Source: Seramator thermalis
GTDB lineage: Bacteria > Bacteroidota > Bacteroidia > Bacteroidales > Dysgonomonadaceae
DNA length: 64,000 bases
Direction: 5' to 3'
Assembly (NCBI RefSeq): GCF_004138125.1
Contig: NZ_RXHS01000002.1
Location: 186,001 to 250,000 of the forward strand
Shown here: positions 1 to 64,000 of the stretch, piece after piece
Position numbering within the stretch: the first letter of the stretch is position 1
Layout: each line of letters starts with the position of its first letter
Notes under the pieces: model-generated
Told to the model about the DNA's origin: nothing
The model's input: only the letters and a program-made list of their open reading frames with translations
Databases searched by the model: none
Made by a program: the position numbers and the translations under genes

Positions 1-2050
<2,050 letters not shown>

Positions 2051-2092
2051 CTATTTTTTCTTCTAAGTTTTATGATATGAATATTTTGTTAA

Positions 2093-4015
2093 TCAAAAAC
2101 TGGTGTACATTTTGAAACTGTTTGCCGGCAGCGTAATACCATCCATTGTGGTGGATGAAACGTCGAGGCTTTCCGACGGATTCATGTAATTATTCCATGT
2201 TCCGGTTTTTGGGAATGTAGTTGAGGTAGTGATAGCTTCATTCGTGAAATTGCCGATCACCACCACCTGTTTGGCATTGCCAAACGATGACAGTGTCAGA
2301 AATCGGCCTTTCTCCCAATCCGATTCGGATACTTTCCAACTCATGGTTGCCGTCGAATTGAAAAGTTCGGGGTTGTCGTTTCGGAATTCGATCAGCTTGG
2401 TGTACGTGTCATACAATTTTTTTCGCTCAGGCACATTGAGATAATCCCATTTGACCGGTTTTTTGCCCGTGCGTCCGTTATAGTCGATGGATACGTCGTA
2501 GCCCATTTCTCCGAATTGCCATACCATTTTCGGACCCGGAACGGTGAAAAAGAAGGCCGCATTGGCTTCAAGTTGCGACATGCGTGCACCGAGATCGGTT
2601 TTCAGAATGCCGTTGCCCCATTGCGTTTGCTTGTATCCGGCACGTTCTTCGTCGTGACTTTCCATATACGATACCAAACTATTCGCAGGACGTGATGCGG
2701 TTCCATAATACGCCGGAGAAATATCCGAATTATCAGTCTTGTATCCCATTGCCGATTGGCAATATTGCCAATTTACGTTTCGCCATACCATCATTCCGGC
2801 ATTGGACAATTCGGTTTCTTCCCTGTCGTCGGCAAAATGTTCCAAAATAACAAAGGCATCGGGTTTTACGGCTTTGATAGCAGTATTGTAATCTTTCAGG
2901 ATGGCAATGCGTGAAGCATCGTAATTGGCAGCAGTGGCCTCAGTACTCGATTTCTGCGTAAATCCCTTTGACAAGTCGAACCGGAAGCCGTCGACCTTGT
3001 ACTCCTCCAGCAAAAACTGCAAGTTGCGTTTCACAAATTTGCGCACCAGTGGCGATTCGTGATTGAAATCGTTGAAAACACTGTAGGGGTGTGGTGCCGT
3101 TACGTTGAAATACGGATTGTTGGCAGCAGGTCGGTTGTTGACCGAATCCCACCACATTTTCGCGAATGGATTGTTTCCCGTAGCGTGATTGTATACTACG
3201 TCGAGGATGACGGCCATGCCGCGTTTGTGGCACTCGTCGATGAATTGTTTGTACATCTGGTCGGTTCCATAGGCCTTGTCCATGGCGAAATAAAAACAGG
3301 GATTGTAACCCCAGCTGTCGTTGCCGTCGAATTCCTGCACCGGCATCAGCTCGATGGCCGTTACACCCATCGATTTCAGATAATTGAGATTTTGCAGAGC
3401 TCCGTTGATATCACTTGAGGTGGTGAAATCGCGTAACAGCATTTCGTAAATCACCAGATGATCCACCGCCGGAGGCGTGAAGTCGGGTACTTGCCACGAA
3501 TAGTTATCGGGTTGGATTTTAAATACAGATACAATTCCGCTTGCTCCTGCGGACGGATAGGTTTTGTTGTCCGAATAGGTGGACGACGGAATATACGGAT
3601 CATTTGCCGGATCGAGAATCTTGCGCGAATAGGCATCGGCAGTTCTCACTGTTTCGCCGGTATTCTTCTTGAGCACATACTGGAAAGCATATTCCTTTGA
3701 AGGATCCAGCCCTGAAATCGTGAGCCACCAAAATCCTGATGCATCATCGCGATTCATCATCGATTTGTCGTCGTCAGTTTGTTGCCAGTTGTTGAAATCA
3801 CCTACAACGTAAGCGTAATCGTAACTCACGCCATTTTTGTCCTTGTCATACAGCACGAAAGTTACCGTTGAATTGTTGATCACGTTTATTCCTTCTATCA
3901 AGCCGGCAGGCAATGGAGTTTGCTTCGGCGTATCAACATTAGGCGTATTGTCGCTACAAGCCCATGCCAAACACAGCCACAAGAGCGAAAAAAGAATCAG
4001 TTTATTATATTTCAT
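2093..4015 (-). CDS. GH13 alpha-amylase/pullulanase-type lipoprotein (SusG role)
   Basis: Predicted surface or periplasmic lipoprotein that cleaves alpha-glucan; 640 residues. The ATG at 4015 is preferred over an upstream in-frame TTG. A lipoprotein signal (KLILFSLLWLCLAWAC) puts the lipidated cysteine near residue 20. Residues about 45-165 look like a CBM48/E-set beta domain (YVVGDFNNW). The GH13 barrel follows: region I DVVYNH at 272-277, nucleophile D347 in FRFDLSKG, acid/base E392 in VILEHFAD and transition-state D455 in ESHDEERAG. A C-terminal beta domain closes the protein. It takes the position of the surface amylase SusG, but the N-terminal beta domain and the HDEE motif are closer to pullulanase or branching-type members, so alpha-1,4 versus alpha-1,6 specificity is open. 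It lies 18 bp after the neopullulanase gene, in the same operon. Confidence 0.88.
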   Translation of the reverse strand: MKYNKLILFSLLWLCLAWACSDNTPNVDTPKQTPLPAGLIEGINVINNSTVTFVLYDKDKNGVSYDYAYVVGDFNNWQQTDDDKSMMNRDDASGFWWLTISGLDPSKEYAFQYVLKKNTGETVRTADAYSRKILDPANDPYIPSSTYSDNKTYPSAGASGIVSVFKIQPDNYSWQVPDFTPPAVDHLVIYEMLLRDFTTSSDINGALQNLNYLKSMGVTAIELMPVQEFDGNDSWGYNPCFYFAMDKAYGTDQMYKQFIDECHKRGMAVILDVVYNHATGNNPFAKMWWDSVNNRPAANNPYFNVTAPHPYSVFNDFNHESPLVRKFVKRNLQFLLEEYKVDGFRFDLSKGFTQKSSTEATAANYDASRIAILKDYNTAIKAVKPDAFVILEHFADDREETELSNAGMMVWRNVNWQYCQSAMGYKTDNSDISPAYYGTASRPANSLVSYMESHDEERAGYKQTQWGNGILKTDLGARMSQLEANAAFFFTVPGPKMVWQFGEMGYDVSIDYNGRTGKKPVKWDYLNVPERKKLYDTYTKLIEFRNDNPELFNSTATMSWKVSESDWEKGRFLTLSSFGNAKQVVVIGNFTNEAITTSTTFPKTGTWNNYMNPSESLDVSSTTMDGITLPANSFKMYTSF

Positions 4016-4033
4016 ATCCCACAATTAATGCGA

Positions 4034-5866
4034 TTATATTTCGAAAATCATAATTTGGCGCGGCGACATAACCAATTTATCGGCAAACTGAATTTGCTGA
4101 CCTGATATGATGTCGTTAGCCGTTTTTCTGTTCTTAATAGATTCTGTGTACCGACCAAGGTCAATCGAAGCTTCTTTGGAAGTTCCATTCATGAAAACGA
4201 CGATGCTTTTGTCGTTCAGATAGCGTTCATACACATAAACTCCGTTTTGCGGCACGTAGTGTTTCATTTTGCCTTTGGCAAGAATTTCGTTGCCTTGACG
4301 CCATTTCAACAACTTTTGCATGAAGTTGAACGCTTCGTTTTGCAGTTCACTTCTGCCTTCGGCCGTAAATTGATTGACCGAATCATCCGGCCAGCCGCCC
4401 GGTACATCTTTGCGAATATCGCCATCACTTTTGCTCTTGTTTCCATTCATCAGCAGCTCCGTTCCGTAATAAATTTGGGGAATTCCCGGAATGGTGAGCA
4501 GAAAAGTAATTCCTTGCTTAAAGCTGTCGAGATTTTTCGGCATTTCGGGCAGAAAACGATCGGTGTCGTGATTGTCGAGAAACCGCAGCACGTTGTAAAT
4601 ATCGGGATAAACGTAATCCGTAGTCATGTGTTCGTAAATATTGCGCAAGCCGCCTCCCCATTCTCCGGTTTCTTCGAAAAAAGCGGAATGAGCCAGTCCC
4701 ATCAAGCGGAAATCCATGACAGATTTCAATTGGGTATTTTCTTTATTGTTGAGTTTGCTGTTTTTTTGCCAAAAAGCCGTGCCAACGGGATTGTTGTACC
4801 ATGCTTCACCTACGATATTGTAATTCGGGTACTCCTTTTCAATAGCCCGACACCAATCAATCATCATCTGATAGTCGGCATAGGGGTAAGTGTCCTGACG
4901 TATGCCGTCCACACCCGCATATTCGATCCACCAAATACTGTTTTGAATCAGATATTTGGCAACATGTCTGTTGCGTTGGTTGAGGTCGGGCATGGAAGGG
5001 ACAAACCAACCGTCGGTCATTTGTTTGGTATCGTATTTCGATGCATACAGATCGTAATAAACCTCTTTCACATGGGTGGTTTGCACATAAGGATCGAGGT
5101 TGTTGAACCAGTCTTTCGAAGGAATATCCTTCATCCATGGATGATCGCTGCCGCAATGATTGAAAATCATATCCATCACCACCTTCATGCCTTTGGCATG
5201 AGTATCTTTGATAAGTTTTACATACTCATCGTTGCTTCCGAATCGCGGATCGACGCGATAATAATTGGTAGTTGCATATCCGTGATACGAGCCGCCATCC
5301 ATATCGTTTTCGAGCACAGGATTTAGCCAAATGGCCGTAACGCCCAGATTATGAAGATAGTCTAAATGATCGGAGATACCTTTCAAGTCACCTCCATGAC
5401 GTGCGTTTGGATCGTTGCGATCTACTTTGTAGGGCATGCGCATCGACAATTGGTCATTCGTAGGATCACCATTGGCAAACCGATCGGGCATAATGAGGTA
5501 GAGTACATCCGATGAGTCGAACCCTTTTACATTCTTTCGCGATGGGTCGCGTTGTTTGAGTTCGTAATGAATGGTAATTTTCTTTTTGCCGTTGGTGAAA
5601 ACAATATCGAACGTTTCGGGAATGCTTTTCGAGATGTCGAGATAAAGCAATTTATAGTTTGGGCTTTCGAGCGCCACCGACTCTTTCAGATAAACATGCG
5701 GCGAAGTGATCGTTGCCTTGTAATCGGCTATATTGCTGCCGTAAACCAGCAACTGTAATTCGGATTCCTGCATGCCGCTCCACCAGAAGGCCGGCTCGAT
5801 GTTTATCTGTTGGGCACTGAGTTCAATGGATAAGAAAAGTAAGAGATAAAAATATATTTTTTTCAT
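4034..5866 (-). CDS. susA: GH13 neopullulanase/cyclomaltodextrinase (SusA-like)
   Basis: Periplasmic enzyme that breaks imported maltodextrins and cyclodextrins into short oligomers; 610 residues, against about 617 for Bacteroides SusA. The ATG at 5866 is chosen because it starts a clean signal peptide (MKKIYFYLLLFLSIELSA); the frame is open 13 codons further upstream but that extension overlaps the hairpin at 5885-5916. An N-terminal cyclomaltodextrinase-type beta domain (about 20-120) precedes the GH13 barrel. The catalytic residues are D325 (GIRQDTY), E354 (VGEAWY) and D434 (DNHDTD), with region I at MIFNHCGSDH. The gene sits between the SusE-like gene and the amylase lipoprotein gene. Its expression may be lowered relative to susCDE by the hairpin just upstream. 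Confidence 0.9.
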   Translation of the reverse strand: MKKIYFYLLLFLSIELSAQQINIEPAFWWSGMQESELQLLVYGSNIADYKATITSPHVYLKESVALESPNYKLLYLDISKSIPETFDIVFTNGKKKITIHYELKQRDPSRKNVKGFDSSDVLYLIMPDRFANGDPTNDQLSMRMPYKVDRNDPNARHGGDLKGISDHLDYLHNLGVTAIWLNPVLENDMDGGSYHGYATTNYYRVDPRFGSNDEYVKLIKDTHAKGMKVVMDMIFNHCGSDHPWMKDIPSKDWFNNLDPYVQTTHVKEVYYDLYASKYDTKQMTDGWFVPSMPDLNQRNRHVAKYLIQNSIWWIEYAGVDGIRQDTYPYADYQMMIDWCRAIEKEYPNYNIVGEAWYNNPVGTAFWQKNSKLNNKENTQLKSVMDFRLMGLAHSAFFEETGEWGGGLRNIYEHMTTDYVYPDIYNVLRFLDNHDTDRFLPEMPKNLDSFKQGITFLLTIPGIPQIYYGTELLMNGNKSKSDGDIRKDVPGGWPDDSVNQFTAEGRSELQNEAFNFMQKLLKWRQGNEILAKGKMKHYVPQNGVYVYERYLNDKSIVVFMNGTSKEASIDLGRYTESIKNRKTANDIISGQQIQFADKLVMSPRQIMIFEI

Positions 5867-5878
5867 ACTGAAAAAGCT

Positions 5879-5916
5879 AAAAAAGTCAGAAGCTGCCATT
5901 TTCAACAGCTTCCGAC
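5879..5916 (-). terminator. Intercistronic terminator/attenuator between susE-like gene and susA
   Basis: On the minus strand an 11-bp stem (arms 5906-5916 and 5885-5895, one G-U pair) with a 10-base loop is followed at once by a T-run (5884-5879). This is the layout of a Rho-independent terminator, 12 bases before the susA start codon. It should reduce read-through from susCDE into the enzyme genes. The structure is seen in the sequence; its activity is inferred. Confidence 0.7.
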
Positions 5917-5939
5917 CTTTCTCGTATTAATCTAATTTG

Positions 5940-7388
5940 TTAGTTGATTGACCCTTTATTGTCATCGAAATGAAGTGTAATAATCTGACCTGCGGTACCT
6001 GGAACGGCGGCCTGGTCGCCACCATCGTTTCGATAGATGATATCGGTGCCAAACACATTGAATTCGGCATTCCACCAATCAGGAATCCATGGATGAGAAA
6101 CGTACATGCGAATATTGCCATTCGCTTTCAACGGCGGCGATACAAGAGTCTTCGCAGTATTATCGGCAGTGAACTTATTTGCTGCCACGTCTTTATCCCA
6201 GCCTCCAAAAGCATCGCCAATTCCATAAACTGAAGCTTTTACGACAGAAAGTTTTTTGGCATTGTTTCGCAAATCGAGAACTATGGTGTACATTCCCGAT
6301 TCCGCAACGGACATATTGCCTCCACTGTTCGATACGGTTCCGCCGTTTGGATCAAATTCAGTTATTTCACCAAAGCCCAAGTTGGGATCGCTCCAATTGG
6401 CATTTGATACTTTGAATCCTTTTCCTCCTTCGAGGTAAAGAATTTTCCAATAGATTCCCACATTTTCACCTCCTCCGGCAAGTTTATGCATTTCGGCAGC
6501 GGCATGCGTTCCGGGTGAGTCCCATCCATAAGCAGTAGCATCACCAACCAAATAGACATTTTCAGGATAAGTTGGAGGAATAACAGGGCCACCAATCAAT
6601 ACATAGGTTGCATTGAATGTTCTTGATCTTAAATCATACTGTATAGCAAATTCGAATTGGCCGCCGAAAGAGGTTGAGAAATTTGCGCCGCCGGGTTTAA
6701 TTTGAGATAGAGAGTTTTCAATCAAAGGGGCTGCAGAAGTTCCTATGTTGCCCAAGTCAGTAAAAAGACGAGCTGTTGTGCCATCCGATACATTTACATA
6801 ATTTCCCCAATCACCGCCATATCTGAATTTATATTCGCCGGAAGTCAGATTAACAGTTCCTTTCCAAGTTACGGTAAGTTTTCCATCGAAAGTCGGCGTA
6901 TCAAAAGGCGTTTCAGCATTCCAACCTTGAGCAGTTGCTGCTCCGATAATCCCATAATTGACAGGAAGTATATTGATCTCTTTCAGGCTGGTATTTACGA
7001 CAATAAAATAAAATCCGTCTTGATCGACTTTAAGAGGAGTGGCATCTTGTACGAGAGAATATACGGCAATATTATTTGTTTTTTTCACCTCGTCACCTTT
7101 ACCATATTTGACAACTTGATTGAGATCGGTTGCGATGGAAATGGTGAAATCGCCATCGGCGTTGAGCCAAGTGTATATACCCACTAATTCGGATAGACCA
7201 TCAGCATTTCCATCTAACGGAAAAACTTTAAGAGCGGATGCCGGAGCTTCACCACTATACATGGTTGCCGAACCCGTAATATATGTACCGGGTTGAACAT
7301 CCGTGACTATGGTCCAGTTTTCGTTATCGCTACAATTCGCAAGGAATGGGAGCAATAAGAATACGAGATATTTATATATATGTTTCAT
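5940..7388 (-). CDS. susE: SusE/SusF-like starch-binding outer-membrane lipoprotein
   Basis: Surface lipoprotein thought to bind starch and hold it near the SusCD importer; 482 residues. A lipoprotein signal (LLLPFLANCSDN, cysteine near residue 20) is followed by an N-terminal Ig-like region and repeated beta domains of the SusE/SusF type. Two similar modules can be seen: one around 145-260 (GIIGAATAQGWNAETPF) and one around 275-375 (NVYLVGDATAYGWDSPG), with a third, more divergent one at the C-terminus (YGIGDAFGGWDKD). Tryptophans in the GW motifs fit starch-platform aromatic residues. It starts 25 bases after the susD stop. Only one SusE/F protein is encoded here, whereas the classic Bacteroides locus has both SusE and SusF. 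Confidence 0.82.
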   Translation of the reverse strand: MKHIYKYLVFLLLPFLANCSDNENWTIVTDVQPGTYITGSATMYSGEAPASALKVFPLDGNADGLSELVGIYTWLNADGDFTISIATDLNQVVKYGKGDEVKKTNNIAVYSLVQDATPLKVDQDGFYFIVVNTSLKEINILPVNYGIIGAATAQGWNAETPFDTPTFDGKLTVTWKGTVNLTSGEYKFRYGGDWGNYVNVSDGTTARLFTDLGNIGTSAAPLIENSLSQIKPGGANFSTSFGGQFEFAIQYDLRSRTFNATYVLIGGPVIPPTYPENVYLVGDATAYGWDSPGTHAAAEMHKLAGGGENVGIYWKILYLEGGKGFKVSNANWSDPNLGFGEITEFDPNGGTVSNSGGNMSVAESGMYTIVLDLRNNAKKLSVVKASVYGIGDAFGGWDKDVAANKFTADNTAKTLVSPPLKANGNIRMYVSHPWIPDWWNAEFNVFGTDIIYRNDGGDQAAVPGTAGQIITLHFDDNKGSIN

Positions 7389-7412
7389 ATTTTTTTGATT
7401 TAAACGTTTGAA

Positions 7413-9020
7413 TTAGTATCCCGGATTTTGAGTTAGGTTAGTATTTAACGACAAAACATCTGCCGGAATTGGGAAAACAGTTTTAGTAGGAGCTGAAGTA
7501 GGTCTATCCGATATCGGTTGAGTATATTTTCCGAATCTGATTAAATCCTGGCGACGCCAACCTTCCCAAGCAAGTTCGAGCAATCTTTCGTCCAAAATAT
7601 TGTCGAGTGTTGCTACCCGTGAAGAAGCGCCCGCTCTTGTTCTGACTTTACCCAAATCGTCGTCTCCACTTTGTCCCATACGAACCAAAGCTTCCGATTT
7701 CATCAACAATACGTCGGCATAGCGGAATAGTACCCAATCGTTATGTGGAAGTTGTCCGGCAGCCTGGGCAGTAGGATCTGTTTCGTATTTTGCCATACGC
7801 GCTCCTGCCGTCTTCTCGAAAGTCGTTCCACTAACATCCAATGCGATTGCATCGGGTTTGTATTCCAAGTCGGCATCGCCGTCTTTGATGAAGTTTCCGT
7901 CCGGCCCTTTCACTTTGCCTGTGAAATATGTTTTTCCCATACGTGGGTCTTCAGTGCCTTTTCTGAAGATAGCTAATGCTTCTTTCGTAGCCGAAGAACC
8001 ATTCCAACCATCTTGCGAATAAGCTTTGCCGTGTGCGTAGTGACGCGAACGAACCAAATTCATGTTACGTGCCGTGAAATTTATCGGATCCATCGGTATC
8101 ACAAAGATATTTTCTTTGGATGATTCGTTGCTGATGCTGAAATTCGCTGAAAAATCGCTTTCGAGCTCATATCCGAGAGCCGTAATAGAATCGCAATAGG
8201 CAACCGTAGCTTCCCAGGGGGTTTTCGTTGCCCCGTTAATAGTAAATGTGGCTGTTCCGTTTGGAATTCCGTTATTGTCCGTCCAATCGTCATCAGCATA
8301 AACCTGTGCATTTAAGGCGAGCTTGGCCATCAGGAAAAATGCGACGGGTCGTGTCATTCGCCCGTAGTATTCTCCGGTTTTCGAACTGTTTGCTGTCGAA
8401 AGATATGGAATAGACTCCTGCAATTCTGTGACCACGAAGTTAAATACTCCCGAGCGCGTAGATTGCTGAACGTCAGATATCTGAGTCGTAGCAGTTTCCA
8501 CAATGGGTACGCGTCCAAACAAATCCATCAAGTAATAGTAGTACATGGCACGCAATGCTCTTATTTCTGCTTTGTAAACTGGAAGATAGGTGTTTTCGGG
8601 ATCTTGCTCGATAAGACTGTTTAATTTGTCGAGAGACATGTTTATTTTTCCGATTACGCGATATAGATAATTCCAGCTGTTTAAAATAACAGAATTGTCG
8701 GATTTCCAATTGTGTTTGAATAAGTCTTGCCATAGGCCTCCATCGAACCAGTCGCCACCACGCGTGGGAAGCATCACTTCATCTGCAGTAAAGGTATTTA
8801 AGTCGTAAATGCCCCTATCCGTTCCGGCTAATCCGTTACCTCCACCGGATCCGCCAATTTCCGTATATAAGTTGGCGACAGTGTTCAGATAGATGAGCGA
8901 AGGACTTTTATAAGCTTCGTTTTCAGGTAACTGGTCGATTGGAGTTTCATCCAATGAGCACCCGAAAAGAGCGAGTGAAAATGAAAGTATTAAACTGTAT
9001 TTTAAAAGATTCCTTTTCAT
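7413..9020 (-). CDS. susD: SusD-family starch-binding outer-membrane lipoprotein
   Basis: The lid of the SusC channel: a surface lipoprotein that binds glucan and closes over the transporter; 535 residues, the usual size. The signal peptide ends in the lipobox LFGC (cysteine near residue 21), followed by SLDETPIDQLPENEAY, typical of the SusD N-terminus. The body shows SusD/RagB features: the N-terminal TPR-like part (YLYRVIGKIN, EIRALRAMYYYYLMDLFG) and the C-terminal hallmark (DERLLELAWEGWRRQDLIRFGKY, quoted in part, near residues 475-500). It is 13 bp after susC, so the two are surely co-transcribed. Confidence 0.95.
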   Translation of the reverse strand: MKRNLLKYSLILSFSLALFGCSLDETPIDQLPENEAYKSPSLIYLNTVANLYTEIGGSGGGNGLAGTDRGIYDLNTFTADEVMLPTRGGDWFDGGLWQDLFKHNWKSDNSVILNSWNYLYRVIGKINMSLDKLNSLIEQDPENTYLPVYKAEIRALRAMYYYYLMDLFGRVPIVETATTQISDVQQSTRSGVFNFVVTELQESIPYLSTANSSKTGEYYGRMTRPVAFFLMAKLALNAQVYADDDWTDNNGIPNGTATFTINGATKTPWEATVAYCDSITALGYELESDFSANFSISNESSKENIFVIPMDPINFTARNMNLVRSRHYAHGKAYSQDGWNGSSATKEALAIFRKGTEDPRMGKTYFTGKVKGPDGNFIKDGDADLEYKPDAIALDVSGTTFEKTAGARMAKYETDPTAQAAGQLPHNDWVLFRYADVLLMKSEALVRMGQSGDDDLGKVRTRAGASSRVATLDNILDERLLELAWEGWRRQDLIRFGKYTQPISDRPTSAPTKTVFPIPADVLSLNTNLTQNPGY

Positions 9021-9033
9021 GATTTGGTGAGAT

Positions 9034-12018
9034 TTAGAAATTAATACTTAATCCTAAAGAGTACGTACGTGTCAGCGGATAGAATTGTTTATCGTCAAGT
9101 CCAAGTGAGCCGTTGACAGTAGTGCTGTTAATCATCGGCGAAAGGCCGGAATAGTTTGTGAACGTATATAAATTGTTCACAGAAGCAGTAAGGCGAATAC
9201 TGTTAACCCAGTTTTTTATTTTTTCGACATCAAAATTATATCCCATAGTAACATAAGCAATATGAACATAATCTCCTTTTTCCAACCAGTAATCGGTAAC
9301 TGTGCTGTCAAAAATTTTCTTTTCGGGAGCATCCGGTAATACATTATATGTTGGAAAAGTATTCATATTCATATAAGAGAGAGAGGTTCCATTATATATT
9401 TTGTGTCCAAAAGCACCATTTAATTGAGTTTGAATGTCAAAGGATTTGTATCTAAAATTGATATTAGCGCCCATCAATACTTTCGGCATAGCCTGACCTG
9501 CAAAATAGCGATCTCCGCCATCGTTCAAATTAATATTTGGATCATCATCCAAATTGAGTAGATTATAGGTGTAACTTCCCAATCCGTCGTTAATCAACCC
9601 ATTTGATTTAGGTAAGTAAAACACTCCCAACGGTTGTCCTACAACTTGATAAGTAACATAAGTATTGCCTCCCTGAAATCCCGCACCATTGATACGGGCG
9701 AGCTTCATATATTCTGCAGCATTTAATTCCTGACCCATATATGTTCCACTGAGTGACAATAACTTATTCTTTTGATAAGCTACGTTGCCAGAGATGGTAA
9801 GATCCATATCTTTGCTTCTTATGGGTGAATAACCAACAGTAAATTCTAAACCGCTGTTTTCCATTTCTCCCAGATTGGCTAAAAGCTTAGGATGAACGAA
9901 TGGGGGAACAGGAACATCATAGTCATACAACAAATCTTCGGTTCTCGAATAGTAGTAGTCTATGTTGGCTGTTAATCGGCGATTCATAAAAGCCATGTCA
10001 ACTCCGACATCGAACATATTTTTCGTTTCCCATTTCAAATCCGGATTTGCATTTCTGTTGTAGCTATAAGTTACAGTTGGAACTCCGTTAACTGAAGTTA
10101 TACCTGAAGGGCCCATCAGCAAGAGAGAATTATATGCACTAATAGCATCCTGATTACCGGTTCTACCATATCCGGCTCTTAATTTGAATTCATCGATAGC
10201 ATCGATATCTTTCATGAAATCTTCTTCACTCATAACCCATGCAAGCGAAGCCGATGGGAAAAATCCCCATTTATTATTTTCTCCTAATTTGGATGATCCG
10301 TCAAAACGAATATTAACGGTTGCTATGTAACGATCTGCATACATATAATTAACACGTCCCAAAAATGAACTTAAATTATATCCGTTTTTATAAGACGAAA
10401 CATCTCCATACTTCACAATTGCCCCTGCTGCCAAATTGTTGTAAAGAAAATAATTGGTGTCGAATCCTCGAGCATTTGCTGAAAATCCTGTGTAATCATA
10501 TTTCTGACCTTCAACAAGTGCTAATGCATCTATGCGATGTCGCTCAACAATCTTTTTGTAGTTCAGGCTCAAATTTCCCATAAGGATATTGCTTTTGTTC
10601 TGTCCACGATAAGCTTTTCCTCGTCCTTCACGAATGCCAGCCTTAATATTGGTAGGAATATAATTCAAATTTTCTTTTGCATTATATGTGTATGAACCAA
10701 ATGCACTGAAATTTAAATTTTCATTTATATTCCATGTCAAACGACCGTTGGTTGCAAGATATGCGTTATCTTCGCGGTCGTCAATTGTCAGACGGCCTAA
10801 GGGATTGTCCACTTCATTGGCATTAGGATCTTCGGGCCAACTTCCATCCTCGTTTTGCATTGCAGGAAGAGTAGGATTGAATGAGGCTGCAGAATAGAAA
10901 GTCTTTTGATAGTCGTTTACGTATCTACTTTCCTTTTTAGAACCAAATACACCGATATCCAACTTTAATTTGTTGTCGAATAATAATTGACTACCGTCTA
11001 TTTTAACGGTATAGTTTTGCATCCCGTTGTTTTTGATAATCCCTTTTTGATCGATAATTCCGAGAGATGCTCTGAAGTTAGTCTCTGCCGTACCACCGCC
11101 AAAAGAAATTCGATGATTCTGGGTGTAGCCTGTTTGGAGCATTTCTTTCATAAAATTAGTACTTGCTCCTCCGTCGAGAGCATTCACATAACCGCCATCT
11201 ATAACCGCCTGCCTGTAGCCTTCAGCACTCAGCATGTCGATTGTTTTATAAGAGTCTTCTATTCCGAAAGTTCCCTCATAATTGAGAATTTTCGTGCCGG
11301 CTTTTCCTTTTTGAGTTGTTACTACAATTACTCCACTGGCACCCCTTGAACCATATTGGGCTGTTTCGGAGGCATCTTTTAAGATAGTGAAACTTTCAAT
11401 ATCCCCTGGAGATAAGGCATTGAGAAGTCCTAAATCGCCAAACATACCATCGATTACAACCAGAGGATCATTACCCCCTGAAAGAGAAGTTGTACCGCGT
11501 ACACGAATAGAGCTTCCTGCAGTTGGGTCTCCTCCGGTCTTCTGTATGTTGACACCGGCAACTTTGCCTTTCAAGGCATCTAATGGATTGACAACCACAC
11601 CCGCATTCATGTCTTTTTGACTCACTTTTTGCACAGCTCCCGAAATGGTGCGTTGACTTCCGGTTGCATACCCAATCACTACCACTTCATCCAATACTTC
11701 TGTATCTTCGTGTAGAACGATTTGGATGTTTGTGCGATTTTCGATGGGGACAACCTCCGACTTGTAGCCAATGTAGCTCACTTCAAGTACACCATTGCCG
11801 GGGGCTTGAAGTGAGAAATTGCCATCCATGTCCGTAGCCGTTCCCACGGTAGTTCCCTGTAAAAGAATTGTGGCTCCGATGATCGGTTCGCCGTTCACAT
11901 CTCTTACCGTACCTTTCACGTTTGTTTGGCCGGTTTGGGCAATTGCCGAAACAGCCATCAATAGTCCTATCATTGACAATAAGACTGTCTTCATACTTTT
12001 TTTGAATTTTAAAACCAT
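9034..12018 (-). CDS. susC: SusC-family TonB-dependent outer-membrane transporter
   Basis: Outer-membrane importer for maltooligosaccharides, energised by TonB; 994 residues. Order of parts: signal peptide (KTVLLSMIGLLMAVSAIAQ), carboxypeptidase-D-like regulatory domain at about 35-110 (VKGTVRDVNGEPIIGA), TonB-box region (LDEVVVIGYATGSQR) near 115, plug domain at about 120-240 (VRGTTSLSGGNDPLVVIDG), then a 22-strand type beta barrel ending in a terminal phenylalanine (YSLGLSINF). A later in-frame ATG (codon 9) gives a shorter signal peptide and could be the real start. It is the first gene of the sus operon, with a long upstream region at 12019-12625. No SusR-type or hybrid two-component regulator gene lies next to it in this window. 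Confidence 0.95.
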   Translation of the reverse strand: MVLKFKKSMKTVLLSMIGLLMAVSAIAQTGQTNVKGTVRDVNGEPIIGATILLQGTTVGTATDMDGNFSLQAPGNGVLEVSYIGYKSEVVPIENRTNIQIVLHEDTEVLDEVVVIGYATGSQRTISGAVQKVSQKDMNAGVVVNPLDALKGKVAGVNIQKTGGDPTAGSSIRVRGTTSLSGGNDPLVVIDGMFGDLGLLNALSPGDIESFTILKDASETAQYGSRGASGVIVVTTQKGKAGTKILNYEGTFGIEDSYKTIDMLSAEGYRQAVIDGGYVNALDGGASTNFMKEMLQTGYTQNHRISFGGGTAETNFRASLGIIDQKGIIKNNGMQNYTVKIDGSQLLFDNKLKLDIGVFGSKKESRYVNDYQKTFYSAASFNPTLPAMQNEDGSWPEDPNANEVDNPLGRLTIDDREDNAYLATNGRLTWNINENLNFSAFGSYTYNAKENLNYIPTNIKAGIREGRGKAYRGQNKSNILMGNLSLNYKKIVERHRIDALALVEGQKYDYTGFSANARGFDTNYFLYNNLAAGAIVKYGDVSSYKNGYNLSSFLGRVNYMYADRYIATVNIRFDGSSKLGENNKWGFFPSASLAWVMSEEDFMKDIDAIDEFKLRAGYGRTGNQDAISAYNSLLLMGPSGITSVNGVPTVTYSYNRNANPDLKWETKNMFDVGVDMAFMNRRLTANIDYYYSRTEDLLYDYDVPVPPFVHPKLLANLGEMENSGLEFTVGYSPIRSKDMDLTISGNVAYQKNKLLSLSGTYMGQELNAAEYMKLARINGAGFQGGNTYVTYQVVGQPLGVFYLPKSNGLINDGLGSYTYNLLNLDDDPNINLNDGGDRYFAGQAMPKVLMGANINFRYKSFDIQTQLNGAFGHKIYNGTSLSYMNMNTFPTYNVLPDAPEKKIFDSTVTDYWLEKGDYVHIAYVTMGYNFDVEKIKNWVNSIRLTASVNNLYTFTNYSGLSPMINSTTVNGSLGLDDKQFYPLTRTYSLGLSINF

Positions 12019-12160
12019 GTTACTAGCGTTATTAGATTACTGAATCAAATAATTTCATTTTCTCTGTATTTAGAATTAGTACTCAATTTAATATCGCAAT
12101 GAAGGCTAAAATGTTTCATCATTCTATTAAACTTTACTTTCGTAACAAATGTATGGGGAA

Positions 12161-12168
12161 CAAAGTTA
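12161..12168 (-). promoter_or_regulatory. Candidate susC -7 element (TAACTTTG)
   Basis: The minus strand reads TAACTTTG, a full match to the Bacteroidota TAnnTTTG consensus; a second match, TACATTTG, lies at 12146-12153. Either would give a leader of roughly 125-145 bases before susC. No clear TTTG -33 box is seen at the right distance, which would fit an activator-dependent promoter. Confidence 0.35.
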
Positions 12169-12216
12169 TCAATATGAAAAAAAAATGATAAATCGTCATT
12201 TTTTAACATGCAATCG

Positions 12217-12241
12217 TTTGCACTCAAATGATGAGTGTAAA
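12217..12241. promoter_or_regulatory. Inverted repeat upstream of susC, candidate regulator site
   Basis: Two 10-base arms (TTTGCACTCA and TGAGTGTAAA) separated by AATGA form an inverted repeat with one mismatch. It lies about 50 bases upstream of the candidate susC -7 element, where an activator would bind. The repeat is seen; the role is inferred. Confidence 0.4.
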
Positions 12242-12542
12242 TAATACTATTATAGATATTTGTCTTTATTTATTGTTCAATGGATATAAAGAGTTTTGAA
12301 CATTTGATAACCTCTCCCGACTTTCAAAATGATTCGTTTCGGTTTCTTTCATCTTGTTCAGTCTAAATTTATCTGTGATAGATATTTCATAATTTGACCA
12401 TTTTGTGAGAAATAGAATGAGATTATCTCAATTTATTTTTAGATTGATTCATAAAATAATCTCGGCGGTTGGTATTTAAATATTTGATATATAGTATTTT
12501 GAAAATTATCAAATGGGTGTTGATAACTTTTTTGAAAAAAAT

Positions 12543-12568
12543 GTGTAGAAATGTGGGGGAAAGTGGAT
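12543..12568 (+). promoter_or_regulatory. Candidate MraZ operator (three GTG boxes, 10-bp period)
   Basis: GTGTAG (12543), GTGGGG (12553) and GTGGAT (12563) recur at exactly 10-bp spacing just upstream of the probable mraZ promoter and 58 bases before the mraZ start. Known MraZ operators are direct repeats of TGGG or GTGG-like boxes with one helical-turn spacing in front of the dcw cluster, so autoregulation by MraZ is likely. Confidence 0.5.
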
Positions 12569-12575
12569 TATTTTG

Positions 12576-12583
12576 TACTTTTA
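12576..12583 (+). promoter_or_regulatory. Candidate dcw cluster promoter (-7 TACTTTTA)
   Basis: TACTTTTA preceded by TTTTG is one base from the TAnnTTTG consensus, 42 bases before the mraZ ATG and directly after the GTG boxes. No good -33 element is seen. Confidence 0.4.
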
Positions 12584-12625
12584 CGACGTTGAAAGTTGTA
12601 AATCAATGATAAAATAATTTATAGA

Positions 12626-13066
12626 ATGCAGTTTTTGGGAAATATGGAAGCCAAAACAGATGCCAAAGGACGTGTCTTTGTTCCGGCATGTTTTCGGAAA
12701 ACCCTGCAAAACGCAGGAGAAGATTATCTTGTGCTTCGTAAGGATATTTTTCAGGACTGTCTTGTGTTGTATCCCGGTTCGGTGTGGGAAAAAGAAATAG
12801 AGGCACTGCGCCGCAGATTGAATAAATGGAATAGTGATCAACAGCAGATTTTCAGACAATTTGTGCTCGATGCAGAACGTATAGAAATAGACGCCAGCGG
12901 CAGAATACTCATTCCGAAACGTTATCTTCAATTGGTAGGAATCGATACAGATGTGCGATTTTTAGGGGTGGACGATACTTTTGAGATATGGGCGAAAGAA
13001 AAACTCGAAAAGCCTTTGGTTTCGCCCGAAGAATTTTCGACAAAAATTCAGGAATTAATGCAGTAG
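12626..13066 (+). CDS. mraZ: Transcriptional regulator MraZ
   Basis: DNA-binding regulator that usually opens the dcw cluster and represses it; 146 residues, the normal size. It has two SpoVT/AbrB-type half domains, each with the family motif: TDAKGRVFVP near residues 11-20 and IDASGRILIP near 89-98. It oligomerises into rings in known members and binds repeated GTGG-like boxes, which are present 58-83 bases upstream. The next gene, rsmH, starts 24 bases after the stop, the usual order. Confidence 0.95.
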   Translation: MQFLGNMEAKTDAKGRVFVPACFRKTLQNAGEDYLVLRKDIFQDCLVLYPGSVWEKEIEALRRRLNKWNSDQQQIFRQFVLDAERIEIDASGRILIPKRYLQLVGIDTDVRFLGVDDTFEIWAKEKLEKPLVSPEEFSTKIQELMQ

Positions 13067-13090
13067 AAATATTTTTTTGTAACTCATAAA

Positions 13091-14002
13091 ATGGCAGACA
13101 CATATCATACACCGGCTTTGCTTGTCGAAAGTATCGACGGACTCGATATCAAGCCCGACGGAATATATGTAGATGTTACTTTCGGTGGTGGCGGGCATTC
13201 GCGTGAAATACTTTCGCGATTAGGGCCTAATGGCAAATTGTATGCATTCGATCAGGATGCGGCTGCTTACGATAACCGCATCGATGATCCGCGTTTTGTT
13301 TTTATTAGAGGAAATTTTCGCTATCTCAGGAATTTCATGAGATATTATGGAGAGAATTGTGTGGACGGGATTTTGGCCGATTTGGGCGTTTCATCTCACC
13401 ATTTTGATAGTCCCGGTCGCGGTTTTTCTTTCAGATTCGAGGGCGATCTCGATATGCGGATGAATCGATCTTCGACAAAGAATGCAGCAAAAATTCTCAA
13501 CGAGTATCCCGAGAATCAGCTTTCGTCGATTTTTTCGCGATACGGCGAATTGAATAATGCGGGCAAAATAGCTGCAGCAATCGTTCGTTCCCGAGATATT
13601 CATCCGGTATCTACCATAGAGGATTTCGTAAAGATTCTGGAACCATTCACTTTCAGGGATAGAGAAAAGAAAATTCTCGCGCAAGCATTTCAGGCTTTGC
13701 GTATCGAGGTCAATGATGAAATGGAAGCTCTCCGAGAGATGTTGCGTCAATCGTTGCAAATACTCCGAAAAGGAGGGCGAATGAGTGTTATCTCCTATCA
13801 TTCACTCGAAGACCGAATGGTGAAAAATTTTTTCCGATCGGGCAATGTCGAGGGAAAAATTGAAAAGGATTTTTTTGGAAATGCGTTTACTCCTTTTGCT
13901 CTTGTCAATCGAAAGGTTATTGTTCCGCGCGAAAGTGAACAACAAAGTAACCCTCGGTCGAGAAGTGCAAAATTGAGAATTGCAGAAAAAATAATCGAAT
14001 AA
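13091..14002 (+). CDS. rsmH: 16S rRNA (cytosine-1402-N4)-methyltransferase RsmH
   Basis: Methylates C1402 of 16S rRNA with S-adenosylmethionine; 303 residues, the family's usual length. It opens with the signature YHTPALLVE, followed by the SAM-binding loop VDVTFGGGGHS (about 28-38), and carries ILADLGVSSHHFD (about 96-108), FSFRFEGDLDMRM and the C-terminal SYHSLEDRMVKNFF. It lies in the dcw cluster 12 bases before ftsL. Confidence 0.96.
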   Translation: MADTYHTPALLVESIDGLDIKPDGIYVDVTFGGGGHSREILSRLGPNGKLYAFDQDAAAYDNRIDDPRFVFIRGNFRYLRNFMRYYGENCVDGILADLGVSSHHFDSPGRGFSFRFEGDLDMRMNRSSTKNAAKILNEYPENQLSSIFSRYGELNNAGKIAAAIVRSRDIHPVSTIEDFVKILEPFTFRDREKKILAQAFQALRIEVNDEMEALREMLRQSLQILRKGGRMSVISYHSLEDRMVKNFFRSGNVEGKIEKDFFGNAFTPFALVNRKVIVPRESEQQSNPRSRSAKLRIAEKIIE

Positions 14003-14014
14003 ACTTTTTTGTTT

Positions 14015-14356
14015 ATGAAGCTTGATCGTATCCGAAAGTCGTTTGTCCACGTTTTTGGAGGAAGCGTGCTGACCGAAGGTGTTTTTGTGAGAAATTTGCG
14101 TTTCATCATCACGCTGTTGTTCATCATGTTTATCTTCATCAGTTATCGTTATTCCGTTCTGAGGAAAATGGCTGAAGTGGAGTCACTCGAACGTCAGTTG
14201 AAAGATGCAAAATACGAAGCCCTTTCCATTTCGGCCGAACTCACCAAGGCGAGTCGTCAGTCCGAAATCGAACAGCGTATTGCCAGGGAGGGTCTTGATC
14301 TAAAGGTTTCAGATCAACCTTTTTATGTGATAAAAGCCGATAAACAGAAAAAATAA
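14015..14356 (+). CDS. ftsL: FtsL-like cell division protein
   Basis: Small bitopic inner-membrane protein, 113 residues, in the ftsL position between rsmH and ftsI. The ATG at 14015 is preferred; an in-frame TTG lies two codons upstream. It has a short basic cytoplasmic tail (DRIRKSFVHVFGG), one membrane segment at about 27-45 (LRFIITLLFIMFIFISYRY) and a heptad-patterned coiled coil at about 50-85 (MAEVESLERQLKDAKYEAL). Sequence identity in this family is always low, so the call rests on topology, size and position. Confidence 0.8.
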   Translation: MKLDRIRKSFVHVFGGSVLTEGVFVRNLRFIITLLFIMFIFISYRYSVLRKMAEVESLERQLKDAKYEALSISAELTKASRQSEIEQRIAREGLDLKVSDQPFYVIKADKQKK

Positions 14357-14370
14357 AAACTTGTCTGAGG

Positions 14371-16572
14371 ATGGAACAGCCAAATAAGAAATTGGAAAAC
14401 AAAGGTGTTATGTCCCGCTATGGACTAATCGTCACTTTTTTAATTCTTTTTTCCGTTATGATCGTGTTTTCGGCCGGAAAAGTAATTTTTTCTGACGAAG
14501 GCAAAAAATGGCGTGAAGTTGGCGAAAAGGAAACGGTAATCAAAGATCGCGTGATTCTGCCCACACGAGGCAATATTTATACCTGTGACGGTAAACTTTT
14601 GGCTACGAGTGAACCGCTTTACAGTATTTATATGGACTTTTGGGCCGACGGCATGCAAAAAGATACACTCGAAAAATATGTAGGACCTCTCTCGAAAGCA
14701 TTGGCAAAAAAATTTCCCAGTCGTTCGGCAAATCAATATCGAAATCTGATCCTCAGCGGATGGAAACAACGTGAGAAGGAAGAACGGCAGATCGAAGATT
14801 ATCGGTCGCGTGGAATCGACAAGAAAGTTACCCTTCGTTCGCGCTATATTCGTATCATCAAAGAAGATATTTCGTATGTCGATCTTAAGGAAATTCGTAC
14901 TTTTCCTTTTTTTAATTTTCGTTCAAATAAGAGCGGACTTATCGCTGAAGAAAAAAATGCCCGTCAAAAACCTTTCGGAAATTTGGCAACACGTACGGTA
15001 GGTAGTGTTTATAAAGATTTGGAAAAAGGTGGGGCAAGTGGATTGGAGCTTAAATACGATTCGTTGTTGCGGGGAGTTCCCGGTGTGAAAAATCGTCAGA
15101 AAATTCAGGGTAAATGGATTGACGTAGTCGAAATTCCTGCTGAAGCCGGTTGCGATGTGGTAACGACGCTCGATGCCTCTATTCAGGATATTACCGAAAA
15201 AGCCCTTCGGGCAAAACTGATCGAAACGGATGCAGAATCGGGAACAGCCATCATTATGGAAACAAAAACGGGTGAAATAAAAGGAATTGCAAATCTCGAT
15301 CGGGTTGCACCCGGAACTTATTACGAAGGCAATCCCAATGCTTTTTCGTATATGAACGAACCCGGATCGACATTCAAGACTGTAACCGTGATGGCGGCAC
15401 TCGACGACGGACTCATCACCCCGACAGATTCTTTTTATGTTGGCAACGGGTTGTTTCAATACAATGGGAAGTGGGTGAGAGATCATTATTGGCGTCAGGG
15501 CAAGGACAGAGGATACCTTACCGTTGCCGAAGGACTTGCTGTTTCGTCGAATGTGGTGATGAGCAAAATTGCGCTTAAGGCTTATGAACATAATCCTCGA
15601 AAATTTGTGGAAGCCATCGACCGTATCGGTTTGCGCAAACAGCTGAAGTGGGACGTGCCTCTTAATGGAATCGAGGGGACATCTGTGATCCGGTATCCCG
15701 ACGATAAAAAAAATTACTGGTCGAAAACCACTTTGCCCTGGATGTCGTTTGGCTACGAAACGCAAATACCTCCTATTTATATATTGATGTTTTATAATGC
15801 TATTGCCAACAATGGGAAAATGATTCAGCCTTTCATCGCAAAAAGTTTTATAAAAGACGGGAAAGTGATTAAAAACATAGAGGCAAATGTCGTGAATCCG
15901 AAAATATGCAAAGACACCACGCTATCTCAAGTCAAGAAAATGCTTGAAGACGTAATTACCGAAGGAACGGCAAAGGTTGTGAAATCCGATTACTTTACCA
16001 TAGCGGGTAAGACGGGAACGGCTCTCATTGCTTCCAACGGCGGATACGAAAATTATTATGTGTCGTTTTGCGGATATTTTCCCGCAGAAGATCCACAATA
16101 TACATGCTTTGTCGGAATTCGCAAACCTAAAGGGCCTCCATCAGGAGGCGGACAGGCCGGAACCGTATTTAAAGCCATTGCCGAACAAACATTCATGCGA
16201 AATGTCCGATTGACGCCGGCCGATTGTAAACCCGATTCGTCGTTGCAAAAGCTGCCGCCTGTGAAAAACGGAAATTGGAAAAAGAGCGAAACCGTTTTTG
16301 AGGCATTGGGGTTGAATAAATTCAATTTTTCGCCTGCTACGGATTGGGTGCAAATCCGGCTCGATAGTCTGCAATATTATCCCAAAGAACTTTCAATAAG
16401 TGGAAAAAGCGTTCCAAATGTTTTGGGAATGGGCGCTCGCGATGCGGTATATTTATTGGAGAAATCGGGTATGCGTGTGAATCTGACAGGAGCCGGAAAA
16501 GTTACATCGCAATCTTTTGCACCGGGTACGCGAGTGAATAAAGGGACAACTATCAGTATTGTTTTACAATAA
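14371..16572 (+). CDS. ftsI: Division transpeptidase FtsI/PBP3 with C-terminal PASTA domain
   Basis: Septal peptidoglycan transpeptidase anchored in the inner membrane; 733 residues, longer than E. coli FtsI because of the C-terminal PASTA domain. Order: membrane segment at about 16-37, PBP dimerisation domain (RGNIYTCDGKLLA), transpeptidase domain with the SxxK serine S333 (GSTFK), SxN motif S392-S393-N394 and KTG at 547-549, then one PASTA repeat at about 673-733 (VPNVLGMGARDAVYLLEKSG). All three active-site motifs are intact. Its place after ftsL and before murE is standard for Bacteroidales. Confidence 0.95.
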   Translation: MEQPNKKLENKGVMSRYGLIVTFLILFSVMIVFSAGKVIFSDEGKKWREVGEKETVIKDRVILPTRGNIYTCDGKLLATSEPLYSIYMDFWADGMQKDTLEKYVGPLSKALAKKFPSRSANQYRNLILSGWKQREKEERQIEDYRSRGIDKKVTLRSRYIRIIKEDISYVDLKEIRTFPFFNFRSNKSGLIAEEKNARQKPFGNLATRTVGSVYKDLEKGGASGLELKYDSLLRGVPGVKNRQKIQGKWIDVVEIPAEAGCDVVTTLDASIQDITEKALRAKLIETDAESGTAIIMETKTGEIKGIANLDRVAPGTYYEGNPNAFSYMNEPGSTFKTVTVMAALDDGLITPTDSFYVGNGLFQYNGKWVRDHYWRQGKDRGYLTVAEGLAVSSNVVMSKIALKAYEHNPRKFVEAIDRIGLRKQLKWDVPLNGIEGTSVIRYPDDKKNYWSKTTLPWMSFGYETQIPPIYILMFYNAIANNGKMIQPFIAKSFIKDGKVIKNIEANVVNPKICKDTTLSQVKKMLEDVITEGTAKVVKSDYFTIAGKTGTALIASNGGYENYYVSFCGYFPAEDPQYTCFVGIRKPKGPPSGGGQAGTVFKAIAEQTFMRNVRLTPADCKPDSSLQKLPPVKNGNWKKSETVFEALGLNKFNFSPATDWVQIRLDSLQYYPKELSISGKSVPNVLGMGARDAVYLLEKSGMRVNLTGAGKVTSQSFAPGTRVNKGTTISIVLQ

Positions 16573-16584
16573 AAAAATCGAGGT

Positions 16585-18039
16585 ATGAATCTTAGCCGTT
16601 TAATTGCCAAATGCAATGTGATCTCTATCAAGGGAGATGCCGAAGTGGAAGTGAAATCGATTACATCCGATTCGCGTCAGGTGCAGCCGGGTGCATTGTT
16701 TATCGCGGTCGAAGGAATTTGCACCGATGGACATTCCTATATTGGCAAAGCCATCGAGCAGGAAGCGGCCGTTGTGGTTTATGACAAACCGGTGATCGAA
16801 GAATATTTTTCACGTGTTACGTATGTTCAGGTCGAAAACAGTGCAATTGCTCTTGCGCTCATTGCTTCCGAATGGTATGGCAATCCGTCCGAACGGCTTC
16901 AATTGGTGGGCGTTACCGGAACGAATGGCAAAACAACCGTTGCCTCACTGCTTTATGGGATGTTTCGTCACCTCGGCTTTCGTGCGGGTTTATTATCTAC
17001 GGTGTGCAACTATGTGAACGACGAAAAATATCCCACCACGCACACCACGCTCGACCCCATTACACTCAATTCTTTCTTGCGAAAAATGGTAGACGCTGGT
17101 TGCACGCATGCTTTTATGGAAGTAAGTTCACATGCCATTCATCAGAAGCGGGTGCACGGATTGCATTTCGCAGGCGGCATATTCACCAACCTCACTCAGG
17201 ATCATCTCGACTATCACAAAAACATGCTCGAATATCGGAATGTGAAGAAATCGTTTTTTGACAGTCTTCCGTCCGAAGCTTTTGCTCTGACTAACATCGA
17301 CGACAAAAATGGTCAGGTGATGGTACAGAATACCAAAGCAAAGATATACACCTATTCGGTGAAAAATATGGCCGATTTCAAGGCGCGTATTTTCGAAAAA
17401 CATTTCGAGGGCACTGATATCGAAATCGACGGCAAACATCTCACGGTGCAGTTCGTTGGCGTTTTCAATGTTTATAACCTGCTGGCCGTGTATGGCGCAA
17501 GTCGTTTGCTGGGTTTGGGCGAAGAGGATGTGCTTAAGACGCTCTCTGTGCTCAAACCGGTGGCCGGTCGTTTTCAAACCCTTCATTCACCAAAAGGATT
17601 TACGGCTATTGTGGATTATGCGCACACGCCGGATGCCATCACCAATGTGCTCAATGCCATCCATGAAGTGCTCGATCGAAAAGGATCGGTCATTACGGTG
17701 GTGGGCTGTGGAGGCAATCGCGATAAAACCAAACGCCCCATCATGGCACGTGAGGCTGTGAAATTGAGCGATAAGGTGATATTTACTTCCGATAATCCCC
17801 GATTCGAGGAACCCGAAGATATCCTTAACGATATGCTTGCCGGACTTTCTGAAGAGGAAAAAGCCGATACACTGACTATTGTCGATCGGCGAGAAGCGAT
17901 AAAAACGGCTTGCGCGCTGGCAAAAAAAGGTGATGTTGTGCTCATTGCAGGCAAGGGACATGAGGACTATCAGGAGGTGAAGGGTGTGAAGCATCATTTC
18001 GACGACAGAGAAGAAGTGGAAAAAATATTTAAACCGTAA
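16585..18039 (+). CDS. murE: UDP-MurNAc-tripeptide synthetase MurE (meso-DAP type)
   Basis: Cytoplasmic ATP-dependent ligase that adds the third residue of the peptidoglycan stem peptide; 484 residues. The N-terminal Mur domain ([15 protein letters not shown]), central P-loop [10 protein letters not shown] at about 110-119, and C-terminal domain are all present. The DNPR motif ([14 protein letters not shown], about residue 402) is the known marker for meso-diaminopimelate rather than lysine, which agrees with the DAP dehydrogenase at 37812. It starts 12 bases after ftsI. Confidence 0.96.
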
Positions 18040-18097
18040 GTTGGAATATTCATTGACAGGATAAGTACATTGGATTAAAAAATCAAATCATCGCGTT

Positions 18098-19357
18098 ATG
18101 TTGTATTATCTTTTTAATTATTTGGACAAATTCGATTTTCCGGGTGCGGGGATGTTTCACTACATCATGTTTCGCACGGCAATGGCAGCACTGTTTTCAT
18201 TGCTCTTTTCGATTGTAGTGGGCAAGTGGATTATCCGCAAATTGCAAGCAAAACAAATTGGCGAAACCATTCGCGATCTCGATTTGGAAGGACAGTACAG
18301 CAAGCGTGGAACACCTACGATGGGCGGTATCATCATCATTCTTTCCATTCTGACATCGATTCTTTTGTTTGGTAAACTCGAAAACATCTACGTTATTTTG
18401 ATGATTGTCAGCACGATTTGGCTTGGAGCTCTGGGATTTACCGACGATTACATCAAAATATTCAAAAAGGATAAAAAGGGATTGAAGGGAAAATATAAAA
18501 TTTTGGCACAAATTGGATTGGGACTGATCATTGGCATTACATTATATATGAGTCCGAACGCGGTGATGAGGGAGAACACCGAAATCAAGGGCACAGATTT
18601 TGTAGAGCAGGCCGAATTTAGAGGTGGAGAGATAAAATCGACCAAAACGACGATTCCCTTTGTGAAAAATAACAATTTCGATTATCGGTCGCTCGTATCT
18701 TTCATGGGCGAATATGCCGATGAAGCGGCTTGGATTCTGTTCATAGCCGTCGTGGTTCTGATTGTTACGGCTGTTTCCAACAGTGCCAATCTCACCGATG
18801 GGCTCGACGGGTTGGCTTCGGGCTCTTCGGCCAGCATCGGCGTGGCACTCGGATTGTTGGCTTACGTTTCGGGACGTGTCGATTTCGCCTCTTACCTTAA
18901 TATAATGTATATTCCCGGAAGCGATGAGTTATTGGTTTTTGCAGCTGCTTTTGTCGGAGCGACGGTTGGATTTCTTTGGTACAATGCCTATCCGGCGCAG
19001 GTTTTCATGGGCGACACCGGCAGTCTGACGCTGGGCGGATTGATCGGCGTTTTTGCCGTGCTCATTCATAAAGAGTTGCTGTTGCCCATATTGTGCGGCG
19101 TGTTCTTTGTCGAGGCGCTGTCGGTTATCGTGCAGGTTACCTATTTCCGATATACAAAAAAGAAATATGGTGAAGGGAAACGCGTTTTCAAGATGACGCC
19201 TTTGCATCATCACTTCCAAAAGCCGGGCGACGGCAGCATCGATGCCCTCATTCAAAAGCCGTTCAAGGCACTTACCGAACCTAAAATCGTTACTCGATTC
19301 TGGCTCGTGGGAATGATTTTGGCCGTGCTGGCACTCGCTACGCTGAAAATGCGGTAA
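18098..19357 (+). CDS. mraY: Phospho-MurNAc-pentapeptide transferase MraY
   Basis: Polytopic membrane enzyme that makes lipid I from UDP-MurNAc-pentapeptide and undecaprenyl phosphate; 419 residues, about 60 longer than E. coli MraY, as is usual in Bacteroidota where a loop around residues 150-200 is enlarged. Conserved motifs: GTPTMGG near 70, the metal-binding GFTDDYIK near 112, NLTDGLDGLASG near 230 and HHHFQ near 370. The gene is followed directly by a 7-bp minisatellite and a foreign-looking gene before the cluster resumes with murD. Confidence 0.96.
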   Translation: MLYYLFNYLDKFDFPGAGMFHYIMFRTAMAALFSLLFSIVVGKWIIRKLQAKQIGETIRDLDLEGQYSKRGTPTMGGIIIILSILTSILLFGKLENIYVILMIVSTIWLGALGFTDDYIKIFKKDKKGLKGKYKILAQIGLGLIIGITLYMSPNAVMRENTEIKGTDFVEQAEFRGGEIKSTKTTIPFVKNNNFDYRSLVSFMGEYADEAAWILFIAVVVLIVTAVSNSANLTDGLDGLASGSSASIGVALGLLAYVSGRVDFASYLNIMYIPGSDELLVFAAAFVGATVGFLWYNAYPAQVFMGDTGSLTLGGLIGVFAVLIHKELLLPILCGVFFVEALSVIVQVTYFRYTKKKYGEGKRVFKMTPLHHHFQKPGDGSIDALIQKPFKALTEPKIVTRFWLVGMILAVLALATLKMR

Positions 19358-19360
19358 AAG

Positions 19361-19498
19361 AGAAGTAAGAAATAAGAAATAAGAAATAAGAAATAAGAAA
19401 TAAGAAATAAGAAATAAGAAATAAGAAATAAGAAATAAGAAATAAGAAATAAGAAATAAGAAATAAGAAATAAGAAATAAGAAATAAGAAATAAGAAA
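19361..19498 (+). repeat. 7-bp minisatellite (AGAAATA), about 20 copies
   Basis: AGAAATA is repeated in tandem without interruption from 19368; the first unit at 19361 is AGAAGTA and the last is partial. The array covers 138 bp, begins three bases after the mraY stop and ends in the Shine-Dalgarno sequence AAAGGAG of the next gene. A pure 7-mer array is prone to slippage, and it could change spacing or transcription of the genes downstream. Confidence 0.97.
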
Positions 19499-19509
19499 GG
19501 AGTATTATA

Positions 19510-19905
19510 ATGTCAATTTCATCTTTTCAATCGTTGATTGTTTGGCAAAAAGGTCATGAACTTGTATTGGATATCTATAGAATGACCAAAAGTTTTCCGG
19601 ATGACGAGAGGTTTTCGTTAATTTCCCAAATAAGAAGGTCATCTTTATCGATAACGGCTAATATTGCAGAAGGATATCGAAAGATTGGGAAGAAAGACAA
19701 ACTCCGTTTCTTCAATATATCCCAAGGTTCATTGGCTGAGACATTGAATTATATTATTCTTTCATACGATTTGGGGCTTATTTCGAAACTCGATTACTTA
19801 CAATACGAAAATCAGATTGAAGAAGTTAATCGACTATTGAACGCTTATTGTTCTAAAATAGTAAATGATTCAACTAATGGAGAAGCAATTTCTTCTAACT
19901 TCTAA
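19510..19905 (+). CDS. Four-helix-bundle protein of the 23S rRNA intervening-sequence (S23) family
   Basis: A 131-residue protein with the family hallmarks LIVWQKGHELVLDIY (about 9-23), LISQIRRSSLSITANIAEGY (about 37-56) and SLAETLNYIILSYDLG (about 77-92), which form a four-helix bundle. Relatives were first found inside 23S rRNA intervening sequences; a related protein, Avd, works with retroelements. Orphan copies are scattered in Bacteroidota genomes and their function is unknown. It has a strong AAAGGAG ribosome site 7 bases before the ATG, unlike its neighbours. It interrupts the dcw cluster between mraY and murD and is flanked by purine-rich repeats upstream and a pyrimidine-rich stretch downstream (19888-19925). 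Confidence 0.88.
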   Translation: MSISSFQSLIVWQKGHELVLDIYRMTKSFPDDERFSLISQIRRSSLSITANIAEGYRKIGKKDKLRFFNISQGSLAETLNYIILSYDLGLISKLDYLQYENQIEEVNRLLNAYCSKIVNDSTNGEAISSNF

Positions 19906-19925
19906 TTTCTAAATTCTGACTTCTT
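19888..19925 (+). repeat. Pyrimidine-rich degenerate repeat after the four-helix gene
   Basis: Degenerate TTCTAAC/TTCTAATT/TCTAAATTC units overlap the 3' end of the four-helix gene and run towards murD. Their complement (AGAAATTAGAAG type) resembles the upstream AGAAATA array, so the two flanks could pair around the gene. Confidence 0.6.
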
Positions 19926-19944
19926 TAAATAAGAATTTTCAATT

Positions 19945-21282
19945 ATGCATTATCAATTAGTTATTCTGGGTGGTGGCGAAAGTGGCGTGGGGGCAGCCAT
20001 TTTGGGAAAAGCCAAAGGATTCGACGTGTTTTTGTCGGATAGCGGAAAGCTTGACGACGAGCACCGGCAGACACTGATCGATTATCATATCGATTTCGAG
20101 GAAGGAAAACATTCCGAAGAAATTATCTTGGAGGCAGAGGAAATAGTGAAAAGTCCCGGAATACCCAACAGCGCACCTATCATGCAAAAAGTGATAGCTC
20201 GCGGCATTCATGTGGTGAGCGAAATAGAATTTGCCGGACGCTATACCGATGCCAAGATGATTTGCATTACCGGAAGCAATGGAAAAACTACCACCACGAG
20301 TCTGATTTATCATATCTTGAAGTCGGCCGGTCTCAATGTGGGACTGGGCGGAAACATCGGGGCTAGTTTTGCCCGTCAGGTGGCTGAGCAGCATTTCGAC
20401 TATTACGTGCTCGAATTGAGTAGCTTTCAGCTCGATAATATGTACGATTTCAAAGCCGACATCGCCGTGCTCATGAATATCACGCCCGATCATCTTGACA
20501 GGTACGATCACGATATGCAGAAATATGTGGATGCCAAAATGCGCATCATTCGCAATCAGGCCATCGACGATGCATTCGTTTACTGGATGGACGATCCGAT
20601 TGTTACCCGCGAAATCGAAAAACTGAAACCTGAAGCTACGCTTTATGGATTTCGCGAACATAAGGACGATCGCGCCTGCGCCTATACCGATAATCACAAA
20701 ATTTATATTCATACCGGAGATCATATGTTTACGATGGATCAAGAGTTGCTTGCACTCGAGGGAACGCACAACCTCTACAATTCGCTGGCATCGGGCATCG
20801 TTGCCAAACTGTTGGATATCGACGACGCAAAGTTGCGCGAATCGCTCAGCGATTTCAAGGGAGTACCGCATCGACTCGAAAAGGTTGCTACCGTGCGCGG
20901 CGTGCAATATATCAACGACTCCAAAGCCACCAACGTCAATTCGTGCTGGTATGCCTTGCAGAGTATGCGCACCAAAGTGGTGCTCATCCTGGGCGGAACG
21001 GACAAGGGCAACGACTATTCCGAAATAGAAGGCCTGGTGAAGGAAAAGGCGCGCGCCCTGATTTTTTTGGGAGTGGACAATTCGAAACTGCATGCCTTTT
21101 TCGACGGCAAAGTGCCCGTCATCGAGGAGGCCAAATCGATGGAGGAAGCCGTGAGCAAGGCCTATCGGCTTGCCCAAAAAGGCGACACGGTGTTGCTCTC
21201 GCCTTGCTGCGCAAGTTTTGATTTGTTCAAAAACTACGAAGATCGCGGCGACCAGTTCAAGGAGTATGTGCGCAGATTGTAA
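19945..21282 (+). CDS. murD: UDP-MurNAc-alanine-D-glutamate ligase MurD
   Basis: Adds D-glutamate to UDP-MurNAc-L-alanine in the cytoplasm; 445 residues. N-terminal Rossmann domain (VILGGGESGVGAAIL), P-loop ITGSNGKTTTT at about 109-119, the Mur-ligase motif ITPDHLDRYDHDMQKY near 178-193 and the C-terminal LSPCCASFDLF near 418. It starts about 40 bases after the four-helix gene, and its upstream region is the pyrimidine-rich repeat, so the inserted element directly replaces its original upstream spacing. Confidence 0.96.
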   Translation: MHYQLVILGGGESGVGAAILGKAKGFDVFLSDSGKLDDEHRQTLIDYHIDFEEGKHSEEIILEAEEIVKSPGIPNSAPIMQKVIARGIHVVSEIEFAGRYTDAKMICITGSNGKTTTTSLIYHILKSAGLNVGLGGNIGASFARQVAEQHFDYYVLELSSFQLDNMYDFKADIAVLMNITPDHLDRYDHDMQKYVDAKMRIIRNQAIDDAFVYWMDDPIVTREIEKLKPEATLYGFREHKDDRACAYTDNHKIYIHTGDHMFTMDQELLALEGTHNLYNSLASGIVAKLLDIDDAKLRESLSDFKGVPHRLEKVATVRGVQYINDSKATNVNSCWYALQSMRTKVVLILGGTDKGNDYSEIEGLVKEKARALIFLGVDNSKLHAFFDGKVPVIEEAKSMEEAVSKAYRLAQKGDTVLLSPCCASFDLFKNYEDRGDQFKEYVRRL

Positions 21283-21400
21283 GGCTGGCTACAAGGGGCG
21301 ATGAGTTCTCCGCACGATTCGGAATTTTATTGTCCCGATTGCGATCTATTCATCACTTATAAGATAATGCAGGTAAAACAATTTAATCAGAATACAAGAT

Positions 21401-22786
21401 ATGTCGAATAAAACTGAAATATATAGCGATGACGACGATTCCGACATCATGAGTGCCGAACTTGCGTCGTCCGAACCCGGATCAAGGGTTTCGTTCTTTT
21501 CAAAAGTGTTTAAGGGCGATAAGGTGGTGTGGGCTATATTCATCATTTTGTGTGTGATATCTGTCATCGAGGTGTTTAGTGCCACCAGCACCATCGTTTA
21601 TCGTCAGCACAACCAGTGGGGGCCGATTTTGCGCCATATCATGTTTTTAATCGGCGGTGTGGGCATTATTCTCCTCATTCACAACATTCCCTACCGATAT
21701 TTTTCGTCGCTCATTTTCATACTCATCATTTCCGTCATTCTGCTCATCCTCACGCCGGTGATTGGCACCACCGTCAATGGTGCCGAACGGTGGATTTCCA
21801 TTTTCGGATTCACCATTCAACCTTCCGAAATTGCCAAAATATCGCTTATCGGTACGATTGCTTTCCTGCTGAGTAAACAAAACGGCGAAAACGATTCCAC
21901 GCTTTTCAAATGGATGGTTGGGCTGATGGTGGTGGTTTGCGGCATCATCGCGCTCGACAATCTCTCGACTGCCGTGTTGCTGTTCGGGGTATGTTTTTTG
22001 TTGATGTTCATCGGACATGTCGAGCTCATTCGCTTGGCCAAGTTGATGCTCGGAATAGCACTGTTTGCCGTTCTGTTGGTGCTGATGCTGAAAATAATGC
22101 CCGCAAGCTGGACGGAAAAAGGGCCACTGAGCCGTGCCGAAACATGGAAAAGCCGCATCGACAATTTTGGCTCTCACAAACAGCAGACCGAAGAATCGTA
22201 TTTCACCATCACCGACGACAATTATCAGGTGGCACATGCCAAAATAGCCATTTCCAACGGCGGACTATTCGGGAAATTTCCCGGCAATAGTACCGAGCGC
22301 GATTTCCTGCCACAGGCTTATTCCGATTTCATTTATGCCATCATCATCGAAGAGTTGGGTCTTCTGGGCGGCGTGTTTGTGTTGCTGCTCTATGTGGTGT
22401 TGCTCATCAGGGCGGGAATGATAGCGCGCAAAACACAAAAACTCTTTCCCAAATATTTGGTGTTGGGATCGGCACTCATTTTGTCTGTCCAAGCATTTGT
22501 CAACATGGCCGTCGCTGTCAATCTCATTCCCGTCACGGGTCAGCCTCTCCCGCTCATCAGCCGAGGTGGCACATCTACGCTCATCACCTGTGCCTATTTC
22601 GGATTGATATTGAGTGCCGACCGTTTCGGAATGGGCAAGTCGAAAAAGAAATCTACCGATGATGAGGCTGCTGACCATACCGATGATTCCGATCACGATA
22701 CTCCCTCGGAAACAAAGCCCGATGACGTCGTTCGCGAACCTGTCGGCCTCGAAGACAATGTGGAGTTCGAGATTATTCATGTGTAA
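21401..22786 (+). CDS. ftsW: FtsW septal glycosyltransferase (SEDS family)
   Basis: Polytopic inner-membrane SEDS protein that polymerises septal glycan strands together with FtsI; 461 residues. A hydrophilic N-terminal tail of about 45 residues and a very acidic C-terminal tail (TDDEAADHTDDSDHDTPS) flank about ten membrane segments. Family markers are GAERWISIFGFTIQPSE near 127-143, the large periplasmic loop around 220-300 and PLPLISRGGTSTL near 383-395. The gap of 118 bases from murD holds no recognisable signal. Confidence 0.94.
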   Translation: MSNKTEIYSDDDDSDIMSAELASSEPGSRVSFFSKVFKGDKVVWAIFIILCVISVIEVFSATSTIVYRQHNQWGPILRHIMFLIGGVGIILLIHNIPYRYFSSLIFILIISVILLILTPVIGTTVNGAERWISIFGFTIQPSEIAKISLIGTIAFLLSKQNGENDSTLFKWMVGLMVVVCGIIALDNLSTAVLLFGVCFLLMFIGHVELIRLAKLMLGIALFAVLLVLMLKIMPASWTEKGPLSRAETWKSRIDNFGSHKQQTEESYFTITDDNYQVAHAKIAISNGGLFGKFPGNSTERDFLPQAYSDFIYAIIIEELGLLGGVFVLLLYVVLLIRAGMIARKTQKLFPKYLVLGSALILSVQAFVNMAVAVNLIPVTGQPLPLISRGGTSTLITCAYFGLILSADRFGMGKSKKKSTDDEAADHTDDSDHDTPSETKPDDVVREPVGLEDNVEFEIIHV

Positions 22787-22882
22787 TATAAATCCGTGAT
22801 TTATTGATAGCTTTACTAATCTGTCTGAGCTTTGCATTAGTTTCATGAAACGAATAGATTTATCTGTTAAACAATTTATTTT

Positions 22883-23491
22883 ATGAAAAAAATAGCGCTT
22901 ATTTTAGCCGTCTTATCGGTAAGTATGAAGATCTTTTCGCAAGCAGAAAATAATTTTGGTATGCACGTCGAGGTTGGATACGCATTTAGTTTGCCGAAAG
23001 GAGGAAATGCTAATTTTAATTATCATGGTCTGAATATTTTGGGTATGCCGGGATACCATGTATCGGAAAATTTATTTACAGGGGTTGGCATTGGCTTATA
23101 TGATTACCGATATAATCCTACTATAGTGGGAGGAACGATGGATGTGGATTTTATTTCGGCTCCGATATTCATTCACGGATTATATTCATTTTTTATATAT
23201 CCGAAAATTAAATCTTATGTGGGTTTAAAAATTGGATATGGTATTGTTTCCGACAAATTAAATTATACGATGGAGAATCCTAAAGCCGAATGGCAAATGG
23301 AAGCATCGGGAGGGTTATATTTGTCTCCTTCGATAGGAATTCTTTATTCATTGAATAAAAGACATATGCTTTCGCTTGGACTGTCATACGATATGCAGCA
23401 ATACCGGTTGAAGAAAACGGTGGAAGCCTATGGAACTGATAGCGACGAAACAAATTCGGCTCTCGCCGTGAAAGTAGGTTGGCTCTTCTGA
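22883..23491 (+). CDS. Predicted outer-membrane beta-barrel protein
   Basis: A 202-residue secreted protein with a signal peptide (MKKIALILAVLSVSMKIFS, cut before QAEN). The rest alternates short amphipathic strands (FTGVGIGLYDYRY, SYVGLKIGYGIV, HMLSLGLSYDMQ) and ends in the aromatic residue F (VGWLF), a signal for outer-membrane barrel assembly. Eight strands would fit its length. The function is unknown. It is not a usual dcw member and sits with the 42-bp repeats and the DUF6261-like gene in a block inserted between ftsW and murG. Its composition is more AT-rich than the mur genes around it. Confidence 0.7.
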   Translation: MKKIALILAVLSVSMKIFSQAENNFGMHVEVGYAFSLPKGGNANFNYHGLNILGMPGYHVSENLFTGVGIGLYDYRYNPTIVGGTMDVDFISAPIFIHGLYSFFIYPKIKSYVGLKIGYGIVSDKLNYTMENPKAEWQMEASGGLYLSPSIGILYSLNKRHMLSLGLSYDMQQYRLKKTVEAYGTDSDETNSALAVKVGWLF

Positions 23492-23876
23492 CAATATCGA
23501 ATTACGTTATTGGTAAGATATATGCTGACTTCGTGATGGAAACGCTGAGGAATACGAACATTCGAAACTCTTAGGTGGCTTTGCAGACGCGCAAAGCCCC
23601 CGAACAGGGTTAAACAAGTACTTTGCAGACATGCAAAGCACCCGAACAGGGTTGAACAAGTACTTTGCAGACTTGCAAAGCACCCAAACAAGGTTAAACA
23701 AGTACTTTGCAGACGTGCAAAGCACCTGAACAGGGTTGATCGAATGCTTTACTGATCCGAAATGCATTTGGTTCACCTTAATAACCGATTTGGAGAAGCG
23801 ATGATCATTCTTTACGAAAAGAACTTGTATTTCAAATAATATAAATATATTTACTGAATATCACCAAATTACAATT
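23492..23876. other. Intergenic region holding 42-bp palindromic repeats
   Basis: A 385-bp gap between the outer-membrane protein gene and the DUF6261-like gene. Nearly half is the 42-bp repeat array at 23579-23746. The flanks (23492-23578 and 23770-23876) show no gene and no convincing promoter. Confidence 0.7.
23579..23746. repeat. Four tandem 42-bp repeats with internal palindrome
   Basis: Units start at 23579, 23621, 23663 and 23705, exactly 42 bp apart. Each begins CTTTGCAGAC, then two variable bases, then GCAAAG, giving a CTTTGC/GCAAAG inverted repeat. A conserved ACAGGGTT and ACAAGTA tail follows. The two loop bases differ in every copy (GC, AT, TT, GT). A decayed fifth unit follows at about 23747-23765. 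The palindrome with variable loop bases suggests selection on hairpin or dyad structure. Confidence 0.95.
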
Positions 23877-24638
23877 ATGGGAATAAAAATTTCAAACTTA
23901 AGGATGCTGACACGTTGGGAAGCTTACCAATTGTTGGCCGATGCTCTCGTTTTTGCCGAGGCTGCAAACCAATCTTCTTCCGAATTATACAAAACGGCAT
24001 TAGAAAAGCTGAAAACCAAGTACGACGCTTTCGACAAGGCTCTTGTTCAGGAGCGTAGTGCTGCCCCCGAGGGATTGATTGCCGCCGACGAAGCACGCGA
24101 TTACGGCATTCGTAAACTTTATGCGCTGGCAAGTGAGTATGCCGATTATCAATTCGATGCACAGCGGACTGCCGCTGCTGCTGCCGTTTTGCAAGTTTTC
24201 AAGCCTTACGGCAAAGCTTCTGAAATTGTTCGTTTGCGTCAGGACAGCGAGACCGCCGTCATCACAAACTTGTTGCAGGAACTTGACAAGGATGAAATCA
24301 AGACATACGTGTCGCTGTTAGGCTTGGATGCACTTATCGATCACATTCGTCAAAACAATGCCATCTTCGAACAATTGCAACAATCGCGACGCGACGAACA
24401 ATCACAATATGTCGTCGGATTATCAAAAGCCATGCGCGACGAGGCGCTCGATGCGTTTCGCGCTTTTTGCGAAGCAGTGAATGCACTTGCTCTTGTGGAA
24501 GGCGGGGACAAGTATGCCAAACTCATCGGACAGCTCGATACCCTTATCAGTGATTATCGAAACAAAGCCTTGCAGCGTCGCGCCAAAAACGATGCTTCCG
24601 AAAAGGACGATGCAGCGGCACAGAATGAAGCAAAATAA
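23877..24638 (+). CDS. DUF6261-like helical protein of unknown function
   Basis: A 253-residue, almost all-helical cytoplasmic protein with no signal peptide. The N-terminus (MGIKISNLRMLTRWEAYQLL) resembles DUF6261 proteins, which are common in Bacteroidales and often occur in several copies per genome; this is recognition by pattern, not alignment. The C-terminal 30 residues are charged and low in complexity (KDDAAAQNEAK). It follows the 42-bp repeats and is closed by a strong terminator at 24662-24696, so it is a separate unit inserted in the dcw cluster. Its function is not known. Confidence 0.6.
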   Translation: MGIKISNLRMLTRWEAYQLLADALVFAEAANQSSSELYKTALEKLKTKYDAFDKALVQERSAAPEGLIAADEARDYGIRKLYALASEYADYQFDAQRTAAAAAVLQVFKPYGKASEIVRLRQDSETAVITNLLQELDKDEIKTYVSLLGLDALIDHIRQNNAIFEQLQQSRRDEQSQYVVGLSKAMRDEALDAFRAFCEAVNALALVEGGDKYAKLIGQLDTLISDYRNKALQRRAKNDASEKDDAAAQNEAK

Positions 24639-24661
24639 GTTCGATTTTGTCGCATAATTTC

Positions 24662-24696
24662 AAAAGACGGCAAACATATATCGTGCCGTCTTTTTC
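24662..24696 (+). terminator. Rho-independent terminator after the DUF6261-like gene
   Basis: A 10-bp perfect stem (24662-24671 with 24685-24694, AAAAGACGGC type) is followed by TTTTTCTT. It ends 24 bases past the gene's stop and abuts the murG -7 element. Confidence 0.85.
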
Positions 24697-24697
24697 T

Positions 24698-24705
24698 TAA
24701 CTTTG
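24698..24705 (+). promoter_or_regulatory. murG promoter -7 element (TAACTTTG)
   Basis: A full match to TAnnTTTG, 33 bases before the murG ATG and directly after the terminator T-run. It restarts transcription of the dcw cluster after the inserted block. Confidence 0.55.
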
Positions 24706-24737
24706 TACGAGGTTTCAAAACAATACAGTCAACAAGT

Positions 24738-25904
24738 ATGAACACGCCCGATTCTCAACTTCGGCCTTCGCGGCCTCTTCGCATCATCGTGAGCGGTGGC
24801 GGAACGGGAGGGCACATTTTTCCCGCCATATCCATTGCCAATGCCGTCAGGGAACGATGGCCCGATTCCGAAATTTTGTTTGTGGGCGCCGAGGGGCGCA
24901 TGGAGATGGAGCGTGTGCCGGCTGCCGGTTACCGCATTATCGGATTGCCGGTCGCGGGATTCAACCGGAAAAATCTGCTGAAAAATATTTCCGTTCTCTT
25001 CAAATTATTGAAAAGTGTGAGGGCGGCTAACAAAATCATTGCCGATTTCCGTCCCGACATCGCCGTAGGCGTTGGCGGTTACGCCAGCGGGCCCATCCTC
25101 AAGGCCGCTTCTTCGAAAGGCATCCCTACGCTGTTGCAGGAACAGAATTCTTATGCGGGAGTTACCAACAAAATGCTGGCCGAAAAGGCTACGACCATCT
25201 GTGTGGCCTACGAAGGGATGGAACGCTTTTTCCCGAAAGAAAAAATCGTGCTCACCGGCAATCCCTGTCGTCAGGATCTGGTGATTTCGGAGGAAAACCG
25301 ACGTCTGGGATACGAATTTTTTCACCTCGATCCTTCCTGTAAAACCATTCTGATGGTGGGTGGAAGCTTGGGCGCACGAACACTCAACGCCAGTTTGGTG
25401 GCAGCATTGCCCGATATCGCGCGTTCCGACGTGCAGGTGATTTGGCAGTGCGGCAAGTATTACTACGAAGATATGTCGCGATTGGAGCGCGAGGGTCGTT
25501 TGCCGGCCAACGTACGCCTCTACGATTTCGTTTCGCGCATGGATTATGCCTATTCGGTGGCCGATTTGGTGATTTCGCGTGCAGGTGCGGGCTCCATTTC
25601 CGAATTGTGTTTGTTGCAAAAACCTGTCATACTGGTGCCTTCGCCCAATGTGGCTGAAGATCATCAGACCAAAAATGCCCTTGCTCTTGTCCGTAAGGAT
25701 GCTGCTATAATGATTTCGGATGCCGAAGCTCCGGCCAAACTTTTTGCTACGGCCCTCAGCCTTGTGCACGACGATGATCGGCTAAAGGCAATGAGCCTAA
25801 ATATCGGACGTCTTGCTCAGCGCGACTCGGCCAAACGCATCGTGGACGAAATCGAAAAAATACTGATAAGCAGGAAGGCTCCGGAAGATAGTATGTTGAA
25901 GTGA
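24738..25904 (+). CDS. murG: MurG glycosyltransferase (lipid II synthesis)
   Basis: Peripheral membrane GT28 enzyme that transfers GlcNAc to lipid I to make lipid II; 388 residues, a little longer than E. coli MurG. N-terminal glycine loop SGGGTGGHIFPA at about 15-26, VGVGGYASGP near 110-119, and the donor-site region (ISRAGAGSISEL near 278-289, VPSPNVAEDHQTKNA near 298-312). It is led by its own promoter at 24698 and followed at 40 bases by murC. Confidence 0.96.
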   Translation: MNTPDSQLRPSRPLRIIVSGGGTGGHIFPAISIANAVRERWPDSEILFVGAEGRMEMERVPAAGYRIIGLPVAGFNRKNLLKNISVLFKLLKSVRAANKIIADFRPDIAVGVGGYASGPILKAASSKGIPTLLQEQNSYAGVTNKMLAEKATTICVAYEGMERFFPKEKIVLTGNPCRQDLVISEENRRLGYEFFHLDPSCKTILMVGGSLGARTLNASLVAALPDIARSDVQVIWQCGKYYYEDMSRLEREGRLPANVRLYDFVSRMDYAYSVADLVISRAGAGSISELCLLQKPVILVPSPNVAEDHQTKNALALVRKDAAIMISDAEAPAKLFATALSLVHDDDRLKAMSLNIGRLAQRDSAKRIVDEIEKILISRKAPEDSMLK

Positions 25905-25944
25905 AAATCGGATATCAACCGAAAAAAATAAATTGGCAAACATC

Positions 25945-27309
25945 ATGGATTTCGAAAATATATACTTTGTGGGCATAGGGGGAATAGGGATGAGCAATCT
26001 TGCCCGATATTTTTTGTCGCAAGGCCGTCGGGTAGGGGGTTACGACCGTACCCGTACCGATCTTACCGAAGTCTTGCGGCGCGAAGGTGCGTTTGTTCAC
26101 TACGAAGATAATATCGAAACCATTCCATTCGAATTTCTGGACAAGAGCGACACGTTGATTGTCTATACTCCGGCAGTTCCTTCATCGCATTCCGAACTGA
26201 CCTGGTTTCGCCAACAAGGGTTTATCATTATGAAGCGTGCACAAGTGCTTGGCGAAATCACAAAAAACAGTCGTTCCGTCTGCGTAGCCGGCACTCATGG
26301 CAAAACCACCGTTTCGAGCATGATTGCCCACACGCTTCATCAGTCGCATGTCGATTGCAACGGCTTTTTGGGCGGCATTCTCAAAAATTATGACAATAAC
26401 CTGATTTTGTCCAAGCGAAGCGACATTACCGTGGCAGAAGCCGACGAATACGATCGTTCGTTTCATTGGCTGCATCCTTGGATTGCGGTCGTTACATCGG
26501 TCGATCCCGACCATCTCGATATTTACGGCACGCCTGAGGCCTATCGCGACAGCTTCGAGCACTTTACTTCGCTTATCCGTCCCGAAGGGTTTCTGATTAT
26601 GAAAAAAGGCCTCAATATTATTCCTCGCTGTCACAATTCGGTCCGCATTTTCACTTATTCCGAGTCCGAAGGCGACTATCATGCCAAAAATGTTCGCATT
26701 CGCGACGGAGCTATCAAGTTCGATTTTGTAGCTCCCGATTTAGTCATTCCCGACATTTGCCTGGGTGTGCCCGTAAAAATCAATATCGAGAACGCCGTTG
26801 CCGCTTTAGCTGCTGCCACGCTTGCGGGCGTTACGCCCGAAGAGGCACGCAGTGCCATGACATCGTTTGCCGGGACCAAACGACGCTTCGATATTCGACT
26901 CAAAACCGATAAAGTGGTTTTAATCGACGATTATGCCCATCATCCCGATGAACTTTCCGCATCGATCGAATCCATTAAAACTTTATATCCCGACAAAAAA
27001 ATAACGGGTGTTTTTCAACCACATCTCTACTCGCGCACCCGCGATTTTGCGCCCGAATTTGCCCGAAGCCTTTCAAAACTCGACGAGGTGATTCTCCTCG
27101 ACATCTATCCGGCGCGCGAAGAGCCGATCGAAGGGGTTACCTCCAAAATCATTTTCGACCGAATTGACAACGAGCGTAAAATTATGTGCAGCAAGGCCCA
27201 ATTGCTCGACGTGTTGCGCAACCGTCCCATCGAAGTGCTGGTAACGCTCGGTGCGGGCGATATCGACCGCATGCTTCCCGATATCGAAAAAGTGTTGAAA
27301 GAGAAATGA
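25945..27309 (+). CDS. murC: UDP-MurNAc-L-alanine ligase MurC
   Basis: Adds the first L-alanine to UDP-MurNAc; 454 residues from the ATG at 25945. An in-frame TTG four codons upstream is possible but unneeded. N-terminal Rossmann motif VGIGGIGMSNLARY at about 9-22, P-loop VAGTHGKTTVSSM near 113-125, the Mur motif DPDHLDIYGT near 189-198 and FQPHLYSRTRDF near 353-364. It completes the set of murC, D, E and G here; murF and ddl are not in the window. Confidence 0.96.
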   Translation: MDFENIYFVGIGGIGMSNLARYFLSQGRRVGGYDRTRTDLTEVLRREGAFVHYEDNIETIPFEFLDKSDTLIVYTPAVPSSHSELTWFRQQGFIIMKRAQVLGEITKNSRSVCVAGTHGKTTVSSMIAHTLHQSHVDCNGFLGGILKNYDNNLILSKRSDITVAEADEYDRSFHWLHPWIAVVTSVDPDHLDIYGTPEAYRDSFEHFTSLIRPEGFLIMKKGLNIIPRCHNSVRIFTYSESEGDYHAKNVRIRDGAIKFDFVAPDLVIPDICLGVPVKINIENAVAALAAATLAGVTPEEARSAMTSFAGTKRRFDIRLKTDKVVLIDDYAHHPDELSASIESIKTLYPDKKITGVFQPHLYSRTRDFAPEFARSLSKLDEVILLDIYPAREEPIEGVTSKIIFDRIDNERKIMCSKAQLLDVLRNRPIEVLVTLGAGDIDRMLPDIEKVLKEK

Positions 27310-27318
27310 AAGCGAAGT

Positions 27319-27348
27319 TTTGTCGATGGGCATAATTTTGTAAATTTG
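27319..27348 (+). promoter_or_regulatory. ftsQ promoter (TTTG / TAAATTTG)
   Basis: TTTG at 27319-27322 and TAAATTTG at 27341-27348, 18 bases apart, match both Bacteroidota promoter elements. They start ftsQ-ftsA-ftsZ as a separate unit, 20 bases before the ftsQ ATG. Confidence 0.6.
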
Positions 27349-27367
27349 CAGTCGTAACTATCTTTTG

Positions 27368-28099
27368 ATGAAAAAGTTTTTAATCATATTCGCATCCTTG
27401 CTTGTAACAGGATATCTGATTTTTGCGATGATTTATTTTCACGATACGTCGGGCGATCAGGTATGCAATTCTTTCGAAGTGATCGTGAAGGATAGTTCCG
27501 ATACCCATTTTCTGCTTCCCGATGAAATCAGACAATTGATCAAAAACAAAGGTCTGAATCCCATCGGAAAACAAATGAAGGACATCAACACACTCGATAT
27601 CCGGCAAGCGATTCTGACCAATCAGATGGTGAAATCGGCCGAAGTATATCCGGCTCAAAACGGTTCGATTATAGCTGTCGTTACGCAACGATTGCCTGTG
27701 TTGCGCATCATGTCCGATGCCGGAGACAATTACTATATCGACCGCGATCGCGAAAGAATGCCTACTTCCATTCATTACAGTGCTTATGTCCCGGTTGCAA
27801 CCGGTGCAGTGAGTGAGGAATTTGCCAAAAATCAGCTGTTCGATTTTGCGGAATATCTGCAAAATCATCCCGAATGGGATGCATGGATCGAACAAATAGT
27901 GGTTACCGGCGACGATCGTGTGGAATTGATTCCTCGTGCAGGCGATTTTCGGATCGTATTGGGAACATTGGATGATTATGAGAAAAAACTCCGGAAATTT
28001 TCTGTTTTCGTCGAAAAAGGGTTGAACGTGGTGGGCTGGAATCGCTATTCGGTGATCAATCTTTCGTATGACAAACAGGTTGTTTGCACGAAAAAATAA
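27368..28099 (+). CDS. ftsQ: Cell division protein FtsQ
   Basis: Bitopic inner-membrane divisome protein; 243 residues from the ATG at 27368. One membrane segment at about 3-21 (FLIIFASLLVTGYLIFAMI) is followed by a POTRA domain at about 30-105 (FEVIVKDSSDTHFLLPDEI, KSAEVYPAQNGSIIAVVTQR) and a beta domain (NYYIDRDRERMPTS, VELIPRAGDFRIVLG). Position between murC and ftsA supports the call. It has its own promoter. Confidence 0.9.
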   Translation: MKKFLIIFASLLVTGYLIFAMIYFHDTSGDQVCNSFEVIVKDSSDTHFLLPDEIRQLIKNKGLNPIGKQMKDINTLDIRQAILTNQMVKSAEVYPAQNGSIIAVVTQRLPVLRIMSDAGDNYYIDRDRERMPTSIHYSAYVPVATGAVSEEFAKNQLFDFAEYLQNHPEWDAWIEQIVVTGDDRVELIPRAGDFRIVLGTLDDYEKKLRKFSVFVEKGLNVVGWNRYSVINLSYDKQVVCTKK

Positions 28100-28203
28100 A
28101 TCATATAAATTCTCTTCGAAAAACTTCGAAGTGAGGATGAAAACAAAATCGATGTTGGGGTGTTTGAATTTACACTTATTGCAATGTCGTTGAAATAATA
28201 ATT

Positions 28204-29532
28204 ATGATACAAACAGGATTTGTTGCGGCTCTTGATTTGGGAACATCCAAAATTAAGGGCGTCGTCGGACGCATGAACGAAAACAATGTGATTTCGGTGC
28301 TGGCATGCGAAACAGTTCCGTCCAAGCAATGCATACGTCGGGGCGTGGTTTATAATGTCGAAGAAACCGGCGCGAATGTAAAAAAACTGATCAGTATGCT
28401 CGAAAATGTTATCGGACGCAATATTGCCAAAGTATATGTATCCGTTGCAGGACAATCGCTTCATACAATACCTTACCGAACTTACAGACAGCTCTCGTCT
28501 TCGGGCATAGTTACTGAAAATGTGATTAATCAACTCAATGACGAAGCACAGAAATTCAAACCGGATTTGTCGCGAAAATATGCCATTGCCGATGTGGAAT
28601 ATTATGTGGACAGAAAACCCGAAAAAAATCCGGTGGGCATTACTTGTTCGATGGTTGAAGCAGAATACCAGATGTTGGTGGGACGTCCTAATCTGGTGGC
28701 GAATATCGAAAAAGGGATTGTAGAACGCGCCAATGTCCGGATTGCAGGATATATTGTAGGTGCTCAGGCTTCTGCGGCTATTTCGCTTAACGATGACGAA
28801 AAAGAATTAGGATGCGTTTTTATCGATTTTGGGGCAGGAACAACCACCGTGTCTATCTATAAAGGTGGAGTATTGCGAAGAACGGTTGTTATTCCTTTCG
28901 GTGGAAAAACAATAACCAGAGATATTTGTGAGCTTAATTTTACAGAGACGGATGCCGAACAATATAAAATTAAATTTGGTAAGGCTGTCGATGGCTCCGA
29001 TAATTCCCTTTTCTCTCCGTTTTCGTCTAAGTCGGATATCGATTTAGTGGAGCTCAACAAAGTTATCCGGATGCGCTTGGACGAGATCACAGCCAACATC
29101 AAGGAGCAAATTCGATTGTCGGGTTACGAAGGCCAGTTAGGAGCCGGCATTGTCATCACCGGTGGTGCTTCACAACTCAAGAACCTCGATCTGTATTTGA
29201 AAGAAAAATTCAATATGCCGGTTCGCAAAGCATCTGCCAAGAAATCATTTGTCAACAATGCTCCCGAAATAGCAAATGATCCCTCTTTTACCCAAGTATT
29301 GGGATTGCTGTTGTTCGGAACGGAAGATTGTGAAGTTGTCGAAGTGGAACCGGAAGGAGAAGAACCGGAATCGCAGACCAAATCCTCAAAGAATTTATTC
29401 GGCAAACAATCGCATCGTAACGAAGGAATAAAAACTCCCAAAAAAAGCAAAACAGATAAGAATAACAAAGGCATTAAAACCACATTGGGAGGATTTTTTT
29501 CGAGCATGTTTTCTGAAGAAGAAGACGAATAA
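28204..29532 (+). CDS. ftsA: Cell division protein FtsA
   Basis: Actin-like ATPase that ties FtsZ filaments to the membrane; 442 residues. Phosphate-1 loop ALDLGTSKIKGVVGR at about 9-23, SHS2/1C region with VSVAGQSLHTI, phosphate-2 loop VFIDFGAGTTTVSIY near 208-222 and adenosine motif VITGGASQLKNLDLY near 317-331. A linker rich in S, K and E (about 375-425) leads to a C-terminal amphipathic segment (TLGGFFSSMFSEEE), the likely membrane-targeting sequence. Confidence 0.95.
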   Translation: MIQTGFVAALDLGTSKIKGVVGRMNENNVISVLACETVPSKQCIRRGVVYNVEETGANVKKLISMLENVIGRNIAKVYVSVAGQSLHTIPYRTYRQLSSSGIVTENVINQLNDEAQKFKPDLSRKYAIADVEYYVDRKPEKNPVGITCSMVEAEYQMLVGRPNLVANIEKGIVERANVRIAGYIVGAQASAAISLNDDEKELGCVFIDFGAGTTTVSIYKGGVLRRTVVIPFGGKTITRDICELNFTETDAEQYKIKFGKAVDGSDNSLFSPFSSKSDIDLVELNKVIRMRLDEITANIKEQIRLSGYEGQLGAGIVITGGASQLKNLDLYLKEKFNMPVRKASAKKSFVNNAPEIANDPSFTQVLGLLLFGTEDCEVVEVEPEGEEPESQTKSSKNLFGKQSHRNEGIKTPKKSKTDKNNKGIKTTLGGFFSSMFSEEEDE

Positions 29533-29567
29533 AACAATACCAACAGATAATTTTTTTCGACCAACTT

Positions 29568-30860
29568 ATGGAAGACAATATATTAGATTTTCAGTTGCAA
29601 AGTCGCACTAACGCTATCATCAAGGTGATCGGTGTAGGCGGTGGCGGGGGTAATGCCGTAAATCATATGTATTTGCAAGGCATTCACGATGTATCTTTTG
29701 CTCTCTGCAATACCGACAACCAGGCTCTCATGAAATCACCTGTTCCGGTGAAAGTGCAGTTGGGACAAAATACAACAGGGGGGCTTGGAGCAGGAAATAA
29801 ACCCGACATTGCTCGTAAGGCTGCCGAAGAAAGTATCGATCTGATTCAGGACTTGCTGAGTGACGGCACCCGCATGGCTTTTATTACCGCCGGTATGGGT
29901 GGAGGCACCGGTACGGGAGCAGCGCCGATAGTTGCCAAAGTTGCCAAAGATATGGGAATACTGACTGTTGGTATCGTTACAATACCGTTTGTATTCGAAG
30001 GGCCTCGAAAAATTGTGCAAGCACTTAAAGGAGTTGAAGAGATTGCTTCCAACGTCGATGCTTTGCTGGTGATCAATAATGAGCGATTGCGCGATATCTA
30101 TCAGGATCTGACCATGCTCAACGCCTTTGCAAAGGCCGACGATATGCTCGCCACTGCAGCCAAGAGCATAGCCGAGATTATCACTGTTCACGGACATGTA
30201 AACCTCGATTTTGCCGATGTCAATACTACGCTCAAAGATGGGGGCGTTGCCATCATGAGTCGAGGAATGGGACGAGGAAAGGATCGGGTGAACGAAGCCA
30301 TTCACGATGCTTTGAATTCGCCACTTCTGAATAACAACGATGTGTTTAGTGCAAAGAAAATCCTGATCAATATTTCTTTTGGAGAAGAAAGCCCTTTGAT
30401 GATGGAAGAAATGAATGCGCTGCACGATTTCATGTCGAAGTTTAGCCGCGAAATTGAAGTAATCTGGGGAACGGCTGTAGAAGAGGATTTGAAGGAAGAT
30501 GTGAAGGTAACATTGCTCGCCACCGGATTTTCTATCAAAGATGTTCCCGGAATCGAAGAGCATCGCCTGGCTGAAAGTAAGGCTGAAGAACTGGAACGAA
30601 AAATACGCGAAGACGCTCAACGCGAACGCGAAAAACAAGATGCTTTGCTCATCGAAAAATATTATGGGAAAGAAGGACTTAAAACCCTTTCGACTGCCAA
30701 TTTCCAACTCGATCCTTTTGTGTTGAGCATGGATGAGTTGGATGACGATAAAATTATTGAAGCATTGGAGCGAACGCCGGTGTTTAAGCGGGAACGCGAC
30801 TTTAATCCGCGTACCTATTTTGCTGAGCCGCATTCGCCTTCAAATTCATTATTCGATTAA
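29568..30860 (+). CDS. ftsZ: Cell division GTPase FtsZ
   Basis: Tubulin-like GTPase that forms the Z ring; 430 residues. GTP-binding GVGGGGGNAVNHM near 22-34, the tubulin signature GGGTGTG at 111-117 and the T7 catalytic loop DFADVNTTLKDGG near 215-227. The globular domain ends around 325; a charged linker (EELERKIREDAQREREK) follows. The C-terminus (NPRTYFAEPHSPSNSLFD) is not a close match to the classical conserved C-terminal peptide, in line with other Bacteroidota. It closes the division part of the cluster. Confidence 0.97.
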   Translation: MEDNILDFQLQSRTNAIIKVIGVGGGGGNAVNHMYLQGIHDVSFALCNTDNQALMKSPVPVKVQLGQNTTGGLGAGNKPDIARKAAEESIDLIQDLLSDGTRMAFITAGMGGGTGTGAAPIVAKVAKDMGILTVGIVTIPFVFEGPRKIVQALKGVEEIASNVDALLVINNERLRDIYQDLTMLNAFAKADDMLATAAKSIAEIITVHGHVNLDFADVNTTLKDGGVAIMSRGMGRGKDRVNEAIHDALNSPLLNNNDVFSAKKILINISFGEESPLMMEEMNALHDFMSKFSREIEVIWGTAVEEDLKEDVKVTLLATGFSIKDVPGIEEHRLAESKAEELERKIREDAQREREKQDALLIEKYYGKEGLKTLSTANFQLDPFVLSMDELDDDKIIEALERTPVFKRERDFNPRTYFAEPHSPSNSLFD

Positions 30861-30881
30861 AAACAAATAAAATACGTAGTT

Positions 30882-31331
30882 ATGAACTTGTTTGATACAA
30901 TTAGCGAAGAAATTAAGAAAGCAATGCTTGCCAAGGATAAAGTTCGTCTGGAAGCGTTGCGCGGTATAAAAAAAGAATTTTTGGAAGCCAAAACAGCCAA
31001 AGGAGCAAATGATGAATTGTCGGACGAGACTGCTATAGCTATTCTCCAGAAAATGGTAAAGCAACGCAAAGATAGTGCCGATATATATACTGCGCAGGGC
31101 CGGCCCGATTTGGCTGAAGATGAAATTGCACAAATCAAAGTGATTCAGGATTTCCTGCCTTCCCAACTTACAGCGGAAGAATTGGAGGCTGCCGTTAAAA
31201 AAATTGTTGCCGAAGTAGGAGCTACTTCGATGAAAGATATGGGCAAAGTGATGGGCGTTGCTACCAAAGAACTTGCCGGCAAAGCCGAAGGGCGAGCTGT
31301 TTCGGAAATGGTGAAAAAATTGCTCGCTTGA
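30882..31331 (+). CDS. GatB/YqeY domain-containing protein
   Basis: A 149-residue helical protein of the YqeY family, related to the tail domain of the amidotransferase subunit GatB. Markers are LFDTISEEIKKAMLAKDKVRLEALRGIK at the N-terminus (quoted as family region 2-29), LQKMVKQRKDSADIY near 54-68 and the C-terminal GKVMGVATKELAGKAEGR. Its role is unclear; a link to tRNA-dependent amidation is only inferred from the domain. It directly follows ftsZ (21 bases) and ends in a terminator, so it is probably the last gene of this transcript. Confidence 0.9.
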   Translation: MNLFDTISEEIKKAMLAKDKVRLEALRGIKKEFLEAKTAKGANDELSDETAIAILQKMVKQRKDSADIYTAQGRPDLAEDEIAQIKVIQDFLPSQLTAEELEAAVKKIVAEVGATSMKDMGKVMGVATKELAGKAEGRAVSEMVKKLLA

Positions 31332-31342
31332 ATTTGTTCATA

Positions 31343-31405
31343 CATCCTGTGCAGCCCGGCGCAATTGAAAATTTATTTAAAACTGCTGCGCAGGATGATG
31401 TTTTT
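31343..31405 (+). terminator. Terminator after the YqeY-family gene
   Basis: A 13-bp stem with one G-T pair (31343-31355 with 31385-31397), loop of 29 bases, then TTTTT at 31401-31405. It lies between two converging genes and may also slow minus-strand transcripts. Confidence 0.6.
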
Positions 31406-31418
31406 ATCATTTCGCTCT

Positions 31419-32168
31419 TTATACGTAAATCATTTTGCGTGTCATTCCCCCATCGACAATGAAATTTTGTCCTGTGATAAAACTATTAGCCGGGTCGAGC
31501 AGGAAAAGTGCCATTCGGGCAATATCCAACGGGTTGCCTACGCGCCCTGCAGGATGTTGAGCATGATCTTCACGGGTGAGCTTTTCCGGTTTAGCTTTCG
31601 AACTTTTTTTTATGGCCGATACATCTATCCATCCCGGACTGATACAATTGACACGTATATCGGGTCCAAGACTGATTGCCATGGAATGCGTAAGGGCATA
31701 AATTCCCCCTTTGCTTGCCGAGTATGATTCGGTATCGGGCTCTGATTGAAATGCCCTGGTCGAACACATGTTGATGATGCACCCGGTACTTTCTTTGAGA
31801 TATGGAATTAAAAACTTGCTGCACAAAAATGTTCCGGTGAGGTTGGTGCTGATCGCACGATTCCATTCTTCCAAAGTGAGTTCGCTCATGGGCTTGAAAA
31901 TAGCAAAAACGGCATTGTTTATTAATCCATATACGGCGTCAAATTTTTTGAGCGAAGCTCTAATCGAAGATCTTACACTTACCTGATTAGAAACATCGGT
32001 GATGAAAAATTCACAGTGACGTTTATCGAAATGAGGACGAATTTCTTCCATCGCTTCACTGTCGATATCAAATACGGAAACATTGTAGTCATTTTTTAAA
32101 AATTCTTCTGTCATAACTCTGCCGATGCCTTGTGCTCCGCCGGTGATGATGATGTGTTTTCTTGTCAT
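31419..32168 (-). CDS. SDR-family oxidoreductase
   Basis: Classical short-chain dehydrogenase/reductase, 249 residues from the ATG at 32168; a longer open frame upstream has no family similarity. Cofactor loop TGGAQGIG at about 8-15, LINNAVF (in place of the usual NNAG) near 83-89, the catalytic serine region NMCSTRAF near 133 and YSASK near 146-150. An acidic residue after beta-2 (VFDIDS) suggests NAD(H) preference. The substrate cannot be told. It lies 131 bases downstream of the glycogen gene set on the same strand but may be unrelated. Confidence 0.88.
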   Translation of the reverse strand: MTRKHIIITGGAQGIGRVMTEEFLKNDYNVSVFDIDSEAMEEIRPHFDKRHCEFFITDVSNQVSVRSSIRASLKKFDAVYGLINNAVFAIFKPMSELTLEEWNRAISTNLTGTFLCSKFLIPYLKESTGCIINMCSTRAFQSEPDTESYSASKGGIYALTHSMAISLGPDIRVNCISPGWIDVSAIKKSSKAKPEKLTREDHAQHPAGRVGNPLDIARMALFLLDPANSFITGQNFIVDGGMTRKMIYV

Positions 32169-32299
32169 GTCGATAAGTTTATTGTGTTTCGAAAAAAATG
32201 GGAAATGCAAACGCATATTCAAAACGAACTTGATTCGGTTTTGAGAATTACGAATGTGATTTCTCACGAGTCGATCCAATATCAATGGAATTCAAAAAA

Positions 32300-33625
32300 T
32301 CACTCTTCCGATTTTTTTACAAGTTTGGCAGTATTTGCATCAGTAACACTTTTCAGCTCGGCTTCGAGTTTTTTGATTATTTTTTCCTGATTGTGAATAA
32401 TGGTAAGGAGTGAGTTTAGCTCTTCGTTATCCACTGTGTCGGGATATTGTGCTTTGACTCGTCCGATGAAATCGCTCAGCACATTCATATAGTTGTTGAA
32501 GGCATCATAAGGCGATTGATACGGACTGAACTGACTATGAATAGATCCGTCGGAAAAATGTTTTGTGGACATGTAATAAAAGTGATCACTTGTTTGCAGG
32601 TAGAGCCAGTCTTGTTTTAGTTTTCGATCTTCACACAGTCTGACACGTTCGCCATACTTGTAGAGCGTTTCGAAGGCACTTTGTTGAAGCTTGTTCCCCA
32701 GCCAGGCGCTCAGGTCACGTTCTTCGTCGGCCCACGAAATGGGATTTGGAACCGAAATAGGTCCCACCGAAGCGTGATTGTCTAAAATTTCGCTCGGAGT
32801 GGCAAATTCGATATTTTTTTCGAAAGCAAATCTGGGTAAAGCTTTCATGAATTCGAAAATTCCGGTATGTGAAGGTTGCATGTTGCCGAAAGTTTCGTAA
32901 TTCATAAATAGATTAATAATTTGCTCCTCCGGAGGAGTAGCCGCAATCCATGCTATAAATTTATCTGCAGTGAGAGGATATTCGCTCCAATTATAGTTCG
33001 AAAACCTGAAAGCAATGTCGTCGCTAAAACGCGAGTTTTTCAGCAGCAATTTAAGCCCTGTACTTGTTGCCGATTGGTAAACATAGTTTGGGCTTTTCCA
33101 TCCGAGTATGTGTTTGGCTCCTTCGGTGATCATTTTTCGATATCCCATTTTGTAAGCAAGATCAGAAATATCGTCTGAATAGATGAGCTCGGTGTTTCGC
33201 AAAACCGTAGGTTCTTGACCGAAAAGCAATTTTATTTTCTCGGTATGCTGTTTCACTTGCAGCCGAAATTCAACCGGGTCGATGAGTGATGATAGTGAAT
33301 GTCCGTAGGTTTCGGACAGAAACTCCACTCCCCCTGTTTTAGACAATTCACGAAGTCCGTCAATTACTTCAGGTGCATATATTTCGAGCTGATCGAGTGC
33401 AACTCCGGATATCGAAATAGCCACCTTGAAGCGCCCTTTGTATTGATTGATCAGATCAAGCAACATTCTGTTAGCGGGAATGTAGGAACGTCCGGCGATT
33501 TGTTGCAAGATGTCTTCATTGGAAAAATCGTCGTAATAGTAGTGGTCTCTTCCAATATTGAAAAAGCGGTATCTTTTGAGCCTGAAGGGTTGATGGATTT
33601 GAAAATAAAAGCAGATTGTTTTCAT
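32300..33625 (-). CDS. GH57 family alpha-amylase-like glycoside hydrolase
   Basis: Cytoplasmic GH57 enzyme, 441 residues, no signal peptide. The N-terminus ICFYFQIHQPFRLKRYRFF is the family's first conserved region (HQP). GVALDQLEIYAPEV and FLSETYGHSLSSL are further GH57 regions, and LRNTELIYSDD near 160-170 may hold the nucleophile glutamate. It is the last gene of a three-gene run with the GT4 transferase (43 bases upstream) and the debranching enzyme, a set seen in many Bacteroidales. The likely role is turnover or remodelling of intracellular glycogen. A short charged tail (ELKSVTDANTAKLVKKSEE) ends the protein. Confidence 0.9.
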   Translation of the reverse strand: MKTICFYFQIHQPFRLKRYRFFNIGRDHYYYDDFSNEDILQQIAGRSYIPANRMLLDLINQYKGRFKVAISISGVALDQLEIYAPEVIDGLRELSKTGGVEFLSETYGHSLSSLIDPVEFRLQVKQHTEKIKLLFGQEPTVLRNTELIYSDDISDLAYKMGYRKMITEGAKHILGWKSPNYVYQSATSTGLKLLLKNSRFSDDIAFRFSNYNWSEYPLTADKFIAWIAATPPEEQIINLFMNYETFGNMQPSHTGIFEFMKALPRFAFEKNIEFATPSEILDNHASVGPISVPNPISWADEERDLSAWLGNKLQQSAFETLYKYGERVRLCEDRKLKQDWLYLQTSDHFYYMSTKHFSDGSIHSQFSPYQSPYDAFNNYMNVLSDFIGRVKAQYPDTVDNEELNSLLTIIHNQEKIIKKLEAELKSVTDANTAKLVKKSEE

Positions 33626-33668
33626 TTTATATCGTGTTTTATGAAGTTAATACAGAGTTTTGATAAAT

Positions 33669-34928
33669 CTAATGAACAAGTCGGTTGTAGATATCGCGTA
33701 CTTTTTGTCCGGCATACTCCCATTTTATTTCGTCCACTTCTTTTTTGCCTTCTTCCTTCAAAAATTCGGCCATTCCCGGATGGGTGCAAATCGAATAAAT
33801 GGCGTCAGCCATAGCCTCTACATCCCAATAATCGGTTTTGATAACATGATTGAGAATTTCTGAACACCCTGACTGATAAGAGATAATACTCGGCACTCCG
33901 CACTGCATAGCTTCGAGAGGCGATATGCCGAAAGGTTCGGAGACGGAAGGCATCACATATACATCGCTCGACTTAAGCATTTCATAAACTTGTCGGCCCC
34001 TCAGAAAGCCGGTGAAATGAAATTTATCCGCGATTCCTCGTTCGGCAACAAGTTGTATCATTTGGTTCATCATATCGCCACTACCGGCCATTACAAAACG
34101 AATATGTTTTGTTTTTTTGAGAACTTGTGTAGCTGCTTCCACAAAAAATTCGGGACCTTTCTGCATGGTAATTCTCCCGAGGAAAGTGACAATTTTTTCC
34201 GGAACACCGGCTAATCGCTCAATTGCTTCTATTTCCGGGCTCAACGGCTCGACGGCATTATGCACGGTGGTTACTTTCCATTCGGGTTGATGATAGTTTT
34301 CGATCACCGTTTTGCGTGTGAGGTTGCTCACACAAATAATATGGTCGCAATTATCCATTCCGTCTTTTTCGATTCCGTAAACGATAGGATTAGGATTTCC
34401 CCGACTTCGATCAAACTCTGTGGCATGTACGTGGATAACAAGGGGTTTGCCGGATATGCTTTTTGCATGAAGCCCGGCGGGATAAGTGAGCCAATCGTGA
34501 GCATGGATGACGTCGTATGGGTAAGTGCGAGCGATGACGCCGGCAACGATCGAATAGTTGTTGGTTTCTTCGAGAATATTGTTTGGATAACGTCCTGAAA
34601 ATTCTATGCATCCCAAATCGTTGGTGTACATATAATTAAAGTCGGCATAAATGTGGTCGCGCAGCCGGTAGTATTCTTCGGGGTTCATGTATTTTCCGAG
34701 CCGTTCTTTAACGATATCGAAAGGAACGTCTTTCCACACAATAGGGGTATTGTTTGCTCCTATGATTTTCAGAAAACTTTGATCTTCGTCACCCCAGGGT
34801 TTGGGTATGACAAATAGTATTTCCATGTCGGGTTGCAACGACATTCCTTTTGACAAGCCGTAACTTGCAGTTCCTAATCCGCCTAGAATATGTGGAGGGA
34901 ATTCCCATCCAAACATTAATGCTCTCAT
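33669..34928 (-). CDS. GT4-family glycosyltransferase, glycogen synthase-like
   Basis: Cytoplasmic GT-B transferase of 419 residues. The N-terminus MFGWEFPPHILGGLGTASYG is the acceptor-side loop shared by glycogen/starch synthase-like enzymes; GRITMQKGPEFFVEAA near 255-270 and the donor-side MPSVSEPFGISPLEAMQCG near 325-343 are the GT4 E-x7-E region. Its neighbours, a debranching enzyme and a GH57 amylase, point to alpha-glucan synthesis. No separate GlgA or GlgC gene is in the window, so this may be the main glycogen-building transferase, but the sugar donor is inferred only. Confidence 0.88.
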   Translation of the reverse strand: MRALMFGWEFPPHILGGLGTASYGLSKGMSLQPDMEILFVIPKPWGDEDQSFLKIIGANNTPIVWKDVPFDIVKERLGKYMNPEEYYRLRDHIYADFNYMYTNDLGCIEFSGRYPNNILEETNNYSIVAGVIARTYPYDVIHAHDWLTYPAGLHAKSISGKPLVIHVHATEFDRSRGNPNPIVYGIEKDGMDNCDHIICVSNLTRKTVIENYHQPEWKVTTVHNAVEPLSPEIEAIERLAGVPEKIVTFLGRITMQKGPEFFVEAATQVLKKTKHIRFVMAGSGDMMNQMIQLVAERGIADKFHFTGFLRGRQVYEMLKSSDVYVMPSVSEPFGISPLEAMQCGVPSIISYQSGCSEILNHVIKTDYWDVEAMADAIYSICTHPGMAEFLKEEGKKEVDEIKWEYAGQKVRDIYNRLVH

Positions 34929-34965
34929 CTGATAGTTTCCTTTCCCTTTATTTTCTGATGAAGGG

Positions 34966-36909
34966 TTAATCGTTGTATTTTTCCATCAATTTTTGTGCTC
35001 TCAGCAATTCTGCCACGCTTGTGGCAAAAGAGAATCCTCCCCTTGCGATGAAAGGTGGGTTGGAGTCGTACATTTCGGAGATAGTGCCAATACAGTCGTT
35101 TTGCATTTCGGCTTCCATATCTACCATGATTCGGTCGGCAAGCGAAAGTCCGCTTCGATTGAACACTTTGAGGTAGGCTTCGATATATGGGCCGAACAGC
35201 CATGGAAAAGCCATTCCGTTGAAATATGCAAATTCTTTTTCCTGAACACTTCCCGAGTAATGCGCTCTGAAATTGCCGCTTTTCGGACTCAATGTGCGGA
35301 TTCCGCAATGCGACAATAACTCTTTGGTCACGTAATCGATGACCGATTTTTTTTGACTCCTTTCCAACGGGGAATAGTCGAGCGAAACCGCGAAAATCAT
35401 ATTGGGCCTGACATTTGGATCTTTGTACGATCCATCTACATAATCGTAGAGATAGCCGGCATCATTGAGAAACGTGATTACGAATTTGCGTTGAACCAGA
35501 TAGGACATTTCTCCGTATTTCGTAGTTCTTTCTTGATCGTTTATCAATTCGGCTATTTCCTGTCCAAATTTTAAAGCGTTGTACCAAAGAGCATTGAATT
35601 CCACCAAATATCCCGATCGGGGAATTATTGGCCTTCCGTTGAGGGTAGAATTCATCCAGCTTACTGCAACATTGCGTCCATCAGTCGATACGAGTCCGGT
35701 TTCTTCATTAACAGTCAGATTGGGATGTTTGTTTGCAAGAATGTAATCTAAAATCGAAAACAGAAATGATGCGTATTTTGATGTAAATATGCTCGGGTTT
35801 GCTTTCCGGTATTGCTGGAGCGACCAAACAACCCATAGCAGCACGTCGGGATCATCGATTTGGTGAATGATACTTTTTTCTTTTTTATCTTCCATAAAGT
35901 TTACGAGATGAGGAATGGAAGAGTCCATGATTTTTTCGAAATCGCTTACACGATCTACAGAAATGGTTGATCCGGGCAAAGCGATGAATTGATCGCGGGC
36001 TCGCACTCTGAACCACGGATATCCCGCTAACAGATATTGTTCGTCGTTCTTAGGTATATAATAAAATTGGTGGCTCGAGTTCTTGAGGCAATTATAAAAG
36101 CTGGAACGGGGTGTTCGCTTTTGCATTTCATAATTAAATTCCTCGGCAAGTTTTGAGGTGTCGACCAATATGTCGCCGGCTGATAAGATGATTTCTTCAT
36201 CCTTTTCAATGGGCATTTCGAAATATCCGGGGACGTATAAATCTTCTTTGTACGTGTCGCCGTTTTGCTGGTCTTGCAGATATTCGATGCCTTTATACCA
36301 ATCGGGGAAGTACATGAATTCGGGCTTTTTGGTGAATTGGATAAACAACTCCGGATACCCGAAATACATGCAGGTGCTGATTCCGTTTTCGACTTCACGA
36401 TAGGATCTGTCCACATGATCGTTTTCCTGAGTTAATTGAGATGCGTTACGGAACGCCAAAAATGGTCGGAATCGGATTATTGTAGGTGAGTGAGCGTCGA
36501 GCAGACGATATCGGATCATCAGACGATTTTCTTTGGAAGAAAACATGCTTTCTTTTGACAATATCACTCCTCCCACACGATAAATTGTTTTAGGAACACC
36601 ATCACAGTTAAACTCACGTATGTATTTGTGCCCTTTCGGATTATAATTATCTCCTTCGTATTTATGAATGCCGAGATTGAATTCCGCACCGTGTTGAACA
36701 ACAGTCTCGTCAATCGATGAAAGTATGACATGATTTTCATCATCGAGATACGGAATGGGCATCACAAGAAGCCCTTGGTATTTGCTGGTATTGCACCCCG
36801 ATATTGACGTATTTTGGTAAGCACCTTTCCGGTTTGTTCGAAGAACATTCCGATAAAGTGAATATTCCAAATTAATCATCAATTCTTTGTCAAATTTTAA
36901 ATAGCTCAT
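34966..36909 (-). CDS. Glycogen debranching enzyme (amylo-alpha-1,6-glucosidase type)
   Basis: Cytoplasmic GDE-family protein of 647 residues. An N-terminal beta domain (RKGAYQNTSISGCNTSKYQG at about 27-46, typical of GDE_N) is followed by an (alpha/alpha)6 barrel with DPDVLLWVVWSLQQY near 349-363, SWMNSTLNGRPIIPRSGYLVE (region 420-440) and RPNMIFAVSLDYSPL near 519-533. The family removes alpha-1,6 branch points from glycogen. First gene of the operon with the GT4 transferase 37 bases on. A minus-strand TATCTTTC near 36958-36965 could be its -7 element. Confidence 0.92.
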   Translation of the reverse strand: MSYLKFDKELMINLEYSLYRNVLRTNRKGAYQNTSISGCNTSKYQGLLVMPIPYLDDENHVILSSIDETVVQHGAEFNLGIHKYEGDNYNPKGHKYIREFNCDGVPKTIYRVGGVILSKESMFSSKENRLMIRYRLLDAHSPTIIRFRPFLAFRNASQLTQENDHVDRSYREVENGISTCMYFGYPELFIQFTKKPEFMYFPDWYKGIEYLQDQQNGDTYKEDLYVPGYFEMPIEKDEEIILSAGDILVDTSKLAEEFNYEMQKRTPRSSFYNCLKNSSHQFYYIPKNDEQYLLAGYPWFRVRARDQFIALPGSTISVDRVSDFEKIMDSSIPHLVNFMEDKKEKSIIHQIDDPDVLLWVVWSLQQYRKANPSIFTSKYASFLFSILDYILANKHPNLTVNEETGLVSTDGRNVAVSWMNSTLNGRPIIPRSGYLVEFNALWYNALKFGQEIAELINDQERTTKYGEMSYLVQRKFVITFLNDAGYLYDYVDGSYKDPNVRPNMIFAVSLDYSPLERSQKKSVIDYVTKELLSHCGIRTLSPKSGNFRAHYSGSVQEKEFAYFNGMAFPWLFGPYIEAYLKVFNRSGLSLADRIMVDMEAEMQNDCIGTISEMYDSNPPFIARGGFSFATSVAELLRAQKLMEKYND

Positions 36910-37029
36910 GTTTTCAACAAATTAGATTATTAACCTTTGCTGTAATTTGATTTTTATCGAAAGATACAAATTTTACACATATCACAAGGAAAAAACCAAA
37001 ATATTTTAAAAGGATAGCGTTATTATTTC

Positions 37030-37037
37030 TATTTTTG
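37030..37037 (+). promoter_or_regulatory. Rhomboid gene -7 element (TATTTTTG)
   Basis: A full match to TAnnTTTG, 37 bases before the ATG at 37075, in the divergent gap with the debranching gene. No clear -33 box. Confidence 0.45.
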
Positions 37038-37074
37038 AGTATCTGTTCAAAATAAGTGCATCAACGGTAAATCA

Positions 37075-37758
37075 ATGTTGAATCCTCAGTTGGCTTACGA
37101 AAGAAAACGTTTGTGGCTGGCCATGATACCCTCGGTAGTAATGGTCGTGCTCTTGTGGCTGTTTTTTGTGATCGATGTCTCGGGAATTTTCGGATTTCCG
37201 CTCTACCGACTCGGAATACTTCCCCGAGAGGTTCGAGGACTAATCGGTATCTTATTTTCCCCACTTCTTCACGAATCATTTTCGCATCTGCTATCCAACA
37301 CTCTGCCTATTTTTATGCTGATGTGGAGCTTGTTTTATTTTTATAGATCCATTGCATGGAAATCATTATTGATTTTGTGGATTCTGAGTGGATTTTTGAC
37401 GTGGTTGATCGGACGTGATTCGTATCATATAGGGTCGAGCGGATTGATATTTGGGTTGATGTTTTTTTTGTTTTTCAGCGGTATTTTTCGCAATTACATT
37501 CCTCTCATCGCACTTTCGCTTATTGTGGCTTTTGTGTATGGGAGTTCGTTTTGGAGCATTTTTCCATTCGCTCAATATGTAGATGTTCATCTTTCGTGGG
37601 AAGGCCATCTGGCAGGGGCCGTCAGTGGAATTATCGTTGCGATTGTCTTCAGAAATCAGGGGCCTCAAAATCCCGAGAAGATTTGGAATGATGAGGATAA
37701 TTGGTTCGACGACGAAAGCGAATCTGAAAATCATGCCGATAACGAAAATCTGAATTGA
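37075..37758 (+). CDS. Rhomboid-family intramembrane serine protease
   Basis: Polytopic membrane protease of 227 residues with six predicted membrane segments. The catalytic serine is S122 in the GSSG motif, the partner histidine is H178 (WEGHLAG), and HESFSHLLSN near 64-73 supplies the conserved His and Asn of the second segment. The C-terminal tail after about 190 is acidic and hydrophilic (DEDNWFDDESESENHADNE). Substrates are unknown. It stands alone between the divergent glycogen operon and the DAP dehydrogenase gene. Confidence 0.92.
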   Translation: MLNPQLAYERKRLWLAMIPSVVMVVLLWLFFVIDVSGIFGFPLYRLGILPREVRGLIGILFSPLLHESFSHLLSNTLPIFMLMWSLFYFYRSIAWKSLLILWILSGFLTWLIGRDSYHIGSSGLIFGLMFFLFFSGIFRNYIPLIALSLIVAFVYGSSFWSIFPFAQYVDVHLSWEGHLAGAVSGIIVAIVFRNQGPQNPEKIWNDEDNWFDDESESENHADNENLN

Positions 37759-37791
37759 AAGATTCAAAATAACTATTATTTTGTACTTTTG
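37755..37791 (+). promoter_or_regulatory. DAP dehydrogenase promoter (-7 TACTTTTG)
   Basis: TACTTTTG at 37784-37791 is a full -7 match, 20 bases before the ATG at 37812. A TTG at 37755-37757 overlaps the rhomboid stop codon and could serve as -33, though the spacing (26) is long. Confidence 0.5.
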
Positions 37792-37811
37792 CATTTTCTA
37801 AATGTAAGCAT

Positions 37812-38711
37812 ATGACAGAAAAGATAAGAGTTGCCATTATCGGCTACGGAAATATTGGACATTATGTACTCGAAAGCCTACTTGCGTCCGAAGATATGGA
37901 AATTGCCGGCGTTATCCGGCGTGATGCCACAAATGTTCCTCCCGAACTGAACCCATTTAAAGTGGTTTCGACAATTGATAAACTTCCTGAAGTAGATGTC
38001 GCAATTCTGTGTACACCGACGCGAGAAGTCGAGAAATTCGCAAAAGAGTGCCTTTCCTTAGGAATTCGCACGGTCGATAGTTTTGATATTCATGGCCAAA
38101 TACCCGATTTGAGAAAATCATTGGATGCGACAGCCAAAAAAAACAATTCGGTATCTATTCTCTCGGCAGGTTGGGATCCGGGCAGCGATTCCATTGTCCG
38201 CACCTTGATGGAAGCTATGGCCCCCAAAGGGATTACCTATACTAATTTTGGGCCCGGCATGAGTATGGGGCATACTGTTGCCGTGAAAGCGATAGCAGGA
38301 GTGAAAGCTGCGCTTTCTATGACTATTCCGCTGGGTACCGGTGTGCATCGCCGGATGGTTTATATTGAGATGGAGGATGGTTACAGTTTTGATGAGGTGG
38401 CAAAAGCAATTAAATCTGACGATTATTTCGCTCACGACGAAACACACGTTTTTCGGGTGGAAAGCGTGGATGCATTGAAAGATATGGGACATGGCGTGCG
38501 TATGGAACGGAAAGGCGTTTCGGGCTCGACTCAAAATCAACTGTTCTCCTATGAAATGCGCATCAATAATCCTGCTCTCACGGCACAAGTTCTGGTAGGC
38601 GCGGCCCGAGCATCTATGAAACAACAACCCGGCGCCTACACTTTGATCGAAATTCCTGTCGTGGATTTACTGCCGGGAAGCCGTGACGAATGGGTGAAAA
38701 AATTGGTTTGA
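37812..38711 (+). CDS. ddh: meso-Diaminopimelate D-dehydrogenase
   Basis: NADPH-dependent enzyme that makes meso-diaminopimelate from tetrahydrodipicolinate and ammonia in one step; 299 residues. Rossmann start VAIIGYGNIGHYVLESLL at about 7-24, VAILCTPTREVEKFAKECL near 66-84, TVDSFDIHGQIPDLR near 90-104, SAGWDPGSDSIVRTLMEA near 116-133 and the substrate-side GPGMSMGHTVAVKAI near 150-164. The product feeds MurE at 16585, whose DNPR motif marks DAP use. The enzyme gives a shortcut past the succinylase or aminotransferase routes. Confidence 0.93.
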   Translation: MTEKIRVAIIGYGNIGHYVLESLLASEDMEIAGVIRRDATNVPPELNPFKVVSTIDKLPEVDVAILCTPTREVEKFAKECLSLGIRTVDSFDIHGQIPDLRKSLDATAKKNNSVSILSAGWDPGSDSIVRTLMEAMAPKGITYTNFGPGMSMGHTVAVKAIAGVKAALSMTIPLGTGVHRRMVYIEMEDGYSFDEVAKAIKSDDYFAHDETHVFRVESVDALKDMGHGVRMERKGVSGSTQNQLFSYEMRINNPALTAQVLVGAARASMKQQPGAYTLIEIPVVDLLPGSRDEWVKKLV

Positions 38712-38726
38712 ACCCTGAAATTTAAT

Positions 38727-38734
38727 TATCTTTG
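38727..38734 (+). promoter_or_regulatory. lgt -7 element (TATCTTTG)
   Basis: Full match to TAnnTTTG, 16 bases before the lgt ATG. A TTGG at 38703-38706 sits 20 bases upstream, inside the end of the previous gene, and may be the -33 box. Confidence 0.55.
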
Positions 38735-38750
38735 CCAAAATTCAATTTCA

Positions 38751-39644
38751 ATGAACCTTGCACTTTCCATTACATGGGATGTAAATCCCGAACTTTTCAC
38801 TATTTTTGGACGAGAAATACGCTGGTATGGCCTTTTGTGGGTAATCGGGCTGATTGTGGCAGTTTATATCGTTCAGAAAATTTTTCAAAAGGAAGACCTC
38901 CCCGAAAAATGGTTTGATTCGCTTTTTATCTACATGATTGTAGGGATTATTGTCGGTGCTCGATTGGGGCATTGTTTGTTCTACGAACCCGAATATTACT
39001 TATCACATCCCATCGAAATTCTAAAAATTTGGGAAGGTGGATTGGCGAGTCACGGCGGAGTTGTCGGAATTATTATCGCCGTGTGGCTCTATTCACGCAA
39101 AGTTACCAAACTCAGTATGCTTTGGACTTTTGACCGAGTGATGGTGCCAACGGGTTTCACGGCAGCCATGATTCGATTGGGCAATCTGATGAATCACGAA
39201 ATTTATGGTGGACCGACGGATGCGCCGTGGGGTTTTCGATTTATAACAAACATAAATGCATGGATGAACGGAGCTCCGCCCGTGTATTCGGAACCGTCGC
39301 ATCCGACGCAAATTTACGAAGCATTGGCTTACTTGGTTGTCTTCGGCATCACCATGTACATGTATTGGAAGACAGATGCCAAAGATCGCAAAGGCCTAAT
39401 TACGGGCGTAGGTATTCTGATTATTTTCCTTTTCCGTTTCTTTATCGAATTTATTAAAAATGTCCAAGTGGACTCCGAAATAGCCATGCGCGAAAATACC
39501 GGTTTGGTTTTAGGCCAATGGTTAAGTGTTCCTTTCATTATTTGGGGTGTTTGGATGATTTGGTTCGCGTTATCACACAAACCCGAGAAGGTAGTTACAC
39601 CACATCAGTCGGATTTAAATAGGAAAAAGGCGAAAAAGAAATAG
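38751..39644 (+). CDS. lgt: Prolipoprotein diacylglyceryl transferase
   Basis: Inner-membrane enzyme that adds diacylglycerol to the lipobox cysteine of lipoproteins such as the SusD, SusE and amylase proteins of this window; 297 residues with about seven membrane segments. Motifs: IRWYGLLWVIGLIVA near 23-37, GARLGHCLFYEP near 68-79, GLASHGGVVGI near 97-107, the signature MIRLGNLMNHEIYGGPTD near 140-157 and PSHPTQIYEAL near 182-192. The tail is strongly basic (NRKKAKKK). Confidence 0.95.
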   Translation: MNLALSITWDVNPELFTIFGREIRWYGLLWVIGLIVAVYIVQKIFQKEDLPEKWFDSLFIYMIVGIIVGARLGHCLFYEPEYYLSHPIEILKIWEGGLASHGGVVGIIIAVWLYSRKVTKLSMLWTFDRVMVPTGFTAAMIRLGNLMNHEIYGGPTDAPWGFRFITNINAWMNGAPPVYSEPSHPTQIYEALAYLVVFGITMYMYWKTDAKDRKGLITGVGILIIFLFRFFIEFIKNVQVDSEIAMRENTGLVLGQWLSVPFIIWGVWMIWFALSHKPEKVVTPHQSDLNRKKAKKK

Positions 39645-39724
39645 AGAAAAATCATTGAAACATAACAAATGTCTTTGATGATATATACACACGGACAGAC
39701 TACTAACACTATCCATTATTTATT

Positions 39725-40963
39725 ATGATGTACAGACCAAGAGAAATTAAAAAGAACATTTATTATGTCGGTGTAAACGATCGAAACAAAAACCTCTTTG
39801 AAAATCTTTGGCCGCTACCCAAAGGGGTTTCTTACAATTCGTTTCTGATCGAAGATGAAAAAATTACACTTATCGATACGGTAGATGTGTGCTATTCGGA
39901 TTTGTTTTTTCGCAATATTCAATCCATTATCGGCGAAAAACCCATCCATTACCTGGTTGTAAATCATATGGAACCTGATCATTCGGGAGCCATCGAATGG
40001 TTGGTGACCAAATATCCGGATATCCAAATCATAGGCAACAGCCGTACGGCAGATATGCTGAAAGGATATTATGGCGTGACGGACAACGTGATCGAAATTA
40101 ACGACAAGGATGAAATATCGATCGGGAAAAATACCCTTCGTTTTTATCTCACACCAATGGTTCACTGGCCCGAAACCATGATGACTTATATCCCCGAAAC
40201 ACACGTTTTGTTTTCGGGAGATGCGTTCGGATCTTTTGGAACACTCGATGGAGGCATATTGGATACTCAGCTCAATCCTGAATGGTATGAAGACGAAATG
40301 ATTCGGTACTATTCAAATATCGTAGGCAAGTATGGATCACCAATCCAGGCAGCCCTTAAGAAATTATCGTCGAATGCTATAGAGACAATTTGTTCCACAC
40401 ACGGGCCGATATGGACGACAGATGAAAATATAACACACGTGATATCGATTTACGACAAATTGAGCAGATACGAAGCGATAGAAAACGGATTGGTGGTTGC
40501 TTATGGAAGTATGTACGGACACACCGAACAACTTGCAGAAATCATTGGTGCCGGTGCAGCCGATGCCGGACTAAAAAACATTGTGTTGCACAATGTCTCC
40601 AAAACATCCGATTCCGAGATACTTCGCGATATATTTAAATACAACGGGTTGATTATCGGATCTCCGACCTACAACAATAAGCTCTATCCGGGAGTTGAGA
40701 ACCTGATTTCGGCCATTCAAAATCGAAATCTGAAAAATCGGTTTTTCAGTTATTTTGGGGGATTTACGTGGGCCGGTGCCGCAGCTAAGCATTTAAAAGA
40801 ATTTTCGGATAAGATGGAATTCGAATTAATTTGCTCACCGGTAGAGATGAAACAGTCTCCCGATGGAGTTACGTGCGATTTGGCTTATTCGTTGGGAACA
40901 AAAATTGCCGAACGAATTTTATCCAATGAACCGATCAAAACACAAAAGATTGATTGTCATTAA
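39725..40963 (+). CDS. Flavodiiron protein (oxygen/NO reductase)
   Basis: Cytoplasmic protein that reduces oxygen or nitric oxide to protect anaerobes; 412 residues. An N-terminal metallo-beta-lactamase-like diiron domain carries H81-x-E83-x-D85-H86 (NHMEPDHSG), MVHWPETMMTY near 140, SGDAFGSFG near 160 and STHGPIW near 225. The C-terminal flavodoxin domain starts at VAYGSMYGHTEQLAEIIG near 258 and includes the FMN loop SPTYNNKLYPG. There is no fused rubredoxin domain. It is not clear whether the first or second ATG (39728) is used. NagB follows after 23 bases. Confidence 0.94.
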   Translation: MMYRPREIKKNIYYVGVNDRNKNLFENLWPLPKGVSYNSFLIEDEKITLIDTVDVCYSDLFFRNIQSIIGEKPIHYLVVNHMEPDHSGAIEWLVTKYPDIQIIGNSRTADMLKGYYGVTDNVIEINDKDEISIGKNTLRFYLTPMVHWPETMMTYIPETHVLFSGDAFGSFGTLDGGILDTQLNPEWYEDEMIRYYSNIVGKYGSPIQAALKKLSSNAIETICSTHGPIWTTDENITHVISIYDKLSRYEAIENGLVVAYGSMYGHTEQLAEIIGAGAADAGLKNIVLHNVSKTSDSEILRDIFKYNGLIIGSPTYNNKLYPGVENLISAIQNRNLKNRFFSYFGGFTWAGAAAKHLKEFSDKMEFELICSPVEMKQSPDGVTCDLAYSLGTKIAERILSNEPIKTQKIDCH

Positions 40964-40986
40964 TTTTTTAAAAATATTCTACGGTA

Positions 40987-41796
40987 ATGAGACTTATAAT
41001 TCAACCTGATGCCAACCAATTGGCCAGATGGGCGGCAAACTATATAGCTGCTAAAATCAACAAAGCAAATCCAACCTCCGATCATCCGTTCAAACTTGGT
41101 CTGCCAACCGGTTCATCGCCTCTTGGTACCTATCGGGAACTGATTCGTCTATATGAAAACGGTATCCTTTCTTTCGAAAATGTTGTTACTTTCAACATGG
41201 ACGAATACGTAGGTCTTCCCGAAGATCATCCTCAAAGTTATCATACCTTTATGTGGAGTAACTTTTTCGGCCATATCGACATAAAAAAGGAAAATGTGCA
41301 TATTCTCAACGGAATGGCTGACGATTTGGAGGCTGAGTGCGATGCTTACGAGCAAGCGATTCGAGATGCCGGCGGAATAGATTTGTTTTTGGGTGGAATA
41401 GGTCCCGATGGACATATTGCATTCAACGAGCCCGGATCTTCGTTGTGTTCGCGAACTCGAATTAAAACGCTGACAACGGATACGATTATAGCCAACTCTC
41501 GTTTCTTTGATGATGATGTCAATAAAGTACCTAAAACGGCTTTAACGGTGGGGGTTGCTACCGTGCTTGATGCTAAAGAGGTTTTGATTCTCGTGAACGG
41601 ACATCACAAAGCCAGAGCTCTGTTTCAAGCGGTGGAAGGCCCTGTAACTCAAATGTGGACAATCAGTGCGCTGCAAATGCACCCCAAAGGAATTATTGTG
41701 TGTGATTATGATGCATGTGCCGAACTCAAAGTGAGCACTTACAAATATTTTCTCGATATCGAACACGACAATCTTGATCCCGATTTGCTCCTTTAA
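40987..41796 (+). CDS. nagB: Glucosamine-6-phosphate deaminase
   Basis: Converts glucosamine 6-phosphate to fructose 6-phosphate and ammonia; 269 residues, close to E. coli NagB. Motifs [16 protein letters not shown] at about 36-51, [16 protein letters not shown] near 71-86 (catalytic aspartate) and [17 protein letters not shown] near 135-151 (catalytic histidine and glutamate). It may share a transcript with the flavodiiron gene 23 bases upstream and ends in a strong terminator. It links recycled amino sugars to glycolysis. Confidence 0.96.
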
Positions 41797-41821
41797 TCCA
41801 ACTAACAACTAAATATTAAGG

Positions 41822-41856
41822 AAGCAGAAGTTATTTTAAATAATTTCTGCTTTTTT
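41822..41856 (+). terminator. Rho-independent terminator after nagB
   Basis: A 14-bp stem with one G-T pair (41822-41835 and 41839-41852), a 3-base loop and a run of T ending at 41856. It directly abuts the next promoter. Confidence 0.85.
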
Positions 41857-41858
41857 AT

Positions 41859-41866
41859 TAACTTTG
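41859..41866 (+). promoter_or_regulatory. Aminotransferase -7 element (TAACTTTG)
   Basis: Full match to TAnnTTTG, 56 bases before the ATG at 41923, starting three bases after the nagB terminator T-run. The -33 position falls inside the terminator stem. Confidence 0.5.
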
Positions 41867-41922
41867 CAGCGCCTGTTGAAAGCAATTCGTCAGAAAATAA
41901 TTATCAAAATCAGAAATAAGTT

Positions 41923-43119
41923 ATGCCCGACATTTCCGTGAGAGGTTTACAAATGCCCGCCTCACCTATTCGAAAATTAGCACCGTTGTCCGATGCCGCC
42001 AAAGCTCAAGGAGTGAAAGTATATCATCTCAATATAGGTCAACCCGATCTTGAATCGCCCAAGGCTGCGTTGGATGCGATCCGGTCTATCGACTTGAAAG
42101 TGCTCGAATACAGTCCGAGTGACGGTTACAGTTGGTATCGGGAAAACTTGGTTAAATATTATGCTGCTTACAATATCGATGTAAAGGCAAGCGATATTGT
42201 AATTACGACGGGTGGCTCCGAAGCAGTATTGTTTGCTTTTATGGCATGTCTTAATCCGGGTGACGAAATCATCGTGCCCGAACCGGCTTATGCCAACTAC
42301 ATGGCATTTGCCTTGTCGGCAGGCGCTGTCATCAAAACCATTCCTTCGACGATCGATTCGGGTTTTGCTCTTCCTCACATTTCGGAGTTCGAGAAACTGA
42401 TAAATTCTCGCACGAAAGGAATTTTGATTTGCAATCCCAATAACCCGAGCGGATATGTTTATACCAAAGACGAGATGGAGCAAATTCGCGATTTGGTGAA
42501 AAAATATGACTTGTTTTTGTTTTCGGATGAGGTTTATCGCGAATTTATTTACAGCGAGGCTCCATACGTTTCGGCATTTCATCTGGAAGGTATCGAACAA
42601 AATGTGGTTTTAATAGACTCGGTATCAAAACGATATAGCGAATGTGGTATTCGGATTGGGGCGCTCATCACAAAAAACAAATCTCTACACGATACGGTGA
42701 TGAAATTTTGCCAGGCACGTTTGAGCCCGCCACTTATCGGACAGATTGCGGCTAATGCTTCTTTGCAAGCCGGCGAGGCTTACATGCGGCACAATTTCGA
42801 AGAATATAAGAGTCGCCGTGATTTTCTTATTGAACGGCTCAATAAGATTCCGGGTGTTTATTCGCCAATGCCGATGGGTGCTTTTTATACCGTTGCCAGT
42901 TTGCCTGTTGACGACGCCGATGAGTTTTGTGCGTGGTGCCTTTCAGATTTTCGTTACGAAGGTCAGACCGTGTTTATGGCTCCGGCTTCGGGCTTTTATG
43001 TTACTCCCGGTTTGGGGAGAAACGAAGTGCGTATTGCTTATGTATTAAACAAAAACGATCTCGATCGGGCGCTGATTGTCCTTGAAAAGGCATTGGAGGC
43101 TTATTGCTCTTCTCGATAA
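41923..43119 (+). CDS. PLP-dependent class I/II aminotransferase
   Basis: Fold-type I aminotransferase of 398 residues, probably acting on aspartate or aromatic/branched amino acids; the sequence does not fix the substrate. The N-terminus has YHLNIGQPDLESP near 35-47; TTGGSEAVLFAFMACLNPGD near 96-115 binds the cofactor; NPNNPSGYVY near 170-179 and the Schiff-base lysine K236 (SVSKRYSE) are intact; RNEVRIAYV near 366 holds the carboxylate-binding arginine. The permease gene begins 19 bases after the stop. Confidence 0.9.
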   Translation: MPDISVRGLQMPASPIRKLAPLSDAAKAQGVKVYHLNIGQPDLESPKAALDAIRSIDLKVLEYSPSDGYSWYRENLVKYYAAYNIDVKASDIVITTGGSEAVLFAFMACLNPGDEIIVPEPAYANYMAFALSAGAVIKTIPSTIDSGFALPHISEFEKLINSRTKGILICNPNNPSGYVYTKDEMEQIRDLVKKYDLFLFSDEVYREFIYSEAPYVSAFHLEGIEQNVVLIDSVSKRYSECGIRIGALITKNKSLHDTVMKFCQARLSPPLIGQIAANASLQAGEAYMRHNFEEYKSRRDFLIERLNKIPGVYSPMPMGAFYTVASLPVDDADEFCAWCLSDFRYEGQTVFMAPASGFYVTPGLGRNEVRIAYVLNKNDLDRALIVLEKALEAYCSSR

Positions 43120-43138
43120 ATATGTGTCAGGCGCAAAG

Positions 43139-44389
43139 ATGAACACCGAACTTTTCATCGCTCGAAGAATTTACAAAGGAGACAGAGATAATAACAAAAG
43201 AGTTTCGTCTCCAGCCATTAAAATCGCCATTGCGGGTATTGCGCTCGGGTTGGCAGTTATGATTGTAGCGGTATGTATTATCATCGGTTTCAAAAAGCAG
43301 ATTCGCGATAAGGTGGTGGGATTTGGAGCGCATATTCAGATCACGAATTTTGATAACAATATTTCCTACGAACATGCCCCTATTGTGTTCTCCGATACTC
43401 TCAGAACAATACTCGAGTCCGATCCTGCCGTGCAGCATGTGCAGGGATTTGTTACCAAACCCGGCATCATCAAAACGGACACCGATTTTCAAGGTATTGT
43501 GCTGAAAGGAGTAGGGGAGGATTACGATTGGACTTTTTTTAAAAAAAATTTGCTCGAGGGAGACATTATATCTTCCGAGGATACTTCTTCGAATGCCAAT
43601 CCTGCCATCGTTTCAAAATCTATTGCCGACAAATTGAATCTGAAGCTTGGTGATCGTTTTGTAACCTATTTTGTGCAGGACCCGGTTAGAGCTCGTCGTT
43701 TCGAAATTGTGGGAGTGTATAGTACCAATTTTGAAGATTACGACAAACTTTATGTGATTACCGATCAAAAAATTTTGTCTCGATTAAATGATTGGGATGG
43801 AGATATGGTGAGTGGTATCGAAGTGTTGGTAAAAGACTATGATCGTCTCGACGAAACTGCACAGAGATTGTTTTTCGACATGTCGTCTTATAAGGATCGG
43901 CTCGGAAACTCACTGTATGCGCGTTCGATAAAGGATATAAATCCGATGATATTCAATTGGTTGAGCCTGCTCGATATGAATGTTTGGGTAATTCTCATTC
44001 TCATGGTTGTGGTGTCGGGTTTTACCATGATTTCCGGGCTTTTAATCATTATTCTCGAGCGTACGAATATGATAGGTATTCTCAAAGCAATGGGAACAAC
44101 TAATTTCAGTATTCGTAAAGTTTTTCTTTATCTTTCAGTTTTTCTGATCGGTCAAGGAATGTTGTGGGGAAATATCGTGGGATTAACGATTTGCCTTTTG
44201 CAAAGCAAATTTCAAATACTCAAACTCGATCCGGCTACTTATTACCTGACATCGGTACCCATTGAGCTGAATGTGTTGTATCTGATTTTGTTAAATTTAG
44301 GCACTCTCCTTGTCTCTTTGTTAATGATGATCGGTCCATCTTATCTGGTCGCAAAAATTACTCCTGCCAAATCTATTCAGTTCGAATAG
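43139..44389 (+). CDS. FtsX/LolC-E-like ABC permease
   Basis: Inner-membrane permease subunit of the lipoprotein-release type; 416 residues from the ATG at 43139 (the frame is open 21 codons further back into the aminotransferase gene, but this start gives the family N-terminus MNTELFIARRIYKGD). Topology: membrane segment near 30-52 (IAIAGIALGLAVMIVAVCIII), a periplasmic domain of about 220 residues, then three segments near 285-305, 330-350 and 385-405 with the FtsX-type ILERTNMIGILKAMG. No ATPase partner gene is next to it. A role in lipoprotein export is plausible but not shown. Confidence 0.85.
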   Translation: MNTELFIARRIYKGDRDNNKRVSSPAIKIAIAGIALGLAVMIVAVCIIIGFKKQIRDKVVGFGAHIQITNFDNNISYEHAPIVFSDTLRTILESDPAVQHVQGFVTKPGIIKTDTDFQGIVLKGVGEDYDWTFFKKNLLEGDIISSEDTSSNANPAIVSKSIADKLNLKLGDRFVTYFVQDPVRARRFEIVGVYSTNFEDYDKLYVITDQKILSRLNDWDGDMVSGIEVLVKDYDRLDETAQRLFFDMSSYKDRLGNSLYARSIKDINPMIFNWLSLLDMNVWVILILMVVVSGFTMISGLLIIILERTNMIGILKAMGTTNFSIRKVFLYLSVFLIGQGMLWGNIVGLTICLLQSKFQILKLDPATYYLTSVPIELNVLYLILLNLGTLLVSLLMMIGPSYLVAKITPAKSIQFE

Positions 44390-44439
44390 TCGCCTCATCG
44401 TGATTGTCTTTTTTGGTTGTTGAAAAAAAATAAAAGTAT

Positions 44440-44447
44440 TATATTTG
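44440..44447 (+). promoter_or_regulatory. Tricorn-type protease promoter (-7 TATATTTG)
   Basis: Full match to TAnnTTTG, 27 bases before the ATG; TTG boxes at 44417-44422 lie 17-20 bases upstream and can serve as -33. Confidence 0.6.
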
Positions 44448-44474
44448 TACTTATTAACAAAAAAATAAGTACAG

Positions 44475-47400
44475 ATGATAATGAAACGTCTTTTGGCAGG
44501 TCTTTTCTGCCTCCTAACACTCTCTTTGAGTGCACAAAATCCGCTTTGGATGCGATATCCGTCAGTGTCTCCGGATGGTTCGCAAGTAGCTTTCGCTTAC
44601 AAGGGCGACATTTACAAAGTTTCGATTAATGGTGGAAAAGCTGCGCGCTTGACAGCTAACGATGCCTTCGACAGCTCTCCGGTTTGGTCGCCTGATGGCG
44701 AAAAAATAGCTTTTGTGAGCGATCGCGAAAATGGAGCGAAAGATATTTTCGTCATGTCGTCGGATGGAGGTCCTGCACAAAGACTCACCACAAATTCGGC
44801 TTCCGAAAATTTGTTTACCTTTACTCCCGACGGTAAATATGTCGTATTTTCGGCACACTATCAAGATCCGGCCAAGAGTGCCATGTTTCCCACGGCGCGA
44901 TTGACCGAATTATATAAAGTTTCGGTTGGAGGTGGCCGCCCTGAAATGATTGTTGCTTTTCCGGCAGACAAAATCAGTTTTCATCCATCCGGAAGAAAAT
45001 TCCTTTATCAGGATATTAAGGGATTCGAGAACACTTGGCGAAAACACCACACTTCGGCGGTTACGCGCGATATCCTTCAGTACGATATCAGTTCGGGCAG
45101 CATTCAAAAACTGATAGATTGGCAAGGCGAAGATACTGATCCTGTTTATGGAAGCGATGGCAACACGTTTTATTTCTTGAGCGAGCGCAGCGGAACATTC
45201 AATGTGTTTAGTTCGTCGGTGTCCACTCCTTCTGCCGTTAAACAACTTACTCATTTCAATAATCATCCTGTGCGATTCCTTTCGGTTTCCGACAACGGTA
45301 CACTTTGTTTTGGTTACGATGGCGAAATTTATAGGTTAACACCGGGTTCTGCCTCTCCGCAAAAGCTGCAGATCACCATCACGTCAGATGTCGACGAGCC
45401 TCCGCTCAAAAAACTCAGTTTTACGTCCGGAGCAACTTCGGCAGCTAATTCGCCGGATGGCAAGCAAATTGCTTTTACCGTCAGGGGCGATGTTTTTGTT
45501 ACTTCGGCCGATTATGCTACCACCAAACAAATTTCACAATCGATTGCTGAAGAGGCCGATGTAGATTTTGGCGCCGATAATCGTTCGTTGGTATATTCGA
45601 GTTATCGCGATGGTCGGTGGAATGTGTATATTGCCCGAATCGCCCGTAAGGAAGAGCCCAATTTTCCGAATGCGACGCTTATTGACGAACAACCGCTTAT
45701 CAAGAATGACGATTCGGAAAAGCAGCATCCCAAATTTTCTCCCGACGGAAAGGAAGTCGCTTTTGTTCAGGATCGTAAAAAGTTGATGGTATATAATCTC
45801 GAGTCGAAAAAAATTCGGCAAATCACCGACGGAACTTACCAGCAAGGAACCGACGGAAGTATAGATTACGAATGGTCGCCAGATGGCAAATGGTTTGTGA
45901 TGGAATATGTTTCCAACAATCATTCGCCTTACACCAATATTGGTATTGTGAGTGCACAATCGGGTGGCGATATTTTTGATCTCACTCACAGCGGTTATAC
46001 AAATCGAAATCCGCGATGGGTGATGGATGGTAACGCAATTCTTTTCAATTCGGAACAATACGGTATGCGTAATCATGCTTCTTGGGGTTCGATGGAAGAT
46101 GTGATGATCGCTTTTGTCAATCGCGAAGCGTATAATAAGTTCAAAATGAGTAAGGAAGAGTACGAGCTCTTTACGGATGCCGAAAAGGAAGCCAAAAAAG
46201 CTTCGGAAAAAGAGGATGAAAAAGATAATGATTCGAAAAAGGCCAATGAAAAGCCCAAAGATATTGTCATGGAGTTCGAAAACATGGATCAGCGCATCGA
46301 ACGTTTGACGCCTAATTCGTCGCGACTTGGCAGTGCCCTTATCAACAAGGATGCGACCAAACTTTATTACTTATCGGCTTTCGAAGACGATTATGATTTG
46401 TGGGTGCACGATTTGCGTGAGAAAACAACCAAACTGCTTTCAAAACTCAAAGGAGGTAATGCCTCGTTGAGTACCGATAAGGATCAAAAGATACTTTTTA
46501 TTTTGGGAAGCAAGAAAATGCAGAAAATGGATTTTTCGGGCGAAAAATTAACGCCGATTGATTATAAAGCCGAAATGAAACTCGATCTGGACAAAGAACG
46601 AGAATTTATGTTCAATTATGTACAACGCGAAGAAAAGGAAAGGTTTTATAATGTCAACATGCACGGCGTGGATTGGGATAATCTAACGGCACACTATCGC
46701 AAATTTTTGCCCCATATCAACAACAATTACGATTTTTCGGAAATGTTGTCCGAATTGTTGGGCGAGCTCAATGTGTCGCACACCGGATCGGGTTATCGTG
46801 CTCCCGGAAGTGAAGATAAAACGGCAAATCTGGGACTTTTTGTAAGCAGTGACAATAACCTGAAGGGCTTAAAAATAGACGAAATACTCATCAATGGTCC
46901 CTTCGATACCTTTCTCTCGAAAGCCAAACCGGGTGATATTATCGAAAAAATAGACGGTCAGGAAATTCTTCCTCAGCAGGATTACTACCCTATGCTCGAA
47001 GGAAAGACCGGGAAAAACACGCTGATCTCACTTTATTCGCCTGCCACCGGCGAACGTTGGGATGAAGTCGTCAAGCCTATTTCATCCGCAGTGCAGGACA
47101 ATCTGCTTTATGAACGCTGGGTGAAACAACGTGCCGACGAGGTGGATCGACTATCGAATGGCCGACTTGGATATGTGCATGTAGCCTCGATGGACGATGC
47201 AAGTTTCCGAAAAATTTATGCCGACGCGTTGGGCAAATATTATCAAAAAGAGGGCATCGTGATAGATATTCGTTACAACGGGGGAGGCCGATTGCACGAA
47301 GATTTGGAAGTATTTTTCAGTGGAAAGAAGTATCTTGATCAGGTGATACGCGATAAACAGTATTGCGAAATGCCCAGCCGCAGATGGAACAAGCCTTCTG

Positions 47401-47711
47401 TCATGCTCATCACCGAAGCCGATTATTCCAATGCTCACGGTACGCCCTGGGTATATAAACATCAAAATATCGGCAAACTGGTAGGCATGCCCGTCCCGGG
47501 AACCATGACTAGCGTAAATTGGGTAACACTGCAAGATCCGACACTTTATTTCGGTATTCCCGTTGTAGGTTATCGTACCGCACAAGGAACTTATCTCGAA
47601 AACAGTCAGCTCGAACCGGATGTCAAAGCGCCTCTCGATTTGAATAAGGTTGTCGGTGGCCAAGATACTCAACTTGAAGCCGCCGTTCGCGAATTACTGA
47701 AAGAGTTGTAG
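44475..47711 (+). CDS. Tricorn protease homologue (S41 family)
   Basis: Large secreted or periplasmic protease, 1078 residues, with a signal peptide (LLAGLFCLLTLSLSA). Residues about 25-330 and 330-680 form two beta-propellers of PD40 repeats (SPDGSQVAFAYKGDIY, SPDGEKIAFVSDREN, SPDGKEVAFVQDRKK). A lysine/glutamate-rich insert lies near 555-600 (EKEAKKASEKEDEKDNDSKK). A tricorn core follows, with a PDZ domain at about 770-860 and the S41 protease domain, where S985 in DYSNAHGTP is the probable nucleophile. The family degrades peptides passed through the propeller. The second ATG at 44481 is an alternative start. A strong terminator follows. Confidence 0.93.
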   Translation: MIMKRLLAGLFCLLTLSLSAQNPLWMRYPSVSPDGSQVAFAYKGDIYKVSINGGKAARLTANDAFDSSPVWSPDGEKIAFVSDRENGAKDIFVMSSDGGPAQRLTTNSASENLFTFTPDGKYVVFSAHYQDPAKSAMFPTARLTELYKVSVGGGRPEMIVAFPADKISFHPSGRKFLYQDIKGFENTWRKHHTSAVTRDILQYDISSGSIQKLIDWQGEDTDPVYGSDGNTFYFLSERSGTFNVFSSSVSTPSAVKQLTHFNNHPVRFLSVSDNGTLCFGYDGEIYRLTPGSASPQKLQITITSDVDEPPLKKLSFTSGATSAANSPDGKQIAFTVRGDVFVTSADYATTKQISQSIAEEADVDFGADNRSLVYSSYRDGRWNVYIARIARKEEPNFPNATLIDEQPLIKNDDSEKQHPKFSPDGKEVAFVQDRKKLMVYNLESKKIRQITDGTYQQGTDGSIDYEWSPDGKWFVMEYVSNNHSPYTNIGIVSAQSGGDIFDLTHSGYTNRNPRWVMDGNAILFNSEQYGMRNHASWGSMEDVMIAFVNREAYNKFKMSKEEYELFTDAEKEAKKASEKEDEKDNDSKKANEKPKDIVMEFENMDQRIERLTPNSSRLGSALINKDATKLYYLSAFEDDYDLWVHDLREKTTKLLSKLKGGNASLSTDKDQKILFILGSKKMQKMDFSGEKLTPIDYKAEMKLDLDKEREFMFNYVQREEKERFYNVNMHGVDWDNLTAHYRKFLPHINNNYDFSEMLSELLGELNVSHTGSGYRAPGSEDKTANLGLFVSSDNNLKGLKIDEILINGPFDTFLSKAKPGDIIEKIDGQEILPQQDYYPMLEGKTGKNTLISLYSPATGERWDEVVKPISSAVQDNLLYERWVKQRADEVDRLSNGRLGYVHVASMDDASFRKIYADALGKYYQKEGIVIDIRYNGGGRLHEDLEVFFSGKKYLDQVIRDKQYCEMPSRRWNKPSVMLITEADYSNAHGTPWVYKHQNIGKLVGMPVPGTMTSVNWVTLQDPTLYFGIPVVGYRTAQGTYLENSQLEPDVKAPLDLNKVVGGQDTQLEAAVRELLKEL

Positions 47712-47730
47712 CTCGATCTGATAATAAAAA

Positions 47731-47770
47731 AAGTCCCTGCCAAATTTACAATCGGCAGGGGTTTTTATTT
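47731..47770 (+). terminator. Rho-independent terminator after the tricorn gene
   Basis: Stem CCCTGCC (47736-47742) with GGCAGGG (47755-47761), then TTTTTATTTT. A run of A precedes it, so it can act on both strands and would also stop minus-strand transcripts leaving the GIY-YIG array. Confidence 0.88.
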
Positions 47771-47841
47771 TGATATTTATGAAACTAAACATTTGGATAA
47801 AACTACAGCTGTATCGGAGTGCTCTGAACGATCTGTTTCAA

Positions 47842-48084
47842 CTATTTTTCAATCAGTTGTTCGATGTAAATTCTGCTTTTTCGAGATTTGATGTATTGTT
47901 CCGCACTGTAAGCTTGGGAACGAGTTTGATATTCTTTCAAATAGACAAGATTCCACGGAATACCGGGTTTTGTATATGTGCTTCTACCGCTGTTGTGACG
48001 CTTCAATCGATCTTCCGGATTTCCGGTAGAACCCACGTAATATCTGTCCAATTTATTGGAATATAAAATATAAACGAAATACAT
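47842..48084 (-). CDS. GIY-YIG nuclease-domain protein, copy 1
   Basis: Small protein of 80 residues made of a single GIY-YIG nuclease fold of the UPF0213 type. Key parts: YFVYILYSN and RYYVGST (the GIY...YIG strands), the arginine/histidine helix DRLKRHN near 27-33 and the glutamate in YSAEQYIKSRK near 61. The ATG at 48084 is the start; an in-frame TTG nine codons earlier lies inside the tRNA terminator. An extra T near the 3' end changes the last residues to IEK instead of IENS or IENG. Such genes often sit next to tRNA or rRNA genes in Bacteroidota; whether they cut DNA or act in repair is unknown. Confidence 0.88.
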   Translation of the reverse strand: MYFVYILYSNKLDRYYVGSTGNPEDRLKRHNSGRSTYTKPGIPWNLVYLKEYQTRSQAYSAEQYIKSRKSRIYIEQLIEK

Positions 48085-48094
48085 GTGATGTTTT

Positions 48095-48129
48095 AAAATA
48101 AAAAAGGCCAAACACTTTACAGCGCTTGG
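48095..48129 (-). terminator. Terminator, unit 1
   Basis: Nine-bp stem with G-T pairs (48121-48129 and 48108-48116), GTAA loop and a T-rich tail on the minus strand. It is a copy of the terminator that follows tRNA-Val. Confidence 0.75.
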
Positions 48130-48141
48130 TCTTCATTTTGT

Positions 48142-48224
48142 GGGCGTTAACGGATGGAGGGACGACATTCCGAGAATCGGAATTCGAACCGCCGCCTCCT
48201 CCGATGTATCGGAGTGCTCTGAAC
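48142..48224 (-). pseudogene. Degenerate tRNA-Val-like sequence, copy 1
   Basis: Read on the plus strand, this begins like the 3' end of the real tRNA gene (GGGCGTTAACGGA against GGGCGTTGACGGA), has an insert of about 27 bases in the T-arm that is itself a hairpin (ATTCCGA GAA TCGGAAT), then resumes with TTCGAACCGCC and ends GTGCTCTGAAC like the D-arm side. The anticodon arm is replaced by CTCCGATGTATCGGAG. The acceptor and D-arm 5' half is lost. It cannot give a functional tRNA. Confidence 0.65.
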
Positions 48225-48232
48225 GATCTGTT

Positions 48233-48478
48233 TCAACTATTTTCAATCAGTTGTTCGATGTAAATTCTGCTTTTTCGAGATTTGATGTATTGTTCCGCAC
48301 TGTAAGCTTGGGAACGAGTTTGATATTCTTTCAAATAAACAAGATTCCACGGAATACCCGGTTTCGTATATGTGCTTCTACCGCTGTTGTGACGCTTCAA
48401 TCGATCTTCCAGATTTCCGGTAGAACCTACGTAATATCTGTCCAATTTATTGGAATATAAAATATAAACGAAATACAT
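48233..48478 (-). CDS. GIY-YIG nuclease-domain protein, copy 2
   Basis: The middle copy, 81 residues, starting at the ATG 48478. It differs from copy 1 by GNLED in place of GNPED and by its C-terminus (LIENS). The catalytic-type residues (the two tyrosine strands, the arginine helix and the glutamate in AEQYIK) are all kept, so selection may still act on it. It lies 394 bp from each neighbour copy and behind its own copy of the tRNA terminator; expression would depend on read-through or on an unseen promoter. Confidence 0.88.
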   Translation of the reverse strand: MYFVYILYSNKLDRYYVGSTGNLEDRLKRHNSGRSTYTKPGIPWNLVYLKEYQTRSQAYSAEQYIKSRKSRIYIEQLIENS

Positions 48479-48488
48479 GTGATGTTTT

Positions 48489-48523
48489 AAAATAAAAAAG
48501 GCCAAACACTTTACAGCGCTTGG
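48489..48523 (-). terminator. Terminator, unit 2
   Basis: Same 9-bp stem and tail as in the other units (arms 48515-48523 and 48502-48510). Confidence 0.75.
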
Positions 48524-48535
48524 TCTTCATTTTGT

Positions 48536-48618
48536 GGGCGTTGACGGATGGAGGAACGACATTCCGAGAATCGGAATTCGAATCGCCGTCCCCTCCGATG
48601 TATCGGAGTGCTCTGAAC
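48536..48618 (-). pseudogene. Degenerate tRNA-Val-like sequence, copy 2
   Basis: Second copy of the tRNA-derived piece, with GGGCGTTGACGGA identical to the real gene's 3' end, the same T-arm hairpin insert and TTCGAATCGCC in place of TTCGAACCGCC. It separates GIY-YIG copies 2 and 3. Confidence 0.65.
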
Positions 48619-48626
48619 GATCTGTT

Positions 48627-48872
48627 TTAACCATTTTCGATCAGTTGTTCGATGTAAATTCGGCTTTTTCGAGATTTGATGTATTGTTCCGCACTGTAAG
48701 CTTGGGAACGAGTTTGATATTCTTTCAAATAGACAAGATTCCACAGAATACCGGGTTTTGTATATGTGCTTCTACCGCTGTTGTGACGCTTCAATCGATC
48801 TTCCGGATTTCCGGTAGAACCCACGTAATACTTGTCCAATTTATTGGAATATAAAATATAAACGAAATACAT
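48627..48872 (-). CDS. GIY-YIG nuclease-domain protein, copy 3 (next to tRNA-Val)
   Basis: Copy nearest to the intact tRNA gene, 81 residues, ATG at 48872. It differs from copy 1 at KLDKYY (for KLDRYY) and GILWN (for GIPWN) and ends in LIENG. All domain hallmarks are present. It begins 10 bases past the tRNA-Val terminator tail. As it is the only copy joined to an intact tRNA gene, it is probably closest to the original arrangement. Confidence 0.88.
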   Translation of the reverse strand: MYFVYILYSNKLDKYYVGSTGNPEDRLKRHNSGRSTYTKPGILWNLVYLKEYQTRSQAYSAEQYIKSRKSRIYIEQLIENG

Positions 48873-48882
48873 GTGATGTTTT

Positions 48883-48917
48883 AAAATAAAAAAGGCCAAA
48901 CACTTTACAGCGCTTGG
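48883..48917 (-). terminator. tRNA-Val terminator
   Basis: Nine-bp stem (48909-48917 with 48896-48904, two G-T pairs), GTAA tetraloop and CCTTTTTTATTTT tail on the minus strand, 13 bases after the tRNA 3' end. Confidence 0.8.
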
Positions 48918-48929
48918 TCTTCATTTTGT

Positions 48930-49003
48930 GGGCGTTGACGGATTCGAACCGCCGACCCTCTGCTTGTAAGGCAGATGCTCTGAACCAGCTGAGCTAAACG
49001 CCC
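48930..49003 (-). tRNA. tRNA-Val (anticodon UAC)
   Basis: A full 74-base cloverleaf on the minus strand. The acceptor arms GGGCGTT and AACGCCC pair perfectly; the D-arm is GCTC...GAGC; the anticodon stem TCTGC/GCAGA encloses the loop CTTACAA with anticodon TAC; the T-arm GGCGG TTCGAAT CCGTC is standard apart from one G-T pair. CCA is not encoded. It has a full-consensus promoter at 49061-49092 and a terminator downstream. Confidence 0.97.
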
Positions 49004-49007
49004 GATT

Positions 49008-49148
49008 TATCTTTGCCTTTTGTTGCCCTCGCTTGGAGCATATTTTCCGGAAAAGCGATGCAAAGATAAGAGGTTTTTTTTTTCGATGCAAAAAAAATCA
49101 AATATTTTTCGTAAAATTTTTCAGAGACTATATTTATGATTAATTTTG
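49008..49148 (+). promoter_or_regulatory. Candidate purB promoters (TATCTTTG and TAATTTTG)
   Basis: Two plus-strand TAnnTTTG matches, TATCTTTG at 49008-49015 and TAATTTTG at 49141-49148, could drive purB (ATG at 49278). Neither has a good -33 box. The first forms a 10-bp perfect inverted repeat with the tRNA -7 element. Confidence 0.35.
49061..49092 (-). promoter_or_regulatory. tRNA-Val promoter (TTTG / TATCTTTG)
   Basis: On the minus strand TTTG (49092-49089) and TATCTTTG (49068-49061) are 20 bases apart, a full match to the Bacteroidota consensus, about 58 bases before the tRNA 5' end. Confidence 0.6.
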
Positions 49149-49277
49149 TGGTTTGAAAAATGACTTGTATCGAACAGATTAACACGATTGAAGTAAAGTC
49201 ATTCGAAATCGTTTACTATGTGAAGAATTTTTTTGGAAAATCGATTTTCTTCTTATCGTTTAATGTGCTTTTTTTAG

Positions 49278-50621
49278 ATGAAACTTAACGAACTGAACGC
49301 TATATCTCCCATCGACGGCCGTTACAGAGAAAAAACCGACGAACTGTCGTCCTTTTTCTCTGAATTTGCGTTGATCAAATATCGGGTAATGGTAGAAGTG
49401 AAATACTTTATCGCCCTATACGAATTGAACCTGCCTCCATTGCAAGGGATGAACGAAGGAGATAAGACCCGATTGCACGAAATCATCGATAACTTCGACG
49501 AAAAAGATGCCCGGCGCATCAAGGATATCGAAAAGACGACCAATCACGACGTGAAAGCGGTAGAATATTTTCTGAAAGAAAAATTCGATACGTTGGGACT
49601 CTCTGCTTACAAGGAATTTATCCATTTTGGGCTCACTTCGCAGGATATCAACAATACGGCTTTCCCGATGATGTGGCGCGACGCACTTCAACAGGTTTAT
49701 ATTCCGCAACTCGAGGCTTTGGCTCAATTGCTCGAAAAATATGCCGAAGAGTGGAAAGATATTCCGATGCTGGCTCATACGCACGGACAGCCTGCATCAC
49801 CCACCCGCTTGGGAAAGGAAATCGAGGTTTTTGCCTACCGCCTGCGAAATCAGATAGAGCCATTGAAGCACATTCCGGCAAAGGGAAAATTTGGAGGAGC
49901 AACGGGCAATTTTAATGCACATCACGTAGCTTATCCCGCTATCGACTGGGCAGCGTTTGCAAACAAATTTCTGGCCGAAAAACTGGATTTGAGTCGTGAA
50001 GCTTTTACCACACAAATATCCAACTACGATGCATTGTCCGCTTCGTGCGATGCTCTCAAGCGCATCAACACTATTCTTATCGACTTGTGTCGGGATATGT
50101 GGCAATACATTTCGATGGAATATTTCAAACAAAAAATCAAGGAAGGCGAAGTCGGTTCTTCGGCGATGCCTCACAAAGTGAATCCCATCGATTTTGAAAA
50201 TGCCGAAGGCAATCTGGGAATGGCGAATGCCATGCTCGAACATCTGGCTGCCAAATTACCGGTGTCGCGCCTGCAACGCGACCTGACCGATTCAACCGTT
50301 ATTCGCAATATTGGTATGCCTCTGGCTTATGGATTAATTGCGCTAAAAAGCACAACAAAAGGGCTCAATAAATTGTTATTAAACAGGGAAGCTATCGATC
50401 GCGACCTCGAAAACAATTGGGCGGTTGTTGCCGAAGGCATTCAAACGATTTTGCGGAGAGAAGGCTATCCCAAACCCTATGAAGCTTTGAAAGAACTGAC
50501 GCGTACAAATCAACATGTTACCAAAGAGAGCATTTCGCAATTTATCGATACATTGAATGTTTCGGAAGATATTAAAAATGAATTGAAAGCTATTACGCCA
50601 CAGAACTATACAGGAATTTAA
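49278..50621 (+). CDS. purB: Adenylosuccinate lyase
   Basis: Acts twice in purine synthesis, releasing fumarate from SAICAR and from adenylosuccinate; 447 residues, of the E. coli PurB type. The N-terminus ELNAISPIDGRYREK is the subfamily start; TTNHDVKAVEYFLKE near 87-101, HFGLTSQDINNTA near 116-128, HTHGQPASPTRLGKE near 168-182 and the fumarase/aspartase signature SSAMPHKVNPIDFENAEGN near 294-312 contain the catalytic histidine and serine. The gene stands alone, divergent from tRNA-Val. Confidence 0.97.
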   Translation: MKLNELNAISPIDGRYREKTDELSSFFSEFALIKYRVMVEVKYFIALYELNLPPLQGMNEGDKTRLHEIIDNFDEKDARRIKDIEKTTNHDVKAVEYFLKEKFDTLGLSAYKEFIHFGLTSQDINNTAFPMMWRDALQQVYIPQLEALAQLLEKYAEEWKDIPMLAHTHGQPASPTRLGKEIEVFAYRLRNQIEPLKHIPAKGKFGGATGNFNAHHVAYPAIDWAAFANKFLAEKLDLSREAFTTQISNYDALSASCDALKRINTILIDLCRDMWQYISMEYFKQKIKEGEVGSSAMPHKVNPIDFENAEGNLGMANAMLEHLAAKLPVSRLQRDLTDSTVIRNIGMPLAYGLIALKSTTKGLNKLLLNREAIDRDLENNWAVVAEGIQTILRREGYPKPYEALKELTRTNQHVTKESISQFIDTLNVSEDIKNELKAITPQNYTGI

Positions 50622-50766
50622 CGATAAATTCCGATTATTTTTTGAGTTTAAATATTAAAAAGGAAAAAGTTATTTATCACATCACAGCAGCAAATAATGC
50701 TGATTTATTGTTTTTAGGTTAAAGGAATTAATAACGCCGTGAGGTTTAAAAATTTTTGAGAAAAAA

Positions 50767-51912
50767 ATGACAAACAACAACGAAGAACCGCGCCCAAGAC
50801 GAATTTACAACAGCGCGAACAATGAGAGACACGTTTCTTCTAACAGACAAAATTACAACGACAGAAGAACACAAAACGACGGATCGGATGACAGTTATTC
50901 GAGCCGCGAAAGGGGATTTCGTCCATCTCCAAACGAATATCGTCCGAGATATTCGGGTGTCAACAACGAAAATGAAGAGGGAGCCAAAAAACGCCGCCCA
51001 CGTGTCGGCGAAAGAATCAATCAGCCGGCAGGTCGCGATTATGCGAATAATAACAACCAAAACCGCTATTCAGGAAATGGAGGTTACCGCAATCAATCCA
51101 CACAAGGGCAATACAAGAGTCAGGGGAATATTCCTCTCAAGAAAAAGAAAAAACCCTTCAAACAAATTAAGTATAAGGAAAACGCCGATCCCAATGCACC
51201 TATCCGTCTGAATAAATATTTGGCGAATGCCGGCGTATGCTCGCGACGCGAAGCCGACGAATTTATACAGGCAGGTGTGGTGAAAGTGAACGGACAGGTG
51301 GTTACGGAACTTGGAACCAAAATTACCCGTTCCGATGAAGTGATGTTTCATGATCAGCCGGTGAAGCTCGAAAGCAAGGTGTATGTGCTGCTCAACAAGC
51401 CCAAAGGGTTTGTGACCACAACCGACGATCCCGAAAATCGCAAAACCGTGATGGAGTTGGTGAAGAGTGCGTGCTCCGAAAGAATTTATCCGGTCGGCCG
51501 CCTCGACCGTTCAACCACCGGCGTACTGTTGCTCACAAATGATGGCGACTTGGCTTCGAAATTAACACATCCCAAATACGAAAAGCGTAAGATTTATCAG
51601 GTTTGGCTCGACAAACCGGTATCGATGGAGCACATGCAGGCTATAGCCGACGGCATCGAACTCGAGGATGGAGAAATTCATGCCGATGCCATCAGCTACG
51701 TTTCGGAAGAAGATCTCTCGCAGGTAGGTATCGAAATTCATTCCGGAAAAAACAGGGTTGTTCGACGCATTTTCGAGAAGCTCGGTTATCATGTTCTCAA
51801 ACTCGATCGCGTATATTTTGCCGGATTAACCAAGAAAAATCTTGCTCGTGGCAAATGGCGCTACCTGACAGAAAAAGAAGTGAACATGCTCCGTATGGGA
51901 ATTTTCGATTAA
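50767..51912 (+). CDS. rluB: 23S rRNA pseudouridine synthase (RluB/RsuA family) with basic N-terminal tail
   Basis: Pseudouridine synthase of 381 residues. The conserved part starts near 141: S4 RNA-binding domain (LNKYLANAGVCSRREADEF), then the catalytic domain with D247 in GRLDRSTTG, LTNDGDLASKLTHP and HSGKNRVVRRIFEKLGY. The first 135 residues are an unusual disordered tail rich in Asn, Arg, Tyr, Gly and Gln (RRIYNSANNERHVSSN, NNNNQNRYSGNGGYRNQS), ending in a lysine-rich stretch (KKKKKPFKQIKYK). Long basic tails are found in Bacteroidota RluB proteins. The target is probably 23S rRNA, but RluF or RsuA cannot be ruled out. Confidence 0.9.
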   Translation: MTNNNEEPRPRRIYNSANNERHVSSNRQNYNDRRTQNDGSDDSYSSRERGFRPSPNEYRPRYSGVNNENEEGAKKRRPRVGERINQPAGRDYANNNNQNRYSGNGGYRNQSTQGQYKSQGNIPLKKKKKPFKQIKYKENADPNAPIRLNKYLANAGVCSRREADEFIQAGVVKVNGQVVTELGTKITRSDEVMFHDQPVKLESKVYVLLNKPKGFVTTTDDPENRKTVMELVKSACSERIYPVGRLDRSTTGVLLLTNDGDLASKLTHPKYEKRKIYQVWLDKPVSMEHMQAIADGIELEDGEIHADAISYVSEEDLSQVGIEIHSGKNRVVRRIFEKLGYHVLKLDRVYFAGLTKKNLARGKWRYLTEKEVNMLRMGIFD

Positions 51913-51920
51913 ACTTTTGT

Positions 51921-51953
51921 TGCCAAGCCCGATAGTGATAGTCGGGCTTGGCA
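51921..51953 (+). terminator. 12-bp perfect hairpin after rluB
   Basis: TGCCAAGCCCGA (51921-51932) and its exact complement (51942-51953) with a 9-base loop lie between rluB and asnS. There is no T-run after either arm, so it may be a weak or factor-assisted terminator or an mRNA-protecting structure. Confidence 0.5.
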
Positions 51954-51969
51954 CGCTATATTACACGAT

Positions 51970-53367
51970 ATGAAACAACTAAAAAGGACAAAGATTTCGG
52001 AAGCTCTAAAGCTCAACACATTCGGAAAAGAAATAAACGTTAAAGGTTGGGTGCGAACCCGCAGAGGAAACAAAAACGTGAGTTTTGTCGCTTTGAACGA
52101 CGGATCGACCATTCAGAACATCCAAATTGTCATCGATAACGAAAAATTTGGCGAATCGTTTCTCAAACCGATTACTACCGGTGCATGCATCAACGTGAAC
52201 GGACTGTTGGTGGAATCGCAGGGACAAGGTCAATCGGTGGAAATTCAAGCTGCCGAAATCGAAATTTTCGGTACGGCCGATCCTGCTTCCTATCCATTGC
52301 AGAAGAAAGGTCATTCCCTCGAGTTCCTTCGCGAAATTGCTTATTTGCGTCCACGCACAAACACGTTCGGTGCAGTTTTCAGAATTCGTCATCACATGGC
52401 CTATGCCATCCATAAATATTTTAACGATCGCGGATTTTATTATTTCCATACGCCACTTATTACTGCCTCCGATGCCGAAGGTGCCGGCGCCATGTTTGAG
52501 GTAACTACGCTCGATCTCAACAATCCGCCACGAACCGAGGATGGAAAAATAGATTATTCGCAAGATTTTTTCGGACGTCAGACCAATCTCACCGTTTCGG
52601 GACAATTGGAAGGCGAATTGGGAGCTATGGCTTTGGGGGCAATCTATACTTTTGGGCCTACTTTTCGTGCCGAAAATTCCAATACGCCACGACACCTGGC
52701 CGAATTTTGGATGATTGAACCCGAAGTAGCCTTCAACGACATCAACGATAATATGGATTTGGCAGAAGATTTTCTGAAATACCTCATCCGTTATGCGTTG
52801 GACAATTGCAGGGAAGACATCGAGTTTTTGGCCAAAATGTATGATAACGAACTGATCGATCGTCTGAATTTTGTGGTTGACAACAACTTTATCCGCCTCA
52901 CCTATGCCGAAGGCATTAAGATATTGGAAGAATCGGGTGAAAAATTCGAATTTCCCGTTCATTGGGGAACCGATCTGCAATCGGAGCACGAACGCTACCT
53001 GGTGGAAAAACATTTTAAATGTCCGGTCATCCTGACCGATTATCCCAAAGAAATCAAATCGTTCTATATGAAACAGAACGATGACGGCAAGACAGTACGC
53101 GCTATGGATGTGCTGTTCCCGAAAATCGGTGAAATTATCGGTGGAAGCGAACGCGAAGCCGACTACGATAAATTGATGAATCGGGTCAAGGAATTGGGTA
53201 TGAATGCCGAGCCGATCTGGTGGTATATCGAAACGCGCAAATTCGGTACAGCGCCTCATGCCGGATTCGGACTTGGATTCGAACGCCTGATGCTGTTTGT
53301 AACAGGAATGACCAATATTCGCGATGTGATTCCTTTCCCGCGCACACCCAACAATGCCGAATTTTGA
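51970..53367 (+). CDS. asnS: Asparaginyl-tRNA synthetase
   Basis: Class IIb synthetase that charges tRNA-Asn; 465 residues, like E. coli AsnS. An N-terminal OB-fold anticodon-binding domain ([23 protein letters not shown] near 25-47, quoted as a region) is followed by the class II core: motif 2 [21 protein letters not shown] (region 228-248) and motif 3 [15 protein letters not shown] near 434-448. The AsnS-type ending [18 protein letters not shown] is intact. Having AsnS means asparaginyl-tRNA need not be made by a GatCAB amidotransferase. Confidence 0.97.
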
Positions 53368-53413
53368 TTTCACAACTTTAATTTCGACAGAAAACAGAAA
53401 GCAACGCTACTGA

Positions 53414-55201
53414 ATGAAAAATATACGCAACTTCTGCATTATCGCACACATCGATCATGGCAAGAGCACGCTGGCCGATCGTTTGCTGGAATATACGCAC
53501 ACGATTGACAGTAAGGATCTGAAGGATCAGGTGCTCGACAACATGGATCTGGAGCGCGAACGCGGAATTACGATCAAGAGCCATGCCATACAGATGGAGT
53601 ACGAATTCGAAGGCGAAAAGTACATCCTGAATCTGATAGACACTCCGGGACACGTAGATTTTTCGTATGAGGTATCGCGTTCGATTGCCGCCTGCGAAGG
53701 TGCTCTGCTCGTTGTGGATGCAGCGCAGGGCATTCAGGCCCAAACCATCTCAAACGTGTATATGGCCATCGAACACGATTTGGAAATTATACCTGTTCTC
53801 AACAAGATAGATTTGGACAGTGCCATGCCCGACGAAGTGGAGGATCAGATTGTACAACTGTTGGGCTGCGATCGAAGCGAGATTATCCGCGCAAGCGGAA
53901 AAACCGGACAGGGTGTGGAGGAAATTCTTCAAACAATCGTTCGTCGTGTTCCACCTCCGGCAGGCGATCCCGATGCACCCCTGCAAGCACTGATTTTCGA
54001 TTCGGTTTTCAATCCTTTCCGTGGAATCATCGCTTACTTCAAAATCGTTAACGGCAGCATTGGTAAAGGTGAATTGGTGAAATTTGTCGCAACCGGCAAA
54101 GAGTACGAAGCCGATGAGGTGGGGGTGCTCAAACTCGATATGCTCCCACGTGATCGTGTGGAATGCGGCGATGTGGGCTATATCATTTCGGGAATCAAAA
54201 CCTCGAAAGAGGTAAAAGTGGGCGACACCATTACACACGTCAAACGTCCATGCGACAAAGCAATTTCCGGTTTCGAAGAAGTGAAACCCATGGTGTTTGC
54301 GGGCGTTTATCCCATCGAATCGGAAGATTTCGAAAACCTGCGTTCCTCCCTCGAAAAACTGCAGCTGAACGATGCCTCGCTGACCTTCCAGCCCGAATCG
54401 TCGGTGGCATTGGGCTTCGGCTTCAGATGCGGCTTTCTTGGATTGTTGCACATGGAAATCGTTCAGGAACGATTGGAACGCGAATTCAACATGGACGTAA
54501 TCACCACCGTTCCAAACGTTTCGTACCGAGTTTACGACAAAAAAGGGAATATGAAGGAGGTGCACAATCCGGCCGGACTTCCCGATCCCACACTTATCGA
54601 GCGCATCGAAGAGCCGTTTATCCGCTCATCTATCATCACCAACACCGCGTATATCGGCCCTATCATGACACTTTGTCTCGGCAAACGCGGCGTTCTGATC
54701 AAACAGGAATATATTTCGGGCGATCGCGTCGAAATCATTTTCGATCTGCCGTTAGGCGAAATCGTGATCGATTTTTACGACAAACTCAAAAGCATTTCTA
54801 AAGGTTATGCTTCGTTCGACTATCACATGCACGATTTTCGTCCCTCGAAACTGGTGAAACTCGATATTCTGCTCAACGGCGAACCGGTAGATGCCCTTTC
54901 CACACTGACGCATATCGATAACGCCCAGACTTTCGGACGAAGGATGTGCGAAAAACTGAAGGAACTGATTCCCCGTCAACAATTCGATATAGCCATCCAA
55001 GCAGCCATCGGGGCAAAAATTATCGCTCGCGAAACGGTGAAGGCCGTCCGCAAGGATGTTACGGCAAAATGTTATGGTGGTGATATTTCGCGTAAGCGAA
55101 AATTGCTCGAAAAACAAAAGGAGGGCAAAAAGCGGATGAAGCAAATCGGCAACGTGGAGGTTCCTCAAAAGGCATTCCTTGCTGTTCTGAAACTTGACTA
55201 A
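53414..55201 (+). CDS. lepA: Elongation factor 4 (LepA)
   Basis: Ribosome-bound GTPase that acts in translation or ribosome assembly; 595 residues, near the typical 599. G1 loop AHIDHGKST at about 10-18, G2 RGITIKS, G3 [11 protein letters not shown] near 76-86 and G4 NKIDLDSA near 130-137; then domain II, EF-G-like domains III and V, and the LepA-specific C-terminal domain ([20 protein letters not shown] near 540-559, [21 protein letters not shown]). A strong hairpin terminator follows 20 bases after the stop. Confidence 0.97.
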
Positions 55202-55221
55202 GTAAATCGATTTATACAACG

Positions 55222-55254
55222 AAAGACGTTTTCATATCCGAAAACGTCTTTGTT
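55222..55254 (+). terminator. lepA terminator
   Basis: Perfect 12-bp stem (55222-55233 with 55240-55251, AAAGACGTTTTC type), 6-base loop and TTTGTT tail. Confidence 0.8.
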
Positions 55255-55438
55255 GGTATACAGACATTTTTCATGTGGTTGAGGTCGATTTCTTTTGAGT
55301 GAGTTCACTATTGTTTATACATCTGTCATTATTTTGAATTACCCCGGATGTTTCTTACACATGAAGATTTACAGAAGCTGATGTTGATAATCTGTTCATT
55401 TCTTGTTTAAAAGTTGTTTATATCTATTTGCCGAAATA

Positions 55439-55471
55439 TTTGTTTTTTAGTCGTCCTGTCTATTATATTTG
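55439..55471 (+). promoter_or_regulatory. Promoter of the ORF-free unit (TTTG / TATATTTG)
   Basis: TTTG at 55439-55442 and TATATTTG at 55464-55471, 21 bases apart, match both Bacteroidota elements in full. No intact gene follows for over 1 kb. Confidence 0.5.
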
Positions 55472-55678
55472 CAAAACCAACATCGAACAAATATAAGTAC
55501 AAGGAGTACAAAATATTTAGGAGTTCATTGACATTTTGTGCAGGATTTAAAAAAGAACACCCGTCCGTTTAATAAGTTAAGCGGTCTTGAGTAAAACAAT
55601 TCTTGAGATGCTTCGAGTCTTTTTCAACGGAAATATCCTATTTTTGTTGTCATCGATAAGGCGGTGTTCAGAGGTATT

Positions 55679-56560
55679 ATGAAAAAAGTCTTTGACGATT
55701 GCGATCACTCTATTTTATTTTTCCTATCCGAACCGACGGGATAGTAAAACAGAGCAACAAGTTGTTGTCGATAAATTTGTTCAGCAGGAAAGGATCGATG
55801 AGGATTTGAGTTTAAAAAACCAAAAATTGGAGAAGTCCGAATGTTTGGACTGATGTCTAACGCATCTGGTCTCAAACAAAGATTTGGTTATACGATAATT
55901 CTCGTTTATTCCTTGAGGGGTATTCGAACGGAAAAGTATTTTTTTCGTAGCAGGTAAACAGGAACAGATCGGAATGTGGGTTTTCGAACATAACTTGCAA
56001 GAATTGAGTGATAAAAAAAGAGTTTACTCTCTTATAATAAATCGATTATCAAGTTCGAGCAAGTGTGTCCGGCGAAAATCATTCTCCTGCAAAATATCCT
56101 TTTGCAACGAGAGCCATTTTGGTGAAACATGATTGTGCTGCTAAAATCGACCAGTCAGTTATTTTGCAGATAAACTGCAAAGTTGTTCCGTTGAAAGTTT
56201 TTCCGTTATCTCTCGTGTTTCTAAGTCGTGTGATGGTATGAATCATGTATCTTGTTGAAAGATATACTTATTCTGACCTTTGCGACCGAGTCTTGAATAC
56301 CAGATTCTGCTTCACAAGTTGAATTTCCTTTTCAGACGAAAACTGTTAACCCAATTACAGTTTGACGTATGAGATTCAAATTACTTCTTAGGGTAACACG
56401 AACAGGCTCGAAACTGTTTTTGAGACGTTAAGAAGTTTTCATCTTCTGAAGTATCGACTCGAAAAAACGAGGTGTTGAAATTTTCATAATTTCAATATAT
56501 CGTTAGAAACAAAATTTGCGAACAAATTACTCTCATTTCATATATACACTCGTCTTGTAC
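55679..56560 (+). pseudogene. Probable decayed gene for a secreted protein
   Basis: ATG AAA AAA at 55679 followed, after a one-base slip at an A-run, by the signal-like SLTIAITLFYFSYPN and then DSKTEQQVVVDKFVQQ up to a stop at 55851. Protein-like stretches continue in other frames: KIWLYDNSRLFLEGYSNGK (about 55880-55935), then, past a T-run at 55939, VAGKQEQIGMWVFEHNLQEL, and further on SGENHSPAKYPFATRAILVK. The breaks at homopolymer runs look like accumulated frameshifts. I do not recognise the family. Neighbouring genes with similar runs are intact, so sequencing error is less likely than decay. Confidence 0.4.
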
Positions 56561-56586
56561 AAGAATCTTTGAACTCCTTCCTATAA

Positions 56587-56624
56587 GCAAAAAGCCGGAC
56601 TTTTTAATAAGTCCGGCTTTTTGC
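56587..56624. terminator. Bidirectional terminator
   Basis: Perfect 14-bp stem (56587-56600 and 56611-56624, core AAAAAGCCGGAC) with T-runs on both strands. It ends the ORF-free unit on the plus strand and the sigma-factor gene on the minus strand. Confidence 0.88.
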
Positions 56625-56650
56625 GTTTCAATAGAGGTTATCTATTTGTT

Positions 56651-57244
56651 TTATTGCAGAGATAAACTCATTTTGTTATCATCCGCTATTTTACGCATGT
56701 TTTGTATGGCATAACGCATTCGTCCCAAAGCGGTATTGATACTCACCCCTGTCAACTCTGCTATTTCCTTGAAACTCATATCGCGATAATATCGCATCTC
56801 GAGTACTTCTCGTTGCGAATCGGGAAGGTGGCCTACAAGTTTTTTTACGTCGGCAAGTGTTTGGCTTTTCACCATCATGCTTTCGACAGTTTCTTCAGAA
56901 AATTTCGGATTATTGAAGAGATCAATTTCGTAGCGATCGTGCGAGACAGTGTTCTCAACTTGCTCCTGCCTGAAATAATCAACAATCAGGTTGTGAGCAA
57001 TCCGTGTGAGCCAGGCTTTGAATTTTCCTGAATCGGCATATCGCCCTTGCCTGATGGTGGTAATAGCCTTGACAAGCATATCCTGGAAAAGATCATTTGC
57101 AACTTCGCGATTGCGTACTGCACACAGGATATATCCATAAAGCGGCTGCTTATAGCGATTGAGGAGAATATCAAATGCCCTGTTGTTACCCGTAACATAC
57201 AACGCTACCAATTGTTCGTCGGTCATTGACAACAATGAATTCAT
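56651..57244 (-). CDS. ECF-type RNA polymerase sigma factor
   Basis: Sigma-70 family regulator of 197 residues with only regions 2 and 4. Region 2 covers about 20-90 (YGYILCAVRNREVANDLFQDMLVKA, with FKAWLTRIAHNLIVDYFR), region 4 covers about 135-185 (LPDSQREVLEMRYYRDMSFKEI, GVSINTALGRMRYAIQNMR). No anti-sigma factor or TonB-linked FecR gene lies beside it; the next gene on this strand encodes an HD hydrolase 179 bases upstream. Unusually for this family, the partner and targets cannot be guessed from the neighbours. Confidence 0.93.
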   Translation of the reverse strand: MNSLLSMTDEQLVALYVTGNNRAFDILLNRYKQPLYGYILCAVRNREVANDLFQDMLVKAITTIRQGRYADSGKFKAWLTRIAHNLIVDYFRQEQVENTVSHDRYEIDLFNNPKFSEETVESMMVKSQTLADVKKLVGHLPDSQREVLEMRYYRDMSFKEIAELTGVSINTALGRMRYAIQNMRKIADDNKMSLSLQ

Positions 57245-57423
57245 TACTTCATAAATTTAAAATGTTTATGTGCGTAATGTCAATTCAATAGGCAAATGAT
57301 TTGATGAATGGTGAATGATAATTTATTGTTACTGCAAAGAAAAGGAAAATTTTCCAAATGAGTCAAAAAAATACGATTGAATTTTTGAACGTGAAGAAAA
57401 ATTCCACAAATAAGATCTGATGT

Positions 57424-58044
57424 TTACGAAGATTGAGTTTTTTCCAATTCTTGCATGGCTTTGATCGTTTCGTCCATCAGATAATCTAATTCCCATCCAA
57501 GTGCTTGAGCACCTCGCAAAATAACTTCTCGCGAACATCCTGCGGCAAACTTTTTATCCTTGAATTTTTTCTTGAGCGATTGTGTAGTCAGATCGAGTGT
57601 GCTTTTGCTCGGTCGCATCAATATGGCCGCACCTATCAGACCTGTAAGTTCGTCGACAGCGTAAAGCACTTTCTCCATCGGATGCGAAGGGCGGACGTCT
57701 GTTTGTGTAAATCCGTATGCATGCGATACAATTGCTCTGATGATTTGAGGATCGAATCCCTCTTCGGTCAATATTTCGCGTACTTTGATGCAATGTTGTT
57801 CGGGAAATTGCTCAAAATCCAAATCGTGAAGCAATCCGACCAAGCCCCAGAAATCCACCTCCCGGTCGTATCCGAGAGTTTGTGCAAAATATCGCATCAC
57901 GCCCTCAACTGTTTCTGCATGCTGAATGTGAAAGGGCTCACTATTATATTTTCTGAGCAAATCGAAAGCTTTTTCTCGAGAAATTGACGGATTTAACCGT
58001 CCCGAATTGTCTTCAGGCAAATATTCCAATAGGATAATCTCCAT
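57424..58044 (-). CDS. HD-domain hydrolase
   Basis: Cytoplasmic metal-dependent phosphohydrolase-like protein of 206 residues. The HD core runs from about 38 to 150: an upstream histidine in HIQHAETVEGVMR, the H-D pair in GLLHDLDFEQFPEQH near 72-86, histidine in SHAYGF near 106 and the last aspartate in YAVDELTGL near 128. The substrate (nucleotide or other phosphoester) is unknown. It lies 69 bases downstream of the polyferredoxin gene and could be the last gene of that transcript. Confidence 0.85.
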   Translation of the reverse strand: MEIILLEYLPEDNSGRLNPSISREKAFDLLRKYNSEPFHIQHAETVEGVMRYFAQTLGYDREVDFWGLVGLLHDLDFEQFPEQHCIKVREILTEEGFDPQIIRAIVSHAYGFTQTDVRPSHPMEKVLYAVDELTGLIGAAILMRPSKSTLDLTTQSLKKKFKDKKFAAGCSREVILRGAQALGWELDYLMDETIKAMQELEKTQSS

Positions 58045-58113
58045 GCTGATTTTTTTTGATCTTTTTTGTTTTTGAATATCTTTCTGTAATGATCGGATTC
58101 TTCTTTATGGAGG

Positions 58114-59664
58114 TTAAAACCCAAAATCGTCAATGACGATTTCTTCTTTTTTCTCCTTTTTTACTTCGACTTTATTCTGCACATTTAACCCCTCCACAAA
58201 AATAGCCTTAAATGGTATTGCGGGGCATACATACTCGCAGCCTCCGCAGCCCACGCAAATGCTCTGATCGGTTTCGGGAATCGTTAAAACACCCTTGTAG
58301 GGAACCATGTGTACAGCTTGTGTGGGACAATGTTCTGAACATGCGCCACAATTCGTTTCGTCGTAATACACGATGCAATTTTCTTTGATGAATTGCACTT
58401 TACCCATTTGGGTTTGGTGCTTTGCATCCACATCAAGCTTAGTGATGGCTCCTGTCGGACACACATCTCCGCAAACCGTACAGTCGTAATTGCAGAAACC
58501 ATGATCGAAATACATTTTTGGTTGCATCATACCCGATAGTCCATATTCGAGAAAAGCCGGTTTTAATACATGAGAAGGGCATTTGCTGATACAAAGATGA
58601 CACGATATGCATTTGTCCTGCAAATGTTCGAAACTCAATGCTCCCGGAGGTGCAATGGGTGTCTCTCGTTTGATGTCTTTTTTGGGAAGTAGTTTACCTG
58701 CCGACTCCTGAGCCAATAGTTTTCCTGCAGCAATTCCGGTAATGAGGGTTGCGGAAAGAAATCTGCGTTTCGAGTCATCTACCGTTTGATTTCCTTTTTG
58801 ATAATTGTAGGCAATCGAGGGTTCTGCAACTTTTTGTCTTTTTGGGCCAACCGGAGCAAATTTTAGTGCGTTTCGGTTGCAGGTTTCGATGCAGTTGAAG
58901 CAAGTAACGCAGCGGCTGTAGTCCACTTGTTTGTTTTTCGAATTTATGCACGATGCTTTGCATTTCATGGTGCATAGCCCGCACGAATTGCAGTTTTCGT
59001 CGATGAATTGAATTTTGAATATGGAAAACTTGCCGATAAATCCCAGAACAGTTCCTACCGGACATACCGTATTGCAGTATGTGCGACCGTTTCGCCAAGC
59101 CAAAAATCCGATTCCGATAAGCGTCAACAAGGAGATGACGGTTGAAAAAATTCCTAAGCCGTAAATACTTACTTTGTAGAATGTATAGTTCTCGAATTTC
59201 GAAAAAATCTCGGCCAAGAGGTTATTTCCGGCCAAATATGCAGGACGGAAAAGGTGTGTAACGATTCGACCATAGGCTCCGTAAGGATCGAGCAATCCGA
59301 GCAGGAAAGTGAATCCGAAAACAAACGAAACGATCACCGCACCCAAGATGCTCCATCGGAGAATGGTTTTGGCCTTGCTATAGGAGTAACGTTTTTTTCG
59401 TATGAGTTTTTTTGATAACCACGCAACCATATCCTGATAAATACCCATCAGACAGATGGACGAACAATAAATACGTCCAAATAAAAGCGTCAAACCAACA
59501 AGTGCTCCAACGATTGCTATATTGAGAGCGAGTAGTGCAGGAATGAATTGGACGTCGGCCATAAAACTCATTTGTTGAGGTAATATTCCGCCAAAATCCA
59601 AAAAATATAACGTTATCAATGAGCAAAGAATGATTGAAACTGTTACTCTGATTTTCTTCAACAT
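58114..59664 (-). CDS. Membrane polyferredoxin (NapH/NosR-like, 4Fe-4S)
   Basis: Inner-membrane electron carrier of 516 residues. Four or five membrane segments occur in the first 200 residues, with two cysteine motifs of the NapH/NosR type (YCSSICLMG near 66-74 and YCNTVCPVG near 195-203). Next come two 4Fe-4S clusters (CNSCGLCTMKC, CVTCFNCIETC at about 223-265), a hydrophobic stretch near 303-318 (SATLITGIAAGKLLA), then more clusters: CISCHLCISKCP, CTVCGDVCP, CGACSEHCP and CVGCGGCEYVCP. It probably feeds electrons across or at the membrane to the DUF362 protein encoded just upstream. The electron donor and acceptor are not known. Confidence 0.9.
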   Translation of the reverse strand: MLKKIRVTVSIILCSLITLYFLDFGGILPQQMSFMADVQFIPALLALNIAIVGALVGLTLLFGRIYCSSICLMGIYQDMVAWLSKKLIRKKRYSYSKAKTILRWSILGAVIVSFVFGFTFLLGLLDPYGAYGRIVTHLFRPAYLAGNNLLAEIFSKFENYTFYKVSIYGLGIFSTVISLLTLIGIGFLAWRNGRTYCNTVCPVGTVLGFIGKFSIFKIQFIDENCNSCGLCTMKCKASCINSKNKQVDYSRCVTCFNCIETCNRNALKFAPVGPKRQKVAEPSIAYNYQKGNQTVDDSKRRFLSATLITGIAAGKLLAQESAGKLLPKKDIKRETPIAPPGALSFEHLQDKCISCHLCISKCPSHVLKPAFLEYGLSGMMQPKMYFDHGFCNYDCTVCGDVCPTGAITKLDVDAKHQTQMGKVQFIKENCIVYYDETNCGACSEHCPTQAVHMVPYKGVLTIPETDQSICVGCGGCEYVCPAIPFKAIFVEGLNVQNKVEVKKEKKEEIVIDDFGF

Positions 59665-59687
59665 GACGATTAATCTTTTTGGATTTC

Positions 59688-59695
59688 CAAAAATA
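59688..59695 (-). promoter_or_regulatory. Candidate -7 element for the polyferredoxin gene
   Basis: The minus strand reads TATTTTTG, a full TAnnTTTG match, 23 bases before the ATG at 59664 and just past the hairpin at 59708-59748. Confidence 0.35.
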
Positions 59696-59707
59696 AATGA
59701 TTTCCTA

Positions 59708-59748
59708 CCGACAGTCGATTAGAAATAGATTTCTTCATCGACTGTCGG
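59708..59748 (-). terminator. 12-bp perfect hairpin between DUF362 and polyferredoxin genes
   Basis: CCGACAGTCGAT (59708-59719) and its exact complement (59737-59748) with a 17-base loop. There is no T-run. It may be a weak terminator or an mRNA-processing or stabilising element. Confidence 0.45.
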
Positions 59749-59786
59749 ATAAATTCTTTTGAGATAATCTTCTCGAATCGGAATCT

Positions 59787-60728
59787 TTAAACCCTAATTC
59801 TTCTGATATTCAAACTGTCCAAATTCGTTGTTCCGAGTCCGAGAGCCTGAGCATTGGTTATGTGTTTGACGCGCTCGAGAGGCATTTCGCGTACTTGATT
59901 GAAAAAGTTAACTGCAGCAGTGTCAACTGCAACGATATTTTGAGAAATAAACTGTCCTTTGGACAGTACCACATCTGCAGGTGATTTGCCTCTGGGGCCA
60001 CTTGTTTTCATCAATCGATAAGCATCTACGATGTTGAGCACAGGACGCTTTTCGTAGGTACATGCGTCGGCAATGCATTGTTGCAGGTCGTTTGCATGGA
60101 AAAATCCTCGATCCCAAACGATGCCCATGTAATTTTTCATCGAAATGGTCATTTGCGCTCCGCCGTGATTTTTCAGAATGGGAACGTTAATCCATTTGTC
60201 GCTGTCAACGATTGCTTCGTGTATCTTGGCTGTTTTCAATTTTTTGCCCTTAGGCAACGAAACGGTTTTGTAATACGATTCCTGATGAGCCGGTACAACC
60301 TTGGCCCCTGCGGCTTTGGCCGCTGCTTCTATACCGCTGTTGGCGTAGCATTTGCGCCAGTCGTCGCAAGTGTGGTCAAAAACGGTTACTTCTTTGGCTC
60401 CGGCATCAAAACATTGCTTAATGATTTCGGCCACGAGTTTGGGGTTGGTGTCTGCAGCCATTTCAGGTGGTTGATCCCATCCGATATTGGGCTTAACACA
60501 TACTTTATCTCCACGGCTGATGAAGTTCTTCATTCCTCCCAATTCTGCGATTGCTTTGCGGAACATAACTTCGGGTTCGCCACCAATCACGGCAACAAGA
60601 TCGTATTTGGTGGCAGCATTGGCCGATTCGAAGCCTTGAGTAAGAATACTCATCGCATCCGCTTCTTTCATTGTAGTGAAGGCCGCTCCCGTCAGAGCTA
60701 TTGCTTTAAGAAAATTCCGTCTATCCAT
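59787..60728 (-). CDS. Tat-exported DUF362 protein
   Basis: A 313-residue protein with a twin-arginine signal (MDRRNFLKAIALTGAAF), which implies folding, perhaps with a cofactor, before export. The DUF362 body follows: KVCVKPNIGWDQPPEM near 75-90, VTVFDHTCDDWRKCY near 119-133, HGGAQMTISMKNYMGIVWDRGFF (region 190-212) and the C-terminal GLGTTNLDSLNIRRI. No cysteine cluster is fused to it here. Members are often encoded beside ferredoxin-type proteins; the reaction is unknown. It lies between the TonB receptor and polyferredoxin genes on the same strand. Confidence 0.85.
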   Translation of the reverse strand: MDRRNFLKAIALTGAAFTTMKEADAMSILTQGFESANAATKYDLVAVIGGEPEVMFRKAIAELGGMKNFISRGDKVCVKPNIGWDQPPEMAADTNPKLVAEIIKQCFDAGAKEVTVFDHTCDDWRKCYANSGIEAAAKAAGAKVVPAHQESYYKTVSLPKGKKLKTAKIHEAIVDSDKWINVPILKNHGGAQMTISMKNYMGIVWDRGFFHANDLQQCIADACTYEKRPVLNIVDAYRLMKTSGPRGKSPADVVLSKGQFISQNIVAVDTAAVNFFNQVREMPLERVKHITNAQALGLGTTNLDSLNIRRIRV

Positions 60729-60863
60729 GTTGTTCGTATTTTTGTATTGTTTGGTTATCAGATATGCTTTTATATAAGTTTTTTGTACTCTGAGTTTTCC
60801 GATTTTCGGTTTTATTCGGATTTTGCGCCATTTTTCAATTCGTCTTGACTGAAAATGGAAAAA

Positions 60864-62762
60864 TCATATCTCGATTGAAACTCCTCCGAATGCGGTAATT
60901 CCCGGCATGGGATATCCGTCGTTGATTTCGTATGATTGATCGAGAAGGTTTTCACCCTTGACAAATAGCTTCATCCATTTTATCACTTGATAATGTGCTC
61001 GACAATTCCAGAGAACGAAGCTGTTTTTTCTCATTTCGGGCCGAATATTCGTGTAGAGATTGCCGATATATTGAATGCCTGTAGATATATTCCAGCGTCC
61101 GGTTGTGAAATTTCCGCTCATATAAATTTTGTGCTCGGGTGCAGCCAACAATTTGTATTTCATATTCAACAAACTGTAATTGGCCGAAAAATGCAGGTTA
61201 CGGTTTGCTTCGTAGTGAATATCGAGTTCGACTCCCTTATTTTCCACTTTTCCTGAATTTACGTTGAGTGGTTTTCCTTCAACTACATCTACCTGAATCA
61301 TATTGCTCCCTCTGATATAAAAGAGATTTAGACCAAACGAAAGTTGCTGTGATGGAAAAGATTGAAATAACGAAACTTCGTAGTTCATTAATCGTTCTGG
61401 TTTTAAATCGGGATTTTGTGTGGGAAACATATACATTTCGCGAATGGTTGGGTTTCGAAATCCTTTGTTGACAATTGCTTTAATAATAGTTGAAGAAGAT
61501 GGCGAATAACTTGCTCCCAATTGCGGTATCCACTCCGAACCATTTATTTCATGATGATCGATCCTCAGACCGCCATTGAAAGTAAGTTTTTGATCGAAAG
61601 CCGCTTGTTGAATATCTATATAACCTGCCATATCATTCAAGCGAACGTCCACGATTTTGAAGTCAGGAGTTATTCCGTCGATATAACGATTGCGAGCCTT
61701 GCCTCCGAAACGTTGAAGGTCGAATCCTGCCGTGGTTTGGTTTCCTTCCGCAAACGAATAGGACTGCCTGATTGCGAATCCCATCATGTCGTCATTCGAA
61801 TGAAACAGGTAAGTTTTAGGCTCTGCACCTTCAACGTAGCCATCGTTAATTTTGTGTTCGCCGAAATTATAATAAATTTTCACGACACCGGTGGTATTGA
61901 CATATTTGTTCTCCACGGTGAAAGAGGCCATCCCGCGCGTAATATCGGCATCGTTGTCCTCCATGGGAGTTTGGAGTGTTCCCGGATTTGATGCGTTCGT
62001 ATTCGAAAGATCAATATTGGCGAATGCGCGCCAATTATCCGAAAAATCGTATCCCGCTTTGGCTTGGCCACCGGTTTGATCGAACTCCATATTGGGGCGG
62101 TGTCCGTCGGTGCGGTTATAACTTAAATCGGCATTGGCAAAAAAACCGTTCTGTCGATAATTTGACGAAATGTTTGCACTAAGTGTATTGTAGCTTCCAT
62201 ACATTGTTTGAAACGAATTGCGAAGGCCGTTGTGATTCATTTGTCGAGTAACGATGTTGACTACACCACCCATAGCATTTGATCCGTAAAGTATCGAAGC
62301 AGGGCCTCTAATCACTTCCACGCGTTCGGTTGATGAAGAAAGATAGGTGTCGGCCAATGGGTGTCCCATGAGTCCCATGAATTGTGGGTGTCCGTCTATC
62401 AAAACCAAAACTCCGGATGTAGGTGTTCCTCCGATGCCGCGGATGGTTATGCCTCCCGCTGCCCCCGAAGCTACTCCAAAACCCATCACCCCACGTTGTG
62501 TAACAAACAGTCCGGGAACTTCTTCGCTGAGTATAGGTAATAGCGACGGTTGCTTGTGAGCATCGATTTGATTCTTCGATATTACGCTAATGCTCATTGG
62601 TGCATTTTGCAGATTGACTTTCGACAGGTTTCCCGTGACGATGATTTCGTCTAATCGGACGCTGTCGGCAACTTGTTGCGAAAACAACAAATGAGGCACT
62701 GTCAGCAACGTGATTATTTGCAGGACCAGTAGGATAGGACGAAAAACAATAGGAACTTTCAT
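60864..62762 (-). CDS. TonB-dependent outer-membrane receptor
   Basis: Outer-membrane importer of 632 residues from the ATG at 62762 (an in-frame GTG precedes it by one codon). Signal peptide to about 29 (LLTVPHLLFS), TonB box VRLDEIIVTGN near 36-46, plug domain at about 50-160 (ITIRGIGGTPTSGVLVLIDG, VEVIRGPASILYGSNAMGG) and a 22-strand barrel ending in GGVSIEI. It lacks the carboxypeptidase-like domain and a SusD partner, so it belongs to the siderophore/cobalamin/metal class, not the glycan class. The substrate is unknown; the nearby ECF S-component and phosphoribosyltransferase genes suggest a vitamin- or nucleobase-like ligand. Confidence 0.92.
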   Translation of the reverse strand: MKVPIVFRPILLVLQIITLLTVPHLLFSQQVADSVRLDEIIVTGNLSKVNLQNAPMSISVISKNQIDAHKQPSLLPILSEEVPGLFVTQRGVMGFGVASGAAGGITIRGIGGTPTSGVLVLIDGHPQFMGLMGHPLADTYLSSSTERVEVIRGPASILYGSNAMGGVVNIVTRQMNHNGLRNSFQTMYGSYNTLSANISSNYRQNGFFANADLSYNRTDGHRPNMEFDQTGGQAKAGYDFSDNWRAFANIDLSNTNASNPGTLQTPMEDNDADITRGMASFTVENKYVNTTGVVKIYYNFGEHKINDGYVEGAEPKTYLFHSNDDMMGFAIRQSYSFAEGNQTTAGFDLQRFGGKARNRYIDGITPDFKIVDVRLNDMAGYIDIQQAAFDQKLTFNGGLRIDHHEINGSEWIPQLGASYSPSSSTIIKAIVNKGFRNPTIREMYMFPTQNPDLKPERLMNYEVSLFQSFPSQQLSFGLNLFYIRGSNMIQVDVVEGKPLNVNSGKVENKGVELDIHYEANRNLHFSANYSLLNMKYKLLAAPEHKIYMSGNFTTGRWNISTGIQYIGNLYTNIRPEMRKNSFVLWNCRAHYQVIKWMKLFVKGENLLDQSYEINDGYPMPGITAFGGVSIEI

Positions 62763-62841
62763 CACAATATGTCAATTAGTTGCGTTTTTAGATTGGTGCA
62801 AATAGGGTCCGGCGAAATAAAAAACGGGACCGTCTTTATCA

Positions 62842-63246
62842 TCACAGAATCCATGGAAATCTGAAACAATCTTCGTTATAGAGGTAATAATCGGCTTTAC
62901 CGTTCACGGCGAAAGTTTTTATGAGCTTAGCTTCATCTTTCAATAGGTTTATCGCATAATTCAGTGTGGCTCCTGTTTTCACACGATCTTCCACCAAAAG
63001 AATAGTTTTGTCCTTAAACGTGAAATCTATGGGCGAAATGAGTTTTGGACGGTCGTAACGCGGTTTTTGTTGAACATCGCGCAAATTTATTTTCAGAAGT
63101 TGAATGTCGATGTTCAGCCGCTGATTGAGCAATGCAGCAGGGATAATGCCGCCGTTGGCAATGGCAACAATCATATCAAACGTTTCGTGAAATTCTATTT
63201 CACGAAACCGTTGCATGACTTCATCGAATGATTTTCCTCCGCTCAT
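62842..63246 (-). CDS. Phosphoribosyltransferase-family protein
   Basis: Small type I PRTase of 134 residues. IVAIANGGIIPAALL near 27-41 is the first loop and ILLVEDRVKTGATLNYAI near 86-103 is the PRPP-binding loop (usual form DD-x-x-x-TG; here EDRVKTG). Relatives salvage purines (xanthine/guanine) or related bases. Position 29 bases after the ECF S-component gene and 79 bases before the TonB receptor gene suggests it traps an imported base as its nucleotide. The base is not known. Confidence 0.88.
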   Translation of the reverse strand: MSGGKSFDEVMQRFREIEFHETFDMIVAIANGGIIPAALLNQRLNIDIQLLKINLRDVQQKPRYDRPKLISPIDFTFKDKTILLVEDRVKTGATLNYAINLLKDEAKLIKTFAVNGKADYYLYNEDCFRFPWIL

Positions 63247-63275
63247 CTCAGATTTAGCAGTAACGTGTTATCCGA

Positions 63276-63788
63276 CTAAATCTTTTGCATCGATTTCAGC
63301 AGCAGGTATCCTCCAAAAAGTTGTATCAGTAATCCGGGAAATCCGATGCGAATGTCCTGTAATGCAACCGAAAGATTACCGTTCATTATCCATTCGATTC
63401 CGATACCGACGATTTGATAAGACAAAATAGCAAGAAAAATTCCCAATAATGATACCTGGCGGAAATGTTTGGCTAACAATCCGGCAGCTATAGCCAAGAT
63501 AATCGACTTAATGATGATGATGGGCAAAACGGCTGAAGGTGGCATTCCGAAAATCAAATTGTTAGCTATAGGCGAAAGAATCGCTGTCAACATTCCGACG
63601 TGAATCCCGTACTTGTAGGCAGCAATAAGTGTGAAAAAGTAGATTGGAAGCAGAATAAAGCCGCCATTGGGTACCAGATGCGCTAATTGTGGGAAAACTA
63701 AATTTCCGACGACAAACAACGAAGCAAGAAGATAGGTTTTTGCGTTGCTTAAGTTGAATGAATAGAGTTTTGCAGTTGTTGTAGCCAT
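63276..63788 (-). CDS. ECF transporter S (substrate-binding) component
   Basis: Integral membrane protein of 170 residues from the ATG at 63788, with about five to six membrane segments (YLLASLFVVGNLVF, FILLPIYFFTLIAAY, LPIIIIKSIILAIAAGLLA, LLGIFLAILSYQIVGIGIEW). The PNGGFILLPIYFFTL region and the size fit the S component of energy-coupling-factor vitamin transporters. No energising T or A components are in the window, as expected for transporters that share them. First gene of a run with PRTase, TonB receptor, DUF362 and polyferredoxin genes, led by a consensus promoter. Confidence 0.8.
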   Translation of the reverse strand: MATTTAKLYSFNLSNAKTYLLASLFVVGNLVFPQLAHLVPNGGFILLPIYFFTLIAAYKYGIHVGMLTAILSPIANNLIFGMPPSAVLPIIIIKSIILAIAAGLLAKHFRQVSLLGIFLAILSYQIVGIGIEWIMNGNLSVALQDIRIGFPGLLIQLFGGYLLLKSMQKI

Positions 63789-63849
63789 GGTTTTACAAAT
63801 TGTTGAAAATGGTTTGTGAAAATAATGTTTTGTTACAATACACAGGTAG

Positions 63850-63879
63850 CAAAGATACAAATAGTTCCAAATAATCAAA
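63850..63879 (-). promoter_or_regulatory. Promoter of the ECF S-component gene (TTTG / TATCTTTG)
   Basis: On the minus strand TTTG (63879-63876) and TATCTTTG (63857-63850), 18 bases apart, match the full Bacteroidota consensus. The transcript would have a leader of about 55 bases, too short for a typical riboswitch. Confidence 0.6.
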
Positions 63880-64000
63880 CCTGCACTGAAAAAAAGAAAG
63901 ATGCTTTTAAGAAAGATTAAAAAATGTCGTGGTTTTTGTGAAAATACGAGTGTTTGCCGCTAATGACTGAATTTTCGATTTACAAAGATGAATTTAAAGG

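What the first reader, a model, noticed from the sequence alone, without database searches (positions are those of the whole stretch)
47811..49003. tRNA-Val gene followed by a tandem array of three GIY-YIG nuclease genes
Seen directly: three nearly identical units with a period of 394 bp, each containing a GIY-YIG gene behind a copy of the tRNA terminator, with the intact tRNA-Val(UAC) gene at the head. Known: GIY-YIG domains occur in homing endonucleases and repair nucleases, and single UPF0213-like genes lie next to tRNA genes in Bacteroidota. Inference: the nuclease or its target site may promote repeated duplication at the tRNA 3' end, a minimal tRNA-associated selfish or self-amplifying unit.
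Basis: partly seen in the sequence, partly recalled or inferred. Interest (0 to 1): 0.72.

Follow-up and report, generated by a model that had tools for sequence, protein, structure and literature searches.

The report
tRNA-linked tandem GIY-YIG nuclease units
A gene for a small DNA-cutting enzyme is repeated three times behind a tRNA gene, each repeat ending in a tRNA copy spoiled by hairpins, and the same arrangement recurs beside many kinds of tRNA genes in related bacteria, which points to a widespread and apparently undescribed family of selfish tRNA-resident DNA units.

Summary
On the minus strand a tRNA-Val(UAC) gene heads three 394-bp units, each with a GIY-YIG ORF; the copies differ, so assembly duplication is unlikely.

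It is general. A nuclease profile hits 136 of 392 same-order genomes. Of 116 best-scoring loci read, 86 have a tRNA beside the ORF and 29 have two or more domain hits in a row. Pseudo-tRNA arms of several isotypes share one stem, YYCCG...CGGRR. Nucleases follow the tRNA isotype, not the genome (36 of 39). At the purB-tRNA-Val locus unit number is 0 to 3.

Best reading: a tRNA-isotype-specific homing-type nuclease that lives beside tRNA genes and multiplies by recombination between tRNA copies, as phage SegB does. Cutting is not shown. A sister clade lies between inverted repeats, partly inside protein genes (about 280 bp), and one genome holds ORF-less palindromes with matching ends; a GIY-YIG-driven palindromic mobile element is not excluded.

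The parts
48928..49003 (-). intact tRNA-Val(UAC) gene at the head of the array
   Evidence: ARAGORN; Rfam RF00005 72.8 bits
48896..48917 (-). terminator-like hairpin, copy 1 (after the intact tRNA, before ORF 1)
48627..48899 (-). GIY-YIG ORF 1 (likely ATG at 48872)
   Evidence: invariant Tyr, Arg, Glu
48534..48618 (-). pseudo-tRNA-Val 1: D-arm remnant GTTCAGAGC, hairpin in place of the anticodon arm, T-loop insert with palindrome, tRNA 3' end
   Evidence: alignment; sequence
48593..48608 (-). hairpin CTCCGATACATCGGAG replacing the anticodon arm
48561..48577 (-). palindrome ATTCCGATTCTCGGAAT inserted in the T-loop
48502..48523 (-). terminator-like hairpin, copy 2
48233..48505 (-). GIY-YIG ORF 2 (likely ATG at 48478)
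48140..48224 (-). pseudo-tRNA-Val 2, same anatomy
48199..48214 (-). hairpin CTCCGATACATCGGAG of pseudo-tRNA 2
48167..48183 (-). T-loop palindrome of pseudo-tRNA 2
48108..48129 (-). terminator-like hairpin, copy 3
47842..48111 (-). GIY-YIG ORF 3 (likely ATG at 48084)
47810..47829 (-). truncated third pseudo-tRNA, broken off inside the hairpin; distal end of the array

Best explanation
The array is one member of a family of tRNA-resident selfish units in Bacteroidota (with scattered relatives in other phyla). Each unit is a minimal GIY-YIG endonuclease ORF joined to a partial copy of its own host tRNA gene. SHOWN: the anatomy, its recurrence beside 20 upstream anticodon labels, locus-level presence/absence and copy-number variation, isotype-loyal nuclease lineages, purifying selection, and pseudo-tRNA copies whose anticodon arm and/or T-loop is replaced by a palindrome. 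INFERRED: the protein works as a free-standing homing-type endonuclease whose target lies in or at one tRNA isotype gene; the break is repaired from a unit-bearing copy or between tRNA copies, so the unit settles next to that tRNA, leaves an intact tRNA for the host, and expands into tandem arrays. The palindromes in the extra tRNA copies would make them non-decoding and no longer a target, or mark them as the nuclease's hairpin substrate; which of the two is open.
For: An ARAGORN-called tRNA with a readable anticodon lies beside the ORF on the same strand in 86 of 116 loci (9 more are cut by a contig end, 21 have none); over whole loci tRNA calls of any kind are 120 same-strand versus 3 opposite-strand. 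A partial copy of the upstream tRNA lies downstream of the last ORF in 40 of 69 testable loci, scoring at least 18 and above all 25 sampled mismatched-tRNA controls, and 0 of 69 loci reach 18 with shuffled DNA. The nearest other nuclease shares the isotype in 58 of 84 loci (label shuffles mean 13.4, max 28) and the genome in 0 of 84; in 17 genomes with two or more isotypes, 36 of 39 rows with a partner are closer to a same-isotype nuclease elsewhere than to another-isotype copy at home, 1 more row had no partner. Tree: 46 label changes ('none' counted as a label) versus 89.4 in shuffles, 0 of 200 as low. Only 42 of 410 same-anticodon pairs from different genomes share a flanking gene (18 of 3213 different-anticodon pairs), so conserved neighbourhood alone does not obviously explain this. 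At the same purB-tRNA-Val locus the nuclease of G021 is 44-47% identical to those of G000 and G009 (same family) but 65% to one from another family. dN/dS is 0.05-0.12 in the 4 of 6 close pairs where it could be computed. Precedent: phage T6 SegB, a GIY-YIG nuclease next to tRNA-Tyr, is needed for tandem amplification of a tRNA-segB unit (PMC13096335: abstract, passages and section 10 seen).
Against: No cleavage data. The ORFs hold only the catalytic domain, without the separate DNA-binding part usual in homing endonucleases (recalled). The intact tRNA-Val of G000 equals that of its unit-free congener G001, so why it is not cut is unexplained. ORF-less units and pseudo-tRNAs exist, and 5 of 7 pseudo-tRNA genomes without a hit have no GIY-YIG hit at E<=1e-3, so tandem growth may not need the nuclease in place. 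The common YYCCG...CGGRR stem across isotypes is not predicted by isotype-specific homing. The window protein has no phage or plasmid relative at E<=1e-5, so no vehicle for transfer is seen. Val(tac) same-family pairs are on average more similar (0.62, 10 pairs) than other pairs (0.49, 266 pairs), which also fits vertical descent with loss. The tree rests on 78 columns and 59 of 132 inner branches are open. In three of the four dN/dS pairs dS exceeds 1, and two of them share a row.
Confidence: 0.5

Rival explanations
1. REP-like model: the GIY-YIG protein is a hairpin- or cruciform-specific nuclease that moves short CCCG...CGGG palindromes; pseudo-tRNA arms, T-loop inserts, dispersed palindromes and inverted-repeat-flanked GIY-YIG elements are forms of one palindromic mobile element, and the tRNA gene is favoured because it is itself a set of hairpins.
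For: 46 of 74 distinct pseudo-arms close with 5 or more Watson-Crick pairs (shuffle 0.12) and 48 of 74 have a CCG...CGG core (0.68); 45 of the 46 are YYCCG...CGGRR, over several isotypes, with differing pairs at several stem positions (the 46 were chosen for pairing). 21 of 29 distinct T-loop inserts hold a palindrome with arms of 6 or more (2.7 expected). A nuclease clade of 9 rows (98% SH-aLRT) mostly lies between inverted repeats, several inside protein genes, and one genome carries six ORF-less palindromes with the outer ends of its element. Palindrome counts are higher in GIY-rich genomes; within-family pairs 25 higher, 11 lower, 4 ties, sign test p 0.029.
Against: In tRNA-type loci the ORF is not bracketed by an inverted repeat (2 of 85 score 11 or more). 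Palindrome-rich genomes without a nuclease hit exist, e.g. G188 with 60 and G386 with 40 (G188 also has 36 of the reversed control). The solo palindromes were found in 1 of 20 genomes searched.
Confidence: 0.22
2. Passive growth: any duplication at a tRNA 3' end grows and shrinks by unequal crossing-over between tRNA and terminator repeats; the nuclease is a passenger or housekeeping UPF0213 protein, and palindromes land in non-functional tRNA copies by an unrelated process.
For: Tandem pseudo-tRNA units without an ORF inside, with periods of 114 (L209) and 121-122 bp (L215), and 79-bp arrays upstream of a tRNA-Lys (L214). The seven pseudo-tRNA-bearing genomes without a nuclease hit are also rich in palindromes (2 to 60, against a median of 3 in 33 others).
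Against: Isotype loyalty of nuclease lineages, same-strand tRNA placement in 86 of 116 loci, co-occurrence of the pseudo-arm motif and the nuclease (35 of 42 motif genomes are GIY-positive against 136 of 392 overall, Fisher p 8.9e-12), and purifying selection.
Confidence: 0.18
3. RNA-level model: the pseudo-tRNAs are transcribed hairpin RNAs that act as decoy, processing signal or RNA antitoxin for a GIY-YIG nuclease, in the manner of type III toxin-antitoxin or tRNA decoy systems.
For: tRNA-like repeats and a terminator-like hairpin lie ahead of each nuclease ORF; paired stems are kept with differing bases.
Against: The two window pseudo-tRNAs do not fold clearly better than shuffles (z -0.87 and -1.63; intact tRNA -2.54) and the predicted fold is no cloverleaf; the enzyme family is recalled to act on DNA. 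No transcript data were available.
Confidence: 0.08

Closest known systems
Phage T4/T6 SegB (free-standing GIY-YIG homing endonuclease beside tRNA genes)
   Same: GIY-YIG nuclease next to tRNA genes of many isotypes; tandem amplification of a tRNA plus nuclease unit, with microhomology between nuclease 3' end and tRNA 5' end (PMC13096335, passages and section 10; T4 table in PMC2988022, passages).
   Different: Here bacterial chromosomes, ORFs with the catalytic domain alone, arrays in many families, and the repeated tRNA copies are pseudo-tRNAs with hairpins while the intact tRNA stands at the head.
UPF0213 GIY-YIG proteins (PDB 1zg2, 1ywl)
   Same: Closest solved relatives by sequence (E 2.8e-14 and 3.6e-12); similar size, matched over most of the domain.
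   Different: I know of no tRNA linkage or tandem array described for them; my one search on this listed a single paper, which I did not read.
REP sequences, REPINs and RAYT
   Same: Dispersed short palindromes with a nuclease partner; solo palindromes sharing ends with a nuclease-bearing element (here in one genome).
   Different: RAYT is a Y1 HUH enzyme (recalled; PMC3116915 seen only in a listing); here GIY-YIG. The link rests on ends and co-occurrence.
tRNA-targeting integrative elements (tyrosine-integrase islands; recalled)
   Same: A tRNA 3' part is duplicated at the far end and an intact tRNA remains.
   Different: No integrase lies between the repeats; units of about 300-430 bp; the duplicate copies start in the D-arm and carry hairpins.

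Membership tests
GIY-YIG endonuclease superfamily | GIY-YIG catalytic domain with conserved Tyr, Arg and Glu | tested here: met
   PF01541 above cut-off for all three ORFs; invariant Y14, Y25, G27, R35, E71 in 13 relatives; residue roles recalled
UPF0213-like group | sequence similarity over most of the small domain | tested here: met
   1zg2 and 1ywl are the best PDB hits of the family profile, positions 2-77 and 2-73 of 80
free-standing homing endonuclease (SegB-like) | patchy presence at one conserved locus | tested here: met
   purB-tRNA-Val locus occupied in G000, G009, G021, G038; tRNA near purB without a unit seen in 13 others, of which 3 have a contig end within about 175 bp
free-standing homing endonuclease (SegB-like) | target specificity reflected in lineage | tested here: met
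   isotype loyalty, (indirect; vertical descent not excluded)
free-standing homing endonuclease (SegB-like) | extra DNA-binding domain | tested here: not met
   89-90 aa ORFs, only GIY-YIG and T5orf172 (overlapping) matched
free-standing homing endonuclease (SegB-like) | sequence-specific DNA cleavage and biased inheritance | not testable with these tools
   needs purified protein and crosses
SegB-type tandem amplification | repeat unit contains the intact tRNA | tested here: not met
   in the window, units carry pseudo-tRNA; the intact tRNA is only at the head
group I intron endonuclease | intron RNA around the ORF | tested here: not met
   no intron family up to E 1 in window 47000-50000 nor up to E 0.1 in eight inverted-repeat loci; TIGR01453 far below cut-off
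REP/RAYT | HUH Y1 transposase | tested here: not met
   no such domain in the ORFs

The most novel reading that the evidence does not exclude
GIY-YIG proteins power a so-far unnamed class of minimal palindromic mobile elements in Bacteroidota: an autonomous form of about 280 bp (inverted repeats plus one GIY-YIG ORF) that enters protein genes, ORF-less solo palindromes, and a tRNA-adapted form in which tRNA arms serve as the hairpins and units grow in tandem beside one loyal tRNA isotype. As far as I recall and searched, this would be the first bacterial transposable-element class with a GIY-YIG enzyme as sole nuclease, and among the smallest autonomous elements.
Probability: 0.3. Interest if true: 0.92.

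Novelty: new variant of a known kind. Interest (0 to 1): 0.76.

Why it matters
It links a bacterial chromosomal nuclease family to tRNA genes in a way that my searches found only for phage SegB, gives a natural record of nuclease-linked tandem amplification with isotype-specific lineages, and offers a testable answer to what short UPF0213-like genes beside Bacteroidota tRNA genes do. It also shows a source of false tRNA calls (several pseudo-tRNAs are called as tRNAs, e.g. in L006, L050, L168). If the palindrome link holds, it opens a new class of mobile element.

Tried and rejected
Assembly artefact: rejected because units differ and arrays occur elsewhere, also in a single-contig genome. Phage or plasmid origin: the window protein has no relative there at E<=1e-5. 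Intron-borne ORF: no Rfam intron match. RNA fold of window pseudo-tRNAs: not clearly better than shuffles. Recent transposition between tRNA genes within a genome: rejected as the main route, since 36 of 39 rows are closer to other genomes. A strong palindrome-nuclease link from unmatched genomes that I chose for many or no nuclease hits (24 against 13 same-order genomes) shrank when paired within families (25 higher, 11 lower, 4 ties; first-listed positive and negative of each family; two pairs left out because of the 80-handle limit). Dropping the seven families whose GIY-negative member bears pseudo-tRNA arms gives 23 to 6, but that choice was made after seeing the data. Solo palindromes with the inverted-repeat ends: 1 of 20 genomes. 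Of the 46 good pseudo-arms two come from ARAGORN-misnamed pseudo-tRNAs used as parent (Cys in L168, Arg-TCT in L084). The pseudo-arm search pattern does not match the window's own genome (its arm is followed by GGGGAC or GGAGGC). Structure prediction was not run.

Literature: nine searches listed no paper whose title or abstract start describes this arrangement; one search showed 10 of 35 papers. Of the listed papers I read only passages and one section of PMC13096335 and passages of PMC2988022. The library lacks most subscription journals.

Sampling limits: the 116 loci are best-scoring listed matches, not a random sample. Fourteen listed places, all near a contig end, were not fetched, overlapping loci were merged, and one search's list was itself capped. 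A tRNA counts as beside the ORF if its end lies within 600 bp upstream or its start within 300 bp downstream. Among the 29 loci with two or more domain hits, L055 is one broken ORF, and several second copies are fragments. One search left out loci without a readable tRNA, L084 (misnamed) and L055 (broken). The 65 extra 3' copies exclude ARAGORN tRNAs by design, so that call does not show that no intact copy exists (L050, L055 and L128 have several).
Full report
1. The observation. The window holds three tandem units with period 394 on the minus strand, headed by a tRNA-Val(UAC) gene at 49003..48928. Each unit has a terminator-like hairpin and a GIY-YIG ORF of 89-90 codons from a TTG, with a likelier inner ATG (PF01541). 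The neighbours are adenylosuccinate lyase (purB) on the tRNA side and, on the other, a gene for a protein with weak TolB-propeller and tail-protease likeness, below those models' cut-offs. A protein search of the window's genome found no further copy except a distant GIY-YIG on contig C5.

2. Alignment of the units shows that each internal junction is a damaged copy of the tRNA: it starts in the D-arm (GTTCAGAGCA), has the 16-nt hairpin CTCCGATACATCGGAG in place of the anticodon arm, keeps part of the T-arm, carries a 28-nt insert with the palindrome ATTCCGATTCTCGGAAT in the T-loop, and ends with the tRNA 3' end. At up to three mismatches both palindromes occur in the window only here. The array ends inside a third hairpin.

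3. How general it is. A profile of 13 relatives has hits at E<=1e-15 in 136 of 392 same-order genomes. I read 116 loci (best-scoring matches, not a random sample). A tRNA with a readable anticodon lies beside the ORF on the same strand in 86 (69 upstream only, 14 downstream only, 3 both); 9 are cut by contig ends; 21 have none; counting every tRNA call in the loci, 120 are same-strand and 3 opposite. Upstream tRNAs carry 20 anticodon labels, of which Cys(aca) in L084 is probably a misnamed pseudo-tRNA. The median gap from tRNA end to domain start is 47.5 bp. 29 of 116 loci have two or more domain hits in a row (one of them, L055, is a broken single ORF); 33 of 40 spacings are 294-436 bp. Of 18 named loci (Paludibacter, Christiangramia, Flavobacterium, a Desulfobacterales, an Ignavibacteriales and others) 14 have a same-strand tRNA call in the locus.

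4. The pseudo-tRNA signature. Downstream partial copies match the neighbouring tRNA rather than other tRNAs in 40 of 69 loci (the window's own locus fails this test because its last pseudo-tRNA is truncated). I found 105 pseudo anticodon arms in 51 loci; 74 are distinct by isotype and sequence; 46 close with at least five Watson-Crick pairs (0.12 expected from shuffles), 48 have a CCG...CGG core (0.68 expected). Among the 46, 45 are YYCCG...CGGRR; pair 4 is C-G and pair 5 G-C in all 46; pairs 1, 2, 3, 6 and 7 differ between arms on both sides (these arms were chosen for pairing, so the changes are compensatory by selection). Of 77 extra tRNA 3' copies in 54 loci, 34 have a T-loop insert, 28 an intact T-loop and 15 no recognisable T-stem; 21 of 29 distinct inserts hold a palindrome (2.7 expected). 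The search pattern for such arms occurs in 42 of 392 genomes, its reversed control in 0; 35 of the 42 have the nuclease (Fisher p 8.9e-12). Of the other seven, two have weak or partial nuclease hits and five have none at E<=1e-3. Units without an ORF, and arrays of tRNA 5' parts upstream of the tRNA, also occur.

5. Variation at one locus. The tRNA-Val lies beside purB in many genomes of the family. It carries 3 units in the window's genome, 1 in G009, 1 in G021 and 2 in G038 (another family). In 13 further genomes the tRNA was found near purB with no unit seen there; in three of these (G001, the congener; G016; G020) the contig ends within about 175 bp of the tRNA, G004's tRNA is turned round, and G016 has an array on another contig (L009) whose far flank resembles the sequence after this tRNA, so G016 is unclear. 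In the rest of the loci no tRNA-Val was found near purB.

6. Lineages follow the tRNA. In a tree of 144 domains the labels need 46 changes against 89.4 in shuffles, 0 of 200 as low; only 78 columns, 59 of 132 inner branches open. The nearest other nuclease shares the isotype in 58 of 84 loci and never the genome; in genomes with several isotypes 36 of 39 rows are closest to same-isotype nucleases elsewhere. Only 42 of 410 same-anticodon pairs share a flanking gene. Tandem copies are 83-100% identical in 20 of 21 loci with usable copies (the exception, L074, has unlike neighbours at 43%). dN/dS is 0.05-0.12 in the 4 of 6 close pairs where it could be computed, with dS above 1 in three of them; adjacent tandem copies differ by 162 synonymous and 111 nonsynonymous changes in all.

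7. The sister clade. Nine rows without tRNA form a clade with 98% SH-aLRT. Inverted repeats scoring 11 or more flank 6 of 29 loci without tRNA and 2 of 85 with. In the clade L125, L085, L111, L021, L101 and L107 score 11 or more; L089 scores 9 (best shuffle 8), L122 9 (equal to its best shuffle), and L093 shows none. Ends are such as TTTACCCCGTTAGATA...TATCTAACGGGGTAAA and lengths 274-330 bp. Several sit inside protein genes: a tyrosine recombinase (L125), a 23S_rRNA_IVP protein (L122; halves match profile 1-46, below the cut-off, and 49-105 of 106), a protein whose HATPase_c_4 domain starts right after the insert (L085), and a protein with a Bro-N-like first half (L089; second half no family). 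In G300 six ORF-less palindromes share the outer 11 nt of the L125 left end; four of the six have its right end with the same mismatch, two have another base there; 0 in 19 other genomes searched. No long ORF crosses them.

8. Dispersed palindromes. TCCCGA(N2-8)TCGGGA numbers 2-80 in 24 GIY-rich genomes (mean 26) and 0-5 in 13 GIY-free same-order genomes; the reversed pattern gives 0-7 and 0-12 in the same sets, another palindrome 0-4. Paired within 40 families the effect is weaker: 25 higher, 11 lower, 4 ties, p 0.029. GIY-negative genomes with pseudo-tRNA arms are palindrome-rich too. This is association, not mechanism.

9. Interpretation. The nearest working analogue is phage SegB: a GIY-YIG nuclease beside tRNAs, needed for tandem growth of a tRNA-nuclease unit by recombination, and co-located with tRNAs of many isotypes in phages (PMC13096335). 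The present units share the arrangement and probably the logic, but differ in replicon, protein architecture and the hairpin pseudo-tRNAs. I put homing-type, tRNA-isotype-specific self-propagation first (0.5), the hairpin/REP-like model second (0.22), passive growth third (0.18), an RNA-level role last (0.08). Cleavage, target and cause of the palindromes are untested.

Noticed in passing
L125, L085, L111, L021, L101, L107, L089, L122 (elements at coordinates): GIY-YIG ORFs bracketed by inverted repeats (274-330 bp; weak in L089 and L122), several inside protein genes; by eye L085 and L111 sit at the same site of related genes.
   Followed up: partly
G300 contigs C23, C39, C58, C146, C276, C462 (L233-L238): Six solo palindromes CCCCGTTGGATA...TATCC(T/C)ACGGGG with the outer ends of the GIY-YIG element of L125.
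   Followed up: partly
L195, L196, L201: Some dispersed TCCCGA...TCGGGA palindromes seem to lie inside the loops of other hairpins (seen by eye, not tested).
   Followed up: no
L080, L090, L096, L131: Arg(acg) loci are mirror-image: a pseudo-tRNA 5' part with a D-loop palindrome (CCTGCCTGCC...GGCAGGCAGG type) lies upstream of the GIY-YIG ORF and the intact tRNA downstream.
   Followed up: partly
L050, L055: Three tRNA-Val genes in a row ahead of the GIY-YIG ORFs.
   Followed up: no
window 19361-19498 and 23579-23737: Two other tandem repeats: 7-bp unit about 20 times, and 42-bp unit about 4 times.
   Followed up: no
L139 (G001), after the tRNA-Val: The congener's tRNA-Val is followed by different sequence that resembled a group II intron end (recalled likeness, not tested) near a contig end.
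   Followed up: no
L101:1018-1175 (-): RT-7 RNA match (83 bits, below the gathering score) near an inverted-repeat GIY-YIG element.
   Followed up: no
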